This document shows, piece after piece, positions 1-64,000 of a stretch of DNA of 64,000 bases (position 1 is the stretch's first letter; every line of letters starts with the position of its first letter). Under the pieces are notes generated by a model that was not told the DNA's origin, made no database searches, and was given only the letters and a program-made list of their open reading frames with translations. The stretch covers positions 62,001-126,000 of the forward strand of contig JAHDXL010000006.1 in NCBI GenBank assembly GCA_023382935.1. Reading direction: 5' to 3'. The DNA comes from Phycisphaerales bacterium. Its GTDB lineage: Bacteria > Planctomycetota > Phycisphaerae > Phycisphaerales > UBA1924. The position numbers and the translations under genes were made by a program.

Positions 1-643
1 TCGGGCGCGTGATCAGTTCGTCAATCGAGATCATCCCGCGTTTGGCGCATTCCCGGTCAAACAACTCAAACAAGCGCACATGGTCGGCGAATCGCTCCAG
101 TTCAGCCCGCGGGCCCGCCTCCAGCGACTGACTGCCGAGCAGTTCGTCGAGCCGTGCCTTGGCCTCCGATGGTTCTAGCCCCGCGTTGCGCATGTCGGAG
201 ATGGCCGAAAGCCCGTCGCGCACGATGGACTCGAATCCTCCGCCCATTGCGTGGGCGAACAGGCGATGTTCGATCAGCAGTGAGCGGATCAACCGCCGCT
301 GCTGGGCCGAGTCCATGATCTTCGGCGTCGGCGGCAGGTCGGTCAGGTCCGCAAAGCGCCTCAGCAGCCGCAGCCCGAAACTGTGGAATGTCCCCGCGTG
401 CACCGCGTCGGCCGCGGCGCCGCCGACCAGATCGCCGAGGCGCTCGCGCAATTCCTCGGCCGCCATGTTGGTGAACGTCAGCGCACAGATCCGCTCGGGC
501 GCCACGCCGCGATGCTCGATCATGTGCGCCACGCGATGCACGATCACGCGCGTCTTGCCGGTGCCCGGGCCGGCCAGCACCGTCAGTGGACCCGCCTCAT
601 ACTCCACCGCCTCGCGCTGCGCCGCGTTGAGCGACACGCTCAT
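1..643 (-). CDS. UvrD/PcrA-type ATP-dependent DNA helicase, N-terminal part (runs off left edge)
   Basis: Reading leftward from an ATG at 643, the frame stays open to the window edge, so only about 214 N-terminal residues are visible. They carry superfamily I helicase signatures in order: a Q-motif-like start (LNAAQREAVEYEAGPLTVLA), the Walker A motif AGPGTGKT near residue 25, motif Ia ALTFTNMAAEELRERL near residue 55 and TFHSFGLRLL near residue 87. The family unwinds DNA 3' to 5' in excision repair and replication restart. The start codon overlaps the rsmD stop (ATGA), so the two genes are probably translated in series. The family is clear. Whether it is UvrD, PcrA or Rep cannot be told without the C-terminal part. 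Confidence 0.9.
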   Translation of the reverse strand, partial: MSVSLNAAQREAVEYEAGPLTVLAGPGTGKTRVIVHRVAHMIEHRGVAPERICALTFTNMAAEELRERLGDLVGGAAADAVHAGTFHSFGLRLLRRFADLTDLPPTPKIMDSAQQRRLIRSLLIEHRLFAHAMGGGFESIVRDGLSAISDMRNAGLEPSEAKARLDELLGSQSLEAGPRAELERFADHVRLFELFDRECAKRGMISIDELITRP

Positions 644-1386
644 GCCCCCTCACCCCGACGCCGCATGTACAGGTGTACGGCTGTCGACTTATAGACGTGC
701 GTCTCCGGCCCCTCCGCCCCGGCGATACTCAGGTCCACATCCACGGGCCTGGGGCGCCGCGGGCCGTGCAACTCGGCCGCCCGTTCGTCCACCGCCCCTT
801 CATCCTGATCATCAAGGTCGGTAATGACGAGGTCGGCGCCGTCCCCCTCGTCTTTATTGTCGCGGCGGGTGTCGCGAGTCGGCGTTTCCGCTTCCTCGCG
901 CCGGATGAACGGCCATGGCGTGCGCACCATCGCGTACCCGTCGTCGCTCAGCAGCGCCACGATCCGCGCCATCTGCCCGCGCACACGCTCCCAGCCTTCG
1001 ACGGTCCGGACCAGTTCATAGGGCGGATCGAGAAACGCGATCTTGATCGGTGTCGGGCAGCGCGCCAGACAAGCCGGTCCCAGCGCGTCCCCGATCACCA
1101 CTTCGACCACATCCCCCGCCTTGAGCGCATCGACGTTCTGCTGCAAGACCCCCGCCACGCGACGATCGCGCTCGACCATGATGACACGCGACGCCCCCCG
1201 GCTGGCCGCCTCGAGCCCGAACGTGCCCACGCCGGCAAACCCGTCCAGCACCACCGCATCGTCAAAATGCCCGCGCAGCAGGCTGAAGATCGACTCACGC
1301 ACCCGGTCAGGCAGCGGCCGCGTTGGGCTGCGATCGGGTGGACTGAGCAGTTTGCGGGAACGGTATCGGCCGGCGATAATGCGCAT
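640..1386 (-). CDS. rsmD: 16S rRNA (guanine(966)-N(2))-methyltransferase RsmD family
   Basis: The predicted enzyme of about 248 residues begins MRIIAGRYRSRKL, the usual RsmD opening, so the ATG at 1386 is preferred to upstream in-frame starts. SAM-binding motif I is VVLDGFAGVGTFGLEAASRG and the catalytic motif is FLDPPYE. The family methylates G966 of 16S rRNA during small-subunit assembly. An insert of about 50 charged residues (REEAETPTRDTRRDNKDEG onward) precedes the C-terminal strand and makes the protein longer than the usual 180-200 residues. A promoter-like pair (TTGACG, 17 bases, TTTGCT) ends six bases before the ATG and no Shine-Dalgarno is seen. The stop overlaps the helicase start. 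Confidence 0.88.
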   Translation of the reverse strand: MRIIAGRYRSRKLLSPPDRSPTRPLPDRVRESIFSLLRGHFDDAVVLDGFAGVGTFGLEAASRGASRVIMVERDRRVAGVLQQNVDALKAGDVVEVVIGDALGPACLARCPTPIKIAFLDPPYELVRTVEGWERVRGQMARIVALLSDDGYAMVRTPWPFIRREEAETPTRDTRRDNKDEGDGADLVITDLDDQDEGAVDERAAELHGPRRPRPVDVDLSIAGAEGPETHVYKSTAVHLYMRRRGEGA

Positions 1387-1392
1387 CGGTTC

Positions 1393-1421
1393 AGCAAAGC
1401 CGCCCGAACAGGCGTCGTCAA
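1393..1421 (-). promoter_or_regulatory. Putative sigma-70-type promoter of rsmD
   Basis: On the minus strand TTGACG (1416-1421) and TTTGCT (1393-1398) are separated by exactly 17 bases. The -10 box ends six bases before the rsmD ATG, so transcription would begin at or next to the start codon. This is inferred from spacing and box similarity only. Confidence 0.4.
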
Positions 1422-2491
1422 CCGCCCGGATCCGTTTGCTTTTCCGGCGTTCCGTCCGCGGGCGGTGTTTCCGGCGGGGGCTTCCATCCGACCCCGCACT
1501 CTGGGCACCGCTCGGCCTTGAGGTGCCCACGCATGTCATACCCGCAGATTTCGCAGCAACCGGCCGCGTAGCGCTTGCGACGCTTCGACGCCGCCACGAG
1601 GAAGATCATCGGCCCCAGGGCCACAAACCCCAGCGGCACCAGCGCAATCAGCGCCCAGTACGTCCCCTCGCTGCAGTAGCACGAACTCTTGCGCCGGGTG
1701 AACACGTCCATCGGGATGATCGCCAGGATCTCCACGCATGTGCCAAGGAAGATCAGGCTCGCCAGACGCTTGAGCGCCGTCTCCGTATCGCGCCCGCGAA
1801 TGAACGCCAGCAGCAGCGGCGTCGAGACGGCCCAACCCAGCACCAGCGGCCCGCCCCCGATCACCAGCCACCACCTTTCGTCTGCCGACGTGTCTGAAAG
1901 TAGCAGCACAAAGCCCGCGATGCCCACCGCCAGCGCGTAGCCCAGTAGCCCGGTGCACGCGCCGGCGATGTACGCGCTGATGATCGGCGGCAGATCCTTG
2001 CGGCACAGCCTCGCCACAATCGGAATCGCCGGAATCAGCCCGATGAGCCAGAAGACCCAGAAACTGAACTCGAGGTGCCCGTGAGAAAACAGGAGCACGT
2101 CGTCCATGCTGACCAGGTCAAGCCCTGCGTGCAGCAACACGCCCATGAGACCGACCGGCGTGGCCAACGCTGCCGCCAGCAGCGCCCGCACCCACCGCCG
2201 CACTTCGGTCCGCCGACCCGCCCGCCGCGCCGGCGGGCGCACCGGCAGCACAAAGACCAACTGGAGCATGGTCACCGCCGCCACCAGCGTCAGAGCGATG
2301 GTGATCTCTCTCGGTCTCAGGAAGTTTTCCCACAGATCCCGCAGGCTGGCCGGAACGTAACCGCCGATGAGAGGCCACGCGGAGACGACCGCGACGCTCT
2401 GCACCACCCAATATCCCACGATCAGGCGTCGCCTCCGCCCCAGCCTCGCCCGGCGAAGGTGCTGGCTCTGGATGTCCGGGTCGGTCTGCAT
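1418..2491 (-). CDS. Multi-pass membrane protein with C-terminal zinc ribbon
   Basis: I do not recognise a specific function. The 357-residue protein, counted from MQTDPDIQSQ at 2491, has about eight hydrophobic segments. They run from LIVGYWVVQSVAVVSAWPLI near residue 25 to YWALIALVPLGFVALGPMIF near residue 290. It ends in a four-cysteine ribbon, CEICGYDMRGH followed by CPECG. The CGYDxRGxx...CPECG ribbon occurs on many otherwise unrelated planctomycete membrane proteins, so it supports the taxonomic placement more than any function. The upstream ATG at 2605 would add a non-hydrophobic, shadow-like extension and is less likely. No clear Shine-Dalgarno is present. Confidence 0.75.
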   Translation of the reverse strand: MQTDPDIQSQHLRRARLGRRRRLIVGYWVVQSVAVVSAWPLIGGYVPASLRDLWENFLRPREITIALTLVAAVTMLQLVFVLPVRPPARRAGRRTEVRRWVRALLAAALATPVGLMGVLLHAGLDLVSMDDVLLFSHGHLEFSFWVFWLIGLIPAIPIVARLCRKDLPPIISAYIAGACTGLLGYALAVGIAGFVLLLSDTSADERWWLVIGGGPLVLGWAVSTPLLLAFIRGRDTETALKRLASLIFLGTCVEILAIIPMDVFTRRKSSCYCSEGTYWALIALVPLGFVALGPMIFLVAASKRRKRYAAGCCEICGYDMRGHLKAERCPECGVGWKPPPETPPADGTPEKQTDPGG

Positions 2492-2645
2492 CGGTGCTCG
2501 GGTTATCAGCCGCTCAGAACGTTCACCGTCAAGCACGCCGGTTCGCTGACGACGTTGCCCGCACGCCACGCCGTGGCATTTCGGCCACACGCCAGGCCCC
2601 GCCAACCCCTGCGGTGCGGCTTCTGGAGTGTCGGCGCACCTTTTG

Positions 2646-2651
2646 TACGCT
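2646..2651 (+). promoter_or_regulatory. TACGCT -10-like box before the lipoprotein gene
   Basis: TACGCT fits TAnnnT and ends seven bases before the GTG at 2659. No convincing -35 box is found at the usual distance. It belongs to a recurring pattern of -10-like boxes directly before start codons in this window. Confidence 0.3.
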
Positions 2652-2658
2652 GGAGGTC

Positions 2659-3093
2659 GTGCTTCTAGGCAGATTTCAGATCGGATTGCTTCTGGTGCCC
2701 GCGGTCCTCACTCTCGGCGGGTGCGGGCAGGCTCTGCGCCCCCCCGAGTTCCGGCGGTCCGAGGGGCTGCGCGAGGGCAACCAGGGTGCCTCCTGGGAGA
2801 GCGTCCTTCCCGGTCCCGCGTTCGCCCAAGTCACACCCGGGCCTGAATACGCTCGTCGCGACGCGGCCCTGTCCTTCCGCCCAAACGATCCGATGCTCGC
2901 TTCCCACGATTGGCCGGAGCGACAGTCACCCGAACTCGGGCGCTGGCGGACGCTGCGCCTGCCGCGTGACGCCTCGAGCGTAATCTTCTTCCAATCCGCT
3001 CCCCAGCGTCGACCGCGCGATGCGTTTAGAGACGATCGCGGGTGGGGCGACGGGTTCTATTACGAACGCTATCGGTCATATGACCACCGCTGA
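2659..3093 (+). CDS. Small predicted lipoprotein, function unknown
   Basis: The 144-residue product starts at GTG 2659 with LLGRFQIGLLLVPAVLTLGG followed by Cys. That is a short positively charged n-region, a hydrophobic core and a lipobox (LGGC), so the mature protein should be lipid-anchored at the cysteine. The rest is polar and rich in Arg, Pro and Tyr, with no recognised domain. GGAGG lies only two bases from the GTG, while a TACGCT box ends seven bases upstream, so a leaderless transcript is possible. The start is inferred from the signal peptide. Longer upstream extensions in the frame are not signal-like. Confidence 0.65.
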   Translation: MLLGRFQIGLLLVPAVLTLGGCGQALRPPEFRRSEGLREGNQGASWESVLPGPAFAQVTPGPEYARRDAALSFRPNDPMLASHDWPERQSPELGRWRTLRLPRDASSVIFFQSAPQRRPRDAFRDDRGWGDGFYYERYRSYDHR

Positions 3094-3109
3094 CTACCGA
3101 ACGCAAACA

Positions 3110-3139
3110 GGCGCCCGTCACCTTCCGATGACGGGCGCC
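3110..3139. terminator. Bidirectional intrinsic terminator hairpin
   Basis: A perfect 11-bp inverted repeat (GGCGCCCGTCA, loop CCTTCCGA, TGACGGGCGCC) lies between the convergent lipoprotein gene and fibro-slime gene. The flanks lack a long T run, but the position between two converging stops supports termination in both directions. Confidence 0.7.
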
Positions 3140-3190
3140 CGGCGTTGAAGAGGGGAGTCGTCCGGCGATGGGCCGGAGAAGCAGCACCGA

Positions 3191-4114
3191 TCAGTCGTAC
3201 AGCGCCGTGGTGGGCGGCACCGAGATGGTCCGCAGTTTCAGGTTCGTCTCGATCCGCATGTTCGATTCGGTCAGGTGGCGTTCGGCGAAGAACAGTTTCA
3301 GTTTGGCCCGCTCGCCATCGGCCAGCCAGTCCAGCCGGTCGATCGAGATGCTCTGCTTCACGGCGCTGTGCACACCACCCAAGTCAATGACGAGCCGCCC
3401 GTTGATGAACACCCACACGTCGTCGTCGCCGAAGAAGGTGAACACCTGCCCGGTGTTCTTCTCCACCACGAACTCGGTGTCGAGTTCGAAGGTGAAGAAG
3501 TAGTTGTGGTTGTACGTCGAGTCCATGTCGTTGAGCAACTGGTTGTCGAGCGGGAAGAAACCCTCCTTCGCGCTGGTGTTGGGGTTGTCATGCGCGTGGA
3601 AGTAGTAGATGTTCGAGTCTCCCATGCGCTGGAGCACGATGGGGATCTGCATCGACATGTTCACGCCCGGCACGTCGCGGTACCACTGCGAGAACGAGTT
3701 TGCGTTCGTGATGCTCGTGCCCGTGTAGTTCGACATCGAGCCGGCCCGGTCACCCAGGGCGGCGTTGTACATCGCCGGGTTGATCTGGTTGCCCCGAGCA
3801 TCCTTGTACTGCGTCCCCACCTTCTTGCCCCTCGAGCCGCTCAGCACCGGCTTGCCGTCCGAGTCCAGTTCGTTGGCCACCAGCCCGACGATGTGCCCGG
3901 TCAGGTACTGCTGGAAGTCGGGGTGCCCGCCTGCGCGGTCAAACCGCTTGAAGTCACGGGCGACGCCCATCAGCGAGATGGTTTGCGGCAGGTCGTCGCT
4001 CGAACTCGAAGATCCAGAGGCCGTCCCGGACACGAGCATCAGACCGGCAGCGAGCACCCCTGCTCCGACCATGCCCGCTCGCGACCGACGATTCCCAAGG
4101 CTGTTCGCGAACAT
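3191..4114 (-). CDS. Secreted fibro-slime domain protein
   Basis: The 307-residue product begins MFANSLGNRRSRAGMVGAG and has a hydrophobic stretch ending near GTASGS, which reads as a signal peptide. The start is set by GAGGAA seven bases before the ATG. The body matches the fibro-slime domain: TFELDTEFVVEKNTGQVFTF, then GDDDVWVFINGRLVIDLGG, a PA14-like Asp-rich strand, then LFFAERHLTESNMRI. Such domains occur on secreted carbohydrate-binding or matrix proteins in fibrolytic bacteria and slime moulds. No dockerin tail is present, unlike the secreted proteins further right. The hairpin at 3110-3139 probably ends the transcript. The ligand cannot be predicted. Confidence 0.8.
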   Translation of the reverse strand: MFANSLGNRRSRAGMVGAGVLAAGLMLVSGTASGSSSSSDDLPQTISLMGVARDFKRFDRAGGHPDFQQYLTGHIVGLVANELDSDGKPVLSGSRGKKVGTQYKDARGNQINPAMYNAALGDRAGSMSNYTGTSITNANSFSQWYRDVPGVNMSMQIPIVLQRMGDSNIYYFHAHDNPNTSAKEGFFPLDNQLLNDMDSTYNHNYFFTFELDTEFVVEKNTGQVFTFFGDDDVWVFINGRLVIDLGGVHSAVKQSISIDRLDWLADGERAKLKLFFAERHLTESNMRIETNLKLRTISVPPTTALYD

Positions 4115-4326
4115 CGTGCATTTCCTCCATCGCGGGGTGCTGTCGCCCACGCGTGCTACTCCCCCCAAACCTGTGATTCACTCGCCGCCCGTGCCACCCA
4201 TCGGCGCCCTCAGGATCGCCCGACGGGCGAACCTGTGCCGTCCGTCCGATCTGGGCGGTCTGTCACCCCTGCTGCACGGGCGTGGATCGACTGTCCGATA
4301 TGATCGAAAGAGGCAGGAGAATCGCG

Positions 4327-5634
4327 ATGGACACCTTCCATATCGAGGGCGGACGCAGGCTGGAGGGCACAATCCGCGTCAACGGGTCGAAGAACGCAGC
4401 GCTGCCCATCATGGCCGCCGCGCTGCTCAGCGACGGGCCCATCGTCCTGCGCGACGTTCCGGACCTGGCCGACATCCAGAGCATGAAGAAACTGCTCGAC
4501 GAACTCGGGTGCGAGGCCGTCGCCAGCGAGCCGGGTTCAGGGCCCGGCACCCTCACGCTCACGGTGACCGACCAGACCGCCTCTCACGCCCGTTACGACA
4601 TTGTCCGCACCATGCGGGCCAGCATCTGCGTTCTCGGACCCATGCTTGCCAAGCGCGGCAAGGCCCGTGTCTCGATGCCCGGAGGCTGCGCCATCGGCGA
4701 ACGCCCGGTCGATCTGCACCTGCGCGGGCTCAAGGCCCTGGGCGCTGAAATCGAACTCGATGGCGGCGACATCGTCGCCATCGCTCCCCGCGGACGTCTC
4801 CGTGGAGACACCGTCTTCCTCGGCGGACCTTTCGGTTCCACCGTGCTCGGCACGGCAAATGTCATGTCGGCCGCCGTTCTGGCCGAAGGCACCACCATCA
4901 TTGAGTCGGCCGCCTGCGAGCCGGAAATCGTCGACCTGGCCGACCTGCTCAACGCGATGGGGGCCAGGATCTCGGGCGCCGGCACGCCACGCGTGGTGAT
5001 CGAGGGTGTCCAGGGCCTTGGCAGCGCCGATCACACCATCATGCCAGACCGCATTGAGGCCGGCACGTTCATGTGTGCGGCCGCGATCACCAACGGCTCG
5101 CTGGTCATCCAGAACACGCCCTTTGACGCCATGCTTGCGGTGATTGACCGGCTCGATGAACTGGGCGTGTCTGTCGAACGCCTGGATGCCAGAGACCCGC
5201 AGCGCGTCACCTGCCGCGTCACCACCGGGCGCGTTCTGCGCCCCATCCGCGTCACCACCCAGCCCCATCCGGGCTTCCCGACCGACCTCCAGGCCCAACT
5301 GATGGCCCTGCTCTGCCTGGCCGACGGCAACAGCATCGTCACCGAGAAGGTCTTTCCCGAGCGTTTCCTCCATGTGGCCGAACTGAGCCGCATGGGCGCC
5401 GAACTGCACCGCCAGGGCGCCACCGTCGTCGTCACCGGCGTGCGCGAACTGCGCGGCGCCCCCGTGATGGCCAGCGACCTGCGTGCCTCGGCCTCCCTTG
5501 TTCTGGCCGGACTGGCCGCCCGCGGACGCACCGTCGTCAACCGCGTCTATCACCTCGACCGCGGGTACGAGAAGCTCGAGCAGCGCCTCAACGCGCTTGG
5601 CGCCTCCATCCGCCGCCTGCCTGATTCAGTGTGA
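4327..5634 (+). CDS. murA: UDP-N-acetylglucosamine 1-carboxyvinyltransferase MurA
   Basis: MurA transfers enolpyruvate from PEP to UDP-GlcNAc in the cytoplasm, the first committed step of peptidoglycan synthesis. The 435-residue length is normal. The substrate-binding motif RVNGSKNAALPI holds Lys22, and the PEP-binding/catalytic loop MPGGCAIGERPVDLH holds Cys121. That cysteine form is sensitive to fosfomycin in known enzymes. The ATG at 4327 is chosen because AGGAG lies nine bases upstream and the family usually starts just before the F-x-I-x-G-G strand. A TATGAT box at 4299-4304 may be the -10 element. With murE, murF and mraY nearby it shows that a conventional peptidoglycan pathway is encoded. 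Confidence 0.96.
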   Translation: MDTFHIEGGRRLEGTIRVNGSKNAALPIMAAALLSDGPIVLRDVPDLADIQSMKKLLDELGCEAVASEPGSGPGTLTLTVTDQTASHARYDIVRTMRASICVLGPMLAKRGKARVSMPGGCAIGERPVDLHLRGLKALGAEIELDGGDIVAIAPRGRLRGDTVFLGGPFGSTVLGTANVMSAAVLAEGTTIIESAACEPEIVDLADLLNAMGARISGAGTPRVVIEGVQGLGSADHTIMPDRIEAGTFMCAAAITNGSLVIQNTPFDAMLAVIDRLDELGVSVERLDARDPQRVTCRVTTGRVLRPIRVTTQPHPGFPTDLQAQLMALLCLADGNSIVTEKVFPERFLHVAELSRMGAELHRQGATVVVTGVRELRGAPVMASDLRASASLVLAGLAARGRTVVNRVYHLDRGYEKLEQRLNALGASIRRLPDSV

Positions 5635-5698
5635 ACGATGGAATTCGGTACTCGACGGTTTCGGCGTCCGGACGCGCGGGCGTCTCGCCCGTGGATGC

Positions 5699-5974
5699 CT
5701 ACCAGGCGATGTCGATCATGTTTCCCGTCGTCACCCGCCGCTCCAGCCGGTAGACCTGCTGAACGATCTGCGTCCGCATGGCCGGCGGCAGAGGGTTCGG
5801 TTCACCCAGCCGCGGGAGCAAGCCTGTATTGGCAACCTCGATCGGGCAAGCACGTTCTCGCCCGCGTGGCTGGCACACGGGCTCATACCAGTCCCCCACC
5901 CGTGTTGGGGGCGTGCGGTTCAGCGCCTTGAGGAAGCGGGGAAAAGGCTGAGGCCCCAGCGGGCGCTCGGTCAT
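5699..5974 (-). CDS. Small hypothetical protein (91 aa)
   Basis: No family is recognised. The frame from ATG 5974 (MTERPLGPQPFPRFLKALNR) is preceded by GGAG at about eight bases, which makes it a plausible real gene. The product is soluble, rich in Pro and Arg, and ends LPPAMRTQIVQQVYRLERRV and a short tail. It is divergent from queA and convergent with murA. It could still be a chance open frame in GC-rich DNA. Confidence 0.45.
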   Translation of the reverse strand: MTERPLGPQPFPRFLKALNRTPPTRVGDWYEPVCQPRGRERACPIEVANTGLLPRLGEPNPLPPAMRTQIVQQVYRLERRVTTGNMIDIAW

Positions 5975-6203
5975 GCTGACCGCTCCTGCCGGGCAGGAAA
6001 GGTCGAGTGCCGCACGCATTTCCGCAGGCCCCAGCCCCATGCTAGGCCGGGTGCATCCGACGTGCCCAGATTCCGGCTGGAGACGAAGTCTGATAAAAAG
6101 TCAGTTTTTCGCCTGCCATCAGCGGCGCCCGCCCCGCACGCGCGGCTCCGGCTCGGATGGCATGTTGCGGGGGTGCAACGGGTGTTGCCGGATACCATCG
6201 CCC

Positions 6204-7304
6204 ATGCTCCCGGCGGCGGCTCTGGAATACCACCTCGACGAGTCGCTGATCGCGACGCGCCCGGCCGAGCCGCGCGAGTCGGCCCGGCTCATGGTGCTCT
6301 GTCGCTCCGATCCGACCTACCTCGCACATCTGCGCGTCGCCGACCTGCCCGCGCTGCTGGGAGCCGGGCATGTGCTGGTGTTCAACCGCACCCGTGTGTT
6401 GCCGGCCCGGTTCGTCGGTCGAAACCTTGAAACCGGCGGGCATGTCGAGGGGCTCTGGCTGCACGATCGCGCGGATCGCCCGGGTCAGGCATGGGATGCC
6501 TACCTCAAGGCGCGTCGCTTTCGTCCCGGTCGACAGGTGGAACTGGAAACCCACACGGGACATGCGTCGGGTGTGGTGTTGACGCTCGTGGAAAAGACGA
6601 GTACGGACGGTGCATGGCTGGTGGATGTGACCGATGCGCGTGATCGATCGACGCCGGAGATTCTCGACGCGGTGGGGCTGACTCCCCTGCCGCCGTACAT
6701 CCGCGGGGCTCGCAAGCGTGCTGGGCTGGTGATTCCCGACGAAGCGGACCGGAAGGCCTACCAGACGGTGTTCGCGGGGGAATCGAGCCAGGGCCCGGTG
6801 CAGGGGTCGGTGGCCGCCCCGACGGCGGGCCTGCACTTCACGCCCGCGCTGCTGGAGCGGTTGGACCGGTCGGGCGTGCAGCGGGCCGAGGTGACGCTGC
6901 ATGTGGGGGCCGGCACGTTCAAGCCGATCGAGGCTGAGCACGTGGAAGAGCACCCGATGCACGCGGAATGGTGTCGCCTGGGTGAAGGGGCTTGGGTGAT
7001 GGAATCAGCGCGTCGGGTGATCGCTGTGGGCTCGACCAGCGCACGCACACTGGAGAGTTTTGCACGCCACCCGCCCCCGAGGCCCGAGTGGCTGTCCACG
7101 GACCTGCTGATCGCGCCAGGCTACGTGTGGAAGCGTGTGGATGGGCTGTTGACGAATTTCCACCTGCCTCGATCGACGCTGCTGGCGATGGTGGCGGGCT
7201 TTCTGCCCGGAGGAATCGATCAGTTGCTGGCGCTCTATCGCATCGCGATGGAGCGGGGGTATCGCTTCTACAGTTACGGCGACGCGATGTTGATCCTGCC
7301 TTGA
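6204..7304 (+). CDS. queA: S-adenosylmethionine:tRNA ribosyltransferase-isomerase QueA
   Basis: QueA moves the ribosyl part of SAM to preQ1 in tRNA, giving epoxyqueuosine. The 366-residue product has the family pattern: EYHLDESLIATRPAEPRESA at the N-terminus, VLVFNRTRVLPARFVG near residue 57, AAPTAGLHFTPALLERL in the middle and NFHLPRSTLLAMVAGF near the end. The ATG at 6204 is chosen because longer in-frame extensions are not conserved-looking. No Shine-Dalgarno is present, but TACCAT at 6193-6198 ends five bases before the ATG. An AT-rich patch at 6091-6110 (AAAAAGTCAGTTTTT) stands out in the divergent spacer and might hold regulatory sequence. Confidence 0.95.
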   Translation: MLPAAALEYHLDESLIATRPAEPRESARLMVLCRSDPTYLAHLRVADLPALLGAGHVLVFNRTRVLPARFVGRNLETGGHVEGLWLHDRADRPGQAWDAYLKARRFRPGRQVELETHTGHASGVVLTLVEKTSTDGAWLVDVTDARDRSTPEILDAVGLTPLPPYIRGARKRAGLVIPDEADRKAYQTVFAGESSQGPVQGSVAAPTAGLHFTPALLERLDRSGVQRAEVTLHVGAGTFKPIEAEHVEEHPMHAEWCRLGEGAWVMESARRVIAVGSTSARTLESFARHPPPRPEWLSTDLLIAPGYVWKRVDGLLTNFHLPRSTLLAMVAGFLPGGIDQLLALYRIAMERGYRFYSYGDAMLILP

Positions 7305-7372
7305 GCGGGCGGTGTGCTCGGCGCGCTCAGTTGGCCGATGTTGAGTGAGACGGTCGCGGCGGAGCGTCAGTG

Positions 7373-8902
7373 ATGATGCTGGATCAACTCATTCAGGGGC
7401 TCGGCATCCGCGTGGTGCGCGGCGACGCGGCCCGTGCGCGCGTCAGTGATCTGACCGAGGATAGCCGCACCGTCATGCCCGGTTCGCTGTTCGTGGCCCG
7501 GCGCGGGCTGTCCAGCGACGGGCGCAAGTTTGTCGGCGAGGCCTGCGTGATGGGTGCCAGCGCCGTGCTCAGCGATGACCCGGCGCTGCCGACCCCCGGC
7601 AGCGTGGTGCTGTGCACCTGCGACGACGTAGCGCTCACCACCGCCCTCCTCGCCGAACGCTTCTATGGCAACCCCGCCTCCAGCCTGTTTCTCGTCGGCG
7701 TGACGGGCACCAATGGCAAGACGACGATTGCCCATCTCGTTCATCGCATGCTCAACCGCTGCGCGGTGCGCTGCGGGCTGATCGGCACCGTGCAGATCGA
7801 CGACGGGCGGGAGTTTGCGGACTCCTCGATGACGACTCCGCCGGCCATTGAACTCAGCCGCACGCTGGCGACCATGGTCGAGTCCGGATGCCGGGCCGCG
7901 GCGATGGAGGTGTCCAGTCACGCCCTGGCGCAGAAGCGGGCCGACGCCTTGTGCTTTGATGTGGGCATCTTCACCAACCTGACACGCGACCACGCGGACT
8001 ATCACCCCTCGGTGGAACACTACCTGGATTCCAAGCGACGCCTGTTCAGCCTGATCAAGCCCGATGGGCTGGGCATTGTCAACGCCGACGATCCCCATGC
8101 CCACCGCTTCGAGGCCGCCCGGCTGGCTCGCTGCTCGCTTTCCGGCAGGGGCGACTGGCGCGCCGAGATCCGCTCGCAGACGGTCGAGGGCATGGACCTG
8201 CACCTGACCGGGCCGGACACGGCTGCCCGCTGTTCGGCCGAACTGTTCGGCTCGTACAACGCGATGAACGTGTTGCAGGCCTGGATCGCGACGCGCGAGG
8301 CGCTGCGCCGGCTCGGGGGAGCGGCGCTGCTGCCCCGGCTGGAGCAGGCATCACTGGGACTCAAGGGACCGCCCGGGCGCATCGAGCGCGTCAGCGGTCC
8401 GGCCGACGACGTCGCGGTCTTGGTCGACTACGCCCACTCGCCCGATGCGCTCCAGAATGTGCTGGGCGCGGTGCGGGCGGTGGCGGGCGGGAGGCGTGTG
8501 TGCGTGGTGTTCGGCTGCGGAGGCGATCGCGATCGGGGCAAGCGCCCGCAGATGGGGCGCATCGCCGCCGACCTGGCCGACCGCGTCATCGTCACCAGCG
8601 ACAATCCGCGTCATGAAACGCCGGGGCGCATCGTGACGGAGATCATCGAAGGCATGCCTCCATCGGTGCGATCGCGGATCGAGGTGCATGTCGATCGGCG
8701 TGCGGCTATCGGGCGGGCCATCGGCGACGCGCGTCGCGGTGACATTATCGTCATCGCCGGCAAGGGACACGAGCGCGTGCAGATCCTGCCCGACCCGCGG
8801 GGCGAAGGCGGGCTGATCGAGGTGCCGTTCCTCGACTCCGAAGTGGCCGGCGAAGCGCTGAAGGCGCGGCGCGGCAAAACACCCGAGGCGGCCCGCGCAT
8901 GA
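7373..8902 (+). CDS. murE: UDP-MurNAc-L-Ala-D-Glu:meso-diaminopimelate ligase MurE
   Basis: MurE adds the third amino acid to the peptidoglycan stem peptide in the cytoplasm. The Mur-ligase P-loop is VGVTGTNGKTTIAH near residue 110. Further motifs are STTPP-like SSMTTPPAIELSRT, MEVSSHALAQKR and NLTRDHADYH. The specificity motif DNPR (TSDNPRHETPG near residue 410) indicates the meso-diaminopimelate-adding type rather than the lysine type. GGAG lies about eight bases before the ATG at 7373; a GTG three bases earlier and another ATG three bases later are alternatives. The stop overlaps the murF start (ATGA), so murE, murF and mraY form an operon. Confidence 0.95.
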   Translation: MMLDQLIQGLGIRVVRGDAARARVSDLTEDSRTVMPGSLFVARRGLSSDGRKFVGEACVMGASAVLSDDPALPTPGSVVLCTCDDVALTTALLAERFYGNPASSLFLVGVTGTNGKTTIAHLVHRMLNRCAVRCGLIGTVQIDDGREFADSSMTTPPAIELSRTLATMVESGCRAAAMEVSSHALAQKRADALCFDVGIFTNLTRDHADYHPSVEHYLDSKRRLFSLIKPDGLGIVNADDPHAHRFEAARLARCSLSGRGDWRAEIRSQTVEGMDLHLTGPDTAARCSAELFGSYNAMNVLQAWIATREALRRLGGAALLPRLEQASLGLKGPPGRIERVSGPADDVAVLVDYAHSPDALQNVLGAVRAVAGGRRVCVVFGCGGDRDRGKRPQMGRIAADLADRVIVTSDNPRHETPGRIVTEIIEGMPPSVRSRIEVHVDRRAAIGRAIGDARRGDIIVIAGKGHERVQILPDPRGEGGLIEVPFLDSEVAGEALKARRGKTPEAARA

Positions 8903-10329
8903 GTTTCTGGAAGCCCGACACACTGCGTTCGGTCGTGGGCGGCTCATGGGTCAGCCGTCCGGTCGATCGCACGCACGACCCGTTCGGCGTGACGATCGAC
9001 TCGCGCAAGGCGCGCCCGGGGCAGGTGTTTGTCGCCCTGGCCGGCGAGAACACCGACGGGCATCGCTTCGTCGCCCAGGCCGCCCGGGCAGGGTGCGCCA
9101 TGGCGATCGTCGAGCGCACCGACGTGGACCTTCCCGCCGACATCGGCATCATCAAGGTGGAAAGCGCGGTCGAGGCCCTGGGTCGGCTCGCCTCGGCGTA
9201 TCGGCGCTCGGCCCCATCGCTCCGCGTGGTCGCGGTCACCGGCAGTTGCGGCAAGACCACGACGGTGCGCCTCATCGACGCGGTGCTCTCGCAGCGGCTG
9301 CGCGGCTCGGCCTCCATCAAGTCCTTCAACAATGCCATCGGCGTACCGCTCACGCTGCTCAACGCCCGGCCGTCTGACAACTACGTGGTCTGCGAGGTAG
9401 GCACCAATCATCCCGGCGAGATCGAACCGCTCGCCCGCATGTGTGAGCCCGACGTGGCCGTCATCACCAACGTCGGACGCGCTCATCTCGAAGGCCTGGG
9501 TGGAGTGGACGGGGTGGCGATGGAGAAGGCTTCGCTGCTTACGCACCTGCGTCCGTCGGGCCTGGCGTTTGTCCCGGCCGAGTGTCCGCCCCTGCGCCCG
9601 CACCTGCGCAAACTCGACCGCGAGCGGATCGTGACCATCGGCGTCGGGCCGGAGGCCGACCTGCGCCTCACCGAAGTTGCCGGCGCGGCCGAGGGTGTGC
9701 GATTTTCGCTCAATGATCGCGTGAAGTTCGAGATCCCGCTGCTGGGCGAGCACAACGCGCTCAACGCGGCCATAGCGGTCGGGGTGGGGCGACGGCTGGG
9801 CCTGCGCGACGAGGAAATCCGCGCCGGGCTCAAGAAGGTGCAGGGCGCCGAGATGCGCGGGCAACTGCTCGGCGTCGGCCCGGTGCAGGTGATCAACGAC
9901 GCCTACAACGCCAACCCCGATTCGATGTTGGCCGGCCTGAAGACCCTGGCCGGCTGGCCGGGCGCCCGGCGCGTGGCGGTGGTGGGCGACATGCTCGAAC
10001 TGGGCGAATCCTCGCGCGATGAGCACCGACTGCTCGGCGAGTGGATCGGCGCCTCAGGGCGCATCGACCTGGTGATCTTCGTCGGGCAACTGGCGCACGA
10101 GGCCCATGAACCGGCGCTGCGCAGTCTTGGAGGCGAGCGCGTCCACTACTTCGATCGTCTCGACGATCGCACCGGCGAGGCGATGGCCCGACTGATTGAA
10201 CCGGGAGACGTCGTGCTGCTCAAGGCTTCGCGCCGCGTCGGGCTCGAACGACTGGTCACAGAACTGGAACGCCGCTTCGTCCCTGACATCTCTTCCCCGG
10301 CCGGCGGCCGCTCTTCGGCGCTGCACTGA
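8899..10329 (+). CDS. murF: UDP-MurNAc-tripeptide:D-Ala-D-Ala ligase MurF
   Basis: MurF joins D-Ala-D-Ala to the tripeptide precursor and completes the UDP-MurNAc-pentapeptide. The 476-residue product shows an N-terminal TIDSRKARPGQVFVALAG, the P-loop AVTGSCGKTTTVRLI near residue 112 (Cys where Asn is more common), SFNNAIGVPLTLL, and the C-terminal INDAYNANPDSMLAGLKTL. Translation probably couples to murE through the ATGA overlap. Eight bases separate its stop codon from mraY. Assignment is secure from motif order and operon position. Confidence 0.95.
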   Translation: MSFWKPDTLRSVVGGSWVSRPVDRTHDPFGVTIDSRKARPGQVFVALAGENTDGHRFVAQAARAGCAMAIVERTDVDLPADIGIIKVESAVEALGRLASAYRRSAPSLRVVAVTGSCGKTTTVRLIDAVLSQRLRGSASIKSFNNAIGVPLTLLNARPSDNYVVCEVGTNHPGEIEPLARMCEPDVAVITNVGRAHLEGLGGVDGVAMEKASLLTHLRPSGLAFVPAECPPLRPHLRKLDRERIVTIGVGPEADLRLTEVAGAAEGVRFSLNDRVKFEIPLLGEHNALNAAIAVGVGRRLGLRDEEIRAGLKKVQGAEMRGQLLGVGPVQVINDAYNANPDSMLAGLKTLAGWPGARRVAVVGDMLELGESSRDEHRLLGEWIGASGRIDLVIFVGQLAHEAHEPALRSLGGERVHYFDRLDDRTGEAMARLIEPGDVVLLKASRRVGLERLVTELERRFVPDISSPAGGRSSALH

Positions 10330-10336
10330 GGCCTGC

Positions 10337-11506
10337 ATGTTCTACCTGATCCACCAGACGCTGCGCGATTGGCTCTCCCGGCACGGGGTCTACGCCATCT
10401 TCTCGCCGCTGGACGAAATCCAGTTCCGCGCCCTGGCCGCAGTCGGCTTTGCGTTCGCGCTCGTGCTGGCGTTCGGGCGTCCGACCATTCGGCGCCTCAT
10501 CCGCATGAAGATCGGCGACTCGGGCATCACCGACGCCGAGGCCTTGCGCGAGACGGCCATCACCAAGGCCAACACTCCCACCATGGGCGGCGTGCTCATC
10601 TGCGGCTCCATCGGACTTTCCACACTGCTGTTCGCCGATCTCCTGAACTTCTATGTGCAGCTCGGGCTGGTGATCCTGATCTGGCTCAGCGTGCTCGGCG
10701 GATTCGACGACTGGCTGAAACTCACGGCCTCGCGCCGCGGCGACGGGCGCCAGGGGCTCTACGCCTGGGAAAAACTCGTCTTCCAACTCGGCATTGCCGT
10801 GCTGGCCGGGGTGTTCATCTACCGGCAGGGCAACACCGAGGCTGCGCGCGATGTGGCCCATGTGCTCAACCTCCCCTTCCAGAAGACCTATGTCTCGCAG
10901 ATTGGGGGGTTATCAGATGGGCTGATCTTCTTGCCGATGGGCGCCTTCGTGATCATCGCCACGCTGATGATCGCCGGCCTTTCCAATGCCGCCAACATCA
11001 CCGACGGCATGGACGGGCTGGCCACGGGCATCAGCGGCGTCGTCTCGCTCTCCCTGCTGTTGCTGGCGTTGATTGCTGGCACAGAAACCTGGGCCCACTA
11101 TCTCCTGGTGCCCAACGTGGTCGGCTCCAACGAACTGGCGGTGCTGGCCGGATCGATGGCTGGAGCGTGTCTTGGCTTCCTCTGGTGGAACTGCGCGCCC
11201 GCAATGGTTTTCATGGGCGACACCGGCTCCCTGGCGCTGGGCGGGCTGATTGGCTACCTGGCCGTCGTGCTGCGGCAGGAAGTCGTGGCGTTGATCCTGT
11301 GCGGTGTCTTTTTGGTGGAAATCGGCTCGGTGGTGCTCCAGGTGGGTTACTTCAAACTCACCGGGGGCAAGCGCATCTTTCGTTGTGCGCCGTTTCACCA
11401 CCACCTGCATCTCGGGGGCTGGGCCGAGCAGCAGGTGGTCGTCCGCCTGTGGATCATCTCCATTCTGCTGGCCGTGATCGGGCTGGCCAGCATCAAGGTG
11501 CGTTAG
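10337..11506 (+). CDS. mraY: Phospho-N-acetylmuramoyl-pentapeptide-transferase MraY
   Basis: MraY transfers phospho-MurNAc-pentapeptide to undecaprenyl phosphate in the inner membrane, making lipid I. The 389-residue product has about ten membrane segments. Family motifs appear in order: KANTPTMGGVLI, GGFDDWLKL, SNAANITDGMDGLATG, PAMVFMGDTGSLALGG and FHHHLHLGGWAEQQVV. The start MFYLIHQTLRDWL matches the usual N-terminus and lies eight bases after the murF stop. The classical murD-ftsW-murG genes do not follow; an FHA-kinase gene begins 28 bases downstream instead. Confidence 0.96.
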   Translation: MFYLIHQTLRDWLSRHGVYAIFSPLDEIQFRALAAVGFAFALVLAFGRPTIRRLIRMKIGDSGITDAEALRETAITKANTPTMGGVLICGSIGLSTLLFADLLNFYVQLGLVILIWLSVLGGFDDWLKLTASRRGDGRQGLYAWEKLVFQLGIAVLAGVFIYRQGNTEAARDVAHVLNLPFQKTYVSQIGGLSDGLIFLPMGAFVIIATLMIAGLSNAANITDGMDGLATGISGVVSLSLLLLALIAGTETWAHYLLVPNVVGSNELAVLAGSMAGACLGFLWWNCAPAMVFMGDTGSLALGGLIGYLAVVLRQEVVALILCGVFLVEIGSVVLQVGYFKLTGGKRIFRCAPFHHHLHLGGWAEQQVVVRLWIISILLAVIGLASIKVR

Positions 11507-11534
11507 CGGGCCGGGGGAGATTGCGTTTCATATA

Positions 11535-13808
11535 GTGGAGCCGTCGGGTTCGGGTGGTCCGTCCCGTCTCTTGGGGAACTGTCGCTTGTATCGCATCGAC
11601 TTGCAAGTGGGCGAACAGGGCGGGGGCTCGCAGTTCTCTGTCACGCTGGCGGTCGGCCAGGACTGCGTGCTCGGTCGCGCCCGCACCTGCTCGGTCGTGA
11701 TCGACGACACCATGGCGGCCGACCGGCACTGCCGTCTCTTCCTCGACGCCGGGCGAGTCATGGTGGAAAACCTCGACCAGGAGATCGGCACCTGCCTCAA
11801 CGGCGATTTCGTCGCCGACCCCATGCCGGTCCGGGACGGGTCAGAACTCCTCGTCGGCACGACCGTGCTGATCGTGAGCATACGTCCCGGGGAAGCGGGC
11901 GACCCGGGGCGCGAGCGGTTCGCCGTTGAATCGAAGCCTGACCAGACGACGGCGCTCGACGAAACCGCGACCCAGGAGCCTCACAAGCCAGAGTCATCGC
12001 GGATGCGGGACGCAGCAACGACCGCGTCGGCGACGCAGGAAGCCGCGACGTGGGAGGTGCATCCCTTCGAGCCGCCCGCGGCGCCGACGCCTGAAGAAGA
12101 CGCGGTCACGCCGACACCCGAGCCGCCCACCCGCCCGCCTGCCCGACCCGAACCCCTTCGGGCCGAGCCGCCTCGAGCGCGAGCGCCCGAGCCTGAGCCT
12201 CTGCCGCCGTTCCAGCCACCGGGCCGCAGGGTCGAGCCGGGCGAGCGATCGGAAGCGGGGGTCAGCGGGGCCGGAGCCGCGCGCTCGTGGGCGCATGCGA
12301 TGACCTACAGCGCCGACGCCGACCTAGTGACGCGCATCGAGGCCGACCTGCGGCAGGAGTTTGCCGATCGCGTCGCCTCGCGCGACCGCGAGACGATGCG
12401 GGCGCTGGTGAAGCGCGGCATCGAGCGGGCACACGGTTACGGGCTCGAGCAGGAGGACCACATCTACCAGTTCCTCCGCTGCATGGTCATGCTCGACGAC
12501 GAGATCGACGGGCGCAACCCTGACACTGAGGACGTCTGGCTGACGCTCAATCATGCACGCCGTCCGGCCGCCCAGCGCATCGAGCGGGCTGTCAAGATCG
12601 CCTCACGCATCGCCGGCGAGCGCAGCGGCTCGCGCTCCAGGTCTGGCGCCGTCATGCGCCCGCCTTCGCGACCGTCCGCTCGTCCTGCCGCGCCCGAACC
12701 CATCGCCGCGGCCGCGGGCACGCAGGCGCCGGCCGCGGTCTCCAGCCCCGACGAAGAAACGGCTGCGGGTGACGTTTCGGCCGGCACGCGCGCAACGCGC
12801 GGCACGCCGCCCCCGCCACCGGACGCCGGTACCGCTGAGGCGCTGCCCGAGATCGAGGGCTTCCTCATCAAGGAGGAGATCGGCGCAGGGGGCATGGGTC
12901 GCGTGTTCCTGGCGTACGACAATCAACTCGACAAGGACGTGGCCATCAAGGTGCTGCGCTCGGTTGACCCCGAAGCCCAGGAGCAGTTGCAGCATGAGGC
13001 CCGCGCCGCCGCCCGGCTCGAACATCCCAACATCGTGCAGGTCTCGCGCTTCGAGAAACTCGGACGCGGCGGCTTCTATGTCATGCAGTTCGTCCGCGGG
13101 CTCGACGGCTCCAAACTGGTCAAGAAGTTCGAAAGCGCGGGGGCCCACCAGTTGCCCGGCGAGCAGGTGCTCAAGGCCGCCGGCGTCGACTCCAAGCGTT
13201 CACCGGCCGAACTGCGCGAACTGCTGGTGCCCGACAAGAACGCCTACTACCGGCTCGTGGCCTACTGGATCGCCGGGGTGGCCGACGGGCTGGAACGAGC
13301 CCACTCCGAGGGTGTCCTGCACCGCGACATCAAGCCGAGCAACCTGCTGCTTTCGGGCGACGGGCGCATGATGGTGACCGACTTCGGGCTGGCCGCCCGA
13401 CCGGCCGATCGTCAGGGCATCGGGCGCGCCCGAGTCGGCACGCCGCGCTACCTCTCGCCCGAGCGTGTGGCCGACTGGGCCTCGTTCTCGGACGAAGTCC
13501 AGCACCGCGACGCCCGGGCCGACGTGTGGAGCCTTGGTGCGGTCCTCTACGAGTTCCTGACCTACCGCCCGGCCTTCAAAGGGAGCGTTCCCGAAGTCCT
13601 CCGCGCGATCGTCACCGAGAGCCCGGCCCCGCCCAATACCCTGGTTTGGTCGGTCCCAGAGGGCCTCCAGCGGATCTGCCTGATGGCGATGGCCCGGCGG
13701 CCCGAGGACCGCTTCATCAAGTCCGGCGACATGGCCGAATCGCTCCGCGGGTGGATCCGTGTCGATACGGGCATCGACAAGAAGGGGCGAATTCCCTTCC
13801 TCACATGA
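11535..13808 (+). CDS. FHA domain-containing serine/threonine protein kinase
   Basis: The 757-residue protein combines three parts. An N-terminal FHA-like phosphothreonine-binding domain (about residues 25-115) includes CVLGRARTCSVVIDDTMAAD and RVMVENLDQEIGTCLNG. A Pro/Ala/Glu-rich linker follows, with a helical block at about residues 255-350. A complete Hanks-type kinase domain occupies about residues 440-750: GAGGMGRVFLA, VAIKVL (Lys472), HRDIKPSNLLL (Asp598), DFG and GTPRYLSPE. Usual planctomycete kinases carry a membrane segment after the kinase domain, and none is seen here. The GTG start at 11535 lacks a Shine-Dalgarno, and downstream TTG codons are alternatives. Position next to mraY suggests a link to wall synthesis, but this is inference. 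Confidence 0.88.
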   Translation: MEPSGSGGPSRLLGNCRLYRIDLQVGEQGGGSQFSVTLAVGQDCVLGRARTCSVVIDDTMAADRHCRLFLDAGRVMVENLDQEIGTCLNGDFVADPMPVRDGSELLVGTTVLIVSIRPGEAGDPGRERFAVESKPDQTTALDETATQEPHKPESSRMRDAATTASATQEAATWEVHPFEPPAAPTPEEDAVTPTPEPPTRPPARPEPLRAEPPRARAPEPEPLPPFQPPGRRVEPGERSEAGVSGAGAARSWAHAMTYSADADLVTRIEADLRQEFADRVASRDRETMRALVKRGIERAHGYGLEQEDHIYQFLRCMVMLDDEIDGRNPDTEDVWLTLNHARRPAAQRIERAVKIASRIAGERSGSRSRSGAVMRPPSRPSARPAAPEPIAAAAGTQAPAAVSSPDEETAAGDVSAGTRATRGTPPPPPDAGTAEALPEIEGFLIKEEIGAGGMGRVFLAYDNQLDKDVAIKVLRSVDPEAQEQLQHEARAAARLEHPNIVQVSRFEKLGRGGFYVMQFVRGLDGSKLVKKFESAGAHQLPGEQVLKAAGVDSKRSPAELRELLVPDKNAYYRLVAYWIAGVADGLERAHSEGVLHRDIKPSNLLLSGDGRMMVTDFGLAARPADRQGIGRARVGTPRYLSPERVADWASFSDEVQHRDARADVWSLGAVLYEFLTYRPAFKGSVPEVLRAIVTESPAPPNTLVWSVPEGLQRICLMAMARRPEDRFIKSGDMAESLRGWIRVDTGIDKKGRIPFLT

Positions 13809-13862
13809 GCGCCGATTCGCCCTGATTTCATGGACTGGCGCGCCAACAGCCGATAGCATTCG

Positions 13863-13890
13863 TTGCGGTGCGTAATTCCTTGGCTATATT
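13863..13890 (+). promoter_or_regulatory. Putative promoter of the FHA gene
   Basis: TTGCGG (13863-13868) and TATATT (13885-13890) are 16 bases apart, 24 bases before the ATG at 13915. The -10 box matches five of six consensus positions and lies in a locally AT-rich stretch of a GC-rich spacer. Confidence 0.4.
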
Positions 13891-13914
13891 GACCTTGCGC
13901 GCGGTGATCCGGAA

Positions 13915-14697
13915 ATGAGTCAGGTCGACCGCTCCATCGTCGAGGTTGAACCCATCGAGGGCAAGGAACTGCCCGAGATGACGATTCGTCTCGGCCCCGG
14001 CGGACTCTTCGTCGAGGGCGACGAGTTCACCGGCCGGCGCAAGATCCCTCGGGGCGAGTGGGTCGCCGTCGGGGACGTGCGCATCCGCATCCGTCGCGCT
14101 TCCGACCTGCAGGAAGAGGGCGAGGTCAACAGCGCCAACTGGACCCGCCCCGAACTGCTCGTCTCCACGCTCGACAACGGACACGTCCGCCGACTTCGCT
14201 CCATCCTGCCCATGGAAGAGGGAGCCGACGTCCTCATCGGGCGCAGCGGCAAGAAGAATGACATCATCCTCAATGACGAGCACGTCTCGCGCCGGCACAT
14301 GCGCATTGTCGTCCGCGGCGGGCGCCATCTCATCGAAGACCTCGGTTCACGCTGGGGCACCTACGTCAATGATGAGCGCGTCGAGAGCCCCACGCCGCTC
14401 GCGCATGGCGATGAGATCCGCGTCGGCAAGTCGGTAATGCGCTTTGTCAAGTTCTCCGACGGGTTTGACATTGCGACCACCAGCGCCGACAGCGGCGGCC
14501 AGCGATCGGTCAGCCAGCGCCCCTCTTGGGTGTCGGCCTCGCCAATGCACGACTCGATGACGATCACCGCCACCACGCTGCTGGCCTCGCCCGAGCAGGG
14601 CCTGCCCCCGCCGCGACCGATGCCGCCCACCCCCCGCGCCGAGGAGGACGTCTCCGTCTCGGCCAAACTGACCGGGTGGATGCGGAAGAAGAAGTAG
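13915..14697 (+). CDS. FHA domain protein
   Basis: The 260-residue soluble protein has one clear forkhead-associated domain at about residues 100-185: VLIGRSGKKNDIILNDEHVS, RRHMRIVV, LIEDLGSRWGTYVND and HGDEIRVGKSVMRFV. FHA domains bind phosphothreonine peptides. The N-terminal 90 residues form a separate beta-rich region without a known match. The C-terminal tail is Pro/Ser-rich and ends in a basic run, GWMRKKK. It lies 106 bases after the FHA-kinase gene and is a plausible substrate or reader of that kinase, though no experiment here shows it. It has no signal peptide or membrane segment. Confidence 0.85.
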   Translation: MSQVDRSIVEVEPIEGKELPEMTIRLGPGGLFVEGDEFTGRRKIPRGEWVAVGDVRIRIRRASDLQEEGEVNSANWTRPELLVSTLDNGHVRRLRSILPMEEGADVLIGRSGKKNDIILNDEHVSRRHMRIVVRGGRHLIEDLGSRWGTYVNDERVESPTPLAHGDEIRVGKSVMRFVKFSDGFDIATTSADSGGQRSVSQRPSWVSASPMHDSMTITATTLLASPEQGLPPPRPMPPTPRAEEDVSVSAKLTGWMRKKK

Positions 14698-14716
14698 CGA
14701 TCTTCTGGCACGAGGA

Positions 14717-14775
14717 GGCCCGGTTTCCAACTGGCATTGCCATCGGGGAGGGCCGGTTTCCAGCCGGCCGTGGGC
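14717..14775. repeat. Two imperfect direct repeats of a GGTTTCCA motif
   Basis: Copies of the pattern GGCCSGGTTTCCARCYGG start near 14717 and 14750, in a 209-base spacer with no gene. The second copy has its own short inverted symmetry (GCCGGTTTCCAGCCGGC). It reads as a degenerate intergenic repeat next to the hairpin at 14790-14847. Confidence 0.4.
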
Positions 14776-14789
14776 ACGGCGCTTCAACC

Positions 14790-14847
14790 AGCCCCGACCG
14801 CGAGGGAGCGGTTTCACGACGTGCATTCCTCCCTCACGGTCGGGGCT
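14790..14847. repeat. Long inverted repeat, REP-like hairpin or terminator
   Basis: AGCCCCGACCGCGAGGGAG (14790-14808) pairs with CTCCCTCACGGTCGGGGCT (14829-14847). This makes a 19-bp stem with one G-T pair and a 20-base loop. It lies downstream of the FHA gene and upstream of the methyltransferase. The stem could stop FHA transcription, but the lack of a T run and the neighbouring repeats suggest a dispersed REP-like element. Confidence 0.6.
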
Positions 14848-14906
14848 CGTAGAGGCGAGAACGGCGTCGGTGGCGCGGGAGGCGCGCGGCCGCTACGCTG
14901 TGGGCC

Positions 14907-15860
14907 ATGAGCAGCGCCAAGGTGCGTCCCGCCCTCGAGTTCGAAGGTCAGCCGGTCAAGGCGTTGAAGCCGACGCACTGTTTCACGCACCCGACGTCGG
15001 GCGTGGAGGCGCGGGTGTGGGTGGGCGACTGCCGCGAGATTCTGCCGCGCCTGCCGGAGATTCAGCGGTCGGAACTGGACCTGGTGTTTGCCGATCCGCC
15101 GTTCAACTGGGCGCGGGCGTATGACGAGTGGGACGACCAGATGGCCGACCACGAGTATCTTGACTTCACCTACGACTGGCTGGACCTGTGCGCCGGCGGG
15201 TTGAAGGACACGGGCTCGCTGTGGGTGAACATTCCCGATGACTGGGCGGCCGAGATCGTGGTGCACCTCAAGCAGCGCGGGATGACGATGGTGAACTGGT
15301 GCATCTGGCACTATCGCTTCGGGCAGAATACCAAGGGGCGGTTCATCAACAGCAAGGTGCACGTACTGTATTTCAGCAAGCACCCGACCAGGCGGACGTG
15401 GAACCCCGAGCCGGTGCTCGAGACCAGCGACCGGCGGGCCATCTATGGCGACCCGCGCACCGAGTCGAAGCGCGACGGCATGCCCGCGGGCCTGCGCGTG
15501 CCGATGGACGTGTGGTACGGCAAGTTCTGGGGCCGCGTGCAAGGCAACAACCTCGAACGCCGTCACTACCACGACAACCAGTTGCCCGAGGTGTATCTCG
15601 AGCGCGTCATCGCGTGCAGCAGCAATCCGGGCGACCTGGTGCTCGACCCGTTCCTGGGCAGCGGCACCACGGGCGTGATGGCCCACGCAATGGGGCGTCG
15701 CTTCATCGGCACCGAGTTCAGCGTGCAGAACGCGAAGAACGCCGTGGAGCGGATGAAAGCCGGGCCAGTGCGCGAGATCGGTTCGACGCGCGGGGCGTCA
15801 ACAGCCATCTTTGAAACTCGCAGGGTTTCGCGCCAAGCCAAGCCCCCCAAAGGGGCGTGA
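14907..15860 (+). CDS. Site-specific DNA methyltransferase (beta-class, N6-adenine or N4-cytosine)
   Basis: The 317-residue protein has motif IV first (LVFADPPFNW, DPPF at residues 63-66) and the SAM-binding motif later (LDPFLGSGTTGVMAHAMGRR near residue 248). That is the order of beta-class amino-methyltransferases. These modify A at N6 or C at N4 in a specific DNA site. No restriction endonuclease or specificity subunit lies on either side, so it appears to be a solitary enzyme. It starts at ATG 14907 without a Shine-Dalgarno, with TACGCT (14894-14899) ending seven bases before. The last 20 residues are basic and unconserved in look. The recognition site cannot be read from the sequence. 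Confidence 0.87.
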   Translation: MSSAKVRPALEFEGQPVKALKPTHCFTHPTSGVEARVWVGDCREILPRLPEIQRSELDLVFADPPFNWARAYDEWDDQMADHEYLDFTYDWLDLCAGGLKDTGSLWVNIPDDWAAEIVVHLKQRGMTMVNWCIWHYRFGQNTKGRFINSKVHVLYFSKHPTRRTWNPEPVLETSDRRAIYGDPRTESKRDGMPAGLRVPMDVWYGKFWGRVQGNNLERRHYHDNQLPEVYLERVIACSSNPGDLVLDPFLGSGTTGVMAHAMGRRFIGTEFSVQNAKNAVERMKAGPVREIGSTRGASTAIFETRRVSRQAKPPKGA

Positions 15861-16180
15861 GATCGGTTGGAGCGGGCGTCCCGGGTTTCCCGGTGGGTCT
15901 GGGGTGTGGCACGGTCTCACGGGCGGGGCACCCATGCTACCGGGAACTCCATTTCCCTCGCCGGGCACTCCTCCCGTCGCCGGACATGAAGCATGTCCGG
16001 CGCCCCCCGCTCTCGCTCCGCCCCACAAAGGGACACCCCGCCGGAACGTCCGCGCGGGGTGCGAAGATGGGGTGCTTGGAATTGCGAAGCGCCCGTTCGG
16101 GCGGCCTTCAACCGCTCAACGCTTCCGGCGCCGGCCCATTGCACCCGGGCGAGGGCGAAACGCGCCTATCGTGCGCCATC
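15861..16180. other. Gene-free spacer with hairpin
   Basis: I see no credible gene in these 320 bases. The spacer holds several short GC-rich partial repeats and one perfect hairpin at 15978-16002. The region is probably intergenic repeat material between the methyltransferase and the small membrane protein gene. Confidence 0.5.
15978..16002. repeat. Perfect 11-bp hairpin with 3-base loop
   Basis: CGCCGGACATG, loop AAG, CATGTCCGGCG forms a tight stem. It lacks a following T run, so it is more like a dispersed palindromic repeat than a standard terminator, although either is possible 117 bases after the methyltransferase stop. Confidence 0.55.
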
Positions 16181-16387
16181 ATGGTCGGGTGGCTGATCTT
16201 TGCGGCGAGTCTGGCGGTGGTCGGGTCGCTCCTGACGCTGCTGTGGTGGCGGGTGGGCGACCAGTGGGCCGACGAGGAGCACAAGCGATTCCGGGCCGGG
16301 CCCGACGACGGGGCCCCGGGGGCGGGGGCGCAGGTGGTGCGTGGGTTCGGGGCCAGTGCGGAGGAGCCGGACACCGGCCGCCCGTGA
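16181..16387 (+). CDS. Small single-pass membrane protein (68 aa)
   Basis: The product begins MVGWLIFAASLAVVGSLLTL, one clear membrane segment, followed by a polar tail WWRVGDQWADEEHKRFRAGP and a Gly/Ala-rich end. No family is recognised. The stop codon directly abuts the truA start at 16388, so the two are probably co-translated. TATCGT at 16167-16172 lies eight bases before the ATG and may be its -10 box. Confidence 0.6.
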   Translation: MVGWLIFAASLAVVGSLLTLLWWRVGDQWADEEHKRFRAGPDDGAPGAGAQVVRGFGASAEEPDTGRP

Positions 16388-17290
16388 ATGCCGCGCTACA
16401 AACTCGTCATCGCCTATGACGGGACCGACTTCCACGGGTGGCAGAAGCAGCACCCGCCCGCCGAGGCCGAGCACACCAAGCCCGAACAGGTCATGGACCC
16501 GCAGCATACGTCGAGCGTGCCGGAGGGGCGGGTGGCGCTGCGGACGGTGCAGGAGGTGGTCGAGCACGCGGTGCGGCGGGTGTGCCGCGAGATGGTGCTC
16601 CTGACCGGTGCCAGCCGCACCGACGCGGGTGTGCACGCGGCCGGGCAGGTGGCGGCGTTCACCTCCAGCCCGGAAGCGCCGCGCGGCGTGGGATGGCCAG
16701 CCGAACGCGGGTGCGATCGGCTGGTGCGGGCGATCAACGGCTCGCTGCCGTCCGACGTGGTGGTGAGATCGGCCCGAGTCGTCGCCGACGACTTCGACCC
16801 CATCGGCGATGCGATCGAGAAGGAATACACTTACACCATCCTCACCGGCGAGCAGCGGCCCATCTGGGAGCGCAAGTATGCGTTCGCGACTTGGTACGCG
16901 CTGAACGCGGCGGCGATGGCACAGGCGGCGGCGATACTGGAGGGCGAGCACGACTTCGCCAGTTTCGCCCAGATCCACCACGGGCGCGCCAGCACGGTGC
17001 GGACGATCTTCCGCTGCCGCGTCGAGCCGTCATCGCGAGAAGATGCAGTGGGCCAGCGCATCGTCATTCGCGTGAGCGGCAACGGCTTCCTCTACAACAT
17101 GGTGCGGATCGTGGCCGGCACGCTGCTGGAAGTGGGGCGCGGGCGGATCGAGCCCGGGGCGATGGTCGGCATCATCGCCGCGAGCGATCGCCGGGTCGCC
17201 GGCCCGACGCTGCCGCCCGAGGGCCTGAGGCTGGAGTGGGTGAGGTACGGGGAAGAGGCGGACAGGCCGGGAGCCGAAGAGACGGCGTGA
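16388..17290 (+). CDS. truA: tRNA pseudouridine(38-40) synthase TruA
   Basis: TruA isomerises uridines 38-40 in the tRNA anticodon stem. The 300-residue product begins YKLVIAYDGTDFHGWQKQ and carries the catalytic Asp79 in GASRTDAGVHAAGQVAAF. The C-terminal half has FASFAQIHHGRASTVRTIF and GNGFLYNMVRIVAGTLLEVG. About 28 extra residues (roughly 22-50, HPPAEAEHTKPEQVMDPQH onward) sit between the first strand and the RTVQEVVEHA helix. That makes the protein longer than the usual 240-270 residues. The start abuts the upstream small gene, and the gene converges with fabF. Confidence 0.94.
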   Translation: MPRYKLVIAYDGTDFHGWQKQHPPAEAEHTKPEQVMDPQHTSSVPEGRVALRTVQEVVEHAVRRVCREMVLLTGASRTDAGVHAAGQVAAFTSSPEAPRGVGWPAERGCDRLVRAINGSLPSDVVVRSARVVADDFDPIGDAIEKEYTYTILTGEQRPIWERKYAFATWYALNAAAMAQAAAILEGEHDFASFAQIHHGRASTVRTIFRCRVEPSSREDAVGQRIVIRVSGNGFLYNMVRIVAGTLLEVGRGRIEPGAMVGIIAASDRRVAGPTLPPEGLRLEWVRYGEEADRPGAEETA

Positions 17291-17301
17291 GGAAGTGGCC
17301 G

Positions 17302-17322
17302 GGCATCCTCCTGCCTGATGCC
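17302..17322. terminator. Weak hairpin between truA and fabF
   Basis: GGCATC and GATGCC form a 6-bp stem around a 9-base loop in the 37-base gap between two converging stop codons. The stem is short and has no T run, so only its position supports a terminator role. Confidence 0.35.
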
Positions 17323-17327
17323 TGCTG

Positions 17328-18668
17328 CTATCCCCTGAACTTCCGCACGCAGATGGTGTCGTTTTGTCCGCCGAAGCCGAAGGAGTTGGACAGGCAGACT
17401 TCCACTCCCCCGAGCGGGCGCACGTCGCGGGCCTGGTTGGGCACGTGATCGATGTCGCACTCGGGATCGGGCGTGTGGAGGTTGATCGTCGGCGGGAGCA
17501 TGCCGGTCTCGATGGCCTTGAGGCAGGTGATCAGTTCCACGGCGCCGGCGGCCTGGATGAGGTGCCCGAGCATGCTCTTGACCGAACTGAACGGCACCTC
17601 GGGGGCGAGCGGGCCGAAGGCGGTCTTGACTGCCTTGGTCTCGATGCCGTCGTTCTCCTGGGTGCCGGTGCCATGAGCGCTGATGTAGTGCACCGGCGGG
17701 CGGCCGGTTGCGTCGCGCTGCTGCGGGTCGATGCCGGCGTGGCGCAGGGCGCGGCGGATGGCGGCCACGGCACCGAGTCCGTCGGGCTGGATGTCGGTGA
17801 TACGGAAGGCGTCGGCGGTGGAGCCGAAACCGGCGACCTCGGCCAGGATGTGGGCGCCGCGTCGCTGCGCGTGTTCGAGTTCCTCGAGCACCACCATGCC
17901 CGCGCCCTCGCCCATGACAAAGCCGTCGCGGGTCTTGTCGAAGGGCCGGGCGGCCGTGGACGGATCGTCGCGCCGCGTGCTCATGGCGGTGAGGCGGATG
18001 AAGCCGGTCATGCCCAGTGGGTGAATCATCGAGTGCGAGCCGCCGGCGAGCATGAGGTCGGCGTCGCCGTGGCGGATGAGTTCAAAGGCTTCGCCGACGG
18101 CCTGGGTGCTGGCGGCGCAGGCGGTCATGCAGTTGAAGGCCGGACCGCGCAGTCCGAAGGCACGCGAGACGTACGAAAGGACGATGTGAGGCTCCTGCTC
18201 GAGTTCGCGCTTGGCGCTCATGCGCTGGTAGGCCGCCCTGGCCCAGGCTGAGCCGTTGACCTCGGTTCCGGTCCAGCCGGCGAGGTTGGCCGCGACGAAG
18301 TTGTCAAAGTCGAGGCTCCCCTCGCCCGAGCCCATGTAGAGCCCGAATCGGCGTGGGTCGATGCCGGCCAGCCCGTCGCCCGCCTGCCCGAGGCCGGCCT
18401 GTCGCATGGCGGCCGAGGCGGCGCCCAGCGCAAACTGAATGCCCAAGCCCGAGTCGAGATAGGGCCTGCTGCTCGGGCCCATCATGCGTTCGAGCGAGAA
18501 ATTGCTGACTTCGGCGGCGAAGTTGGTGGCAAAGGTGCCCGCGTCGTAGCGCTGCACCGGCCCGATGGCGCTGTCGCCTCGCAAGAGGCGCTGCCACACC
18601 GCGTCCAGGTCCATGCCCAGGGGTGTGACCCAGCCCGCGCCCGTGATGACGACTCGTCGTTCGCTCAT
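17328..18668 (-). CDS. fabF: Beta-ketoacyl-ACP synthase II (FabF-type), catalytically intact
   Basis: The enzyme condenses malonyl-ACP with acyl-ACP in fatty acid or polyketide elongation. All catalytic residues are present: Cys184 in NCMTACAASTQAVGEA, His332 in SAHGTGTQENDG, and Lys364 and His369 in SSVKSMLGHLIQ. The closing GFGGQNDTICVRKF is also typical. The start MSERRVVITGAGWVTPLG is normal and is preceded by a GGGGAG Shine-Dalgarno. It is the last gene of a three-gene operon, 12 bases after the GxxExxY gene and downstream of a degenerate ketosynthase. This suggests it acts as the active subunit of a KS heterodimer. No acyl carrier protein gene is nearby. Confidence 0.92.
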   Translation of the reverse strand: MSERRVVITGAGWVTPLGMDLDAVWQRLLRGDSAIGPVQRYDAGTFATNFAAEVSNFSLERMMGPSSRPYLDSGLGIQFALGAASAAMRQAGLGQAGDGLAGIDPRRFGLYMGSGEGSLDFDNFVAANLAGWTGTEVNGSAWARAAYQRMSAKRELEQEPHIVLSYVSRAFGLRGPAFNCMTACAASTQAVGEAFELIRHGDADLMLAGGSHSMIHPLGMTGFIRLTAMSTRRDDPSTAARPFDKTRDGFVMGEGAGMVVLEELEHAQRRGAHILAEVAGFGSTADAFRITDIQPDGLGAVAAIRRALRHAGIDPQQRDATGRPPVHYISAHGTGTQENDGIETKAVKTAFGPLAPEVPFSSVKSMLGHLIQAAGAVELITCLKAIETGMLPPTINLHTPDPECDIDHVPNQARDVRPLGGVEVCLSNSFGFGGQNDTICVRKFRG

Positions 18669-18680
18669 CGCTCCCCTTGC

Positions 18681-19277
18681 TCAGCCTTCGTCTTCGACCT
18701 CGTCATCGTCTTCGTACTCGTCGCCGTCTTCGTAGTCCTCGTCATCCTCGTATTCATCGTCGGTCTCGCCCTTGAGGGCGGCGAGTTTGTCGGGGTTGAG
18801 CACGCGGACCAGGCCGTCCTTGAGCCGGCGCTCGCCGAAGTTGATGACCAGCCCCAGTTCGAGGTCGGCGGCCCGCAACTGGGCCCGCAGTTCGGTTCGC
18901 TCGTGCGGGCGCACGTCGCGCTGCTCGGCCATGATCTTGATGAGGAAGCGGTCGCCGATGAACATGTCCACCCTGACCTTGCCGACGACTTCCTCCTCGA
19001 AGATCACGTCGAAGGGGTGGTCGATCTTGTAGGCGATTTCCTCGTGGTCCAGTTCGCTCTTGAGGGCATTGACGTAAATCTCGCGCGGATAGCCCGGTCC
19101 CAAGCCCTTATGCACCTCGATGGCGGCGCCGATCACGCGACGGCTCAGTTCGGTGAGTTTGGGGTCGAGGTCGGACAGCGGGGTGCCGCGATGCCCCCGG
19201 TCGCCCCCCCGGTCCCCGCGGTCTTGATGATGATCGCCTCGCCGGTGATGGCCGCGTCGATCAGAGTGTCCGTTCAT
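18681..19277 (-). CDS. GxxExxY family protein with charged tails
   Basis: The core at about residues 30-160 has AAIEVHKGLGPGYPREIYVN, then VRVDMFIGDRFLIKIMAEQ and LELGLVINFGERRLKDGLVR. This follows the GxxExxY family, which has a PDDEXK-nuclease-like fold and no settled function. The protein is longer than usual (198 versus about 125 residues). Its N-terminus is rich in His, Arg, Asp and Gly, and its C-terminus is a strongly acidic run (DDEYEDDEDYEDGDEYEDDD). AGGAG lies nine bases before the ATG at 19277, which fixes the start. It lies between two ketosynthase genes in one operon, an unusual partner set. Confidence 0.75.
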   Translation of the reverse strand: MNGHSDRRGHHRRGDHHQDRGDRGGDRGHRGTPLSDLDPKLTELSRRVIGAAIEVHKGLGPGYPREIYVNALKSELDHEEIAYKIDHPFDVIFEEEVVGKVRVDMFIGDRFLIKIMAEQRDVRPHERTELRAQLRAADLELGLVINFGERRLKDGLVRVLNPDKLAALKGETDDEYEDDEDYEDGDEYEDDDEVEDEG

Positions 19278-19319
19278 GTGAGAGTTCTCCTGTTGAAGTC
19301 CTAGTTGAGGTCCCGCCAC

Positions 19320-20675
19320 TCACGGGGCCGAGAGCACCAATGCCGCGTTCTGTCCTCCCAGCGCTGTGGTGCAGACCAGAACGTGTCGAAGAGAAGCCTT
19401 GCGAGCCGGCGCCGGCCCGGCGTCCAGTCCGGGCGCAGGCGTGCCGCGCTGGATGCGCGAAGGGATGGTCTGATGACGGAGCGCCATCGCCGCGGCCGCG
19501 GTCATCAGTCCGCCCTGCCCGGCCGAGCAGTTCCCGAGATTGGGCGCCAGCGTGATGATGGGAATGGAGGGCAGGCGCGACCCGAAGACCGCGTGCAGGG
19601 CCGCCCGTTCGCGCCGATCGCACGAGGGCACCCCCAGGCCCGTGGGCACGATGGCGTCGATGGCGCCGGGGTCGAGTCGCGCGTCGCGCAGGGCCGACTC
19701 GATCGCGTCCGCCAGCCCGCGTTCGATCTCCGGCTCGTCGGGCTCCCACACACCGGTGGGCAGCGGGCAGCCGGAGGTCTGGGCGGCCCCGAAGCCAGCG
19801 ATGCGCGCATAGGGAGTCACGCCGCGCCGTTGCGCGTGCGCGCGTTCTTCCACCAGCAGGACGGCGCCCGCCTCGCCGAGCAGGCCGCCCGACGAGTCGC
19901 AGTAGGGCATGAGCACGCGCGTGCCGTCCTGCGACTCGGTGTGGTGGGCCAGGCGTCCGGCTAGGTCCATGCGCAGCATGCCCATGTAGTTCAGTTTTGA
20001 CTCGGCCCCACCGCTGAAACAGGCGTCGGCGTCGTCGCGCTGGATGACGCGGGTGGATTCGCCCAGGCTGAGCAGCGCGCTGGCCTCGCCGCAGGTGATG
20101 GTGTTGCTCGGTCCCTCGGCCCCGTGCAGGATGGTCACATGGCAGGCGAGCATGTTGGGCAGGTACTTGAGAAGCCACAATGGGGGCAGGTGATTCATGC
20201 CGCCCGCGCCGACCCGCCCATCCGGGGCGGTCTCGGTGCCCCAGCGTTCAAGGCTAAACGAGCCGTCGGGGTTGGTCGAGGCCGCCAGGGCCCGGCTGAT
20301 TTCGTCGGTTTCGGCGGCGATCAACCCCGCCCCGATCTGGCAGCCCAGCCGATTGGGGGGCATGGTCGGGCTGGCACCCTCGTCGGCCCGGGTGGTCAGG
20401 CCGGCGTCCTTGACCGCCAAGGCGGCGGCGACCACCGCCAGTTCGATGTCCCGGGCCATCACCTTGGTCGCCTTGCGGTAACTCTTGGGCAGGAAATCGC
20501 GGACATTGAAGTCGACGGCCTGTCCGGCGAGTCGGCAGGGCATTCCGGAGGGGTCAAATCGTTGCAGCGGCCTGACACCGCTGCTACCTTCCACCAGAGC
20601 ATTCCAGAGATCGTCCTTGCCGACCCCCAGAGCGCTGACGGCGCCCAGCCCCGTGATGAGCACGTCCCGAGCCAT
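19320..20675 (-). CDS. Ketosynthase-fold protein lacking catalytic residues (chain-length-factor-like)
   Basis: The 451-residue product aligns along its whole length with FabF-type ketosynthases, but every catalytic position is changed when spaced against the neighbouring FabF. The nucleophile Cys is replaced by Glu197 (GPSNTITCGEASALLSLGE), the first His by Thr (IVPTGLGVPSCD), the Lys by Ala and the second His by Asn (LAPNLGNCSAGQGG). KS-beta/chain-length-factor subunits of type II polyketide synthases show the same kind of loss and act as the inactive half of a heterodimer. It heads the operon. TAGACT lies six bases before its ATG on the minus strand, without a Shine-Dalgarno. Confidence 0.8.
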   Translation of the reverse strand: MARDVLITGLGAVSALGVGKDDLWNALVEGSSGVRPLQRFDPSGMPCRLAGQAVDFNVRDFLPKSYRKATKVMARDIELAVVAAALAVKDAGLTTRADEGASPTMPPNRLGCQIGAGLIAAETDEISRALAASTNPDGSFSLERWGTETAPDGRVGAGGMNHLPPLWLLKYLPNMLACHVTILHGAEGPSNTITCGEASALLSLGESTRVIQRDDADACFSGGAESKLNYMGMLRMDLAGRLAHHTESQDGTRVLMPYCDSSGGLLGEAGAVLLVEERAHAQRRGVTPYARIAGFGAAQTSGCPLPTGVWEPDEPEIERGLADAIESALRDARLDPGAIDAIVPTGLGVPSCDRRERAALHAVFGSRLPSIPIITLAPNLGNCSAGQGGLMTAAAAMALRHQTIPSRIQRGTPAPGLDAGPAPARKASLRHVLVCTTALGGQNAALVLSAP

Positions 20676-20681
20676 GGGTCA

Positions 20682-20687
20682 AGTCTA
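20682..20687 (-). promoter_or_regulatory. TAGACT -10-like box before the ketosynthase operon
   Basis: On the minus strand TAGACT ends six bases before the ATG at 20675. No clear -35 box is seen. The position suggests a leaderless or near-leaderless transcript. Confidence 0.3.
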
Positions 20688-20769
20688 CGAGCCCCAACCC
20701 TCGCGCGACGCCCGGCCGGGCCGGGCATCGTCCAGAGCCACCCTTCGTTGTGCCGATGTTTCACCAAGC

Positions 20770-21291
20770 GTGTCAGAATCGCACGACACCCATGCGCGCC
20801 CATTGCTCGCTCCGCTCGACCCGGGGTGGCTATTTCTCCTGGCCGGGCTGGCGCTGCTGGCGGCGGCCGTGCTGATTCCCGCCCAGCAGGATCTGGCCGA
20901 TGCCCGCTGGCGCCGCGACGCGGCCCTGGCCCACGAGCAGAATCGCCTCGAGCGCCTGGCTCGCTATGAGGCGTATCTGGCCGCGATCGAACGCAACGAC
21001 CCGGCGCTGGTCTCGTCTCTGGCGGCTTCGCAACTGGGGCTGGTGACCAAGGGCGGCGAGCCGGTGGGCTCGTTCGCGCATCCCAACATGCTCGACGCAT
21101 CGGTATTCCGGCAACTGGAGCCTGGCGCCGTCACCGTGGCCTCGCCACCGACTTCCGACTCGATCCTGTCGCGCCTGGTCAGTGCACGCCGGACGCGGCT
21201 GTGGGTGATCGCCGGTGCGGCGGTGTGCGTGTTGATCGGCACCCTGCCGCACACAGCCTCTGCACGACGCCAGGCGCGGGACGAAACGTGA
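20770..21291 (+). CDS. Hypothetical two-segment membrane protein
   Basis: The 173-residue product, counted from GTG 20770, has a membrane segment near the N-terminus (GWLFLLAGLALLAAAVLIPA). A coiled-coil-like helical part follows (WRRDAALAHEQNRLERLARY), and a second membrane segment lies near the C-terminus (LWVIAGAAVCVLIGTLP). No family is recognised. Its stop overlaps the rnpA GTG start, so it heads the rnpA-yidD-tetR operon, where rpmH would stand in many bacteria. The start is uncertain because no Shine-Dalgarno is visible. Confidence 0.6.
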   Translation: MSESHDTHARPLLAPLDPGWLFLLAGLALLAAAVLIPAQQDLADARWRRDAALAHEQNRLERLARYEAYLAAIERNDPALVSSLAASQLGLVTKGGEPVGSFAHPNMLDASVFRQLEPGAVTVASPPTSDSILSRLVSARRTRLWVIAGAAVCVLIGTLPHTASARRQARDET

Positions 21292-21692
21292 GCGGGCCGG
21301 TTCGCCAGCACACCTATCGCCGGCGCCACCGGCTTCGCCTGGCGCGAGAATACGCCGCCGTTTCCAGGGCCCGCCTGAAGAAGGTCGAGCATCCGCTGGT
21401 GGTGCAGGCCCGTATCACCGATCAACCCGAGCCGCGGCTTGGTCTTTCGATCGGGCGTCGCGTGGGCAACGCGGTGGCGCGGAATGCGGTCAAGCGTCGT
21501 CTGCGCGAGGCGTTCCGGCTGATGAAGCAGGACATCCCCCGGCCTCCGGGGGGCGGAAACTACGATCTGGTCGTCAGCGCCTCGGCCCACGAGTTGCTTG
21601 GCACGGGCGAGTACCGGGCCCGGATCGAGCGGGCCTTGGCGGCGATTCACCGCGTGGCGGTCCGACGCGAGCAGGCCGATGAGGCAAACTGA
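21288..21692 (+). CDS. rnpA: Ribonuclease P protein component
   Basis: RnpA is the protein cofactor of the RNA enzyme that trims tRNA 5' ends. The 134-residue product carries the RNR signature as RRVGNAVARNAVKRRLREAF, preceded by PRLGLSIG, and ends in DLVVSASAHELLG and a C-terminal helix. The GTG start overlaps the previous stop codon (GTGA), and yidD starts inside the rnpA 3' end. The rnpA-yidD order is widespread in bacteria and supports both calls. Confidence 0.93.
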   Translation: MSGPVRQHTYRRRHRLRLAREYAAVSRARLKKVEHPLVVQARITDQPEPRLGLSIGRRVGNAVARNAVKRRLREAFRLMKQDIPRPPGGGNYDLVVSASAHELLGTGEYRARIERALAAIHRVAVRREQADEAN

Positions 21693-22059
21693 CACCATTC
21701 CAACGCCGACCCATCATCCCCCGGTGACATGGGCGGGACGTCTGGTCAGCCTCCCGTTCGTGGCGCTGATCTGGGCGTACCGATGCACGCTCTCACCGTT
21801 TCTCGGCGGTCAGTGCCGATTTCATCCGTCCTGTTCGCGTTATGCGCTGGAGGCATATCGCGTGCATGGGCCCGTGCTCGGCACGCGGCTGACGGTGCGG
21901 CGCGTGCTGCGGTGTCATCCTTTCAACCGGGGTGGGTACGACCCTGTTCCGGTGAATGAGCCCGCATTGGGCGGGGGCCTGCGAGGCGATACACTCGATG
22001 TTGCACGCTCCGGCGGCGACAGCGTCGATAAGGCGACCAGCGAAGGATCGATGGCATGA
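21679..22059 (+). CDS. yidD: Membrane protein insertion efficiency factor YidD
   Basis: The core YRCTLSPFLGGQCRFHPSCS, RYALEAYRVHG and RVLRCHPFNRGGYDPVP is diagnostic for YidD, a small amphipathic protein thought to aid YidC-dependent membrane insertion. The gene starts at ATG 21679, overlapping rnpA by 14 bases. At 126 residues it is longer than the usual 70-90 because of a C-terminal extension of about 30 polar residues. Its stop overlaps the tetR start (ATGA). A yidC gene does not follow in this window. Confidence 0.92.
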   Translation: MRQTDTIPTPTHHPPVTWAGRLVSLPFVALIWAYRCTLSPFLGGQCRFHPSCSRYALEAYRVHGPVLGTRLTVRRVLRCHPFNRGGYDPVPVNEPALGGGLRGDTLDVARSGGDSVDKATSEGSMA

Positions 22060-22670
22060 CCCGACTTCCCGCAGCCGCGCGACGAGAACAACTGCTCGAC
22101 TGCGCCGCCAACCTGTTTGCCGAGCAGGGGTACGCTCGCGCGACGACGGCGCAGTTGGCCAAGTCGGCGGGTGTCACCGAGCCGATTATTTACCGGCACT
22201 TCAAGAGCAAGCGCGACCTGTTCGTCGCCCTGATCGAGCGGACCGGGAGGCGGACGCTCGAACAGTGGGAGCGTGACCTCAAGGGATCGAGCGATCCGGC
22301 CGACCGGCTGAGGCGCCTGATCGGGGACAACCCGATGGTCTCGCCGGAGGGGCGCGACGCGTACCGGGTATTCCTGCAAGCCATCTCCGAGGTCGACGAC
22401 GAGAAGATCCAAGAGGCGATTGCTAGGCACATCGGCAGCGTGCACGCGTTTCTGACCGCTGAACTGCGCAAGGCCCAGGAGGCGCACAAGGTCACCACCA
22501 AGTACACGCCCGAAATGCTCGCGTGGCTGATGATCAACATCGGCATGGGCTACGGGGTTCTGTCGGCGATGCACATTCCCGGGCACGGGATTGACTCGGA
22601 GGGCGTGCATGTGCAGGACGTCCTGGCGCGGGTGCTCATCGGCAGGGCTGCCAGCGAGAACAAGGCCTAG
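22056..22670 (+). CDS. TetR/AcrR family transcriptional regulator
   Basis: The N-terminal helix-turn-helix is typical: REQLLDCAANLFAEQGYARA, TTAQLAKSAGVTEPIIYRHF and KSKRDLFVALIERT, at about residues 10-60. The C-terminal ligand-binding half is helical (EMLAWLMINIGMGYGVLSAM) and has no recognised inducer type. TetR proteins usually repress neighbouring or divergent genes when ligand-free. The start overlaps the yidD stop, so it is probably co-transcribed with rnpA and yidD. Its target is not evident. Confidence 0.9.
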   Translation: MTRLPAAARREQLLDCAANLFAEQGYARATTAQLAKSAGVTEPIIYRHFKSKRDLFVALIERTGRRTLEQWERDLKGSSDPADRLRRLIGDNPMVSPEGRDAYRVFLQAISEVDDEKIQEAIARHIGSVHAFLTAELRKAQEAHKVTTKYTPEMLAWLMINIGMGYGVLSAMHIPGHGIDSEGVHVQDVLARVLIGRAASENKA

Positions 22671-22715
22671 TTGTCTGGCGCCCGGGCGGGCCATTTGGCC
22701 CGGTACCATGTCGCG

Positions 22716-23870
22716 GTGATCTATCTGGACCACAACGCGACCACGCGCCCCACGCCGCAGGTCGTTGCCGAGGTGGCGCGGGCCTGTTCGGACCTGTGGG
22801 CCAATCCTTCCAGCGTGCATCGGGCCGGCCAGGCGGTGCGGGCGGCGGTGGAACTGGCGCGGGCGGAGGTGGCCGGCCTGATCGGGGCCAGGCCCCGCGA
22901 GATCACGTTCACGTCCGGTGGGACCGAGTCGATTCACCTGGCGCTGCGGGGGGTTCTGGAGCGGGCAAAGGCCCCCGTGCTGGTGACCACGCGCGTCGAG
23001 CACGCGGCGGTGCGCCAACTGGCCGAGCAACTGGAAAGGTCCGGCCGCGTCGAGGTGCGCTGGGCCGCGCTTGGGCCCGGCGGCGTGGTGGAGGTCGAGC
23101 GACTCGGGGCCCTGCTCGAGGGCGCCACGCTGGCCAGCGTGCAATGGGTCAACAACGAGACGGGCATCCTCCAGCCGGTCGAGGCCATCGCCGCAGCGTG
23201 CGCGGCCGCGGGCGTGCGGTTCCATTGCGACGCGACGCAGTGGGTCGGAAAGATGCCCACCGATGTAGGGTCGGGCTCACCTCGCTTCGATCTGATGAGT
23301 TTCTCGGCCCACAAGTTCCACGGCCCGAAGGGGGTCGGGATGCTCTGGGCCCGTCCGGGGGTGGGGCTTCGGGAGATCATGCCGGGATCGCAGGAACTGG
23401 GGCGGCGCGGGGGCACGGAGAACGTGCCGGGCATTCTCGGGGCCGGCGTGGCGGCTCGCCAAGCCAGGGAATGGCTGGCCGAGCCGGAGGCGCGGCAGAC
23501 CCTGGCGGATCGGCGCGACCGTTTCGAGGCCCTGGTGCGGGCGGCCTGCCCGGAGGCGGTGATCAACGGCGTCGAGGCCTCGTGCGGGCGGATCTGGACC
23601 ACCTCGAACATCGGCTTTCCGCGCCTCGAGGCCGAGGCATTGCTCTTCCTGCTCAGTGAACAGGGCTTGTGTGCCTCGGCGGGGGCGGCCTGCTCGTCGG
23701 GCTCGCTCGAGCCGAGCCCCGTGTTGCGGGCGATGGGCGTGCCCGACGCGGTGGCCCACGGGTCGGTGCGGTTCAGTTTGGGCCGGGAGACCACCGGGGC
23801 GGAGATCGACGCGGCGGCGGGCGTGGTGGGGTCGTGCGTGGCGCGCCTGGGGCGTCTGCGGGCGACTTGA
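22716..23870 (+). CDS. Cysteine desulfurase, IscS/NifS class
   Basis: The PLP enzyme takes sulfur from cysteine for Fe-S clusters and thiolated tRNA. The 384-residue product begins VIYLDHNATTRPTP from a GTG, as in the family. It has the PLP-binding lysine Lys200 in SFSAHKFHGPKGVGML and the sulfur-accepting Cys326 in SAGAACSSGS. GSQELGRRGGTENVPGILG is a further family motif. The GTG at 22716 is chosen over the upstream TTG because the first strand starts right there. TACCAT (22704-22709) ends six bases before it. No iscU or scaffold gene is adjacent. Confidence 0.93.
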   Translation: MIYLDHNATTRPTPQVVAEVARACSDLWANPSSVHRAGQAVRAAVELARAEVAGLIGARPREITFTSGGTESIHLALRGVLERAKAPVLVTTRVEHAAVRQLAEQLERSGRVEVRWAALGPGGVVEVERLGALLEGATLASVQWVNNETGILQPVEAIAAACAAAGVRFHCDATQWVGKMPTDVGSGSPRFDLMSFSAHKFHGPKGVGMLWARPGVGLREIMPGSQELGRRGGTENVPGILGAGVAARQAREWLAEPEARQTLADRRDRFEALVRAACPEAVINGVEASCGRIWTTSNIGFPRLEAEALLFLLSEQGLCASAGAACSSGSLEPSPVLRAMGVPDAVAHGSVRFSLGRETTGAEIDAAAGVVGSCVARLGRLRAT

Positions 23871-24200
23871 GAGCCGACGGGCGCGTCGCGGAGCGTCCGG
23901 GCGACGGGTCGGTCGCGGACGTGGACCGACGGGCGGCCCGGCGGGGGGGCACGCGGGCGCGTGTGGAAGGCCGGGGGCCGTATTTTGGGGATGGAAGGCG
24001 GTTCTTAGGGGCAGGAACGCGGACACTCCGCCGCGCCGCGTCGATGCTGGAAGGCGGGGGGTCGATGCAAAGCCGCAAAGTATCGATGATCCATCGCGCC
24101 GCATTGCCCGGGCCGAGCATGGTTGCCGCCCGCCACGGCACACCCGCCGGGGGCGCCAGCCTGGTTGGCGGACTCGGCCCGGGTGGTGTACGCTCCCCTC
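23871..24200. other. GC-rich gene-free spacer
   Basis: I see no supported gene in these 330 bases. Open frames through it have no start signal or recognisable protein. A short inverted repeat (CGCCA...TGGCG, 24154-24170) and the promoter-like pair at 24165-24194 are the only structures noted. Confidence 0.5.
24165..24194 (+). promoter_or_regulatory. Putative promoter of the DUF4190-like gene
   Basis: TTGGCG (24165-24170) and TACGCT (24189-24194) are 18 bases apart. The -10 box ends six bases before the ATG at 24201, so the transcript would begin almost at the start codon. No Shine-Dalgarno is present. Confidence 0.4.
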
Positions 24201-24956
24201 ATGAGCCAGTATCCGACCACGTCCTCCGGCTACGAGACCGAGATGATGAGCGAGCCGCCGCGGACCAGCGCGATGGCGGTCGTCTCGCTGGTGCTCAGCC
24301 TGGTGGGCTGCTGCCTGCCCATCGGCGTGCTGGGGGTGGTGGCCGGGCTGTTCAGCCTCGTCGGCATCGCGCGCTCGCAGGGGCGCGTGGGCGGCAAGGG
24401 GCTGGCCATCGCGGGCATCATCATCGGCGTGATCAACACGGCCATCTGGATCGGCGGGGCCATCGCGGTCACCAAGGGATACAAGGCCTACGTGGGCATG
24501 ACCAGCACCACGCTGACGGCGCTGGAGGCCGGGGACTACCAGACGGTGCGGAACCACTTGGACCAGGCGCTCTCGGTCAGCGACGAGCAGTTCGACGCCT
24601 TCGCCGACGCCTACCGCGCCGACCTGGGGTCATTCCAGGGCATGGCGCCCGGCGTGGTCGAGTTCGTGGCCGACTTTGCCGACCCGACGGTGGGCCCGAA
24701 GATGCAGAACTACCAGGGCCGGCAGAACATGATCCCCATCGCGGCGCGGTTTGCCCGCGGCAAGACGGTGGTTCTGTTCATGTTCGACCCGCAGGGGCAG
24801 GGTGGTGGCGCGGCCGGGCCGCTGTTCAACGACATCATCATCGTGCTGGGCAGCGGGGATGAACTCAGGCTGTCGGACTTCGCCGGCTCGGCGCCGCCGG
24901 TGGACCGTCCGGGCGGAGAAGCGCCCCCCTCCGGGCCGGATGATGCGGGCGGGTGA
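24201..24956 (+). CDS. DUF4190-like membrane protein
   Basis: The N-terminal part has two membrane segments separated by a short polar loop: MAVVSLVLSLVGCCLPIGVL through GVVAGLFSLVGIA, then GGKGLAIAGIIIGVINTAIW. This resembles DUF4190 proteins of unknown function. The C-terminal 170 residues lie outside the membrane: a helical part (LEAGDYQTVRNHLDQAL), a beta-rich part (KTVVLFMFDPQ) and a Pro-rich tail. It is followed three bases later by the ABC ATPase gene and is therefore likely co-transcribed with the lipid-transport pair. A functional link is inference. Confidence 0.7.
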   Translation: MSQYPTTSSGYETEMMSEPPRTSAMAVVSLVLSLVGCCLPIGVLGVVAGLFSLVGIARSQGRVGGKGLAIAGIIIGVINTAIWIGGAIAVTKGYKAYVGMTSTTLTALEAGDYQTVRNHLDQALSVSDEQFDAFADAYRADLGSFQGMAPGVVEFVADFADPTVGPKMQNYQGRQNMIPIAARFARGKTVVLFMFDPQGQGGGAAGPLFNDIIIVLGSGDELRLSDFAGSAPPVDRPGGEAPPSGPDDAGG

Positions 24957-24959
24957 GGT

Positions 24960-25859
24960 ATGCACGCCGCTTCCGACCAGCCTGTCATCCGCCTGAGCAA
25001 CATCGTCAAGCGCTTCGGCTCACAGACGGTGCTCGACGGGATCAACCTCGAAGTGGCCAAGGGGGAAACCATGGTCATCATGGGCGGCTCGGGCTCGGGC
25101 AAGAGCACCACGCTGCGGCTGATGATCGGGACGTTCCTTCCCGACGAGGGCGTGATCGAGATGTTCGGGCAGAACACCGGCGCGATGAACGAGGACGAGT
25201 TCAACGCGGTGCGCAAGCGCTTCGGTATCCTGTTTCAGTCCGGGGCGCTGTTCAACAGCATGACCGTCGCCGAGAACGTGGCCCTGCCGCTGCGCGAGCA
25301 CACCGACCTGGATCCTGAGATCATCGACATCACGGTGAAGATCAAGCTGGAACTGGTGGGCCTGCGCGAGCACGCCGACAAGTACCCGGCCCAACTGTCC
25401 GGGGGCATGAAAAAGCGGGCCGGGCTGGCCCGGGCCATGGCGCTGGACCCGGAGATCATCTTCTATGACGAGCCCAGCGCCGGGCTGGACCCAGTGACCA
25501 GCGCGCAGATCGACCAGTTGATCGTGAACCTCTCGCAGCAGTTGGGAGTGACCAGCGTGGTGGTCACGCACGAGATGGACTCGGCCTTCACCATCGCCGA
25601 CCGGATGGCGATGCTCGACCACGGGCGGATGCTGCGGGTGGAAAGCCGCGCCTGGTTCGAGGCCTTGCGCGACCTTTCCGACGCCGAGGCGGCCCGGCTG
25701 GACGAAGACTCGCGGCTGATCCGACAGTTTCTGCGGGGAGACGCCCAGGGCCCGATCACGGATCGGCGTTCGGACCTGGGATACGAGGAAGATCTGTTCG
25801 GCAAGACTGCCACGCACCTGCCGGCGGTGCCAAGCCTGGAGCCGACGCGCGGAGCCTAG
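24960..25859 (+). CDS. ABC transporter ATP-binding protein, MlaF/Mkl type
   Basis: The 299-residue ATPase has Walker A GGSGSGKSTTLRL, the signature LSGGMKKRAGLARAMALDPE and Walker B IIFYDEPSAGLDPV, with VVTHEMDSAFTIADRMAML after it. The KKRAGLARA signature variant and SAGLDPV are typical of ATPases that drive Mla/Mce lipid transport between membranes. A C-terminal extension of about 50 residues follows the ATPase core. It lies directly before the MlaD-like gene with a 27-base gap, so they should form one complex. The permease subunit (MlaE) normally next to them is absent here. Confidence 0.88.
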   Translation: MHAASDQPVIRLSNIVKRFGSQTVLDGINLEVAKGETMVIMGGSGSGKSTTLRLMIGTFLPDEGVIEMFGQNTGAMNEDEFNAVRKRFGILFQSGALFNSMTVAENVALPLREHTDLDPEIIDITVKIKLELVGLREHADKYPAQLSGGMKKRAGLARAMALDPEIIFYDEPSAGLDPVTSAQIDQLIVNLSQQLGVTSVVVTHEMDSAFTIADRMAMLDHGRMLRVESRAWFEALRDLSDAEAARLDEDSRLIRQFLRGDAQGPITDRRSDLGYEEDLFGKTATHLPAVPSLEPTRGA

Positions 25860-25886
25860 GCCCGCCTTGAGAGGAGCACGAAACCC

Positions 25887-27293
25887 ATGAGCGCCCGCGC
25901 GGCGAAGCGCAACAACGTGATGGCCGGAGCCTTCCTCCTGCTAGGCCTGGTGCTGGCGGTGGTGCTCAGTTTCTGGGTCTCGAGCATCAAGGAGCGATGG
26001 GGACGCTTCACGCGATACGTAGTGGAGTTCTCGCTGCGCGACGGCACCAGCGGACTGGAGAAGGGCTCGCCGGTGCTGCTGGGCGGCAAGAACGTCGGGC
26101 GCGTCGAGGCGGTGGACTGGGCGACGCCCGAGGCGGCGCCGGACGGACGCGGGGTGCCTTTCACGCTGGACGTGCACGTGAAGATCAACTCCAGGGTGCC
26201 GCTGTATGCCAACGCGGTGGTTCAACTCGAAAAGCCGATCCTGGGCGGACTGGCGGCCATCAACATCGTGGATCCCGGCGGCCAAACGCCCAAGCCCCGT
26301 TCGCTGGTGCGGCCCGAGGATGAGACGCGGACGGTCGAGGCGCCGGCCGAGATGCCTCGCCTGCTGGCCGAGGGCGGTCGGATGAGGGGCGGGCTGGCGC
26401 CCAGCCTGCTAGCGCAGGCCGGCCTGGGGCCGGAGCAGATGGAGCAGATCAGGACCATCTTCCGGCAGGTGGAAAAGGCTACGGCCGACATCGCGGTGAT
26501 CACCACGGCGCTGGCGATCCACGCGGAGGAGAGCGTGGGCGACGTGGACGCGCTGATCAAGGCGGCGCGCCAGATCACCGAGTCGGCGCGGAACGACTAC
26601 CGGGACCGGTGGTCGCCGCGGGTGACGGAAATCCTGGACGCGGGCCGGCGCGTGGCCGCCAATGCGGAGACCACGTCGGCCAACGCGGTGACGCTGAGCG
26701 AGCATGCCGCGGCCGGAGTGGAAGAGGCGCGCGGGGTGATCCGCTCGGTGCAGCAGGCCATCGACGACAATCGACCCGGCGTGGACCAGATCATCGCACA
26801 TGTGGAAGAAACGACGAGGCATTTCCGCGAACAGACCACGGCTGACATCGACCAGTTGATGGCCCGGGCCGGATCGGCGGTGGAGGAGTACCGGGGCCTG
26901 GGCTCGCGGGCGAACCTGCTGCTGAACGAGAACAGGCCGGCGGTCAACGAGACGCTGACCAACATGAGGCTGGCCTCGCTGGACGCGCGCCTGTTTGTCG
27001 CCGAACTGAAGGCCCAGCCGTGGCGTCTGCTCAAGCCGCCGAACACCAAGGAATCCGAACGCCAGTTGCTGTATGCGTCGGCGAGGGCGTATGCGTCCGC
27101 AGTGAGCGACCTGAAGTCGGCCAGCCAAGCCCTGGAAGCGGTGATCCAGCTGGCCGAGGCGGGCAACGCCCCCGACTTGACGGCTGGGGACGTGGCGGCC
27201 CTGCAGCGACGCCTGCGGGAGACCTTCGACCGCTACCGCACGGCTGAACAGGATCTGCTCGACGCGATCATCCAGCACGCCCCCGGAAGTTGA
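25887..27293 (+). CDS. MlaD/MCE-domain lipid-transport protein
   Basis: The 468-residue protein has a membrane anchor at about residues 10-32 (NNVMAGAFLLLGLVLAVVLS) and an MCE domain at about 38-130 (YVVEFSLRDGTSGLEKGSPV, LLGGKNVGRVEAV, PLYANAVVQLEKPILGGLAA). A long helical region with heptad-like repeats follows to the end. MCE proteins form hexameric tubes that carry lipids through the periplasm, and the long helices may form a needle. The start is set by GAGGAG before the ATG. With the preceding ATPase it points to outer-membrane lipid transport. Confidence 0.86.
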   Translation: MSARAAKRNNVMAGAFLLLGLVLAVVLSFWVSSIKERWGRFTRYVVEFSLRDGTSGLEKGSPVLLGGKNVGRVEAVDWATPEAAPDGRGVPFTLDVHVKINSRVPLYANAVVQLEKPILGGLAAINIVDPGGQTPKPRSLVRPEDETRTVEAPAEMPRLLAEGGRMRGGLAPSLLAQAGLGPEQMEQIRTIFRQVEKATADIAVITTALAIHAEESVGDVDALIKAARQITESARNDYRDRWSPRVTEILDAGRRVAANAETTSANAVTLSEHAAAGVEEARGVIRSVQQAIDDNRPGVDQIIAHVEETTRHFREQTTADIDQLMARAGSAVEEYRGLGSRANLLLNENRPAVNETLTNMRLASLDARLFVAELKAQPWRLLKPPNTKESERQLLYASARAYASAVSDLKSASQALEAVIQLAEAGNAPDLTAGDVAALQRRLRETFDRYRTAEQDLLDAIIQHAPGS

Positions 27294-27302
27294 GGGATGT
27301 GT

Positions 27303-27308
27303 TAGCAT
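27303..27308 (+). promoter_or_regulatory. TAGCAT -10-like box before the HYExAFE gene
   Basis: TAGCAT fits TAnnnT and ends six bases before the GTG at 27315. No matching -35 box is seen at 16-18 bases. Confidence 0.3.
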
Positions 27309-27314
27309 GGAGAC

Positions 27315-27914
27315 GTGGCCCAGCGCAGACACCAGTACGAGCGGGCATTCGAGGCCTTCCTGCGGGCCAGGCACATTCCGTATGTGGCCGTCAACGAGGC
27401 TCGCAAGACGTTGCTGCCCGAGTCAGCCCGGCTGACGGTGACGGCTGGGGAGGAGCAGAGATCTCTCAAGAGTTTCGACTTTGTGATCTACGGGGCGGGG
27501 ACGAACCTCTTGGTGGAAATCAAGGGGCGTCGGCTGCTGGCGCCCACGGCGACCGGGACGGGGCGGCTGGAGTCCTGGGTGACGCTGGACGACGTCGAGT
27601 CGCTGCGGACTTGGCAGGGATTGTTCGGCTTCGGGTTTGAGCCGGCCTTCGTCTTCATTTACCGGTGCGATGCGCAGCCTCCGGACGGGTTGTTTCAGGA
27701 GGTGTTCGAGTTTGAGGGGGCGTGGTTCGTGCTTCGGGCCGCTCTCTTGGAGGCATATGTGCGTCGCATGCGAACCAGAAGCCCTCGCTGGCGTACGGTT
27801 CACCTGTCCAGGAGCGACTTCGAGCGGATCAGCCATCCTTTTGCGCCCGCGCGGTTCGGGCTGGAGGGCGATCCGGGGCCGGGCTTGCCCGTGTTCAAGC
27901 CCCTGTCTGCCTGA
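27315..27914 (+). CDS. HYExAFE family protein, nuclease-like fold
   Basis: The N-terminal motif HQYERAFEAFLRARHIPYV matches the HxYExAFE pattern that names a family found mostly in planctomycetes. Further in, SFDFVIYGAGTNLLVEIKGR resembles a PDDEXK core with Asp, Glu and Lys at the expected spacing, so a nucleic-acid-related role is possible but unproven. Length is 199 residues with no signal peptide or membrane segment. The GTG start follows TAGCAT by six bases. No partner genes suggest a pathway. Confidence 0.75.
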   Translation: MAQRRHQYERAFEAFLRARHIPYVAVNEARKTLLPESARLTVTAGEEQRSLKSFDFVIYGAGTNLLVEIKGRRLLAPTATGTGRLESWVTLDDVESLRTWQGLFGFGFEPAFVFIYRCDAQPPDGLFQEVFEFEGAWFVLRAALLEAYVRRMRTRSPRWRTVHLSRSDFERISHPFAPARFGLEGDPGPGLPVFKPLSA

Positions 27915-27917
27915 GCC

Positions 27918-27946
27918 TTGAGACACACGGGCCTGTGGGTTAGCAT
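27918..27946 (+). promoter_or_regulatory. Putative promoter of the 79-aa gene
   Basis: TTGAGA (27918-27923) and TAGCAT (27941-27946) are exactly 17 bases apart, and the -10 box ends six bases before the ATG at 27953. This is one of the best-spaced examples of the start-codon-proximal promoter pattern. Confidence 0.5.
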
Positions 27947-27952
27947 CCTGCC

Positions 27953-28192
27953 ATGTTGAGAACGCCATCTCTTCGCTTGCTGGTCCGTGGAGTCGTCGCC
28001 GGGACGGTGCTGGGCCTGAGTCCGGGCGCCGTCGCCCAGCCCGATCGGGCGCAGCCGCAGGGGCTGACCATCCCCAAGCCCAAGGGCGAGCCCAAGGCCA
28101 CGCCGTACACGTCGATGCTGACGGCCCTGCTCGTCAGTGCAGCCGTGGTCATCGTGACGCTGCTGCCCAGCAAACGTGGTCACCAGGATTGA
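27953..28192 (+). CDS. Small membrane or secreted protein (79 aa)
   Basis: The product has an N-terminal signal-like segment (LVRGVVAGTVLGLSPGAVAQ) and a C-terminal membrane segment (MLTALLVSAAVVIVTLLPS) with a basic end. No family is recognised. It lies 19 bases before the next small membrane gene and probably forms an operon with the following genes up to the PSP1 protein. A well-spaced promoter precedes it, and no Shine-Dalgarno is seen. Confidence 0.6.
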   Translation: MLRTPSLRLLVRGVVAGTVLGLSPGAVAQPDRAQPQGLTIPKPKGEPKATPYTSMLTALLVSAAVVIVTLLPSKRGHQD

Positions 28193-28211
28193 AACCTTCG
28201 AGGTGCACACC

Positions 28212-28505
28212 ATGAGAACCCGACAGAATCGCGGCCTGATCGCGTTGAACCTGCTGCTGCTGGCCGTACTGGGCGCGGTCACGCTGCCCCCGATCGCCGG
28301 GGCGCAGAACGAGCGCGGACGGACGCGCGGAGAGTACACGATGGTCGCGGGGAACCTCGACGTCGGCGGGTCCGACGCGGTGTTTATCGTCGACTCGGCC
28401 AACGCTGAGATGATTGTGATGCGGTGGGACCACGGTCGCGGCCGCCTCGATGGCGTGGGTTTCCGCGATCTGGACCTGGACAGCCGGGCAAACGTTGGAC
28501 GCTGA
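28212..28505 (+). CDS. Small membrane-anchored protein A of a paralogous pair (97 aa)
   Basis: The ATG at 28212 has GAGG upstream. The product begins MRTRQNRGLIALNLLLLAVL, a membrane anchor or signal peptide. A beta-rich domain follows, with GEYTMVAGNL and DAVFIVDSANAEMIVMRWD. The same layout occurs in the next gene (GGYTILTIEG and IALVIDDRNEDLLVYSVN), so the two appear to be diverged duplicates. Function unknown. Confidence 0.65.
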   Translation: MRTRQNRGLIALNLLLLAVLGAVTLPPIAGAQNERGRTRGEYTMVAGNLDVGGSDAVFIVDSANAEMIVMRWDHGRGRLDGVGFRDLDLDSRANVGR

Positions 28506-28521
28506 TGACAGGGAGCCGGAC

Positions 28522-28842
28522 ATGGACAACAAACAAAATGCTGCCCGGGTGACCTTGTCGATCACGGCCTTGGTGCTGCTGGCGCTGATCGTGCTCCAGA
28601 CCGTGGGGCTTCCCGTGCCGTCGGCACACGCGGGGCTGGTTTCCAAGACCGGCGGGTACACGATCCTGACCATCGAGGGCGGGAGCGGGACATCGGAGAT
28701 AGCGCTGGTGATCGACGACCGGAACGAGGATCTGCTGGTCTACTCGGTCAACCAGGCCCGCGCAGTGGAGTTGCGCGCCCGAGAGTCGCTGCCGGCGCTG
28801 TTCACGGCCGCGCGGGCCCAGTCGCTGGGCGTGCGGCCGTAA
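28522..28842 (+). CDS. Small membrane-anchored protein B of a paralogous pair (106 aa)
   Basis: GGGAG precedes the ATG at 28522. The product has an N-terminal hydrophobic segment (VTLSITALVLLALIVLQTVG), a likely cleavage site near SAHAG, and a short beta-rich domain similar to the preceding protein. The end of the gene is 12 bases before the PSP1-domain gene. No family is recognised. Confidence 0.65.
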   Translation: MDNKQNAARVTLSITALVLLALIVLQTVGLPVPSAHAGLVSKTGGYTILTIEGGSGTSEIALVIDDRNEDLLVYSVNQARAVELRARESLPALFTAARAQSLGVRP

Positions 28843-28854
28843 AACCGGGGCCCG

Positions 28855-30213
28855 ATGCCAATCCACCCGCTGCCTCAGTTCGAGGAAGACCTGCGGACGC
28901 TTGAAGAGGAGCGTCGCGCGATCGAAGCGCTGCGTCCACCCAGGACAATCGTGGTGCGCTTCGGGCTGATGGGGCTGATTGGCGAGTACCCCTACCGGGG
29001 TGACGCCACGCCCGGCTGCGGTTCGAAGATCGTGGTGCGCACTCATCGCGGAATCGAACTGGGAGACATGCTCACGAGCACCTGTCCCAACGCGGGGTGC
29101 TCCAAGTCGGTTTCGCGTGAAGACATGCTCGAATACATCGAGCGCTCGGGCGGACGGCAGTACCCGTTCTTCAACAACGGGCGGGCCCTGCGCGTGGCGA
29201 CCATGGAGGATCTCAAGCGGCAGGAGCAGATCGACAGCATGCGGGCTGACCTGCGCCGGCAGGCGCGCGAGGTGGCCGAGCGCATCGGCTTCCCGCTCAA
29301 GATCGTCGACGTGGAGCCGATTCTCTCGGGCGACCGGCTGACGGTGTACTTTGCCAGCGAGGACCGGGTGGATACCCGTCCGCTGTCGCAGGAACTGGCC
29401 ATGGCCTTCCAGGTGCGCGTCGACGTGCGGCAGATCGGCGCGCGGGACGAGGCACGCCTGGCGGCCGACTACGAGCGCTGCGGGCAGTACTGCTGCTGCA
29501 AGAACTTTCTCAAGGTGCTCAAGCCGATCAGCATGAAGGCGGCCAAGACCCAGAAAGCCACGCTCGATCCGCTGAAGATCAGCGGTCGCTGTGGCCGCCT
29601 GATGTGCTGCCTGCGCTACGAAGAGCAGACCTACGAAGAACTGCGCAAAAACCTGCCCAAGCGCAAGACGCGGGTGGGCACGCCCGATGGCGACGGGATC
29701 GTCATTGATTCACAGATTCTCACGCAACTGGTGCTGGTTCTGCTCGATTCGGGCAAGCAGGTAGCCGTGCCGATCGAGCAGTTGACCGAGCCCGGGCTCG
29801 AGCGGACCCCGGCGCTTGCGCCCGAGGTGGTGCGCCGGCCGGAACGCGGGCCGCGTCCGGAAAGCCGACCCGAGCGGGTCGAACAGGAGCAGCCCGACGT
29901 CGGCGAGCCGGTCCAGACGCCCGAGCCGGGCGAGCAGCCACGCAAGCGCAAGCGGCGTCGGCGTCGCAAGCCTCGGGAGGAAGGCCTGCCCGGGCCGTCG
30001 GGGGGGGCCGTCGCGACCGGACCTGGCGAGCAAGAGGGTGGTGAGCCGGAATCGTCGTCTCGCGAGGATGGCGCCGAAGGCGGGCTGGAGGGCACGACCG
30101 CCGCAGGCGAAAGGTCCGGGGGCGAAGGCGAACGTCCGCGCAAGCGTCGGCGCCGTCGGCGGCGCAAGCCCCGCGAGGACGGGCAGGGTCCGGCCCCAGC
30201 GCCCGAAGCCTGA
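28855..30213 (+). CDS. PSP1-domain protein, RicT/YaaT-like
   Basis: The 452-residue protein has the Cys-rich PSP1 core at about residues 200-260: RCGQYCCCKNFLKVLKPIS, then LKISGRCGRLMCCLRYEEQT. In firmicutes, RicT/YaaT proteins of this family form a complex that binds Fe-S clusters and affects RNA processing and phosphorelays. Upstream CGSKIVVRTHRGIELGDML is also family-like. The C-terminal 150 residues are low-complexity, with two Arg/Lys blocks (RKRKRRRRRKPREEG; RKRRRRRRRKPREDG) separated by acidic Gly/Glu-rich stretches, which suggests RNA binding. It lies 20 bases before signal peptidase. Confidence 0.82.
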   Translation: MPIHPLPQFEEDLRTLEEERRAIEALRPPRTIVVRFGLMGLIGEYPYRGDATPGCGSKIVVRTHRGIELGDMLTSTCPNAGCSKSVSREDMLEYIERSGGRQYPFFNNGRALRVATMEDLKRQEQIDSMRADLRRQAREVAERIGFPLKIVDVEPILSGDRLTVYFASEDRVDTRPLSQELAMAFQVRVDVRQIGARDEARLAADYERCGQYCCCKNFLKVLKPISMKAAKTQKATLDPLKISGRCGRLMCCLRYEEQTYEELRKNLPKRKTRVGTPDGDGIVIDSQILTQLVLVLLDSGKQVAVPIEQLTEPGLERTPALAPEVVRRPERGPRPESRPERVEQEQPDVGEPVQTPEPGEQPRKRKRRRRRKPREEGLPGPSGGAVATGPGEQEGGEPESSSREDGAEGGLEGTTAAGERSGGEGERPRKRRRRRRRKPREDGQGPAPAPEA

Positions 30214-30221
30214 CCCGGCAC

Positions 30222-30227
30222 TATCCT
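30222..30227 (+). promoter_or_regulatory. TATCCT -10-like box before lepB
   Basis: TATCCT fits TAnnnT and ends six bases before the ATG at 30234. No -35 box is evident, and lepB could also be read through from the upstream gene. Confidence 0.28.
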
Positions 30228-30233
30228 TGCCGG

Positions 30234-31844
30234 ATGCCCGACGAACCAGCCCGCAAGACATCGATCAAGGAAACGCTGACTTCGATCATGATCGCCTTCA
30301 TCGTGGCGCTCGTGTTCCGCGGGTTCGTGGTCGAGGGCTTCCAGATCCCCACCGGCTCGATGGGCCCGACGCTGCTGGGCGCCCATGTCCGCGTGCGCAG
30401 CGACATGAGCGGGTATGAGTGGCCGCTCGAACCCTGGGCGCGGTCGGCCAACAACGTGCCGGAGCGCTTTCAGCCGGCGCTGACGCCCCACGATCCGATG
30501 ACCGGCATCGAGATGCCGGCTAGGGATTACGCCACGCTCTCCGGCGATCGCGTGTTCGTGTACAAGTACCTCGAGCCGTTCCACGGGCCGCAGCGATGGG
30601 ATGTGACGGTTTTCAAAGTGCCGACCGGGGTGCAGGAGAACTACATCAAGCGCCTGATCGGAATGCCCGGCGAACAGGTGGCGCTGGTCGATGGCGACGT
30701 GTTCACGCACGTGGGCGAGCGCACGCCGGTCGGCTGGGACGCCCCCGGCTGGGTGGTGCAGCGCAAGCCCGAGCGGGTGCAGCGGGCGGTCTTTCAGCCG
30801 GTGTTTGACGCCCGCTACACGCCGCCGAACAGCGCAACGTTCCGCTCGCCCTTTCGCGGCGCCACGCCGGGGTGGAGGGACATCAACGCCAGCCCGACGT
30901 GGAGTTTCGATCGGGCCGGGCAGACGCGACTGGAGTGGCTCAATAGCAACTTCCGACTGGACGACTACCTGTCGTTCAACGAGATGCCGGCCGGTGGGCA
31001 ATGGTGGAGCCGCGAGGATTCACGCTCGTACCCGGTGTCGGACGTGTCGATGGGGTTCGGATTTGAGCCGCAAGACGATGGGGCGCGCGTGGGCGTGGTG
31101 CTCGAGGCACGCGGATATGAGTTCCGAGGCACCATCGGGCCCGATGGCGCGGCCGTCGAAATGCGTCCACAGACTGAGGACGGCTCGGCAGCGTGGATGA
31201 GCGTTGATGCGTCGGCCCGAGGCGGGTTGCTCAAGGGGGGGCGAATCACCAACATCGAGTTCTGGCACGTGGACCAGGCGTTGTGGCTGTTCGCCGACGG
31301 CGACCTGGTGGCCGGCGGGCCCAAGAGCGGGGCCTACGACTGGAGCATTGGCACGCGCCTGAGCAACGCGACTGGGCGGGACATCCTCGCCGCGCTGGCC
31401 GAGCAACCCAGGTACCCGCTCAACAACACCACGCTGTATCGCGAGCCGCGGCTGAGCGCGGAGTTCGCCGGCCCGGCTTTCCGGGTTCACAACATGCGGG
31501 TGTGCCGCGACCTGTTCTATCGCCCGGAGAACTTCGGGCGCACCTCGTGGCCGGGAGACCCGCTGACCGCGCCGGGACAGCCGGGGCTGGGCACGCACCC
31601 GAATGCGCCGATGCTGCTGGGCCCGGACGACTTCTTCCTGTGCGGCGACAACAGCGCGCGGAGCCTCGATGGGCGCTTGTGGGGCGGGGCGCACCCGATG
31701 GTGGTGGAGAAGGTGGGAACCGGGCCTGGTCGCGTCAGCCGCACCATGCTCATCGGGCGCGCATTCTTCGTGTACTTCCCCAGCCCGCAGCGGCGCTTCG
31801 GCCTGCCCGTGCTGGACTTCGGGCGGATGCGGTGGATCTGGTAG
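30234..31844 (+). CDS. lepB: Signal peptidase I with large internal insert
   Basis: LepB removes signal peptides from exported proteins at the outer face of the inner membrane. One membrane segment (SIMIAFIVALVFRGFVVEGF) precedes the catalytic serine Ser42 in FQIPTGSMGPTLLG. The general base Lys139 lies in NYIKRLIGMPGEQVALVDG, and the conserved box E is DDFFLCGDNSARSLDGRLWG near residue 470. The protein has 536 residues, against about 200-330 usually. Inserts lie between boxes B and D, and mainly at about 165-455, where a beta-rich region includes ITNIEFWHVDQALWLFADGD. The enzyme would serve the many secreted proteins encoded to the right. Confidence 0.92.
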   Translation: MPDEPARKTSIKETLTSIMIAFIVALVFRGFVVEGFQIPTGSMGPTLLGAHVRVRSDMSGYEWPLEPWARSANNVPERFQPALTPHDPMTGIEMPARDYATLSGDRVFVYKYLEPFHGPQRWDVTVFKVPTGVQENYIKRLIGMPGEQVALVDGDVFTHVGERTPVGWDAPGWVVQRKPERVQRAVFQPVFDARYTPPNSATFRSPFRGATPGWRDINASPTWSFDRAGQTRLEWLNSNFRLDDYLSFNEMPAGGQWWSREDSRSYPVSDVSMGFGFEPQDDGARVGVVLEARGYEFRGTIGPDGAAVEMRPQTEDGSAAWMSVDASARGGLLKGGRITNIEFWHVDQALWLFADGDLVAGGPKSGAYDWSIGTRLSNATGRDILAALAEQPRYPLNNTTLYREPRLSAEFAGPAFRVHNMRVCRDLFYRPENFGRTSWPGDPLTAPGQPGLGTHPNAPMLLGPDDFFLCGDNSARSLDGRLWGGAHPMVVEKVGTGPGRVSRTMLIGRAFFVYFPSPQRRFGLPVLDFGRMRWIW

Positions 31845-32021
31845 GAAGAACCGGGTGATGCGTGGGCGCCCTCCTCCGGCTCGCGTCGGTGGCACACAGG
31901 CGGAAGTGCATCTGTGCGCGGCAGCCGCCGCTTGCATTTGCGCCTCGTGCTTTGGGTGGCTTGAAACTCCCGCTGGTGCGGGAGGCTCCGATTCAGCCGC
32001 CTCAACGACCTGCGCATGAAA

Positions 32022-32047
32022 AGGGGCACCCCCTGCGGAGCGCCCCT
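32022..32047 (-). terminator. Intrinsic terminator of the PQQ-like dockerin gene
   Basis: Reading the minus strand, AGGGGC pairs with GCCCCT across a 14-base loop and is followed by TTTTC. The hairpin lies 18 bases beyond the stop codon at 32065 and may also help stop lepB transcription from the other side. Confidence 0.6.
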
Positions 32048-32064
32048 GGTCGGGTTACCGCTGA

Positions 32065-33411
32065 TTACGGGCAGGCGCTGCTGAAGTACTGCAAGAAGGC
32101 CTGCACGTCAAAGAAGTCGTACACGCCGTCGGCGTTGATGTCGGCCCGGACGGTATGCGCACTGAACTCGGCCAGGAAGCCCTGGACATCGAAGAAGTCC
32201 AGGGCGTTGTCGCCGTTCCAGTTCGCGATGGTGGGCCCGTTGGGGACGATCTTGAAGACCTCGCCGCCGTTCTGATCGCAGATGTAGATTTCGCCGTCGG
32301 CGTCCTCGCCGAAGGAGGTGATGCTGGTGATGGAGAGTCCGCCGCCGGGCGCCAGTTCGGAGGTGCGATTGACCAGATCCATTGCGACGATGCCGTTGTA
32401 TCGCAGCGACCAGATGGTGTTGGAGCAGTAGTCGGCGAAGAAGTAGGCGCCGTGGTTTTCGGGCATCTTGCACCCGCGGTAGACGTATCCGCCGGTGATC
32501 GAGCACCCGTTGGCATGCGAGTAGACGTGAATGGGGAAGACATAGTTGGAGGCAGGTCCGCAACCAGAGGTGTTGTAGGTGGCATTGCCCTCGTAGCAGC
32601 GCCAGCCGTAGTTGCGGGCGATGGTGGAGTTGGCGGACTGGAAGTTGATTTCCTCCCAAGTTCCCTGTCCGACGTCGGCGATCCAGAGATCTCCAGTCTG
32701 ACGGTCGAAGGAGTTGCGCCAGGGATTGCGCAGCCCGTAGGCCCAGATTTCGTCATCACCGGTGACGCCCACGAAGGGGTTGGTCGCCGGGATGCCGTAC
32801 TGCCCGTTGCTCGAGTTGTTGCCGTCGACATCGATGCGGAGCAATTTGCCGAGCAGTTGGTTGGTGATGGTCTGGGCGCGGTTTCCCGGGTCGCCCGCCG
32901 AGCCGCCGTCACCCATTGCGATGTAGAGGTAATCATCGGGCCCGAAGGCGATCCAACCGCCGTTGTGGTTGGTGAAGGGCTGGGCGATGGTGAGCAGTTC
33001 GCGGCGAGAGGCGGTGTCGGCCACGTTGGGATTGGCGGAGACCTGGTACTCGGCAATGACGGTATTGCCCGAGTTGTTGGTGTGGTCGATGTAGAACAGG
33101 CCGTTGTTGGCGTAGTCGGGGTGGAAGGCCAGCCCGAGCAGACCCTGTTCAGACGAGGTGCTGGTGCCCCCGCCGGTGATGGCGTCGACATCGAGGAAAG
33201 GCGTGGCCAGGATCACGCCGTTCTGGAGAATGCGGATGAAACCCTGCTTCTCGATGATGAACAGGCGCGAGGAGTCGCCCGGGGCGTGGAAAACGCCGAT
33301 GGGGCGGGTCAGCCCGCTGGCGACGCGGACAGTGGTCAGGGGCGTGATGTCGGCCAACGCAGTACCGACGACAATCAGCGATGCAATGGGTGCAAGGCGC
33401 GAAAAGCGCAT
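32065..33411 (-). CDS. PQQ-dependent sugar dehydrogenase-like protein with GC-type dockerin tail
   Basis: After a signal peptide (MRFSRLAPIASLIVVGTALA), the 448-residue product has a six-bladed propeller pattern of the glucose/sorbosone dehydrogenase family. Motifs include SRLFIIEKQGFIRILQNG, QGLLGLAFHPDYANNGLFY, HNGGWIAFGPDDYLYIAMGD and GLRNPWRNSFDRQTGDLWI. Such enzymes oxidise sugars with PQQ, although enzyme activity is not certain here. The last 50 residues are two dockerin-like halves: NWNGDNALDFFDVQGFLAEF and DINADGVYDFFDVQAFLQYF, ending SSACP. The start is fixed by GGAGGGG before the ATG. Confidence 0.85.
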   Translation of the reverse strand: MRFSRLAPIASLIVVGTALADITPLTTVRVASGLTRPIGVFHAPGDSSRLFIIEKQGFIRILQNGVILATPFLDVDAITGGGTSTSSEQGLLGLAFHPDYANNGLFYIDHTNNSGNTVIAEYQVSANPNVADTASRRELLTIAQPFTNHNGGWIAFGPDDYLYIAMGDGGSAGDPGNRAQTITNQLLGKLLRIDVDGNNSSNGQYGIPATNPFVGVTGDDEIWAYGLRNPWRNSFDRQTGDLWIADVGQGTWEEINFQSANSTIARNYGWRCYEGNATYNTSGCGPASNYVFPIHVYSHANGCSITGGYVYRGCKMPENHGAYFFADYCSNTIWSLRYNGIVAMDLVNRTSELAPGGGLSITSITSFGEDADGEIYICDQNGGEVFKIVPNGPTIANWNGDNALDFFDVQGFLAEFSAHTVRADINADGVYDFFDVQAFLQYFSSACP

Positions 33412-33453
33412 GGTGTTCCCCTCCAAGACTTCGTGATGGAAAATCGTCTCCCA

Positions 33454-33473
33454 TGATCGTCCCCGGACGATCA
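33454..33473. repeat. Short inverted repeat between two dockerin genes
   Basis: TGATCGTCC and GGACGATCA form a 9-bp perfect palindrome with a two-base centre. It lies 85 bases beyond the stop at 33558 and 43 bases before the ATG at 33411 (both minus strand). It may end the first transcript or serve as an operator for the second gene. Confidence 0.4.
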
Positions 33474-33557
33474 GGCGTCAGAATAGCGGCCTGGGAGCCT
33501 TCCTCCAAGCGCCGAGGCCGAACATCGCGCATGACAATCGTCGCTTCTTACCGGACG

Positions 33558-34883
33558 TTACGGGCATCCGGCCGCAAAAGCCTGGAGAAACGCTTGAACG
33601 TCAAAAAAGTCGAACAGCCCGTCGGTGGCCAGATCGGCGCGCGGGTCGTGTGCGGCGAACGCCCCCAGAAACTCCTGCACGTCAAAGAAATCCAGAACCC
33701 CGTCTCCGGTGAAGTCGGGCGTGCAGTCCTCGACCGGCGTGGCGACGAACACGCCGATGGTGCCGTTGTGGAGGAATGCGGCGAAGGCGACCTGTCCGGC
33801 GTCGTTGATGGCGATGACACCGCTCATCACCTGCTTGCCCGTGCCGCCCCCGAAGTCGAAGCCAAATGTGAGCGGGCCCAGATCGGTCTGGACGACCTGT
33901 CCATACTCGACGATCTTGATCAGCCCGTCGCCATCGCCGACCCACAGGGCGGTGGAGACCGCGTCGCTGGCGCGCAGAGCGACCAGCCCGCCACTGTTCA
34001 CGACGGGCGGGAAGTTGGCGATGGAGGAATCGACGATGCCCAAGTCGCCGCCCTGTGCGATGCGCGTTTCGCTGGCGCCGTCGGCCCGCATTACCTGCCA
34101 GCGTGAGTCGGCGGTGCGCCGTCCGGAAAAAGCGACCAGCCCATTCTCGGCCAAGGCGATCGAATTGACGAACGCATTGTAAACCGCGCCGGTCTGCGCG
34201 ATGGTGGTGCGTGCTCCTCCCGGCTCCCAGCGGATGATCGCCTGGCCCCCGGCCTGGGGGAAGACTTTGCCGGCCATCTGTCGCGCGTCGTTGAGTCTAG
34301 GGCTGAACAGGTAGGAATACAGCCCGTCGTACGTGTTGGCAACCTGCGTCTGCGTGCGCACACCGGAGACGTACTGGTCAATGATGTTCTTCTGCGCGCT
34401 GCCGAAGTCGCCGCGATAGCCAAGGGCCGCGTCTGAGGTGATGGAGACAGACGAGAAGCCGGTGACCCCTTCGGGCCCGCCGGGTGCAAAGTACTGCACC
34501 AGGGCGCCGCTCGTGTCGCGCACCTCGACGCCGCTGAAGAAGATCGGCAGGGCGATTCGGCCATGGCGCAGGGCGATGCCGGTGGAGTAGTAGGGCTCGC
34601 TGCTGTTGACGGTGTGGACCAGTCCGCCCGAGCCGTGGCGGCCGTAGAAGACGCCTTCGGTGGCGTTGGGCAGTCCGAGGACCACGCGGATGGCCACGCC
34701 GCCATCGTCGTCGAGCGCGACGTATTGGCTGGAGAGCGAACTGCCGATGGGCAGGTTGAACGCGGGGGTGTTGGGGTCGAGGCTCGAGCGGCACTGGAGT
34801 TCGAAAGCCCAGTGGGCTGGCGGGGCCGCGTAACCATGGGCGGCAGCGCACGCAACGGCCACGGCCAACGGATGCGTGGACAT
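33558..34883 (-). CDS. Secreted beta-propeller-like protein with GC-type dockerin tail
   Basis: The N-terminus reads as a short signal peptide (MSTHPLAVAVACAAAHGYAA), and GAGGAG lies before the ATG at 34883. The middle 350 residues hold repeats in which N-x-x-G-x-V-A-F/L motifs recur (SIALAENGLVAFSGRR, PPVVNSGGLVALRASDA, IAINDAGQVAFAAFL). That pattern is common in uncharacterised planctomycete secreted propellers. The tail has both halves: DFTGDGVLDFFDVQEFLGAF and DLATDGLFDFFDVQAFLQAF, ending AAGCP. Ligand or enzyme activity is unknown. Confidence 0.75.
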   Translation of the reverse strand: MSTHPLAVAVACAAAHGYAAPPAHWAFELQCRSSLDPNTPAFNLPIGSSLSSQYVALDDDGGVAIRVVLGLPNATEGVFYGRHGSGGLVHTVNSSEPYYSTGIALRHGRIALPIFFSGVEVRDTSGALVQYFAPGGPEGVTGFSSVSITSDAALGYRGDFGSAQKNIIDQYVSGVRTQTQVANTYDGLYSYLFSPRLNDARQMAGKVFPQAGGQAIIRWEPGGARTTIAQTGAVYNAFVNSIALAENGLVAFSGRRTADSRWQVMRADGASETRIAQGGDLGIVDSSIANFPPVVNSGGLVALRASDAVSTALWVGDGDGLIKIVEYGQVVQTDLGPLTFGFDFGGGTGKQVMSGVIAINDAGQVAFAAFLHNGTIGVFVATPVEDCTPDFTGDGVLDFFDVQEFLGAFAAHDPRADLATDGLFDFFDVQAFLQAFAAGCP

Positions 34884-35000
34884 GACGGATCTCCTCGGCG
34901 GAACGTGTCCACCCTAGCAGGTGGCGGGCGGCCAGGGAACGGGGAAGACACCACTTTTTGTCGTTGACCGAGAACACGATCAGACCGCAGAAAAAGAAAG

Positions 35001-35025
35001 GGGGCCCCTCCGGAAGAGGGGCCCC
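35001..35025 (-). terminator. Strong intrinsic terminator
   Basis: GGGGCCCCTC pairs with GAGGGGCCCC around a 5-base loop. On the minus strand the stem is followed by CCTTTCTTTTTCT. It lies 24 bases beyond the stop codon at 35050, so it ends the transcript of that gene. Confidence 0.85.
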
Positions 35026-35049
35026 GCGTTCAAATCATTGAGAACGAGA

Positions 35050-37266
35050 TTAGCAGCCTTCGGAGAACAGGCGGAGGAACTCGGCCACGTCGAAGAAGTC
35101 GTACGTGCCCTCGCCCGTGAGGTCGGCCGCCGGGGTCTGGGCCTGGAAGTCGGCCAGGAACTGCTGCACGTCGAAGAAGTTCAGATCGCCATCCGGAGCC
35201 CAGTCAGCCAGGCACACGTCATCGCAGCCGAAGGTGGAGACGACGATGCCGTCCACCCCGGCCTCGACCACCGAGGCGTTGGCGGTGTCGTAGGCTGTGA
35301 ATCGGAGGCGCGTGCTGGCCGTCGGCGTCACGAAGTCGGCCACGCGGAAAGAGTGCTGGAACCAGCCGCCGGAAGACTCGGCGGTATTGGGCCCGACGGT
35401 TTCAACGGTCACCCAGTTGCCGTCGCCGTTGCTGACGGCGACCACCATGATGTCCTCGTTCGGGGCAGCGCCGGCGGCATTGTGGAACCAGCGCCAGTAC
35501 GAAACACTGGCCTGCGGACCGGAGCAGTCGATCGCGGCCGATGTGAGCGTGGTCGAGCCGTTGTCGAGGTCAGAGTTGCCCAGGCGGTTGCCGGTCAGCC
35601 AGGCCGAGCCGGAGCCATCGCCGTCGGTGATGGGATCGCCACGGCTGCCGTCGCCGGCGGGAACGCCTCGCTCCCACGTGCCGTCGGTGGCGTTTCCAGT
35701 GACGGTCCATCCCGTGTCGGTTTCGCAGTTATCTTCGAAGGCAATGCCTCCGACGCCGACCACGTAACCGAGCGGGTTGTTGGCGCCGTCTTCCGGAGCG
35801 GTGACCACGCCGCTGTCCCGTCCCTGGGCCGACACGTAGAACTCGGGCGTGTCGGAGCAGGCGGCCGCGGGAACGGTGGCCGAGTAGGCGTCGCCACCGA
35901 GGTAGGTCAGGGGGACGGAGGCAAAGGCGCCGCCGCTCATGCGGTAGTGGAGCAACTGGCTGCCTTCAACGAAGATGTCATCGCCTTTGGTGATGGTGAC
36001 GTCGAAGGAGAAGGCCGTGTTGGGCGCCATAGTGGCGGGAATCACGTCGTCGATCGAGATGCGGACCGGGGTGGGACCGACGTCACCGGGAACGGGGCCT
36101 GGGAACGTGACCGAGTTCGGCGAGCCCGTGCGGAACAGGCCCAGGGAGACGTTCCCGGTCACGGGAGCGCCGTTGGAGGTGAACTGGAAGGTGTACATGG
36201 TCCCCCAGCGGAGGGCGTTGGAGTTCGGGTTCTGCGCGAAGGTCTGCGGGCTCTGCCAGCGAATGGACTGGCCGCTGTTGGAGAAGACCCACGGCGAGTT
36301 GTCATAGGGCTCCCCCGAGTGATACAGCGGGGCGTAGAAATTCTGATTCGAAACCGACGCGGCGCTGCCGATGGGGAACTCGACGTAGGCACCGCTGCGA
36401 TGCGAGTTGAGGTTCTGGATAGCGTAGGTGTAGGTGTAGGTGGCGTTCCCGTTGTCCACGACCTTGTAGCCGATGAAGAAGCGACCGTCGCCCGGGACGT
36501 CGACCGTGGTGATGGTCACGTTGGGATCGGGCTGGTTGATGCCTAGGCCATGATCCTTCCATGCATAAATGCCGGGCTTCTCACGCTGGGTGGTGCCCTG
36601 AAGCGAGAATGAGTAGTCGGCGTTCTTGCTCACGCGGCGATACGAGGCGTTGTTGTACCCGTTGCCGGCCGTGGCATCGTCGGGGGTCACATAGTGACCC
36701 TCGACGAAGTAGATCGCGCCGGGCGTGTCCAAGTCTGTCTGGGCGACCTGGAGGCGCTTGAAGACCGCGTTCCCGGTCGAGCCTTGCGGGTTGGACCACG
36801 GGTAGTTGAACAGGCCGGTATAGGCGTTGACCTCGAAGCGCGGGCCAAGACCACTCTGGCTGCCGTTGAGCGAAGAACTGTACGGGTCGGAGCAACCCAC
36901 GCCGAGGACCGAGCCGCCGTGTCCGTTGCAGGTGCCGCAGAGGTTCTGCGTCAGCGCGGTGAAACCGTGCTTGAGCCAAGAGATGCCGATCTGATCGATG
37001 CGCCCGTTGGCGACGCGGTACATGTTCTGCCCGATGACCGGATGCTGGTTGTTGCCGGCAATCCAGAGCAGGTCGGTGTCGCCGATGTTGCAAGAGGTCG
37101 TGCCCACGGCGTACGCGCGGATGCCCCCGACGGCGCCGTAGTGGGCAACGCCCGTGAGGTCGCCGACGATGACGTCGGGACCGGTGGTGGCGCCCGCCGC
37201 CCCGAGGAGGGCGCCGAGTGCGAGGACTCCGGCCGCAATCCGGCCCTTGCTGATCAGATCGTGCAT
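35050..37266 (-). CDS. Large secreted protein with GC-type dockerin tail (paralog of 48405-49703)
   Basis: The 738-residue product has a signal peptide (LISKGRIAAGVLALGALLGA). A first domain of about 380 residues is shared with the protein at 48405-49703: GPDVIVGDLTGVAHYGAVGG, NQHPVIGQNMYRVANGRIDQ, VDVPGDGRFFIGYKV and NALRWGTMYTFQF. Unlike that protein it then has an Ig-like part and a jelly-roll-like domain (DNCETDTGWTVTGNATDGTW to RLRFTAYDTANASVVEAGVD). The tail is DWAPDGDLNFFDVQQFLADF and DLTGEGTYDFFDVAEFLRLF, ending SEGC. The function of the shared domain is unknown. The ATG at 37266 follows GGGAG. Confidence 0.8.
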   Translation of the reverse strand: MHDLISKGRIAAGVLALGALLGAAGATTGPDVIVGDLTGVAHYGAVGGIRAYAVGTTSCNIGDTDLLWIAGNNQHPVIGQNMYRVANGRIDQIGISWLKHGFTALTQNLCGTCNGHGGSVLGVGCSDPYSSSLNGSQSGLGPRFEVNAYTGLFNYPWSNPQGSTGNAVFKRLQVAQTDLDTPGAIYFVEGHYVTPDDATAGNGYNNASYRRVSKNADYSFSLQGTTQREKPGIYAWKDHGLGINQPDPNVTITTVDVPGDGRFFIGYKVVDNGNATYTYTYAIQNLNSHRSGAYVEFPIGSAASVSNQNFYAPLYHSGEPYDNSPWVFSNSGQSIRWQSPQTFAQNPNSNALRWGTMYTFQFTSNGAPVTGNVSLGLFRTGSPNSVTFPGPVPGDVGPTPVRISIDDVIPATMAPNTAFSFDVTITKGDDIFVEGSQLLHYRMSGGAFASVPLTYLGGDAYSATVPAAACSDTPEFYVSAQGRDSGVVTAPEDGANNPLGYVVGVGGIAFEDNCETDTGWTVTGNATDGTWERGVPAGDGSRGDPITDGDGSGSAWLTGNRLGNSDLDNGSTTLTSAAIDCSGPQASVSYWRWFHNAAGAAPNEDIMVVAVSNGDGNWVTVETVGPNTAESSGGWFQHSFRVADFVTPTASTRLRFTAYDTANASVVEAGVDGIVVSTFGCDDVCLADWAPDGDLNFFDVQQFLADFQAQTPAADLTGEGTYDFFDVAEFLRLFSEGC

Positions 37267-37332
37267 TGGGTTTTTCTCCCTTGGGAGTGACACCGACCCC
37301 CTTGCGGTAGTTCACTCTGCCCCATGAAACGG

Positions 37333-37358
37333 CGATGGCCTCGCGTTGAGGCCCATCG
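37333..37358 (-). terminator. Probable terminator after the 37462-38574 gene
   Basis: CGATGGCCTC and GAGGCCCATCG form a stem with one bulged base and a 5-base loop, in the spacer downstream of the minus-strand stop at 37462. The minus-strand 3' side continues CCGTTTC. Confidence 0.5.
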
Positions 37359-37461
37359 GGCGGGAGTGTAACACGCCGGTACCCGCCACCCAATACCGAA
37401 CATCATCCGATTTCGAGTTTTTGTTGGCAATCGTGCCTGTGGGAGCGGCCTGTGGGGACAT

Positions 37462-38574
37462 TCAGCAAGCGGCGGAAAAGCGATTCAGGAAGTCCTGTAT
37501 ATCAAAGAAGTTATGTACGCCGTCGCCATTCAGATCGGCCGCCGGAAGCCGGGCGGAGAACGCGGCCAGATAGGCCTGGACGTCAAAGAAATTCACCAGA
37601 GCATCACCGTTCCAGTCCCCGGGGCACCGGCACTGGTCCGGGTGCCCGTCTGAGTCCAGGTCGGTGGCTTCCTCACCGCCTGCTCTCACCACCGCCAAGA
37701 TGAACTCCAGATCCGCCTGGTTGGTCTGCCCGTCTCCATTGGCGTCCGTCGGCTCGGTCGGCCAAAGGCAGGCATCGCTCAGCCCCACCCAGCCATCCTG
37801 ATCGAGATCCACTTCGAGCGGGGGGCTGGCGGCCTGAGGTGCGGTGACGTCCGCGCCACCGAGCGTCCGGGCGAGGTAATTGCGCAACGCCACGTCGAGG
37901 AACTCGCCAGAGCCTTCCAGATTCAACTCATACACCCCCGGCGCCAGCACCGTGCCTGGTCGATTCTGCACGAGGCGCGACGAGCCCGCATAGGAGATGT
38001 CCACCAGCACGCCCACGCCTGTGAGCGGATCAATCGGTCCGCGAAATCGTCCGTCGAGAGAAGTCAGCGCATTCTCGCACGCGTGGTCGGCGATGAAGCG
38101 GACCAACAGGTCGCCGCGCGTCCAAGTGAGCACGCGGAATCGCATCGTTTGCCGGTGCGTCATGTTTCCGGAAGCGCGGCTGTGCTGATCGATCGTGAAG
38201 TCGGCCGTGGCGCCAATGGCGGAGGTCGCCAGAAGTGAAACACCCGTTGGCGTAGCGGTGCCCGAGTAACTGGCGCCGCGCGAGAGCACGACGCTCGGGC
38301 ACCCGCCGTTGTCGAAGTTTACCGTCTCATCGAGGAGCAGCCCCTCGCCCTCGGCTGCCCGATCCGAGAGCCAGGGAATGCTGCACGTCACGCTCGAGTT
38401 GCCGTTCGAGATGGTTTGTCCGAGTTGCGCCGCGTGCCACTCATAGGAGACGAAAACGTCGGCGAAGAACTGGGCTCGCCCTTCGGTCGCCAGAATTCCG
38501 GGGACCGACAGCAGGACCAACGCTGACAAGGCGCCAAGCCGAGCGATCCCGGCATGGATGCAGTCGGTGAGCAT
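37462..38574 (-). CDS. Secreted protein with EF-hand-like segment plus GC-type dockerin tail
   Basis: The ATG at 38574 follows GGGAGGA and opens a signal peptide (AGIARLGALSALVLLSVPGI). The middle is a beta-rich domain of unknown function (about residues 40-230). Before the usual tail there is a Ca-binding-like segment of the classical dockerin/EF-hand type: DLDQDGWVGLSDACLWP, DANGDGQTNQADLEFILAVV and DLDSDGHPDQC. The tail then has DWNGDALVNFFDVQAYLAAF and DLNGDGVHNFFDIQDFLNRF, ending SAAC. The protein therefore joins two distinct repeat types in series, unlike its neighbours. Confidence 0.8.
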   Translation of the reverse strand: MLTDCIHAGIARLGALSALVLLSVPGILATEGRAQFFADVFVSYEWHAAQLGQTISNGNSSVTCSIPWLSDRAAEGEGLLLDETVNFDNGGCPSVVLSRGASYSGTATPTGVSLLATSAIGATADFTIDQHSRASGNMTHRQTMRFRVLTWTRGDLLVRFIADHACENALTSLDGRFRGPIDPLTGVGVLVDISYAGSSRLVQNRPGTVLAPGVYELNLEGSGEFLDVALRNYLARTLGGADVTAPQAASPPLEVDLDQDGWVGLSDACLWPTEPTDANGDGQTNQADLEFILAVVRAGGEEATDLDSDGHPDQCRCPGDWNGDALVNFFDVQAYLAAFSARLPAADLNGDGVHNFFDIQDFLNRFSAAC

Positions 38575-38601
38575 CGGCAGATCCTCCCTGGAGAAACGAA
38601 G

Positions 38602-38632
38602 CGAGCGCCGCCCCACGCGGGGACGGCGCTCG
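38602..38632 (-). terminator. Intrinsic terminator hairpin
   Basis: CGAGCGCCGCCCC pairs with GGGG-A-CGGCGCTCG, a 13-bp stem with one bulge and a 4-base loop. On the minus strand it is followed by CTTCGTTTCTCC. It lies 28 bases beyond the stop at 38660. Confidence 0.75.
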
Positions 38633-38659
38633 TGCATTATTTCGACCGGGCGAGCGGAT

Positions 38660-39919
38660 TCAAGCGTCCGGACCGCCGCCGCCTGGCTGACAGCCCTGGC
38701 TGAAGGCCTGCAGGAAGTTGAGCACATCGAAGAAGTTGAGTTCGCCGTCATTGTTGAAGTCGGCATCCTCGCTCTGGCTCGAGAAGATGTCAAGGTATAC
38801 AAGGACGTCGAAGAAATCGAGGATTCCGTCGCCGGTCAGGTCGGCCGGGCACGGGGCGCCGCCAACGGCCGGGTTGCCGCCACCGCCGCCGGAGAGATCC
38901 GCGTTCACGTCCCACGGGAACGACGGATCGAGGTTGAGGTCGTAATCGAGATCGAAGGTGCTGGGCAGGGCGAACGAGAGCGGGATGGGCGTACCCACTG
39001 GGGGCAACATGCCGGCAAAGCGTCCGCCGTCGTTGCTCACGTCGACCACGCCGTTGCGGATGCGCAGTTCGATCCGCCCGCCTTGTCCGGGCCGCACGTA
39101 GGTCGGGGGGATGTCGAGGAGGAAGTCGAACTCAGCCGCGTCGGTCTCGAAAATGCCGCCGTCCCAGCGCATGCGCCCGCTTCCCTCGGCCTGAATGTCA
39201 AAGTCGAGCAGCGAAGCCTCGACGACCTCGCCGGTCTGGAGATTGGTTGCGACGAAGTGGATCGGGTCGCGGACGGCCTGAGCGCTGGAGCCGCCGCCGA
39301 TGCTGTCGAACAAGAGCGTGGGGTTCCACTGGATGCTGCCGTTGGCGAGGCGCACGCCGCCTCGCACGGTGACGGCCGCCGCGCTGAAGGCATAGGCGAC
39401 CGCGCCGCCGCGGCCCGCCATGGCCGCCCGCGCCAATCCGCTGGACCCCACGCTGCCCTGAATGTGGTACGGCGGCGTTGTGCCATAGGGCCAGACGAAG
39501 AAACTGGTGCATGCGGTGGCCAGCGAGGGCGGAATCTGCACGGTCATACAAACGCCGGCGTTGATGCCGGCCGGCGGGATGGGAAAGGAGTTGTAGATGC
39601 ATTGCACGGGGCCTCCATAGAGCCCGGAGTTGAAGGCCACGGGCATGCCCACGGGCGCCAAGCCCCACGATTCGGTGCCGAAGGGGTCGAAGGCGGGTAG
39701 TTGGACCGGAGCCTGCACGCCCCAGGCGGGCATGTGCCCGGTCATCTGCACCCAGGCGTGCCGGAACTCGTGCCCGCGAACGTCGACCACGTCACCCGAG
39801 GGCTGGAAACTGAAGTTGTGCACAACGGAGTAGGGGATTTCCTGCCAAGACTGGGCCATCACGGGTCCGCCGGCCAGAGCCAGCACGCCACTACAGACGA
39901 GGGTCGCGGTGCGGTGCAT
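38660..39919 (-). CDS. Secreted protein with GC-type dockerin tail and C-terminal extension
   Basis: The signal peptide is TATLVCSGVLALAGGPVMAQ, and GGGAGA precedes the ATG. The body of about 320 residues is beta-rich with no recognised family (SFFVWPYGTTPPYHIQGSVG; VEASLLDFDIQAEGSGRMRW). The tail halves are DLTGDGILDFFDVLVYLDIF and DFNNDGELNFFDVLNFLQAF, with Leu where Gln usually follows FFDV. The protein continues past the usual end as SQGCQPGGGGPDA, a Gly-rich extension not seen in the other copies. Confidence 0.78.
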   Translation of the reverse strand: MHRTATLVCSGVLALAGGPVMAQSWQEIPYSVVHNFSFQPSGDVVDVRGHEFRHAWVQMTGHMPAWGVQAPVQLPAFDPFGTESWGLAPVGMPVAFNSGLYGGPVQCIYNSFPIPPAGINAGVCMTVQIPPSLATACTSFFVWPYGTTPPYHIQGSVGSSGLARAAMAGRGGAVAYAFSAAAVTVRGGVRLANGSIQWNPTLLFDSIGGGSSAQAVRDPIHFVATNLQTGEVVEASLLDFDIQAEGSGRMRWDGGIFETDAAEFDFLLDIPPTYVRPGQGGRIELRIRNGVVDVSNDGGRFAGMLPPVGTPIPLSFALPSTFDLDYDLNLDPSFPWDVNADLSGGGGGNPAVGGAPCPADLTGDGILDFFDVLVYLDIFSSQSEDADFNNDGELNFFDVLNFLQAFSQGCQPGGGGPDA

Positions 39920-40052
39920 GAGTATCTCCCGGTGTGCGTTGGGGGCCCGAGGCCCGTTGATTCCACCAGAAGTTCTCTGCTCAAGCCAGAGATTTCTCTC
40001 AGCAGCCTGCGGATTTTCTGTTCACGCGCCGCGCCCGAGTCGAACCGGCGAT

Positions 40053-40784
40053 CTAGGGGCAGCCGAACGCGAACGCCGCAAGGAATGCCTGCACGTCGAA
40101 GAAGTCGAACACGTCGTCACCGTTGAAGTCGGCCGCCGGGTCGTGATCGGCAAGCGCGGCCAGGAAGGCCTGCACGTCGAAGAAGTCGAGCAGGCCGTCG
40201 GAGTTCATGTCGGCAAGGCACAGGTCGGCCATCAGTCCCCAGGCCACGTTGTCGATGATGGCCCAGCCCGCGGTGGCGGTTTCGCGGACGCGGACGTGCG
40301 TGATGCCGGCGGGGTGCCGCCACCCGACGAAGGCCTCGCCGCCAGGGAGGAGATCGAGTTCGACGGTTCCCAGCACATCCTCGCCGTGAGAAAAGGTCAC
40401 CACGTCGTGATACATGACGTTGCCGGTGATGCTCACCACGTCGAGGCCGACAGCCTGTTGCGGCTGGTCGAAGGCGATGAGCAGATCATCACCACCGGCC
40501 AGGACGTTGCTGTCATCCCCCCACACAAAGGACGCATAGACGCGCAGCCAGTGCGGGCTGGAGTAGGTCACGCCTGGCATGATGCCCCAGCCTGCGGGCT
40601 GTGTGGCCGAGTTGAGCGGGTTGGGGGCTGCCACGCTCGTGCCGCCGTGGATGCTGAAACCCTCAAAGTCCTCGAGTACGAGGGCGTCGCCGAGGACGGC
40701 CTCGAGCTGGGCCCGCGTCTCGATCGGTTGGGCCGTTGCAACTGGCGCCACGGCAGCGATGGTCATGCTGATAAGTCGCTTCAT
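40053..40784 (-). CDS. Small secreted protein with GC-type dockerin tail
   Basis: The 243-residue product starts at ATG 40784 with GGAGA upstream. It has a signal peptide (LISMTIAAVAPVATAQP) and one domain of about 160 residues containing LVLEDFEGFSIHGGTS and ITHVRVRETATAGWAIIDNV, which resembles a carbohydrate-binding jelly roll. The tail halves are DMNSDGLLDFFDVQAFLAAL and DFNGDDVFDFFDVQAFLAAF, ending AFGCP. It begins 25 bases after the stop of the beta-helix gene, so the two are likely in one transcript. Confidence 0.78.
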   Translation of the reverse strand: MKRLISMTIAAVAPVATAQPIETRAQLEAVLGDALVLEDFEGFSIHGGTSVAAPNPLNSATQPAGWGIMPGVTYSSPHWLRVYASFVWGDDSNVLAGGDDLLIAFDQPQQAVGLDVVSITGNVMYHDVVTFSHGEDVLGTVELDLLPGGEAFVGWRHPAGITHVRVRETATAGWAIIDNVAWGLMADLCLADMNSDGLLDFFDVQAFLAALADHDPAADFNGDDVFDFFDVQAFLAAFAFGCP

Positions 40785-40809
40785 CGCCAAGTCTCCGCGG
40801 TGTGACGAT

Positions 40810-42543
40810 TCAAGGACAGCCGGCCGAGAAAGCCGCGAGGAACGCCTGCACGTCGAAGAAATCGAAGACAGCGTCGTCATTGAAATCAGCCGCCGGGTCG
40901 TGGCTGGCGAAGGCCGCCAGGAAGCCCTGCACGTCGAAGAAGTTCAGTTGACCGTCCGAGTTGAAGTCGGCCACGCAGGCGCTGGCGACGACGACCTCGA
41001 ACACGCCCATGTCGACGATGGGCGCCGAGCCGGCGCCGGTGTCGGGGGTGGCCAAGTCGTCGGTTCGACGGGCATTGCCGGCCAGATCGAGCGTCACCCA
41101 TGCTGGTACAGCCGCGTTTCTGCCCGCATCGATGCACGGCGAGCCGGGCAGCAATGTAAAGTTGGCGCCCAGCATCGGATTGCGGTCGATGCACCCGGGG
41201 AGGTTCTCGGGGTCGATCGAGTCCTCTCCCACCGCCGCTGGGCCGAAGATCAGCGCGACGCACGAGTACTCCAGGTCGAACGAGCCGTTGATGTGGGTGC
41301 GCCAGTAGCCGGAGATTTCCGGGTGCGTGGCGGTGTTACCCCAGATGATCGAGTTGGAAATGTTCATGTGCCCGTTGGAGTAGGTCATCAGCGCGTGTTT
41401 CTTCCCGTGGTTGTTGAGGAAATCGCAGTTGATGATGCGGGCCGTGGCGCCCGCGAAGGAATAGACCAGGAGGGCCGCTCCCTCGCCTCCACCTTCGGGA
41501 TATGGGTCGCGAGGCTGAATGGTGGCGGTGTTGTTCTCGAACAGGCAGTTGACGATGGTGACGTTCTGCCAAGCCATCAGGCCCGCGCCATAATGAGCCC
41601 GATTGCCACGGAACACGCAGTCAATGACAGTGGTCGGCGGAGAGAAAATATGGAGCCCGCCTCCCCAGCAGGTGATGTTACCAACCGACCAGAAGCCGCG
41701 GTTGATATTGTCTTCGAACACGCAGCGACGGATGGTCACCGGGTCGTCATTCCACAGCGAGACGCCGGCCCCGGTGGCCTCAAAGTCGGCGACGGTTTCA
41801 TTGTCGTAGAACACGCAGTCTTCGAGAATGGGCGCGCCTGAGCCATAGGCGGAGAGCCCACCGCCGCTGCCAAGGTGAACATAGTTGCTCTCGAAGCGGC
41901 AGTTGCTGAACGCCGGCGAGCCGTCCTGTGTGTAGACCCCGCCCCCGTGCGCGAACGCCGCGAGATTGTGGCGAAAGACGCAGTTGCGGACGGTCGGGCT
42001 GCCGCCGATGTTGTACAGGCCGCTGCCGAACATGAGCGGGTCGCCGGCCGACGTACCGACCGGCCCGGTGTGCCCGAGTTCCACGATGAAGCCATCGAGA
42101 ACGCTGGAGCGGTCGACGCCCGAAGAGACGACCACATGGCCGCAGTTGGAGGTGTTGACCAGCCAACCGACCGGCCAGGCCGGCCCGACGCCGGTGTCAT
42201 CCTGGTTGACGTCGCCGGAGAGGATGGTTGGGTTGGCCAGCCAATTGCGCTGGTGGCGTTGTGTTTCCGTGCCGTTGAAACCGCCGTAAAGCGCCACGCC
42301 GGGGCGCATGTGGAAGGATGAGGTGGCGTCTCCAGTCTGTGAGGGCACGTAGACGCCGGAGCGGACCCAGATTTCATCGCCCGGCTGGGCCAAGGCCAGA
42401 GCGGTTTGTAGGTCGCGGAATGGCGATTCCCAGGACTGGCCGTCGCCACCACCCGACGAAGCGCTGACGTAAATGACATCGCCGAGGGCAGCGGTGACAA
42501 AGAGCAGCGTGCTCGCCACGATGTGGGCTGTGCGATTCAGCAT
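40810..42543 (-). CDS. Right-handed beta-helix protein with GC-type dockerin tail
   Basis: The 577-residue product starts at ATG 42543, nine bases after GGGAG, with a signal peptide (RTAHIVASTLLFVTAALGDV). A polymorphic-outer-membrane/pectate-lyase-type opening follows (VSASSGGGDGQSWESPFRDL; ALYGGFNGTETQRHQRNW). Then come repeated beta-helix turns such as PTVRNCVFRHNLAAFAHGGG and TTVIDCVFRGNRAHYGAGLM, and a closing GSPCIDAGRNAAVP. Such helices are often surface or polysaccharide-related. The tail is DFNSDGQLNFFDVQGFLAAF and DFNDDAVFDFFDVQAFLAAF, ending SAGCP. Upstream in-frame starts overlap the next gene and are rejected. Confidence 0.87.
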   Translation of the reverse strand: MLNRTAHIVASTLLFVTAALGDVIYVSASSGGGDGQSWESPFRDLQTALALAQPGDEIWVRSGVYVPSQTGDATSSFHMRPGVALYGGFNGTETQRHQRNWLANPTILSGDVNQDDTGVGPAWPVGWLVNTSNCGHVVVSSGVDRSSVLDGFIVELGHTGPVGTSAGDPLMFGSGLYNIGGSPTVRNCVFRHNLAAFAHGGGVYTQDGSPAFSNCRFESNYVHLGSGGGLSAYGSGAPILEDCVFYDNETVADFEATGAGVSLWNDDPVTIRRCVFEDNINRGFWSVGNITCWGGGLHIFSPPTTVIDCVFRGNRAHYGAGLMAWQNVTIVNCLFENNTATIQPRDPYPEGGGEGAALLVYSFAGATARIINCDFLNNHGKKHALMTYSNGHMNISNSIIWGNTATHPEISGYWRTHINGSFDLEYSCVALIFGPAAVGEDSIDPENLPGCIDRNPMLGANFTLLPGSPCIDAGRNAAVPAWVTLDLAGNARRTDDLATPDTGAGSAPIVDMGVFEVVVASACVADFNSDGQLNFFDVQGFLAAFASHDPAADFNDDAVFDFFDVQAFLAAFSAGCP

Positions 42544-42709
42544 GTGATCGTCTCCCGGCTTGGACGCAAAGCCGAGACGCAAGCAAAGCGGGTGCCATCG
42601 TCCGAAAAGCGGCTGGGGCACCCCTGGTTGCACCTTCGGCGAAAGTCCGAGTCGCCCCCAGCGGACGATGTGGCCACCTCTGGCCACGTTGGCGCACAGA
42701 ACTGGCCAA

Positions 42710-42726
42710 GAGGCGAAAAACGCCTC
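42710..42726 (-). terminator. Short hairpin after the passenger-repeat gene
   Basis: GAGGCG, loop AAAAA, CGCCTC lies immediately beyond the stop codon at 42731. The stem is short and the minus-strand tail (TTGGCC) is not T-rich, so it is a weak terminator candidate. Confidence 0.45.
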
Positions 42727-42730
42727 GTTC

Positions 42731-45640
42731 TCACAGGCAGCCGGCTGAGAAGTCGTTGAGGAAGGCCTGCACGTCGAAGAAGTTGTTGATCCCGTCCTCG
42801 TTGTAGTCGCCATACAGCGCTTCATTGGCGAACACGTTCAGGAAGAACTGCACGTCGAAGAAGTCCAGGTTGCCGTCGCCGTTCAGGTCGGCTTGGCAGG
42901 TCCACACGGCCTCGATCTTGTCGGCGGTCTGCACGATGCGGAACACGCCCAGCCCATCGACAGGAGAGATCACCGTTTCAAATTGCCCGGTCAACGTGCC
43001 GACGTCGATGATAGTGAAGCGCTGCTCGAAAGCCGGGGTGAAGTCATCGAGCAAGTCGATCTCTAGAGTCCCGCCCAGTGTCAGCAGTGCGGTGCCGAGG
43101 ATCTGGTCGTACTGCGCCGTGGCGCCTCCGGCAATGTCAATGCGCACCGTGCTCGTCGCGGACAGGTCGATCGTGCCGGTCATGCGGATCTGGTCGGTCT
43201 GGTCCCCGTCGTCGCCGGGGGCGATGGCGCCCGGCAGGTGGATCAGCCCGCTCAGAGTGCCGCGCCCGGTGACGGTCTGACCCTGCCCAAGCGTCAGTTC
43301 TCCTGCCGCGTCGGTTCGAATGGTCGCGTCGAGCAAGTCGCCCGTGGCGCCATTGAGATGGAGCACGCCGAAGCCGTTGATGTTCTGAGCACCCGAAGCC
43401 TCGATGATCGCGTCGCTGAAGTTCTGGGTCGTGTTGATCACCAGCGTGCCGTTGTTGGCGAACCCGTCGCCGTGGATCGTCAGCCGGCTCCCGGTCCGCA
43501 CGCCGTTCTCGCCGGACAGGGTCACTTGGGAGATGGAGGCGTTTGCGTTCTCGGCCTCGACGCCGCCCAGCCACGAGCCGTTACTCGCGGCGCCGCGAGC
43601 GGACACCTTGCCACCGTCGGTGCCGCCCATCGACCCGCCGCCGGTCATGTCCACGTTCGCTTCGACGATCAGGTCGCGCCCGCTGCGGTTGGCGATGATG
43701 GACCCCTGGAGGCTCAGGTTGCCGCGAATGACACCCGAACCGGTCAGCGACAGGCCGGGTCCGACGCTGACGACGACTCCTCCGGCCACCGACGTGCGCG
43801 CATCATTGAGGTCAGCGGTGACGGCGTTGAAGTCGATCACGCCGACGCCGTCGATCACGCATGAATCGGCGAAGTGAAGCACCGAGTCGTTGAAGTTCCC
43901 AGTGGTGTTGATCGTGAACAGTCCGTCGTTGGAAAAGCCGCCGGCCTGCACGCTGAGGGTTGAGCCGGGGCGGATGCCGTTGGCGCCCGACAGATGTGCC
44001 CCGTCGATTGAGGGCGTTGCGGTCTGCGCTTCGACGCCGCCGGCCAGATGCCCGCCGGTGGTGGACGCGCGCAAGGAAACGGCTCCCCCGTTGCTTCCCG
44101 TCATCGTGCCGCCGCCGCTCATGTCGATGCTGCCAAGAACGATGATGTCGCGCGCGAGGCGATTGGCGTCGATCACGCCGTCGAGCACGAAGGTGCCGTT
44201 CAACACACCCGAGCCGGTGACGTGCTGTTCAGGGCCGACATTCAGGACCACGCCGGCCTCGGTTTCCAGCCGCGCGTCGTTGAGATCGGCGGTCTGCGCG
44301 TTGAGGTCGACGGCGCCAGCGCCGTTGAGTGTGGCATTCTCGATCGCGACGAGCCGGGCGTCATTAAAGTTGGCGGTGGTGTTGACGGTGATGGTGCCAT
44401 GATTGGTCAGCCCGCCGCCGAGGATGCTCAGCGTCGATCCAGCGCGAACGCCGTTGGCGCCGCTGGCCGTGGTGCCGGAGATCGAAGCCGATCCGGTCTG
44501 AGCCTCGACGCCCCCTGCCATGGCGCCGCCGGTGTAGGCGCCCTGAAGGGACACTGTTCCGCCCGAGCCGACCAGCGTGCCACCGCCGCTGGCGTTGATT
44601 GATCCGGCGACGACCAAATCGCGCCCCGCGCGGTCAGCGTCGACGGTACCATGGAGCACGATGGGGCCATTGACGCGCCCGGAGCCACTGACTGATTGTG
44701 ACGCTCCGATGGTAAGAGTGGCGCCGGCCTGCCCCTCGATGCGAGCATCGTTGAGGTCGGCAGTGACCGAGTTGAGTTCGATGTTGCCCCCGCCTGTGAT
44801 GCTGACATCGATTGCGGCCCGGATGACGGCGTCGTTGAAAGCGCCCGCGGTGTTGACGACCCAGGTGCCGTGGTTGGTCAGGCCCGAGCCGTCGATGAGA
44901 AGCGTCGAGCCGGCGCGGACGCCGTTGGTCCCGTTGGTGATGGCGTCACCAAGGCTCGCCCCGCCACCGCTGGCCTCCACCCCGCCGTCCAACGTGCCGC
45001 CGGAAACCTGTCCGACGATGACAACGCGCCCGTTGTTCGTGCCGCGGATCACGCCGCCCCCGGTCAGGTCGTGCGTGCCGGTGAGGAGAAGATCGCGCCC
45101 ATCGCGGTCGGCCTCGATCGTGCCGTTGAGCACCATCGGTCCGTCGATGACCCCCGAGCCATGCACCCGTTGATCGGCGCCGATCGTGATGGGCAGCAGG
45201 TCGGAGGCGTCGATGCTCGCGTCAGAGAGGTCGGCGGTGATCGCGTTGAGTTCAATGCGCCCCGCACCGAGGATGCTCAAGGCATCTCCCGAACGAATGG
45301 ACGTGTTGTTGAACAAGCCGTCTGCATTGACGATGATCGCACCATCGTTGAACAGACCGCCCGAGCCGACGGTGAGCGTGCGCCCGCCGTCGATGAGCAG
45401 CGTATTGCTGGAGTGGATCTGGCACCCGAGAATGCTCGCGCTGAGGTTGAAGTTCACGTCGTATGGCGCGCCCAGGTCGCCCAGCGCGGCCGACTCCACG
45501 ATGGTGTCAGGGACGTTGCCGTTGCTCCAGTTGCTCGCGAGGTTCCACGCGCCGCCGGCCGGGTTGGTCCACGTCGCCTGTCCACAGACCGCACCCGCGC
45601 AGGCGAGAATCACGGCGACTGCCGCGAAACGACTCCTCAT
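42731..45640 (-). CDS. Passenger-repeat surface protein with GC-type dockerin tail
   Basis: The 969-residue protein starts at ATG 45640 after AAGGAGGG and has a signal peptide (RFAAVAVILACAGAVCGQ). The body is built of beta-solenoid repeats of 157-158 residues, marked by NGVRAGSTLLIDGSGLTNHG, NGVRAGSTLSILGGGLTNHG, NGIRPGSTLSVQAGGFSNDG and NGVRTGSRLTIHGDGFANNG, with a shorter first copy. It resembles autotransporter passenger domains but has no beta-barrel. A final part (QYDQILGTALLTLGGTLEID) is also autotransporter-like. The tail is DLNGDGNLDFFDVQFFLNVF and DYNEDGINNFFDVQAFLNDF, ending SAGCL. Confidence 0.85.
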   Translation of the reverse strand: MRSRFAAVAVILACAGAVCGQATWTNPAGGAWNLASNWSNGNVPDTIVESAALGDLGAPYDVNFNLSASILGCQIHSSNTLLIDGGRTLTVGSGGLFNDGAIIVNADGLFNNTSIRSGDALSILGAGRIELNAITADLSDASIDASDLLPITIGADQRVHGSGVIDGPMVLNGTIEADRDGRDLLLTGTHDLTGGGVIRGTNNGRVVIVGQVSGGTLDGGVEASGGGASLGDAITNGTNGVRAGSTLLIDGSGLTNHGTWVVNTAGAFNDAVIRAAIDVSITGGGNIELNSVTADLNDARIEGQAGATLTIGASQSVSGSGRVNGPIVLHGTVDADRAGRDLVVAGSINASGGGTLVGSGGTVSLQGAYTGGAMAGGVEAQTGSASISGTTASGANGVRAGSTLSILGGGLTNHGTITVNTTANFNDARLVAIENATLNGAGAVDLNAQTADLNDARLETEAGVVLNVGPEQHVTGSGVLNGTFVLDGVIDANRLARDIIVLGSIDMSGGGTMTGSNGGAVSLRASTTGGHLAGGVEAQTATPSIDGAHLSGANGIRPGSTLSVQAGGFSNDGLFTINTTGNFNDSVLHFADSCVIDGVGVIDFNAVTADLNDARTSVAGGVVVSVGPGLSLTGSGVIRGNLSLQGSIIANRSGRDLIVEANVDMTGGGSMGGTDGGKVSARGAASNGSWLGGVEAENANASISQVTLSGENGVRTGSRLTIHGDGFANNGTLVINTTQNFSDAIIEASGAQNINGFGVLHLNGATGDLLDATIRTDAAGELTLGQGQTVTGRGTLSGLIHLPGAIAPGDDGDQTDQIRMTGTIDLSATSTVRIDIAGGATAQYDQILGTALLTLGGTLEIDLLDDFTPAFEQRFTIIDVGTLTGQFETVISPVDGLGVFRIVQTADKIEAVWTCQADLNGDGNLDFFDVQFFLNVFANEALYGDYNEDGINNFFDVQAFLNDFSAGCL

Positions 45641-45771
45641 GGTGCCCTCCTTCTTTCTCCACCCGAGAACGGGCCCTCTGCCTGCGGAAGTAGTCTCACC
45701 ACGATCGGTGCAATACTTCCACCGCATACCCAATTGCAGTATCCCAGAATTGGCTGCGAACAGTCTACGAA

Positions 45772-45793
45772 ATCACGACGAGATTCTCGTGAT
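45772..45793 (-). terminator. Candidate hairpin upstream of the passenger-repeat gene
   Basis: ATCACGA and TCGTGAT form a 7-bp stem around an 8-base loop, 34 bases beyond the minus-strand stop at 45827. It could end transcription of the propeller gene. No T run follows. Confidence 0.35.
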
Positions 45794-45826
45794 GTCCGCC
45801 GGCGCCGCCGGGCGTGCTCGCGCAGG

Positions 45827-48328
45827 TCAGGGGCAACCGGCGCTGAACAGGTTCAGGAACAACTGCACGTCGAAGAAGTCGAACGAGACATCGGCGTTGA
45901 GATCGGCCGCGGCATCGTGCGCACTGAACAGCCCCAGGAACACCTGCACGTCGAAGAAGTTCAGCGTGCCGTATGGCTCGGCAAAGTCTGCCTGATTGCA
46001 GGGCCCGCCCAGCGCGACGATCACCGCGCCGTCCGCCTCAGGCGCTGCCAGGGCCGCAACGTTTCCGCCCACCGCCAGCGCCGACGGCGCGGCGCCGAGA
46101 TCGATCGTGTCCACGATGGTGTACGTGGCCGTGTCGATGACGCTGAGGCGACCGTCCTCTGTGTGAGAGTAACCGCCCGCGCCGCCGAGCGTCGTGGTCG
46201 ACAGGCCGTTGGCCACCAGCAGGCGATTGCCGAGCAGGTGCAGGCCGACGGGCAGATTGGGCGTGGTCACCGAGCCAAGCAGAGCGCCCGTTATGGTGCT
46301 GTAGCGTGCGACCGATGAGTTTCCCCAGTTGTTGACCCAAAGCCCGCCCGCGCCATCGTCGATTATGTGCCACGGCGAATCGCCGACGGCGATCGTCGCG
46401 ATCACGCTCGGCGTTCCGCTCAGACCGATCACCGACACGTTGTCGCCGTTGCGGTTGGCGACATACAGCCGCGTGTCATCGGGGCTGAACGCCAGCGCGG
46501 TGGGGAAGTTGCCCACCGGCACGTTGGTGATGAGCGACCAGGTGGCGGTGTTGATGAGGGAGACGTTGTTGGTGAAACTGCCTGCCACCGCGAGGATCGC
46601 ACCGCTGTTGCTCAGTTTGATTTCGCTGGTCTGCGAGTAACTGTACCCCACGCCGCCCATGTCGCCGGTGAGGATCTTGGCGCCCGCCACGGTGTTGGTG
46701 TTCAGGTCGACGCGCCACACTCCGTCGCCGCTGGCCACGACACCGAGATAGGCGTAGTGTCCGTCTGGACTGATGGCCACCGCGCCGGCTCGCGTCGAAA
46801 TCGGCACATGCGCGCTTGTCGCCGTCGCCAGATCTACCACGGTCGCGAACGTGCTGTCGAGGTTGCCGACCACGGCCTTGGAGCCGTCTGGCGTGATTGC
46901 CACCGCGCTGGGACGCTGCCCGAGCGGCGCGATGCCGGTTACCGATCCGGTGGCCGTGTCGATCACCGCCAGCGAGTCGGACAGGATCGAAACGCCCGCG
47001 GCCACCGTGCCGTCCTGGCTGATCGCGATCGTGCGGCAGCGGTCACCCTCGGGCAGCGGCCCGGAAAGTTGAAAGGACTGCACACCCCCGGCCGCGCCAT
47101 TGGTGCCGACGACGACCAGATCATCACCAAACGTGGTCGAGCACATGGCCGCGCGATGATCCACCGGCGAAACCGCGCCGAACTCGGTCGAGACCTGAAA
47201 GTTGGTGTTGGCCACCAGCGCGCCGGTGCTGAAGTTGATGAGCGAGCCGTAATAACCCACGCACAGGGCGTATTGCCCGTCGTAGGTCGTCAACATCTCA
47301 TTGACCGAGGCCGTCGAAAGCGCCGAGCCGAACGTGCCCGTGGTCAGGTCCACCACGCGCGAGGCGTTGAGCACTGCGACGACCGCTCTGGTCCCGTCGG
47401 TGTTCAGCGTGATTTCGCCCCACAGGTCCTCGGGCGCCGTCCATGTCGCGTCGATCGTCTCGCTGGCCAAGTCGATCACGGTGATCCGCCGCGTCGAACT
47501 GGCGTGCGTAACCGCGGCCTTTGAGCCGTCGAGCGATACGCTCACATCGCGCCCGTTCGCTGGTATGGTCAGCCGCGTCACTGCCCCCGTGCGCACGTTG
47601 ATGATCTGCGCCTGGTTGGCGAATCCATCGACGTTGATCACGCGATCGTCGTCGATGAAACTGAACTGGCTGAACTGGAGCGAGACGGCCGGAGGCTCGG
47701 GGGAGAAACTCATCGTCGCCGAATAGCCGATGTTCGAGATTGTGCGCACGATCGAGCCTGTCGCGATGTCCACGATCGCCAGTTGCGAGGAGTACGTCAG
47801 CGAGACCGCCGCCACGTCGCCCGCGGGGCTGATGCGCACCACGCCCGGGTTCTCGGGCGCCGGGATCACCGCGACCTCGCTCAGTGTGCCGAGATCAACG
47901 ATGGATATCGAGTCGTTGTCGACATTGGCGACCACGGCCGTCGTTCCGTCCGGCGTGATGTCGACGCCCTGCGCCCCGCCCGAAATCGGAACCTCGCCTA
48001 GGAAAGCCCGCGTGGCCGCGTCCCAGATGATCAGGTTGCGGCTCTCGCGATGAGCGATGATGATCTTCGATCCATCCGGCGTGAACACCACGTCGGAAGG
48101 GGCATCGCCTTCGGGCAGATCACCCGTGAACACGAACTGTGCTCCCGAGCCGCGCCCGTAGGTCGGGCCCAGCGGCAGCGGCTCGCGCCCTTCGAAGACG
48201 ATCGTCCGTGCGTCCACCGTTCGCACCTCGGACGGGGCATCGGCCTCGGGGTGCACCGCGACGGCCTGCCCGCAGGCCTGACTGATGGCGAACGCAAGCG
48301 CAATCGGCGCGGCAACAAACTTCGACAT
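45827..48328 (-). CDS. YVTN/YncE-type beta-propeller protein with GC-type dockerin tail
   Basis: The 833-residue product starts at ATG 48328 with GAGGAGA before it and has a signal peptide (VAAPIALAFAISQACGQ). The body has about ten or more propeller repeats of the YVTN type: VVFTPDGSKIIIAHRESRNL, VDITPDGTTAVVANVDNDSI, VAITPDGSKAVVGNLDSTFA and LAFSPDDTRLYVANRNGDNV, which would build two propellers. The tail is DFAEPYGTLNFFDVQVFLGL (first loop altered) and DLNADVSFDFFDVQLFLNLF, ending SAGCP. These propellers are usually extracytoplasmic and bind ligands or cofactors. Activity is unknown. Confidence 0.87.
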   Translation of the reverse strand: MSKFVAAPIALAFAISQACGQAVAVHPEADAPSEVRTVDARTIVFEGREPLPLGPTYGRGSGAQFVFTGDLPEGDAPSDVVFTPDGSKIIIAHRESRNLIIWDAATRAFLGEVPISGGAQGVDITPDGTTAVVANVDNDSISIVDLGTLSEVAVIPAPENPGVVRISPAGDVAAVSLTYSSQLAIVDIATGSIVRTISNIGYSATMSFSPEPPAVSLQFSQFSFIDDDRVINVDGFANQAQIINVRTGAVTRLTIPANGRDVSVSLDGSKAAVTHASSTRRITVIDLASETIDATWTAPEDLWGEITLNTDGTRAVVAVLNASRVVDLTTGTFGSALSTASVNEMLTTYDGQYALCVGYYGSLINFSTGALVANTNFQVSTEFGAVSPVDHRAAMCSTTFGDDLVVVGTNGAAGGVQSFQLSGPLPEGDRCRTIAISQDGTVAAGVSILSDSLAVIDTATGSVTGIAPLGQRPSAVAITPDGSKAVVGNLDSTFATVVDLATATSAHVPISTRAGAVAISPDGHYAYLGVVASGDGVWRVDLNTNTVAGAKILTGDMGGVGYSYSQTSEIKLSNSGAILAVAGSFTNNVSLINTATWSLITNVPVGNFPTALAFSPDDTRLYVANRNGDNVSVIGLSGTPSVIATIAVGDSPWHIIDDGAGGLWVNNWGNSSVARYSTITGALLGSVTTPNLPVGLHLLGNRLLVANGLSTTTLGGAGGYSHTEDGRLSVIDTATYTIVDTIDLGAAPSALAVGGNVAALAAPEADGAVIVALGGPCNQADFAEPYGTLNFFDVQVFLGLFSAHDAAADLNADVSFDFFDVQLFLNLFSAGCP

Positions 48329-48404
48329 GGCTCTCCTCCTCCTCGGATCTCACGCCCCGGGAATGGGGAAGGTACCGCCGCGCGGGTGCCGGGATCAAGT
48401 CGAT

Positions 48405-49703
48405 TCACGAACAACCGGCTGAGTAATCGCGCAGGTATTCCAGCACGTCGAAGAAATCGAAGAGCCCGTCGCCCGTCAGGTCGGCCTGCTCATTCCCCAG
48501 GGAAAACGCGTCGAGGAACGCGGCCACGTCAAAGAAATCGAGCACGCCGTCGTGGTTCCAATCCGGCGCGCACGAGCCCGTCGGCACGTCGATGATCACT
48601 TGCACCGACGCGGGATCGCCCGGGGCGAAAAGAGTCAGCGTGCCCACGCCCCCGCGCGGCGGCCTGTCGGCCACGAATCGGAAGTTATACAGCGTCCCCC
48701 ACCGCAGCGCGTTGGCGTTCGGATTCACGTCATACCGTACCGTGCTCCACGACACTGCCTCCGCCGTCACCTGACCGGGCCAGTCTGAGCCGTCGAACGG
48801 CTCACCCGAGTGATAGTCCACGTCATGGAACCCGATGTCAGTGATGCTCGCGCCGTGCCCGGGCACGCGGAAACCGCCGCCCGCACGAGTGCAGTTGAGG
48901 TTCTGCACCGCGTACTCATAACTCCACGTTCCGTCACCCCGGCTGGTGACGAACGAGCCAACAAAGAAGCGCCCGTCGCCCGGCACGTCCACCGCCTGCA
49001 CCGTGGCGCCGGAGTGCGCGGCCCAGGCGAAGATGCCCGCCTGTTCGCGCACCGTGCTGCCGGTTGGAGTGATGTTGAACCCCGCTGCAACGGAGACCCG
49101 CCGCCAGGAGGTGTTGTTGTTGATGGCCTCGGGCGCCTCGTCGGGCGCCACGCACAGAGTCTCCACAAAATACTGGGCGCCCGGCGTTTCAAGGTCAGGC
49201 TCGCGCGCCTGGAGCCTCCGGAAGATGGCGTCGCCGGTCTGCCCGGATCCGGTGAACGGATACGGGAAGTCACCTGTCTGCGGATCGATCTCGGAGCGCG
49301 GGCCGAGCGCCTGTTGCGATCCGACAATCGAGGCCGAGTTGACGTCCGAGCACCCGGGCCCCAGCGAGCCTCCGCCGACAGGCGAGCAACTGCCGCAGAA
49401 GTTCTGCTCGAGCGCGAAGATCCCGTGAAACGCGAAACTGAGCCCGATCTGCTCGAACCGCCCGCCCGACAGCCGGTACAAGTTCTGCGTGAAAACTGGG
49501 TGGGCATTGGTGTTGGCTGTGAATTGAGCGCGGGCGTCGCCGAGGTTGCAGATTCTCTGCCCGAACGAAAAGGCATGCACGCCATCCACGCTGCCCCAAT
49601 GCACGCCCGTCGGAATGTCGGCGACGATGAGGTCGGGCCCGGCGATGACCGTTCCTGTCGAAATGCACGAGGCTGCCAATGCGACGCGGACGAATGTGCT
49701 CAT
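48405..49703 (-). CDS. Secreted protein with GC-type dockerin tail (paralog of 35050-37266)
   Basis: The 432-residue protein starts at ATG 49703 with GGGGAG upstream and a signal peptide (MSTFVRVALAASCISTGTVI). Its domain matches the first domain of the protein at 35050-37266 along its length: GPDLIVADIPTGVHWGSVDG, NAHPVFTQNLYRLSGGRFEQ, VDVPGDGRFFVGSFV, DYHSGEPFDGSDWP and NALRWGTLYNFRF. It lacks the Ig-like and jelly-roll parts, so it is a shorter version. The tail is DWNHDGVLDFFDVAAFLDAF and DLTGDGLFDFFDVLEYLRDY, ending SAGCS. Function unknown. Confidence 0.8.
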   Translation of the reverse strand: MSTFVRVALAASCISTGTVIAGPDLIVADIPTGVHWGSVDGVHAFSFGQRICNLGDARAQFTANTNAHPVFTQNLYRLSGGRFEQIGLSFAFHGIFALEQNFCGSCSPVGGGSLGPGCSDVNSASIVGSQQALGPRSEIDPQTGDFPYPFTGSGQTGDAIFRRLQAREPDLETPGAQYFVETLCVAPDEAPEAINNNTSWRRVSVAAGFNITPTGSTVREQAGIFAWAAHSGATVQAVDVPGDGRFFVGSFVTSRGDGTWSYEYAVQNLNCTRAGGGFRVPGHGASITDIGFHDVDYHSGEPFDGSDWPGQVTAEAVSWSTVRYDVNPNANALRWGTLYNFRFVADRPPRGGVGTLTLFAPGDPASVQVIIDVPTGSCAPDWNHDGVLDFFDVAAFLDAFSLGNEQADLTGDGLFDFFDVLEYLRDYSAGCS

Positions 49704-49736
49704 GATGACTCCCCGCTGCCGTGGCAAGAAGGGGCG

Positions 49737-49775
49737 AACCCACCGGCAGAGGCTAACACACGCTGCCGGTGGGTT
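49737..49775 (-). terminator. Perfect 13-bp terminator-like hairpin
   Basis: AACCCACCGGCAG pairs with CTGCCGGTGGGTT around a 13-base loop, 43 bases beyond the minus-strand stop at 49818. The terminal AA/TT pairs give a short T end on the minus strand. It also lies just before the next gene. Confidence 0.65.
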
Positions 49776-49817
49776 CAACGAAATGCCCGCGAGTCGTGGA
49801 GGTTCCGCGAGATTCGT

Positions 49818-50990
49818 CTATGGGCAGCCCGCCGAGAACAGCGACAGGAAACGCTGCACGTCAAAGAAGTTGAGCGTTCCATCCGCAATAAAATCGGCCC
49901 GCAGGTCGCCGGAGGAGAACCAGTTGAGGAACGTCTGTACGTCGAAGAAGTTCAGCGTCCCGTCGTGATTCACGTCCGCCAGACACCCGTGGACGAGCAT
50001 GAACGCCGCCGGCCATCCGTGGTGCGTGCCGACGCCGACGATCTCGCCGCTGTCGTTGATCCCATTGGCCGCCCGCAGCACCCAGCCGGAAGCCGGGTCG
50101 ATGAGGTCGTTCAGATCGAGCATCTGGCTTCCATCCCAGAGGAACGCCCGATCGTCCGACGTGCCGACTACCATGCCCTGGTTGTTGATCGCGCGCCCGT
50201 AGGACATGTTGCCGCCCAGCGACCCGAGATCCTGCCGCGACGTCACGCTGCCGTTCAGCGCGACCTGGAAGATGAAGGCGTGGGGACGCCCTGAAGCGGT
50301 TTGGGCGTGCCCGGTGACCTGGCGTGCGTCGTTCACGTCCATCGCCTGCGAGTCGAGCCCGCCGAGCGTTCCCAGGTCATGCGCCGCCCCGTCACTCCAG
50401 AGCACCGCGTGCGTGTGCATTTCGCCGGCGAGGTGCGCCGAGCCGACCGCGTCCCCGTGCGCGTTGACCGCAAGTCCCATGGAGTGGGTTCCGCCCAATC
50501 CAGGCAGGAGCGACAGTGAGCCGCCCGAATGCACGCACGCCTGCCGTGCGACCCAGCCCGAGGCAAGCGTCACCGGCGCCCAGCCGACGATGGTCCCGGC
50601 CGCGTTGATGTCCCGCGGCGAGAAATCGCCCAGCGACGTAAGCGCCCCGTCCTCAATCAAGAGCGCGTGCGGCGTCAGCGTGCCCGTCGAAAAGGACACC
50701 GCCGCGATGCGCGACCCCGCGCCGGCGAAGGCCACCGCGTCCTGGTCGCCCAGCAGCGGCGGATAGATCGTCGGGACCGCGTCGTCCCACGCGATCGCTC
50801 GGAATCGAGAGCCGTCGTATACGGCGCTGGTCGCCGTTCCAACCGCACGTCCCGAGTTGTCGATGCCGAAAGCCTGCGAAAACACGGGCCCCGGCGAAAG
50901 GTCGATCACGGTATACGTCTGCGCAAACGCCACGCTGGAAGCCAGACCCGCGAGCACGCAGATCGGCAGATGAGTGAACTTGGTGTTCAT
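49818..50990 (-). CDS. HAF-repeat extracellular protein with GC-type dockerin tail
   Basis: The 390-residue product has a signal peptide (LPICVLAGLASSVAFAQ) and the spaced HAF/HAVLW repeats of probable extracellular HAF proteins: DINAAGTIVGWAPVT, HTHAVLWSDGAAHDLGTLGG, DVNDARQVTGHAQTASGRPH with AFIF, and AINNQGMVVGTSDDRAFLWD. The tail is DVNHDGTLNFFDVQTFLNWF and DFIADGTLNFFDVQRFLSLF, ending SAGCP. It begins 29 bases after the stop of the heptaheme cytochrome gene, so the two are probably co-transcribed. The role of HAF repeats is not established. Confidence 0.84.
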   Translation of the reverse strand: MNTKFTHLPICVLAGLASSVAFAQTYTVIDLSPGPVFSQAFGIDNSGRAVGTATSAVYDGSRFRAIAWDDAVPTIYPPLLGDQDAVAFAGAGSRIAAVSFSTGTLTPHALLIEDGALTSLGDFSPRDINAAGTIVGWAPVTLASGWVARQACVHSGGSLSLLPGLGGTHSMGLAVNAHGDAVGSAHLAGEMHTHAVLWSDGAAHDLGTLGGLDSQAMDVNDARQVTGHAQTASGRPHAFIFQVALNGSVTSRQDLGSLGGNMSYGRAINNQGMVVGTSDDRAFLWDGSQMLDLNDLIDPASGWVLRAANGINDSGEIVGVGTHHGWPAAFMLVHGCLADVNHDGTLNFFDVQTFLNWFSSGDLRADFIADGTLNFFDVQRFLSLFSAGCP

Positions 50991-51019
50991 GGTGTGTCAC
51001 CCCTTGTGTGCAAACTGGT

Positions 51020-52201
51020 TCAGTCTTCGCGCGAGTGGAAGAAGTTGTCCTCGGGCGGATCCCGGTGACAGGCCGAACATGTGTTGATCACACCGGCGTG
51101 TCCCTGCAGGTTGATCGCCTGAAGGTTGTCGGCCTCGGTCACCGTCGGCGTCATCGCGTGCGGGCTCCCGTGGCAGGCATAGCACATCACTCCGCCGTGA
51201 CCGCGCGAGTCGCGGTACAACTTGCCCGGCTCCTCGAACTCAAAGCCCGGGCGCGAGTGGCAGTCCGAGCACCTGGGCTCGTCCACCCAAGGCCGCCGCG
51301 CCGGGTCGCCCACCGCCGCCATGTCGCCGTGACAGGCCGTGCAGGTGATGCCTTCCGCAAAGTGCAGGTCGCGCTGGCACTGCGTCCGCACGCCCGGGTG
51401 ACAGGCGTAACAGGTCTCGGCCAGTTGAACGGTGTCCATGCGATCAGCGTGCGCGCCGTGCATGGCCGCCGAGAACGTCGACACGCCCTGCTGCCCGGGC
51501 GCCCCCAGCGCCGGGTCGGCGTGACACCCGGCGCAGAAGACCGGCTGTTGTGCCTCCAGCGTGGTGTTGTGCAGTTGGTCGTGCGCGCGCAGGATGTCGG
51601 TTGCCGGCGACACCCCCGGCGTGTTGTGACACAGGTTGCAGTTGATCTCCCACGACACCGGCACCACCGTTTGCGTTTGCGCCATCACCTGCCCGTTCTT
51701 TCGCACGGTGATGGTCGCCAACGGGTATGGGTTCTCCCGCCCGTCATCGTCCACCGGCGTGATCGGGATGCCATCCATTTTCCAGTCGTGGCTTGGTGTG
51801 CGCACCATGGTGCCGCTCATCCCGTTGCCGGTCAGCCCGATGTCGGGAACCAGATCAACCCCCAGCAGCGCCTGGTCGTAGGTCCAGAAGTTGGTCTTGT
51901 CGGCCGCGCGCGTGTTGCCCATGAACGAGTACGAGATGTTCAGCCCATCCTCGACAATATGAGGCTCGCCCCGCGTGCGATCAATCACCTGTGCATGCAC
52001 GGTGTTGTATGGCGGGAGGATCAGGAACTGCGAAAAGTCCTCCTGCATGCAGTGCATGCCAAGGTCGTTGTAACTGAAAGCCACGTAGGGCGTGTCGATC
52101 ATGCGCGGGCCTGTGGCGCCCGCCGTGCTCAAAAGCATTCCCAGACCGATCGCCGCACCGACACGAAGGACGGTGCTCCCGACTTTCCCGTTCGGTTGCA
52201 T
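51020..52201 (-). CDS. Secreted heptaheme cytochrome c
   Basis: The 393-residue product has a signal peptide (VLRVGAAIGLGMLLSTAGAT) and seven CxxCH haem-binding motifs: CNLCH, CAGCH, CYACH, CTACH, CSDCH, CYACH and CSACH, all in the C-terminal 220 residues. The N-terminal 180 residues are a beta-rich domain (YVAFSYNDLGMHCMQEDFSQ; DKTNFWTYDQALLGVDLVPD) seen in some multiheme proteins of environmental bacteria. Such proteins carry electrons in the periplasm or to the outside. There is no dockerin tail, although it sits inside the dockerin cluster and probably shares a transcript with the HAF gene. Confidence 0.88.
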   Translation of the reverse strand: MQPNGKVGSTVLRVGAAIGLGMLLSTAGATGPRMIDTPYVAFSYNDLGMHCMQEDFSQFLILPPYNTVHAQVIDRTRGEPHIVEDGLNISYSFMGNTRAADKTNFWTYDQALLGVDLVPDIGLTGNGMSGTMVRTPSHDWKMDGIPITPVDDDGRENPYPLATITVRKNGQVMAQTQTVVPVSWEINCNLCHNTPGVSPATDILRAHDQLHNTTLEAQQPVFCAGCHADPALGAPGQQGVSTFSAAMHGAHADRMDTVQLAETCYACHPGVRTQCQRDLHFAEGITCTACHGDMAAVGDPARRPWVDEPRCSDCHSRPGFEFEEPGKLYRDSRGHGGVMCYACHGSPHAMTPTVTEADNLQAINLQGHAGVINTCSACHRDPPEDNFFHSRED

Positions 52202-52423
52202 GGTGTTCTCCAGAATGTCGGGGGCCCGTGCCCCTCGTCTCCGCGATCACCATACCGCGCGGTCCGCAAGCACAAAGCGCTTCGGGATGAATTGGTGCGA
52301 AATGGCCTTGCTTGGGCGCAAATGGCTGCGCCTGCCACGCCATTCGGCCTGGCCTGGCCGCTGCGGCGGGGTTGTTCACGGCCTCGACGACTCGCGTGGG
52401 AGTCGGCGCACGTCGAGCGCCAG

Positions 52424-53161
52424 TCAGTTGCACCCGCGCGAGAACAGGCCAAGGAACGACTGCACGTCGAAGAAGTCGAGCGCGCCGTCGTTGTTCAGAT
52501 CGGCCGACGGGCTGCGCGCGGCCAAGCGGGCCAGAAACTCCTGCACGTCGAAAAAGTTCAGCACCCCGTCGGCGATGTAGTCGGGCAGACAGGGCGCAGG
52601 CCTCGCCTCGACCGCCATCGTCAGTTCGGCTCCTGAACCGCCCGGCTGCCACGGGTCGTTCCCCAGTCGGAAGGCGTTGAAGCCTGTTCCAAAGGCCGCG
52701 AAGTTCCACACCGGGTCTTCGCCGCCGATCGCGTCCGACGAGCACACCACCCAGTAACGCTGCCCGGCGTGCAGCACGACTCCATCAAAGGCGACCGCTT
52801 CTTCCACCGGCTCCCACCCGATGGCGGTGACCTCGAACGTGGCCTGGTCGAGCACCACGCGGCTGGGATAACTCTGGCCGGGCCCGTCGGCGTCGGTCTG
52901 GATGGTGACGGTGACGAACTCATCCACCGTGCCGCCAAAGTCGTTGCTCATGAACCACAGGCGAACTTCGTCGAGCCGGTAGTCAGCGCTGGGCGCGAAA
53001 CGCTGCCCGACGGTCTGCCCGACAAACACGTCGGCACCCCACAGCCCGAAAAAGCCGCCGAAGGGGCCGTCCGACTGGTAGATCACGTCGGCAGCGGCGA
53101 GCGACGAGAGGCCCATCGCGAGCAGGGCGAGCGCGGATCGACGGCGATGCTGCTTGGTCAT
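52424..53161 (-). CDS. Small secreted protein with GC-type dockerin tail
   Basis: The 245-residue product starts at ATG 53161 after GGGAGGA and has a signal peptide (RSALALLAMGLSSLAAADV). Its one domain (about residues 25-185) contains VGQTVGQRFAPSADYRLDEV and LHAGQRYWVVCSSDAIGGED, a pattern like the choice-of-anchor jelly rolls found with many bacterial sorting tails. The tail is DYIADGVLNFFDVQEFLARL and DLNNDGALDFFDVQSFLGLF, ending SRGCN. A well-spaced promoter is visible upstream. Confidence 0.8.
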   Translation of the reverse strand: MTKQHRRRSALALLAMGLSSLAAADVIYQSDGPFGGFFGLWGADVFVGQTVGQRFAPSADYRLDEVRLWFMSNDFGGTVDEFVTVTIQTDADGPGQSYPSRVVLDQATFEVTAIGWEPVEEAVAFDGVVLHAGQRYWVVCSSDAIGGEDPVWNFAAFGTGFNAFRLGNDPWQPGGSGAELTMAVEARPAPCLPDYIADGVLNFFDVQEFLARLAARSPSADLNNDGALDFFDVQSFLGLFSRGCN

Positions 53162-53181
53162 GGCGGATCCTCCCGTCGTTA

Positions 53182-53210
53182 AGCGTACTGCCCGAACAGT
53201 CCGCGCTCAA
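53182..53210 (-). promoter_or_regulatory. Putative promoter of the 52424-53161 gene
   Basis: On the minus strand TTGAGC (53205-53210) and TACGCT (53182-53187) are exactly 17 bases apart, and the -10 box lies 20 bases before the ATG. Unlike the left-half genes, this one leaves room for a Shine-Dalgarno (GGGAGGA). Confidence 0.5.
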
Positions 53211-53306
53211 TGGGCAGGTTCGAAATCGCCATGAATGTGCGCACGCCGGCGAACGACGCATCAGGCCGAACCCCGGGTCTCGCGCCGTTACGCAATGGCT
53301 GGATGA

Positions 53307-54854
53307 TTACCCGTGAATCACCCGTCCCTCGGCCGCCAGCGCCGCCTCGTGAATCGCCTCGTGCATCGTCGGGTGGGCGTGGACGGTGGCGATGAGTTCC
53401 TCAGTGGTCGCTTCGAGGCGGCGCGCCAGGCTCAGTTCGGCGATTAGTTCGGTGGCTTGGTCGCCCATGATGTGGGCGCCGAGAATCTCGCCGCGAGGGA
53501 GTCCGCGGATAATCTTGACGAAGCCCTCGTTGTGCGCGGCCGCGATCGCCTTGCCGTGTGCCTGAAGGTTGTACTTGCCGACCTCGTAGTCCTTGCCCTT
53601 GACCAGGCCCTTGGCCTTGAGGGCCTGCTCGGTGAAGCCGACGCTGGCGACTTGGGGATGGCAGTAGGTGCACCCGGGGATGACCGAGTAGTCCATCGGG
53701 ATCGGCTCGTGCTTTTCCTTGCCGTCGCGCCAGGCGATGCGCTCGACGCAGAGGATGGCCTCTTCGCTGGCCACATGCGCCAGCCACGGTGGGCCGATGA
53801 CGTCGCCGATGGCGTAGATGCCGGGCAGGTTGGTCTTGTAGTCGCAGTGCTTCGGGTTGCCGTACTCGCCGGGCACGTAATCGGTCTTGATGTGGCCCTT
53901 GACGATTTCCAGACCCAGTTTGTCGTCGAAGAGTCCGTCGAAGCGCCCGGTCACGCCGATGGCCAGCAGCACGCGGTCGGCCTCGAGGGTTTCCTTCTTG
54001 CTCTCGTCGGGCTTGCCGTCCTTCATCGGGGCCAGGGTGACCTTGACGCTCTTGCCCTTGGCGTCGATGCCCACGGCCGTGGTCGAGAGGCGGAAGTCCA
54101 TGCCCTTCTTCTTGAAGTGCTTGAGCATGGCGGCCGAGATTTCCTCGTCTTCGACGGGCAGGATGCGTTCGAGCATCTCGACGACGGTGACCTTGGTGCC
54201 GAAGGAGTGGTAGAAGTACCCGAACTCCATGCCGATGGCGCCCGAGCCGATGACGATGAGGCTGCCCGGCTTTTCCTTGTTGAACATCGCCTCGCGGGCG
54301 CCCCAGATCTTGGGATCGGAGCCGAACCGGGCGAAGGGCAGGTCGCGGGCGACCGAGCCGGTCGCAATGATGACGTTGGCCGCGGTGATCGTCTCGCGCG
54401 CCTTGGGCGCGGGCGTGGCCGGCGCGTCGGTGCGTTCCTCCTGCACCTGGCAGTCGTAGATCTCGACCTTGCAGGGCTCGTTGCCTTTGCGGGCGGCGAC
54501 GATTTTGGCCGAGCCGACGATGTGCTCGATCTTGTTCTTCTTCAAGAGGAAGGCAATGCCGGCGTTGAGTTTGCCGGCCACGTCGCGCGAGCGTCCAATG
54601 ACCTTGTCCCACTCAAAGCCGATTTCGCCGTTGATCTTGAGACCCCAGAACTCCCGCTCGTGGAGTTTCTCCATCAGTTCGGCGTTGGAGAGCAGGGCCT
54701 TGGAGGGGATGCAGCCCCAGTTGAGGCAGACCCCACCGAGTTTGGCCCGCTCGACGCAGGCGACCTTGTACCCGAGTTGAGCGGCGCGGATGGCGCCGAC
54801 GTATCCGCCGGGGCCGCCCCCGATAACCACGATGTCGTAGTGCTTGTCTGCCAC
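53307..54854 (-). CDS. lpdA: Dihydrolipoyl dehydrogenase (E3)
   Basis: LpdA reoxidises dihydrolipoamide with NAD+ in pyruvate, 2-oxoglutarate and glycine-cleavage complexes. The 515-residue flavoprotein has the FAD motif VVIGGGPGGYVGAIRAAQLG, redox cysteines Cys43 and Cys48 in LGGVCLNWGCIPSKALL, the NAD motif IVIGSGAIGMEFGYFYHSFG and the catalytic HPTMHE near the end. It is about 45 residues longer than usual, with an extra Lys/Glu-rich insert near residues 135-155. The start is GTG at 54854, after GAAGGAT. It divides the minus-strand dockerin cluster from the plus-strand group. E1 and E2 genes are not adjacent. Confidence 0.95.
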   Translation of the reverse strand: MADKHYDIVVIGGGPGGYVGAIRAAQLGYKVACVERAKLGGVCLNWGCIPSKALLSNAELMEKLHEREFWGLKINGEIGFEWDKVIGRSRDVAGKLNAGIAFLLKKNKIEHIVGSAKIVAARKGNEPCKVEIYDCQVQEERTDAPATPAPKARETITAANVIIATGSVARDLPFARFGSDPKIWGAREAMFNKEKPGSLIVIGSGAIGMEFGYFYHSFGTKVTVVEMLERILPVEDEEISAAMLKHFKKKGMDFRLSTTAVGIDAKGKSVKVTLAPMKDGKPDESKKETLEADRVLLAIGVTGRFDGLFDDKLGLEIVKGHIKTDYVPGEYGNPKHCDYKTNLPGIYAIGDVIGPPWLAHVASEEAILCVERIAWRDGKEKHEPIPMDYSVIPGCTYCHPQVASVGFTEQALKAKGLVKGKDYEVGKYNLQAHGKAIAAAHNEGFVKIIRGLPRGEILGAHIMGDQATELIAELSLARRLEATTEELIATVHAHPTMHEAIHEAALAAEGRVIHG

Positions 54855-55082
54855 GTGCAGATCCTTCGTGTCAGGTGTTTGCTTGGAAGCCGATGCAGGG
54901 CAGCACTATAGGAGCGGCCGAGTCTCGGATCGGAAACGCCGCGATCCAGCAGCCCCTGAGATCGAGCGCCTGGTGAGCAGCGAGGATGAGGGATTTCCTT
55001 TGGGGAGTGATCGGGTGAGCCGGTACGCTGCCGGAGCATGCGCGGGGAGTCCGATGAGTGTCCCGCTCACTGGAGTCCTGCC

Positions 55083-56788
55083 ATGCATCGTGGGAAGTTC
55101 GTTGCCGCTGTCGTTCTCGGGATCTCGGCATTGTCATTGATCGGACTGGAGTTGTCCGCGGGGCCGCCGGATCCGCCCTCGGGACCGGTTGCCAGTTCGT
55201 ACAAGACCCTCGCCGAGGTCGAGCCGCGCATCGCGATCAAAGCGACCAACACGCCCGGCGACGCCAACAGCGTGTTCCGAATCACGCAGTCCGGTTCCTA
55301 CTACCTCGCCGGCGATATCGCGGCCCCTCGGGCAAGTCCGCGATCGAGGTCGATCTCAACGTCGCTCCGTATGTCTCGATCGATCTGAATGGGTTCACGC
55401 TGCGCGGCGCGGGCGGCTCGCTGTACGGGATCGTGAGCAGCGGCTTTGGGCACATGGGGGTCGCCAACGGGTCCATCCACGGCTTCGGGTTCGACGCAAT
55501 GCAACTGGACTGCCGAACCTATCGCGTCGAGAAGGTGACCTTCAGCAACTGCCTTCACTGGCTGAACGCCGGCGGGCAGGGGATCGTATCCGACTGCCTG
55601 TTCTGGGAAATCGGTAACAACGCCCTGAGGTCGGTCAGTGTTGCCCACGTCGAACGCTGCCTCCTCTGGGACTGCGGCACCGGCATTCTCGTATCGGGCG
55701 GGTCGGTCGTGGCCAAGTGTCTGGTCCTCTCGAGCACCCATGCGGGCATTATCACGGGGCCGTCCTGCGTGGTGCGCGACTGCACCGCCGTGGCCAACGG
55801 GGGCGAGGGGTTCGCGCTGGGCGACCGCGTGCTGGTCTCCGGCTGCGTCGCCGAGAATAACCAGATCGGGTTCCTCGCCGGCGAGGGGAGCGAATTTGAC
55901 GCGTGCGTTTCCGAAGGAAATGCCAATGAAGGCTTCTGGACCGCCGATTCGTGCACTTTCCGAGCCTGCCTCGCGATCGGGAACCAACTTCAGGGCTTCC
56001 GCGCAGGCTGGTCGGCGTCGTTCGAGAACTGCACCTCGTCGGGCAGCAACGGCACGGGCTTCTACGCCGGGCAGAAGAGCACCTTCCTCAACTGCCGCGC
56101 GACGCTCAGCGCTGGGAATGGCTTCGAAGCAGGTCCGCTGTCCGCGTTCACCGATTGCGTCGCCTCCGAGAACAGCGGCGGGAACGGGTTTGCGACGCTC
56201 GAAAATGCTTCGTTCACCCGCTGCCGCGCGTCGACCAACGCCAATCGCGGATTTCAGACCACCTCGCGAACGTCGTTCACCGATTGCCAAGCCACGAACA
56301 ACGGCTCGATCGGCTTCGAGACCGGCGACCAGTCCACACTGTCCAACTGCCTGGCCGCGCACAACGCCGCGGGCATCTCCGGAACAGACGGAGTCACGGT
56401 CAGCGGATGCACGGTCAGCAACAACAACGGGTGGGGCATCGCGCTCAACAACGGGTGCCGAGTCGTCAACAACCTGACCCGGAACAACAGCCTCGATGGG
56501 ATCTCCGTCAACTACTCGTGCGACATCACCGGCAACAACTGCAACGGCGACGGCACCGCGGGCGGCAATCAGGGCGCGATCCGCGCGGCCGGACAAGCCA
56601 ACCGCATCGATCAGAACAACATCTCCTATGTCGATCGAGGGCTGTATCTGACCTCGGGCGGCAACGTCGTGATGCGCAACAGCGTCAAGGGCTGCACCGT
56701 CAACTTCGACATTGCGGGCGGCAACGACGTGGGCCCGATCGGCTCAGTCTCGAGCGCCACCAGCCCCTGGGCCAACATTCAGTATTGA
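55083..56788 (+). pseudogene. Secreted parallel beta-helix protein, reading frame broken by a single-base shift
   Basis: ATG 55083 opens a signal peptide (FVAAVVLGISALSLIGLELS) and a normal N-terminus (TPGDANSVFRITQSGSYYLA). The frame then runs into a CCCC run at 55324-55327. The rest of the protein (SGKSAIEVDLNVAPYVSIDL onward) continues in the -1 frame to 56788. Adding one C restores AAPSGKSAIEV without a break. The downstream part is a long beta-helix with NGFTLRGAGGSLYGIVSSGF and many turns such as GTGFYAGQKSTFLNCRA and GIALNNGCRVVNNLTRNNS. There is no dockerin tail. The shift may be a real mutation, a sequencing error in the C run, or (less likely) programmed slippage. Apart from that point the frame is intact, so the change is recent. 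Confidence 0.7.
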
Positions 56789-56829
56789 ACTCTCACTGCG
56801 GCCAATCGGCCATCAACGGTTCACCGACC

Positions 56830-57195
56830 ATGAGAGACTCCACATTGAACTGCGCGCAAATCGTCTTGGGAAACATGAGTAGCGCCTGCCTGGCGAACGT
56901 GGCTCACGCGCAGACCCTCCAGGCTTCTTCCGCTCACCGATACTCGTGGGGTGAGAACATCGGCTTCATGAACTGGCGCGACGCGGGCAGTCCCGTCGGC
57001 GCGCAGGGCGTGCTGCTCGATCCGACGTATCTCTCCGGATTCATCTGGGGCGAGAACGTCGGCTGGATCAACCTCGGCGATGACACGCACTTGGTTGCCT
57101 TCCGCTATCCCGGCGACTTCAACGACGACGGGCTGCTCAACTTCTTTGACGTGCAGGCTTTCCTCAACTTCTTCGCGGCGGGGTGCGGACTCTAG
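56830..57195 (+). CDS. Short secreted-type protein with half a GC-type dockerin module
   Basis: The 121-residue frame has two WGENxGxxNxxD repeats (YSWGENIGFMNWRDAG and FIWGENVGWINLGDDT), which in other bacteria occur in longer series. It ends with only one dockerin half, DFNDDGLLNFFDVQAFLNFF, closing AAGCGL. The N-terminus is weakly signal-like (ANVAHAQ), and no Shine-Dalgarno precedes ATG 56830; an ATG at 56875 is an alternative. Together with the broken gene just upstream it looks like a remnant of a longer gene, but it may be a functional short form. Confidence 0.55.
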   Translation: MRDSTLNCAQIVLGNMSSACLANVAHAQTLQASSAHRYSWGENIGFMNWRDAGSPVGAQGVLLDPTYLSGFIWGENVGWINLGDDTHLVAFRYPGDFNDDGLLNFFDVQAFLNFFAAGCGL

Positions 57196-57253
57196 GGAAG
57201 ATCGGGATTCGCTTCGGCGGATCCACCTTCAGGCCCGGCCTGGAACTTGTGCG

Positions 57254-57282
57254 TTGGCGCGCGCCAGTCCGGTTGTTAGACT
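57254..57282 (+). promoter_or_regulatory. Putative promoter of the 57337 gene
   Basis: TTGGCG (57254-57259) and TAGACT (57277-57282) are 17 bases apart. Transcription would begin near 57289, which gives a leader of about 48 bases that includes the hairpin at 57292-57312 and the Shine-Dalgarno. Confidence 0.45.
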
Positions 57283-57291
57283 GGTGCAGCC

Positions 57292-57312
57292 GGCGCGGGT
57301 GCGTCCCGCGCC
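57292..57312 (+). promoter_or_regulatory. 5'-leader hairpin before the 57337 gene
   Basis: GGCGCGGG, loop TGCGT, CCCGCGCC forms an 8-bp perfect stem directly after the predicted start of transcription and 12 bases before the GAGGAAGGAG Shine-Dalgarno region. It may protect the mRNA 5' end or affect translation. No known riboswitch is recognised. Confidence 0.4.
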
Positions 57313-57336
57313 GCAACCGAGAGGAAGGAGCGATCC

Positions 57337-58794
57337 ATGCGTTATTCGATGACCGCCGTTGCTGTTCTGATTTCATTGGCCGGGCTGGCCGTCGCCCAAT
57401 CCACCCGTCACGTCGCGCAAACCCTGCCTGAAGGCTCTGGAATTCTGGTGGAACACGGAGCGGTGGCGCCCGTTCAACGCGGGTTCGCTCCCAGGGCCGG
57501 CGTGCTCTGGACCTACAACGACCCGGTCTCCATTCCTGAGTCGGTCGCGCTCGGCGATCACGGCGACGATTCCTGGGTCGCCCACTGGCTCAACGACGAT
57601 CGCGTCAGCCACTTCGATACTCCCGGCCCGGGCACGCCCGACTTCGTCCACGCGCTGACGGCCGAGAACCCGGACGTCATCGGCGTCGAGGCCGCCCGTG
57701 ACCGCTCGCTCATGGCGGCCATCTACTGGCGCGGCGGCGTGCCCGTCGCGGTCCGCGCCTTCACCGAGGTCGGCGGCTCAACCCCGCTGTGGACCTACAC
57801 GTTCGGCGCCAATTTCACCAACTCCGGGCAGCATGCCGTCGACGTCAACGACGATGGCTCGCGCATCGCCGCCTGCGCCTACGACGGCGCCAACACCAAA
57901 CTCGTCCTGCTCGACGACACCGGCAACCAGATCAACTCAACCACCGTCGCCGGGTACTGCGGCGGCGTCGAACTCTCCGGCGATGGCTCGCGCATCCTCG
58001 TCACCGCCGGAGACACCGCAAGACTCTACGACGCCGCGACCATGACCGAGATTTACTCGCTGGCGGCCTCGGGTTCTGGCGGATTCCACCGCATCTCGCG
58101 TGACGGCTCGGCCATCGCCTGCGGAGGATTCAACATCCGCGCCGCCCGCGAAATCGGCGGCGTCTGGCAGGTCGTCTACAACGGCTTCGGCTCCAGCCAG
58201 TGGTTCGGCTGGGGGGTTGCCCTCTCCGGCGACGGGCGCACCCTCTTCACCGTCGCCCACAACTACGTGTCCGGCTACCTTCCCAATGAACACCGCCTTG
58301 TCGACCTGACCACCGGTTCCCAGATCGGCTCCTGGACCTACACCGGCATCGGCTCGCTCCAGAACTCTGTCGCAGGCGCCGAAGCGAACGACGACGGCAC
58401 GATGTTCGTCGCCGCCTCGTGGGGTGATCTGGGCAACACCCAGCCCGAAGTCCGCATCCTCGACCGCAACCTCACGATGATCGGCTCGATTGATACTGCC
58501 GGTTCGCCCTTTGATGTCGACATGTCCGCCGATGGCAGATATGTCCTCGTCGGCACCAAGGCCGTCCACGCCAACACCTTCGGCAACGGCGGCAACACCT
58601 ACCTCTATGAGAACGACGTGGCCTCGTGTGTGCCCGACCTCAACGGCGACGGCATCCTCGACTTCTTCGACGTCCAGTTGTTCCTGAGTCTCTTTTCGGC
58701 CCACAACCCGGCCGCCGATCTCAACGCCGACGGCAACTTCGATTTCTTTGACGTCCAGTTGTTCCTCAACCTGTTCAGCGCGGGCTGCCCCTGA
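57337..58794 (+). CDS. Secreted WD40/YVTN-like propeller protein with GC-type dockerin tail
   Basis: The 485-residue product starts at ATG 57337 after GAGGAAGGAG and has a signal peptide (MTAVAVLISLAGLAVAQS). The body has propeller repeats with D-G-S-x-I/L motifs: DVNDDGSRIAACAYDGANTK, LSGDGSRILVTAGDTARLYD, LSGDGRTLFTVAHNYVSGY and MSADGRYVLVGTKAVHANTF. The tail is the clearest in the window: DLNGDGILDFFDVQLFLSLF and DLNADGNFDFFDVQLFLNLF, ending SAGCP. A strong terminator follows. Ligand unknown. Confidence 0.86.
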   Translation: MRYSMTAVAVLISLAGLAVAQSTRHVAQTLPEGSGILVEHGAVAPVQRGFAPRAGVLWTYNDPVSIPESVALGDHGDDSWVAHWLNDDRVSHFDTPGPGTPDFVHALTAENPDVIGVEAARDRSLMAAIYWRGGVPVAVRAFTEVGGSTPLWTYTFGANFTNSGQHAVDVNDDGSRIAACAYDGANTKLVLLDDTGNQINSTTVAGYCGGVELSGDGSRILVTAGDTARLYDAATMTEIYSLAASGSGGFHRISRDGSAIACGGFNIRAAREIGGVWQVVYNGFGSSQWFGWGVALSGDGRTLFTVAHNYVSGYLPNEHRLVDLTTGSQIGSWTYTGIGSLQNSVAGAEANDDGTMFVAASWGDLGNTQPEVRILDRNLTMIGSIDTAGSPFDVDMSADGRYVLVGTKAVHANTFGNGGNTYLYENDVASCVPDLNGDGILDFFDVQLFLSLFSAHNPAADLNADGNFDFFDVQLFLNLFSAGCP

Positions 58795-58821
58795 GGCCGT
58801 CTGACTTCTCGTGACATCACC

Positions 58822-58858
58822 GGCGGCCAGGGTGTCCAATGCCTAAGCCCTGGCCGCC
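58822..58858 (+). terminator. Strong intrinsic terminator
   Basis: GGCGGCCAGGG pairs with CCCTGGCCGCC (11 bp, 15-base loop) and is followed by ATTTCGTTCTTTTTT. It lies 27 bases after the stop of the 57337 gene. Confidence 0.9.
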
Positions 58859-59008
58859 ATTTCGTTCTTTTTTCTGCTGCGCGAAACACTCTGCTTGCGA
58901 ATCTTGACATCCGCTGCGGCACTGATCGCCAAATCACTTTGGGGTGGATGCCCCTTCTGGTATGCTGCGCTTTCTGCACCTTCTTTCGGGGGTTGAGGAG
59001 GGATCGCC

Positions 59009-62000
59009 ATGTGGACTGGAACGTACCGCTTCGCGCACATTGCCGCGGCTGGATTGGCCGTGTCGCTTTCATCCGTCGCCCACGCCGACCAGGTCTTCTA
59101 CGACTGGACCGGGGCCGTCAACTCACTCTGGAGCAACTCGGGCAACTGGGATCCCGTCGGCCTCCCCAACACCGCCGGCGAAGTCGCTCTCTTCCATGGA
59201 GGCTCGACCTGCAATCTGGATGTCAGCGTCGCCCTCGACAAGTTGGGCAACGGCATCGGCGACACGCTCAACATGCTCAACGACCGCGACCTCACCATCA
59301 TCGGCACGACTGAGACCGACGGCGACGCGCCCACGGGCCTGTTCTCCATCCTCGGCGTGGTCAACATGCAGGCCACCCTGCACGCGACCGACATCGTGGT
59401 GCAGGGGGACCGGCTCACGCTGGGCAACAGCGCGCACCTCCCCAGCGTCGTCAACATGTCCGACAGCCCGAACAACCGCTTCCGCGGCGTGTTCGGAACC
59501 GAGACCCTCATCTTCGACACGGGTCTGCTGGTGCGCGGCTCGGGCCAGATCGGGGTCAACACGCTTCAGATCATCAACTTCGGCACCATCCGGGCCGACC
59601 AGTCCACCGACTTGATTCTCGACCCCTCGGCCGCCGGCTTCTTCAACCTCGGCGAAATCGCCGCCGAGTCCGGCGCCACGCTACGCCTTGACACCGGAGT
59701 CTACGACAACACCGGCGGGCTCATTGTCGCACGGAACGGCTCGGTGGTCCTGCTCAACGGTGCGGCCTTGGTGGGCTCGGGCTCGATCCAGACCTTCGGC
59801 ACCGGCGTAATCCGGGTCAACACCACCGGAACAGCCACTTCCATCGACTCCCAATCTGTCAGCGGCACGCTCGAAATGCCCAACGACCGCGACCTCCTCA
59901 TCATGGGCCCGACTTTCGTCGGCGCCCTCAACCTGCAAGGCACCATCCACGACACACGCCTCTTCATCGACGGGCCGGTCACCTTCTCCGGCACGATCAA
60001 CATGTCGAACACTTCGACCAATGTGATCGCCAGTCTCGGCGGCGCACTGCCCGGAGATCACCTCACACTCAGCAATGCCACCATCCGCGGCTCGGGACTG
60101 ATCGGCATCAACACCCTCGACTTCGTCAACCACTCCAATATCATCGCCGACCAGCCAAATGTCCTCGCCATCGATCCGGCTTCCGACTTCTTCAACTCCG
60201 GCACCGGGCTCCTGCTCGCGCAGGGCGGCGGAACGCTTCGCCTCGACGGGGGAACCTACGACAATCAGGGTGCCATCGCCGCCAACGATGGATCGGTCGT
60301 GCAACTGAACGGCTGCGCGATCAACGGTCTGCTGAGCGGCTCTGGCTCCGGTTACTTTGACGTGCTCACTGTCGGCACCAGCACTCGCGTGCATGACGTT
60401 GTGCTCAATAGGCCGCTGAACCTCAGCAATGACCGCGACGTCTGGCTCCAGGGCCTCGTCGTCAACAACACCTCCATCAACATGGGCGGAACCATTCACG
60501 ACACGCGCCTTTCCATCGACGGGCCGGTCACCTTCACCGGCGGCGGTACCATCAACCTGTCCAACAGCACCGTCAACGTGTTCAGCAGCCTCGGCGGCGG
60601 ATTGCCCGATGACTTCCTGTACAACCAGGACAACCTCATCCGCGGCTCCGGGCAAATCGGCATCAACACCCTCGACATCCTCAACCAGGGCGTCATCCGC
60701 GCCGACTACTCCGGCAGTGTCCTCATCATCGACCCGGCCGTCACCTGCACGAATCAGGGCACCATCGAGGCCGTCAACGGCGGCATCATCCAACTCACCA
60801 CTGGCAACTTCCAGAACGAGGGTCTCATCTCGACCACGGGCGCTTCGCGCGTCGATCTGAACTCCTGCTCCCTCAACGGCTCGCTCTTCACCGACGCGAC
60901 CAGTTCCTTTTCCATCGCGACCGTCGGCACTTCCACCGATCTGCACGACATCGCGCTCACCGGCCGCCTGGTGCAGTCCAACGACCGCGACGTGTTGGTG
61001 CGCGGCTCCATCGTCCACGACGGCGACTGGGATCTCCAGGGGACCATCCACGACACCCGCGTCTACATCGACGGACCGGTCACTTTCAACGGCGGCGGCA
61101 CCATCAACCTGTCCAACAGCACCGTCAACGTTTTCAGCAGCCTCGCCGGCGCATTGCCCAACGACTTCCTCACCATCAACGACTACACCATCCGCGGCGC
61201 CGGCCAACTGGGCATCAACACGCTCGACTTCCTCAATGCCGGCACCATCTCCGCCGACTCCAGCGCCGGCTTGATCATCGACCCGGCCTCGACGTTTACC
61301 AACGCCGGCCTGGTGCGGGCAGCCGCCCAGGGTATCCTGCGCCTCGACTCCGGCACGCACGATCACACCGCCGGACTGCTCGCGCTGCACGATCAATCGC
61401 GCTGCGATCTCAATGCCTGCACCATGACCGGGAACCTCACCTCCGACGGCGACGCCTACTTCAACGTCCTGACTGCCGGTGCCTCCACGGTGTTGTCCGA
61501 CGTGCACCTCACCGGCCGCCTCGTGCAGTCCAACGACCGCGACCTGCTCGTCCGCGGCACCCTCACCCACGCGGGCAACTGGGATGTGCAGGGCACCATC
61601 CACGACACCCGCGTCTACATCGACGGACCCGTCACCCTGACCGGCGGCGGGGTCATGAACCTCTCGGCCACCACCACGAACGTGATCAGCGACCTGGGCG
61701 GCGCCTTGCCCGACGACTTTCTCACCATCGCCGACTACACCATCCGCGGTTCGGGACAGGTCGGAATCAACGCCCTGAACTTCAACAACGCCGGCACGAT
61801 CGTCGCCGACCAGTCCGTGCTGCTCATCCTCGACCCGGCCTCCGGCATGGTCAATACCGGCACGCTTCAGTCCAGCGGCTCTGGCGGCATGCGCCTCGAT
61901 TCGGGCGCCTACTCCTCATCCGGCCTGGTCATCGTCGATGCAGACTCGAAACTCGACCTGACCTCCGGCTCGTTCACCCAGACCGGCGGGCAGACCATTG

Positions 62001-62590
62001 TCAACGGCGAGTTCGAAAGCGATCCCAACCTTCTCACCTTCAGCGCCGGCTTGGTCTCCGGCTCCGGCCTGCTCGATTCCCACATCGCCAACACTGGCGC
62101 CACCTTCGCCCCGGGCAACTCCATAGGTACGCTCAGCGTGGAGGGCAACTACACCCAGGGCGCCGCCGCCGCACTGGAGGTCGAACTGGCACTCGGGTCG
62201 TCCGATCGCCTGGCCGTCACCGGTGTGGCGACCATGGACGGGATCATCCGCGCCCTGGTCAGTCCCGGCTATGTCCCGCTCGTCGGCGACGAGTTCGTCC
62301 TTCTCACCGCCGCCTCCGTTGCCGGCGTGACCCCCGCGCTGGTGAAGGTCAACTTCCCGCTCGGGCGAGACTTGGACTTGATCGTCGAGCCTGCCCAAAT
62401 CCGGCTGGTCGTAGTCCTTGGCTGCCTGGCCGACTGGAACGCCGACAGCCAGGTCAATTTCTTCGACGTGCAGGGCTACCTCAACGCCTTCTCCGCTCAC
62501 CAGCCCCTGGCCGACCTCAACGACGACGGGTTTTTCAACTTCTTTGACGTGCAGGCCTTCCTGAACGCCTTCTCCGCCGGATGCCATTGA
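59009..62590 (+). CDS. Giant passenger-repeat surface protein with GC-type dockerin tail
   Basis: The 1193-residue protein starts at ATG 59009 after GAGGAGGG and has a signal peptide (IAAAGLAVSLSSVAHADQ). An opening FYDWTGAVNSLWSNSGNWDP is shared in type with autotransporter-associated repeat proteins. The middle has four copies of a 183-184 residue beta-solenoid unit marked by LQGTIHDTRLFIDGPVTFSG, MGGTIHDTRLSIDGPVTFTG, LQGTIHDTRVYIDGPVTFNG and VQGTIHDTRVYIDGPVTLTG, each followed by an IRGSGQIGINTLD-like strand. The final part (NTGATFAPGNSIGTLSVEGN) is typical of autotransporter passengers, but no barrel follows. The tail is DWNADSQVNFFDVQGYLNAF and DLNDDGFFNFFDVQAFLNAF, ending SAGCH. Confidence 0.87.
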   Translation: MWTGTYRFAHIAAAGLAVSLSSVAHADQVFYDWTGAVNSLWSNSGNWDPVGLPNTAGEVALFHGGSTCNLDVSVALDKLGNGIGDTLNMLNDRDLTIIGTTETDGDAPTGLFSILGVVNMQATLHATDIVVQGDRLTLGNSAHLPSVVNMSDSPNNRFRGVFGTETLIFDTGLLVRGSGQIGVNTLQIINFGTIRADQSTDLILDPSAAGFFNLGEIAAESGATLRLDTGVYDNTGGLIVARNGSVVLLNGAALVGSGSIQTFGTGVIRVNTTGTATSIDSQSVSGTLEMPNDRDLLIMGPTFVGALNLQGTIHDTRLFIDGPVTFSGTINMSNTSTNVIASLGGALPGDHLTLSNATIRGSGLIGINTLDFVNHSNIIADQPNVLAIDPASDFFNSGTGLLLAQGGGTLRLDGGTYDNQGAIAANDGSVVQLNGCAINGLLSGSGSGYFDVLTVGTSTRVHDVVLNRPLNLSNDRDVWLQGLVVNNTSINMGGTIHDTRLSIDGPVTFTGGGTINLSNSTVNVFSSLGGGLPDDFLYNQDNLIRGSGQIGINTLDILNQGVIRADYSGSVLIIDPAVTCTNQGTIEAVNGGIIQLTTGNFQNEGLISTTGASRVDLNSCSLNGSLFTDATSSFSIATVGTSTDLHDIALTGRLVQSNDRDVLVRGSIVHDGDWDLQGTIHDTRVYIDGPVTFNGGGTINLSNSTVNVFSSLAGALPNDFLTINDYTIRGAGQLGINTLDFLNAGTISADSSAGLIIDPASTFTNAGLVRAAAQGILRLDSGTHDHTAGLLALHDQSRCDLNACTMTGNLTSDGDAYFNVLTAGASTVLSDVHLTGRLVQSNDRDLLVRGTLTHAGNWDVQGTIHDTRVYIDGPVTLTGGGVMNLSATTTNVISDLGGALPDDFLTIADYTIRGSGQVGINALNFNNAGTIVADQSVLLILDPASGMVNTGTLQSSGSGGMRLDSGAYSSSGLVIVDADSKLDLTSGSFTQTGGQTIVNGEFESDPNLLTFSAGLVSGSGLLDSHIANTGATFAPGNSIGTLSVEGNYTQGAAAALEVELALGSSDRLAVTGVATMDGIIRALVSPGYVPLVGDEFVLLTAASVAGVTPALVKVNFPLGRDLDLIVEPAQIRLVVVLGCLADWNADSQVNFFDVQGYLNAFSAHQPLADLNDDGFFNFFDVQAFLNAFSAGCH

Positions 62591-62660
62591 GTTCTCGGCC
62601 CTGACCGACCGATTGACCAGACTCACCCAACTCCGGCCGATCGGCAAGGGCCAGAAAGCC

Positions 62661-62689
62661 TTGTGTGCGAATGCTTTGCCGGGTACGCT
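62661..62689 (+). promoter_or_regulatory. Putative promoter of the multiheme cytochrome gene
   Basis: TTGTGT (62661-62666) and TACGCT (62684-62689) are 17 bases apart, about 54 bases before the GTG at 62744, which has its own purine-rich Shine-Dalgarno. Confidence 0.4.
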
Positions 62690-62743
62690 ATGAAACCACC
62701 CCTCCGGGGGCGTTATCTTCATTGCGCTGGAAGGGAGAAAGAA

Positions 62744-64000
62744 GTGCCAAAGATCCGTTATTTTCGCAAAGAGTTGCTATGGGTCTCGATTGTGGCCGGC
62801 GCCGGCGTCACACTCAGTTTCGCCCTTCCAGCCCCGACCAACATCAACGACTTCTTCGGCCCCGGCACGCAGCCCAACACCCTCTTTGACCCCATCATCT
62901 CCTCTGCCCAGTGCTCCTTCTGCCACGGCAACTACAACGAAACCCATGAGCCTTACCGCCCCTGGGCCGCCAGCATGATGGGTCAGGCTGCCCGTGACCC
63001 CCTCTTCTTTGCTTGTCTGGCCATCGCCGAACAGGACGCGCCCGGCGTCGGCGACCTCTGCCTGCGTTGTCACACCCCCGGCGGCTGGCTGGCCGGTCGC
63101 AGCGAGCCCACCGACGGCTCCGGACTCATCGGCGAAGACTTCGAAGGCGTCAACTGCAACTTCTGCCACCGCATGGTCGACCCCGAGTACAAACCCGGCA
63201 TCAGCCCCGCCATCGACTGGTCCATCATCAATAACCTCGAAGACATTCCCACCAGCCCCCACTCCGGGCACTATGTCATCGACCCCATGGACCGTCGCCG
63301 CGGGCCTTATGACATCGGACCCGATTTCTACTTCCACGAGTGGCTCCAGTCGCCGTTCCACCGCGATTCAGCCATGTGCGCCACCTGCCATGACGTCTCC
63401 AACCCGGTGTACGAGAAGCAGCCCGACGGCTCCTATCTCCCCGGTGCCTGGCAGACCCCGGCCGCAAGCCACGACAAGTACGACCAGTTCCCCGTTGAAC
63501 GCACCTACTCCGAGTGGCTCATGAGCGACTTTGCCGATGGGCCCATCGACATGGGCGGGCGCTTCGGCGGCAACAACCCGCTCGTCTCTTCCTGCCAGGA
63601 CTGCCACATGCCCACCACCACGGGCCGCGGCTGCGCCTTCGAAGACTTCCCCGTCCGCGATGACCTGCCGCAGCACCACTTCAACGGCGGAAACACCTGG
63701 GTTCTCCGCGCCATCCAGAATCTCTACCCCGACGCCGAGACGGGGCTAACCACCGATTCAGTCAATGCCTCGATCGCCCGCGCCGAGCAGATGCTCCGCG
63801 ATGCCTCGGACATGACGCTCTGGCAGGACGGCTCGACCCTCTTCGTGCGCATCACGAATGAGTCCGGGCACAAACTCCCCACCGGCTACCCCGAGGGTCG
63901 CCGCATGTGGATCAACGTCCGATTCCTCGACTCGATGGGGCAACTCATCGCCGAGCGTGGAGCCTACGACGATCTGACCGCCGTGCTCGAAACCAGCGAC
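62744..64000 (+). CDS. Multiheme cytochrome c, 5' part (runs off right edge)
   Basis: From GTG 62744, preceded by AAGGGAG and AGAAAGAAG, 419 residues are visible before the window ends. A short membrane or signal segment (LLWVSIVAGAGVTLSFALPA) is followed by five CxxCH motifs: CSFCH, CLRCH, CNFCH, CATCH and CQDCH. The spacing and the motifs HEPYRPWAASMMGQAARDPL and ESGHKLPTGYPEGRRMWINV resemble large secreted multihaem cytochromes of the NrfA/HAO-like or cytochrome c-554 superfamily. The exact type needs the missing C-terminus. It would carry electrons outside the cytoplasm, like the cytochrome at 51020-52201. Whether it ends in a dockerin tail is not visible. Confidence 0.85.
   Translation, partial: MPKIRYFRKELLWVSIVAGAGVTLSFALPAPTNINDFFGPGTQPNTLFDPIISSAQCSFCHGNYNETHEPYRPWAASMMGQAARDPLFFACLAIAEQDAPGVGDLCLRCHTPGGWLAGRSEPTDGSGLIGEDFEGVNCNFCHRMVDPEYKPGISPAIDWSIINNLEDIPTSPHSGHYVIDPMDRRRGPYDIGPDFYFHEWLQSPFHRDSAMCATCHDVSNPVYEKQPDGSYLPGAWQTPAASHDKYDQFPVERTYSEWLMSDFADGPIDMGGRFGGNNPLVSSCQDCHMPTTTGRGCAFEDFPVRDDLPQHHFNGGNTWVLRAIQNLYPDAETGLTTDSVNASIARAEQMLRDASDMTLWQDGSTLFVRITNESGHKLPTGYPEGRRMWINVRFLDSMGQLIAERGAYDDLTAVLETSD

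Follow-up and report, generated by a model that had tools for sequence, protein, structure and literature searches.

A long-form type I signal peptidase gene

In the window, the whole stretch of 64,000 nucleotides that was analysed, the gene at 30234–31844 on the forward strand starts with ATG and encodes a long-form type I signal peptidase (SPase I; S26A/LepB family) of 536 amino acids. The protein was matched by Pfam PF10502 (E 7e-24, 85 bits against a cut-off of 22.9, split over three stretches) and by NCBIfam TIGR02227 (71.9 bits against a cut-off of 47, in pieces), and a PDB sequence search retrieved E. coli LepB, again in three pieces. These matches bore out the enzyme identity given in the original prediction. 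The SPase profiles match in split pieces because a cap is inserted into the protein.

A hydrophobic stretch at residues 11–28 (30264–30317, +) probably forms a single N-terminal transmembrane helix; AlphaFold2 also placed a helix at this position, with pLDDT below 50 there. Three motifs follow, those named box B, box D and box E. The catalytic Ser42 (codon 30357–30359, +) is part of PTGSM in box B, the catalytic Lys139 (codon 30648–30650, +) is part of YIKR in box D, GMPGE occupies residues 143–147, and box E reads GDNSARSLDGR at residues 471–481 (31644–31676, +). In an alignment of 70 sequences, consisting of the SPase of the window and 69 relatives (three partial proteins and identical copies were left out), TGSM and [YF][IV]KR were found in all 70 sequences and GDN in 69, the remaining one (L047) ending too early. 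Ser42, Lys139 and box E are intact, and their residues and coordinates had been read correctly from the DNA. With the profile cut-offs passed and both the Ser/Lys dyad and the GDN of box E (residues 471–473) present, the product of 30234–31844 is a type I signal peptidase. It represents a genuine variant of this known enzyme that runs through the lineage.

The upstream neighbour is a PSP1-domain (RicT/YaaT-like) gene at 28855–30213 (+), with 20 bases between its end and the start of the SPase gene. In 28 of 70 relatives a PSP1-domain gene likewise lies next to that for the SPase; in 35 it was not found there, and in seven the flank was too short; the two genes possibly form a conserved operon.

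The protein differs from E. coli LepB in the length of two spacers. From the end of GMPGE to GDN (residues 148–470; 30675–31643, +) there are 323 residues compared with 118 in E. coli, an excess of about 205, and the spacer from TGSM to YIKR measures 93 residues compared with 51; the E. coli spacers were taken from the PDB alignment with the same borders as for the SPase of the window. Compared with a compact planctomycete LepB (L090), 334 residues instead of 62 separate the Lys motif from GDN, an excess of about 270. Both the insertion of about 290 residues between boxes D and E and the smaller one before box D, as originally described, were therefore confirmed. Long spacers recur in the relatives, with 88–120 residues from TGSM to YIKR (69 relatives aligned) and 283–354 between boxes D and E (the 68 of 69 that are complete through box E), so that the long form is no chance product. 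These relatives were fetched with the long protein as query, which compact enzymes escape; the latter were caught by the family searches. Domain II of signal peptidases is a non-catalytic cap, which the available part of PMC4049620 describes as variable in size and as having no conserved motifs. Since the large insert takes the place of domain II, it was read as an enlarged cap.

Predicted fold and conservation of the large insert

An AlphaFold2 model of the SPase, built with 14 relatives, had a mean pLDDT of 68.8 and a pTM of 0.75, with high values in a beta-sandwich within the insert; most of the catalytic part had pLDDT below 50, too low to position the cap against the active site. Residues 150–470 modelled alone reached a mean pLDDT of 78.1 and a pTM of 0.82. 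In this second model, 16 of the 25 ten-residue blocks of residues 180–429 had pLDDT of at least 85; values were lower at about 240–269 and 370–409, and fell below 50 at 254–258, 387–395 and 430–445. Residues 185–427 (30786–31514, +) are predicted, from the model and from structure comparison, to form a concanavalin A-like/LamG/L-type lectin jelly roll.

Foldseek against the PDB matched the predicted sandwich, at E 1e-6 to 1e-4, to structures that included the endo-levanase BT1760, CBM66 (TM-score by target 0.61–0.63), galectins, GH16 enzymes and the receptor-binding domains of clostridial neurotoxins. VIA-align 2, run on the top 1000 structures from Foldseek, gave ERGIC-53 as the best match (Z 14.4, 3.2 A over 165 residues, 5% identity), followed by residues 471–668 of galactocerebrosidase, CBM66, Emp46, VIP36, legume lectins and GH16. 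The 50 entries listed had Z of 12.0–14.4 over 141–181 residues at 4–11% identity, mostly covering residues of about 185–428, and also included thrombospondin-1, an alpha-amylase inhibitor and a mosquito surface protein. With such proteins among the entries, the comparison names a fold and not a ligand. The original prediction had likened a beta-rich part of the insert with ITNIEFWHVDQALWLFADGD to a ligand-binding sandwich: the sandwich stood, since a lectin/LamG/ConA-like fold is predicted and ITNIEFWHVDQALWLFADGD (residues 338–357) forms a hairpin of it, but the ligand did not follow, as a shared fold shows none.

The Pfam scan of the window insert gave no match. Among 31 insert members one matched Laminin_G_3 (E 0.019) amid other chance-level matches, and three of ten distant inserts gave sub-threshold matches, to Laminin_G_3 (E 0.0026 and 0.061) and 3keto-disac_hyd (E 0.0034); unrelated families were matched by inserts too. 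PDB profile searches with two insert profiles retrieved galectins weakly (E 0.002 and 0.09), and the search with the E 0.002 galectin match contained DNA ligases at a slightly better E of 0.0014, which we take for chance. Naming the insert from sequence alone was given up, there being no Pfam match above cut-off and PDB profile matches that were weak and in part chance-like. The sequence comparisons point weakly in the same direction as the structural ones.

The membrane and catalytic segments carried a mean of 2.4–3.6 bits of information per site, apart from 1.6 bits in a short stretch at residues 487–497; the large insert had 1.2–2.2 bits up to residue 430 and 0.9 in its last linker. Compared with the nearest relative, dN/dS was 0.14 in the large insert and 0.04 in the core. 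The corresponding values were 0.21 and 0.09 against L005, and 0.24 and 0.20 against L006, which are rough figures with synonymous sites near saturation. The large insert is under purifying selection. Six of its residues (K178, Q183, D270, D347, R425 and D426) are invariant in a 31-row alignment of the insert, and by the predicted secondary structure four of the six are located in a turn or where strands end, which fits a structural role. High-scoring positions, some of them aromatic or charged (K178, Q183, F187, F248, N249, W344, H345, Q348), could mark a binding site. A disordered or poorly conserved insert, the contrary case named beforehand, was ruled out by the alignment, the information per site and AlphaFold2: the insert is conserved and for the most part a confidently predicted sandwich.

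These observations bear on what the cap does. The jelly roll might be a working lectin that binds envelope glycans or glycosylated preproteins and thereby positions the peptidase or selects its substrates, in the manner of the cargo lectins of the eukaryotic secretory pathway. Carbohydrate binders or carbohydrate-active enzymes do make up most of the nearest solved folds (ERGIC-53, VIP36, Emp46/47, CBM66, legume lectins, GH16, galectins), two profiles show the weak galectin similarity in sequence, and the host encodes many exported proteins, as seen from its GC-dockerin matches. However, a shared fold shows no function, with thrombospondin-1 and the alpha-amylase inhibitor in the same listing, the DNA ligases outscore the galectins in the same profile search, and the location of four of the six invariant residues suits a structural role; we consider a working lectin unlikely. 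A passive enlargement of domain II, serving folding stability and having neither partner nor ligand, would agree with the variable size of domain II across signal peptidases in the available part of PMC4049620 and with segment means of 0.9–2.2 bits per site in the insert compared with 2.4–3.6 in the segments with the catalytic motifs. Set against it are the retention of the insert in 166 of 195 genomes of the phylum, its six residues invariant in 31 rows and the purifying selection, which leave this explanation rather doubtful, though worth keeping in view. We favour a cap that acts as a platform.

The small insert after box B

The shorter addition covers residues 50–103 (30381–30542, +) and had 1.5 bits of information per site. 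Over its 54 codons dN/dS was 0.04 against the nearest relative, 0.54 against L005 and 0.29 against L006. The original prediction had overlooked that this segment, although without cysteines, looks like a zinc knuckle. Two CxxC pairs are present in outer lineages (e.g., L053, L055, L057 and L129), and the corresponding positions in the SPase of the window are S56, S59, D87 and T90, so that both pairs are absent from its small insert. Across the 70 aligned rows, the commonest residues at these positions were Ser, Thr, Asp and Thr; Cys occurred there in 8, 8, 5 and 6 rows, respectively, and Gly60 and Pro88 were each kept in 68 of 70 rows. In the distant long-form SPase of L129 (1420–2223 (–) and upstream), a second pair of CxxC-type motifs was seen directly ahead of the Lys motif.

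With the columns of the Cys positions left out, we computed a quick, unrooted tree of 82 rows, L129 not among them. Nineteen rows had both CxxC pairs and 63 had none, a distribution that needs three changes on the tree compared with a mean of 17.3 after shuffling. The SPase of the window falls in a clade of 61 rows, none of which has the pairs. Because the cysteines are spread outside this clade, the pairs appear to have been lost in it, rather than gained elsewhere. The small insert is probably a zinc knuckle in the relatives and a cysteine-less relic in the SPase of the window.

Distribution, exported proteins and comparison with known signal peptidases

Protein searches found relatives of the SPase in 60 of 61 nearest-kin genomes and in 145 of 148 genomes of the class. 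PF10502 matched 193 of 195 genomes of the phylum and the insert profile 166, with no match in the other 29, which bears out the conservation across planctomycetes that the original prediction had proposed to examine. The best 30 insert-profile loci, that of the host genome included, all lie inside SPase frames, 29 as judged by a script (box B, Lys motif and GDN) and L129 by eye. Both additions, the jelly roll between boxes D and E and the small knuckle, are widely distributed in Planctomycetota.

A second, normal LepB had been suggested as a check, and none was found in the host genome with PF10502 or TIGR02227; this genome is 95.4% complete, so 4.6% of it may be missing. In a 317-aa frame of the host an archaeal-type TIGR02228 match was seen at 18.7 bits, below threshold (G000:C1:481571–481834). 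Among 20 hand-chosen genomes of the same order, a single long form was alone above the TIGR02227 cut-off in 17, including all 16 that belong to the family of the window; three of these 16 (G012, G072, G086) had a second match below threshold. In addition to their long form, G181 and G051 have a compact LepB, and G056 has two long forms. Neighbouring pairs of long-form matches were seen at L032 and L040 and in the genomes G082, G089, G094, G100 and G105. Tandem or extra SPases in some relatives may reflect some division of labour. For Kuenenia, the available part of PMC2881027 reports one SPase I and calls the Sec and Tat components canonical.

A crude signal-peptide scan of the 39 genes of the window found 23 with an N-terminal hydrophobic stretch, 11 of which had A-x-A behind it, and a scan of 322 genes gave 79 calls; the home-made caller, applied to this single genome, also catches membrane helices, places some sites wrongly and requires Ala, Gly, Ser or Cys at –1. 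An altered cleavage motif was considered, and no sign of one appeared in these scans of window and C1 genes. As far as these proteins indicate, the SPase would cleave AxA-type signal peptides. Gln was the commonest residue directly after the crude cleavage sites (11 of 79, compared with 3.2% at +3 to +12), in contig C1 1–400000 and, in the window, at 40056–40880, 49821–50990 and 57337–58791; this may resemble the Q-rule of Bacteroidetes given in the available part of PMC5837995. Since the enzyme is the sole SPase I found and the exported proteins are of AxA type, no specialised clientele is apparent, and the selection or docking of substrates by the insert, as first suggested, is not supported. 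Single copy and AxA-type exported proteins make it most likely that the enzyme is the general (housekeeping) SPase I of its host, a Phycisphaerales-like planctomycete.

Ten proteins of the window (32068–58791) have at their C-terminal end two copies of an EF-hand-like motif of the type DG.LDFFDVQ.FL..FSAGCP, for instance those at 33561–34883 (–), 40056–40880 (–) and 57337–58791 (+); all four that were checked pass the NCBIfam dockerin_GC cut-off. One motif scan counted ten doubled-motif proteins in the 64 kb window compared with five in 400 kb of contig C1. The ten proteins and the 112 GC-dockerin matches of the host genome would be in keeping with a peptidase specialised for GC-dockerin-anchored secreted proteins. 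Twenty long-form genomes, likewise hand-chosen (in 15 of them the insert was seen within an SPase frame; G347, G333, G318, G315 and G328 by insert profile only), were compared. More than 100 matches were found in three, all of the family of the window (112, 126 and at least 150), 2–12 in five, and none at E 0.001 in twelve. All 17 sampled genomes outside this family therefore carry the long form with at most 12 matches, on which grounds the dockerin peptidase was rejected; in addition, the searches of the host found no SPase I but the long form. We regard such a specialisation as extremely improbable.

Taken together, we judge it likely that the gene encodes a housekeeping SPase I with a ConA-like cap, serving as a platform and not as a sugar reader, and a cysteine-less knuckle. 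The single membrane helix would anchor the enzyme, which is presumably active, and the Ser42/Lys139 dyad would cut exported proteins at AxA sites of the ordinary kind. In place of the smaller domain II, boxes D and E would enclose a lectin-type jelly roll, about 243 residues long, and its linkers; the knuckle after box B would bind zinc in relatives, its cysteines being gone in the SPase of the window. We infer that the cap is mainly a periplasmic protein-protein or steric platform above the active site, which would hold the enzyme, the translocon or the emerging preprotein. A more far-reaching version, in which a functioning built-in lectin domain recognises a planctomycete envelope glycan, or one carried by preproteins, and couples glycan state or location to signal-peptide removal, and the former knuckle is a second docking or regulatory site, seems to us improbable.

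Bacteria usually cannot do without SPase I, which is a drug target. To our knowledge, its variable cap has no settled function. The literature searched, which covered few subscription papers, contained no description of a planctomycete SPase with a lectin fold or zinc knuckle. Across most planctomycete genomes sampled, the cap has turned into a predicted lectin-type fold. In the family of the window the sole SPase I found has this cap, which makes the role of the cap directly testable, and the kept or lost cysteine pairs are a marker for tracing planctomycete SPases. The system is of no new kind: the enzyme is a known one whose cap architecture recurs, and it is of interest to specialists on SPases and planctomycetes.

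The long SPases of chlamydiae and Bacteroidetes are said to have large insertions between boxes D and E as well. With ConA-like folds (ERGIC-53/VIP36, CBM66, galectins, Laminin_G_3) the insert is predicted to share the jelly roll, whereas it is 4–11% identical in sequence to the entries matched, gave no Pfam match and is embedded inside a peptidase. The compact planctomycete LepB enzymes (L090 and the second genes of G051 and G181) belong to the same family and phylum as the long form, but L090 is without the large inserts (52 residues from box B to the Lys motif, 62 from there to GDN). E. coli LepB (PDB 1B12, 1T7D, 1KN9) has the same Ser/Lys dyad and the same order of motif blocks, and its boxes D and E are likewise separated by a non-catalytic domain; it has two membrane helices, whereas the SPase of the window has one probable helix, longer spacers and a cap predicted to be of lectin type.
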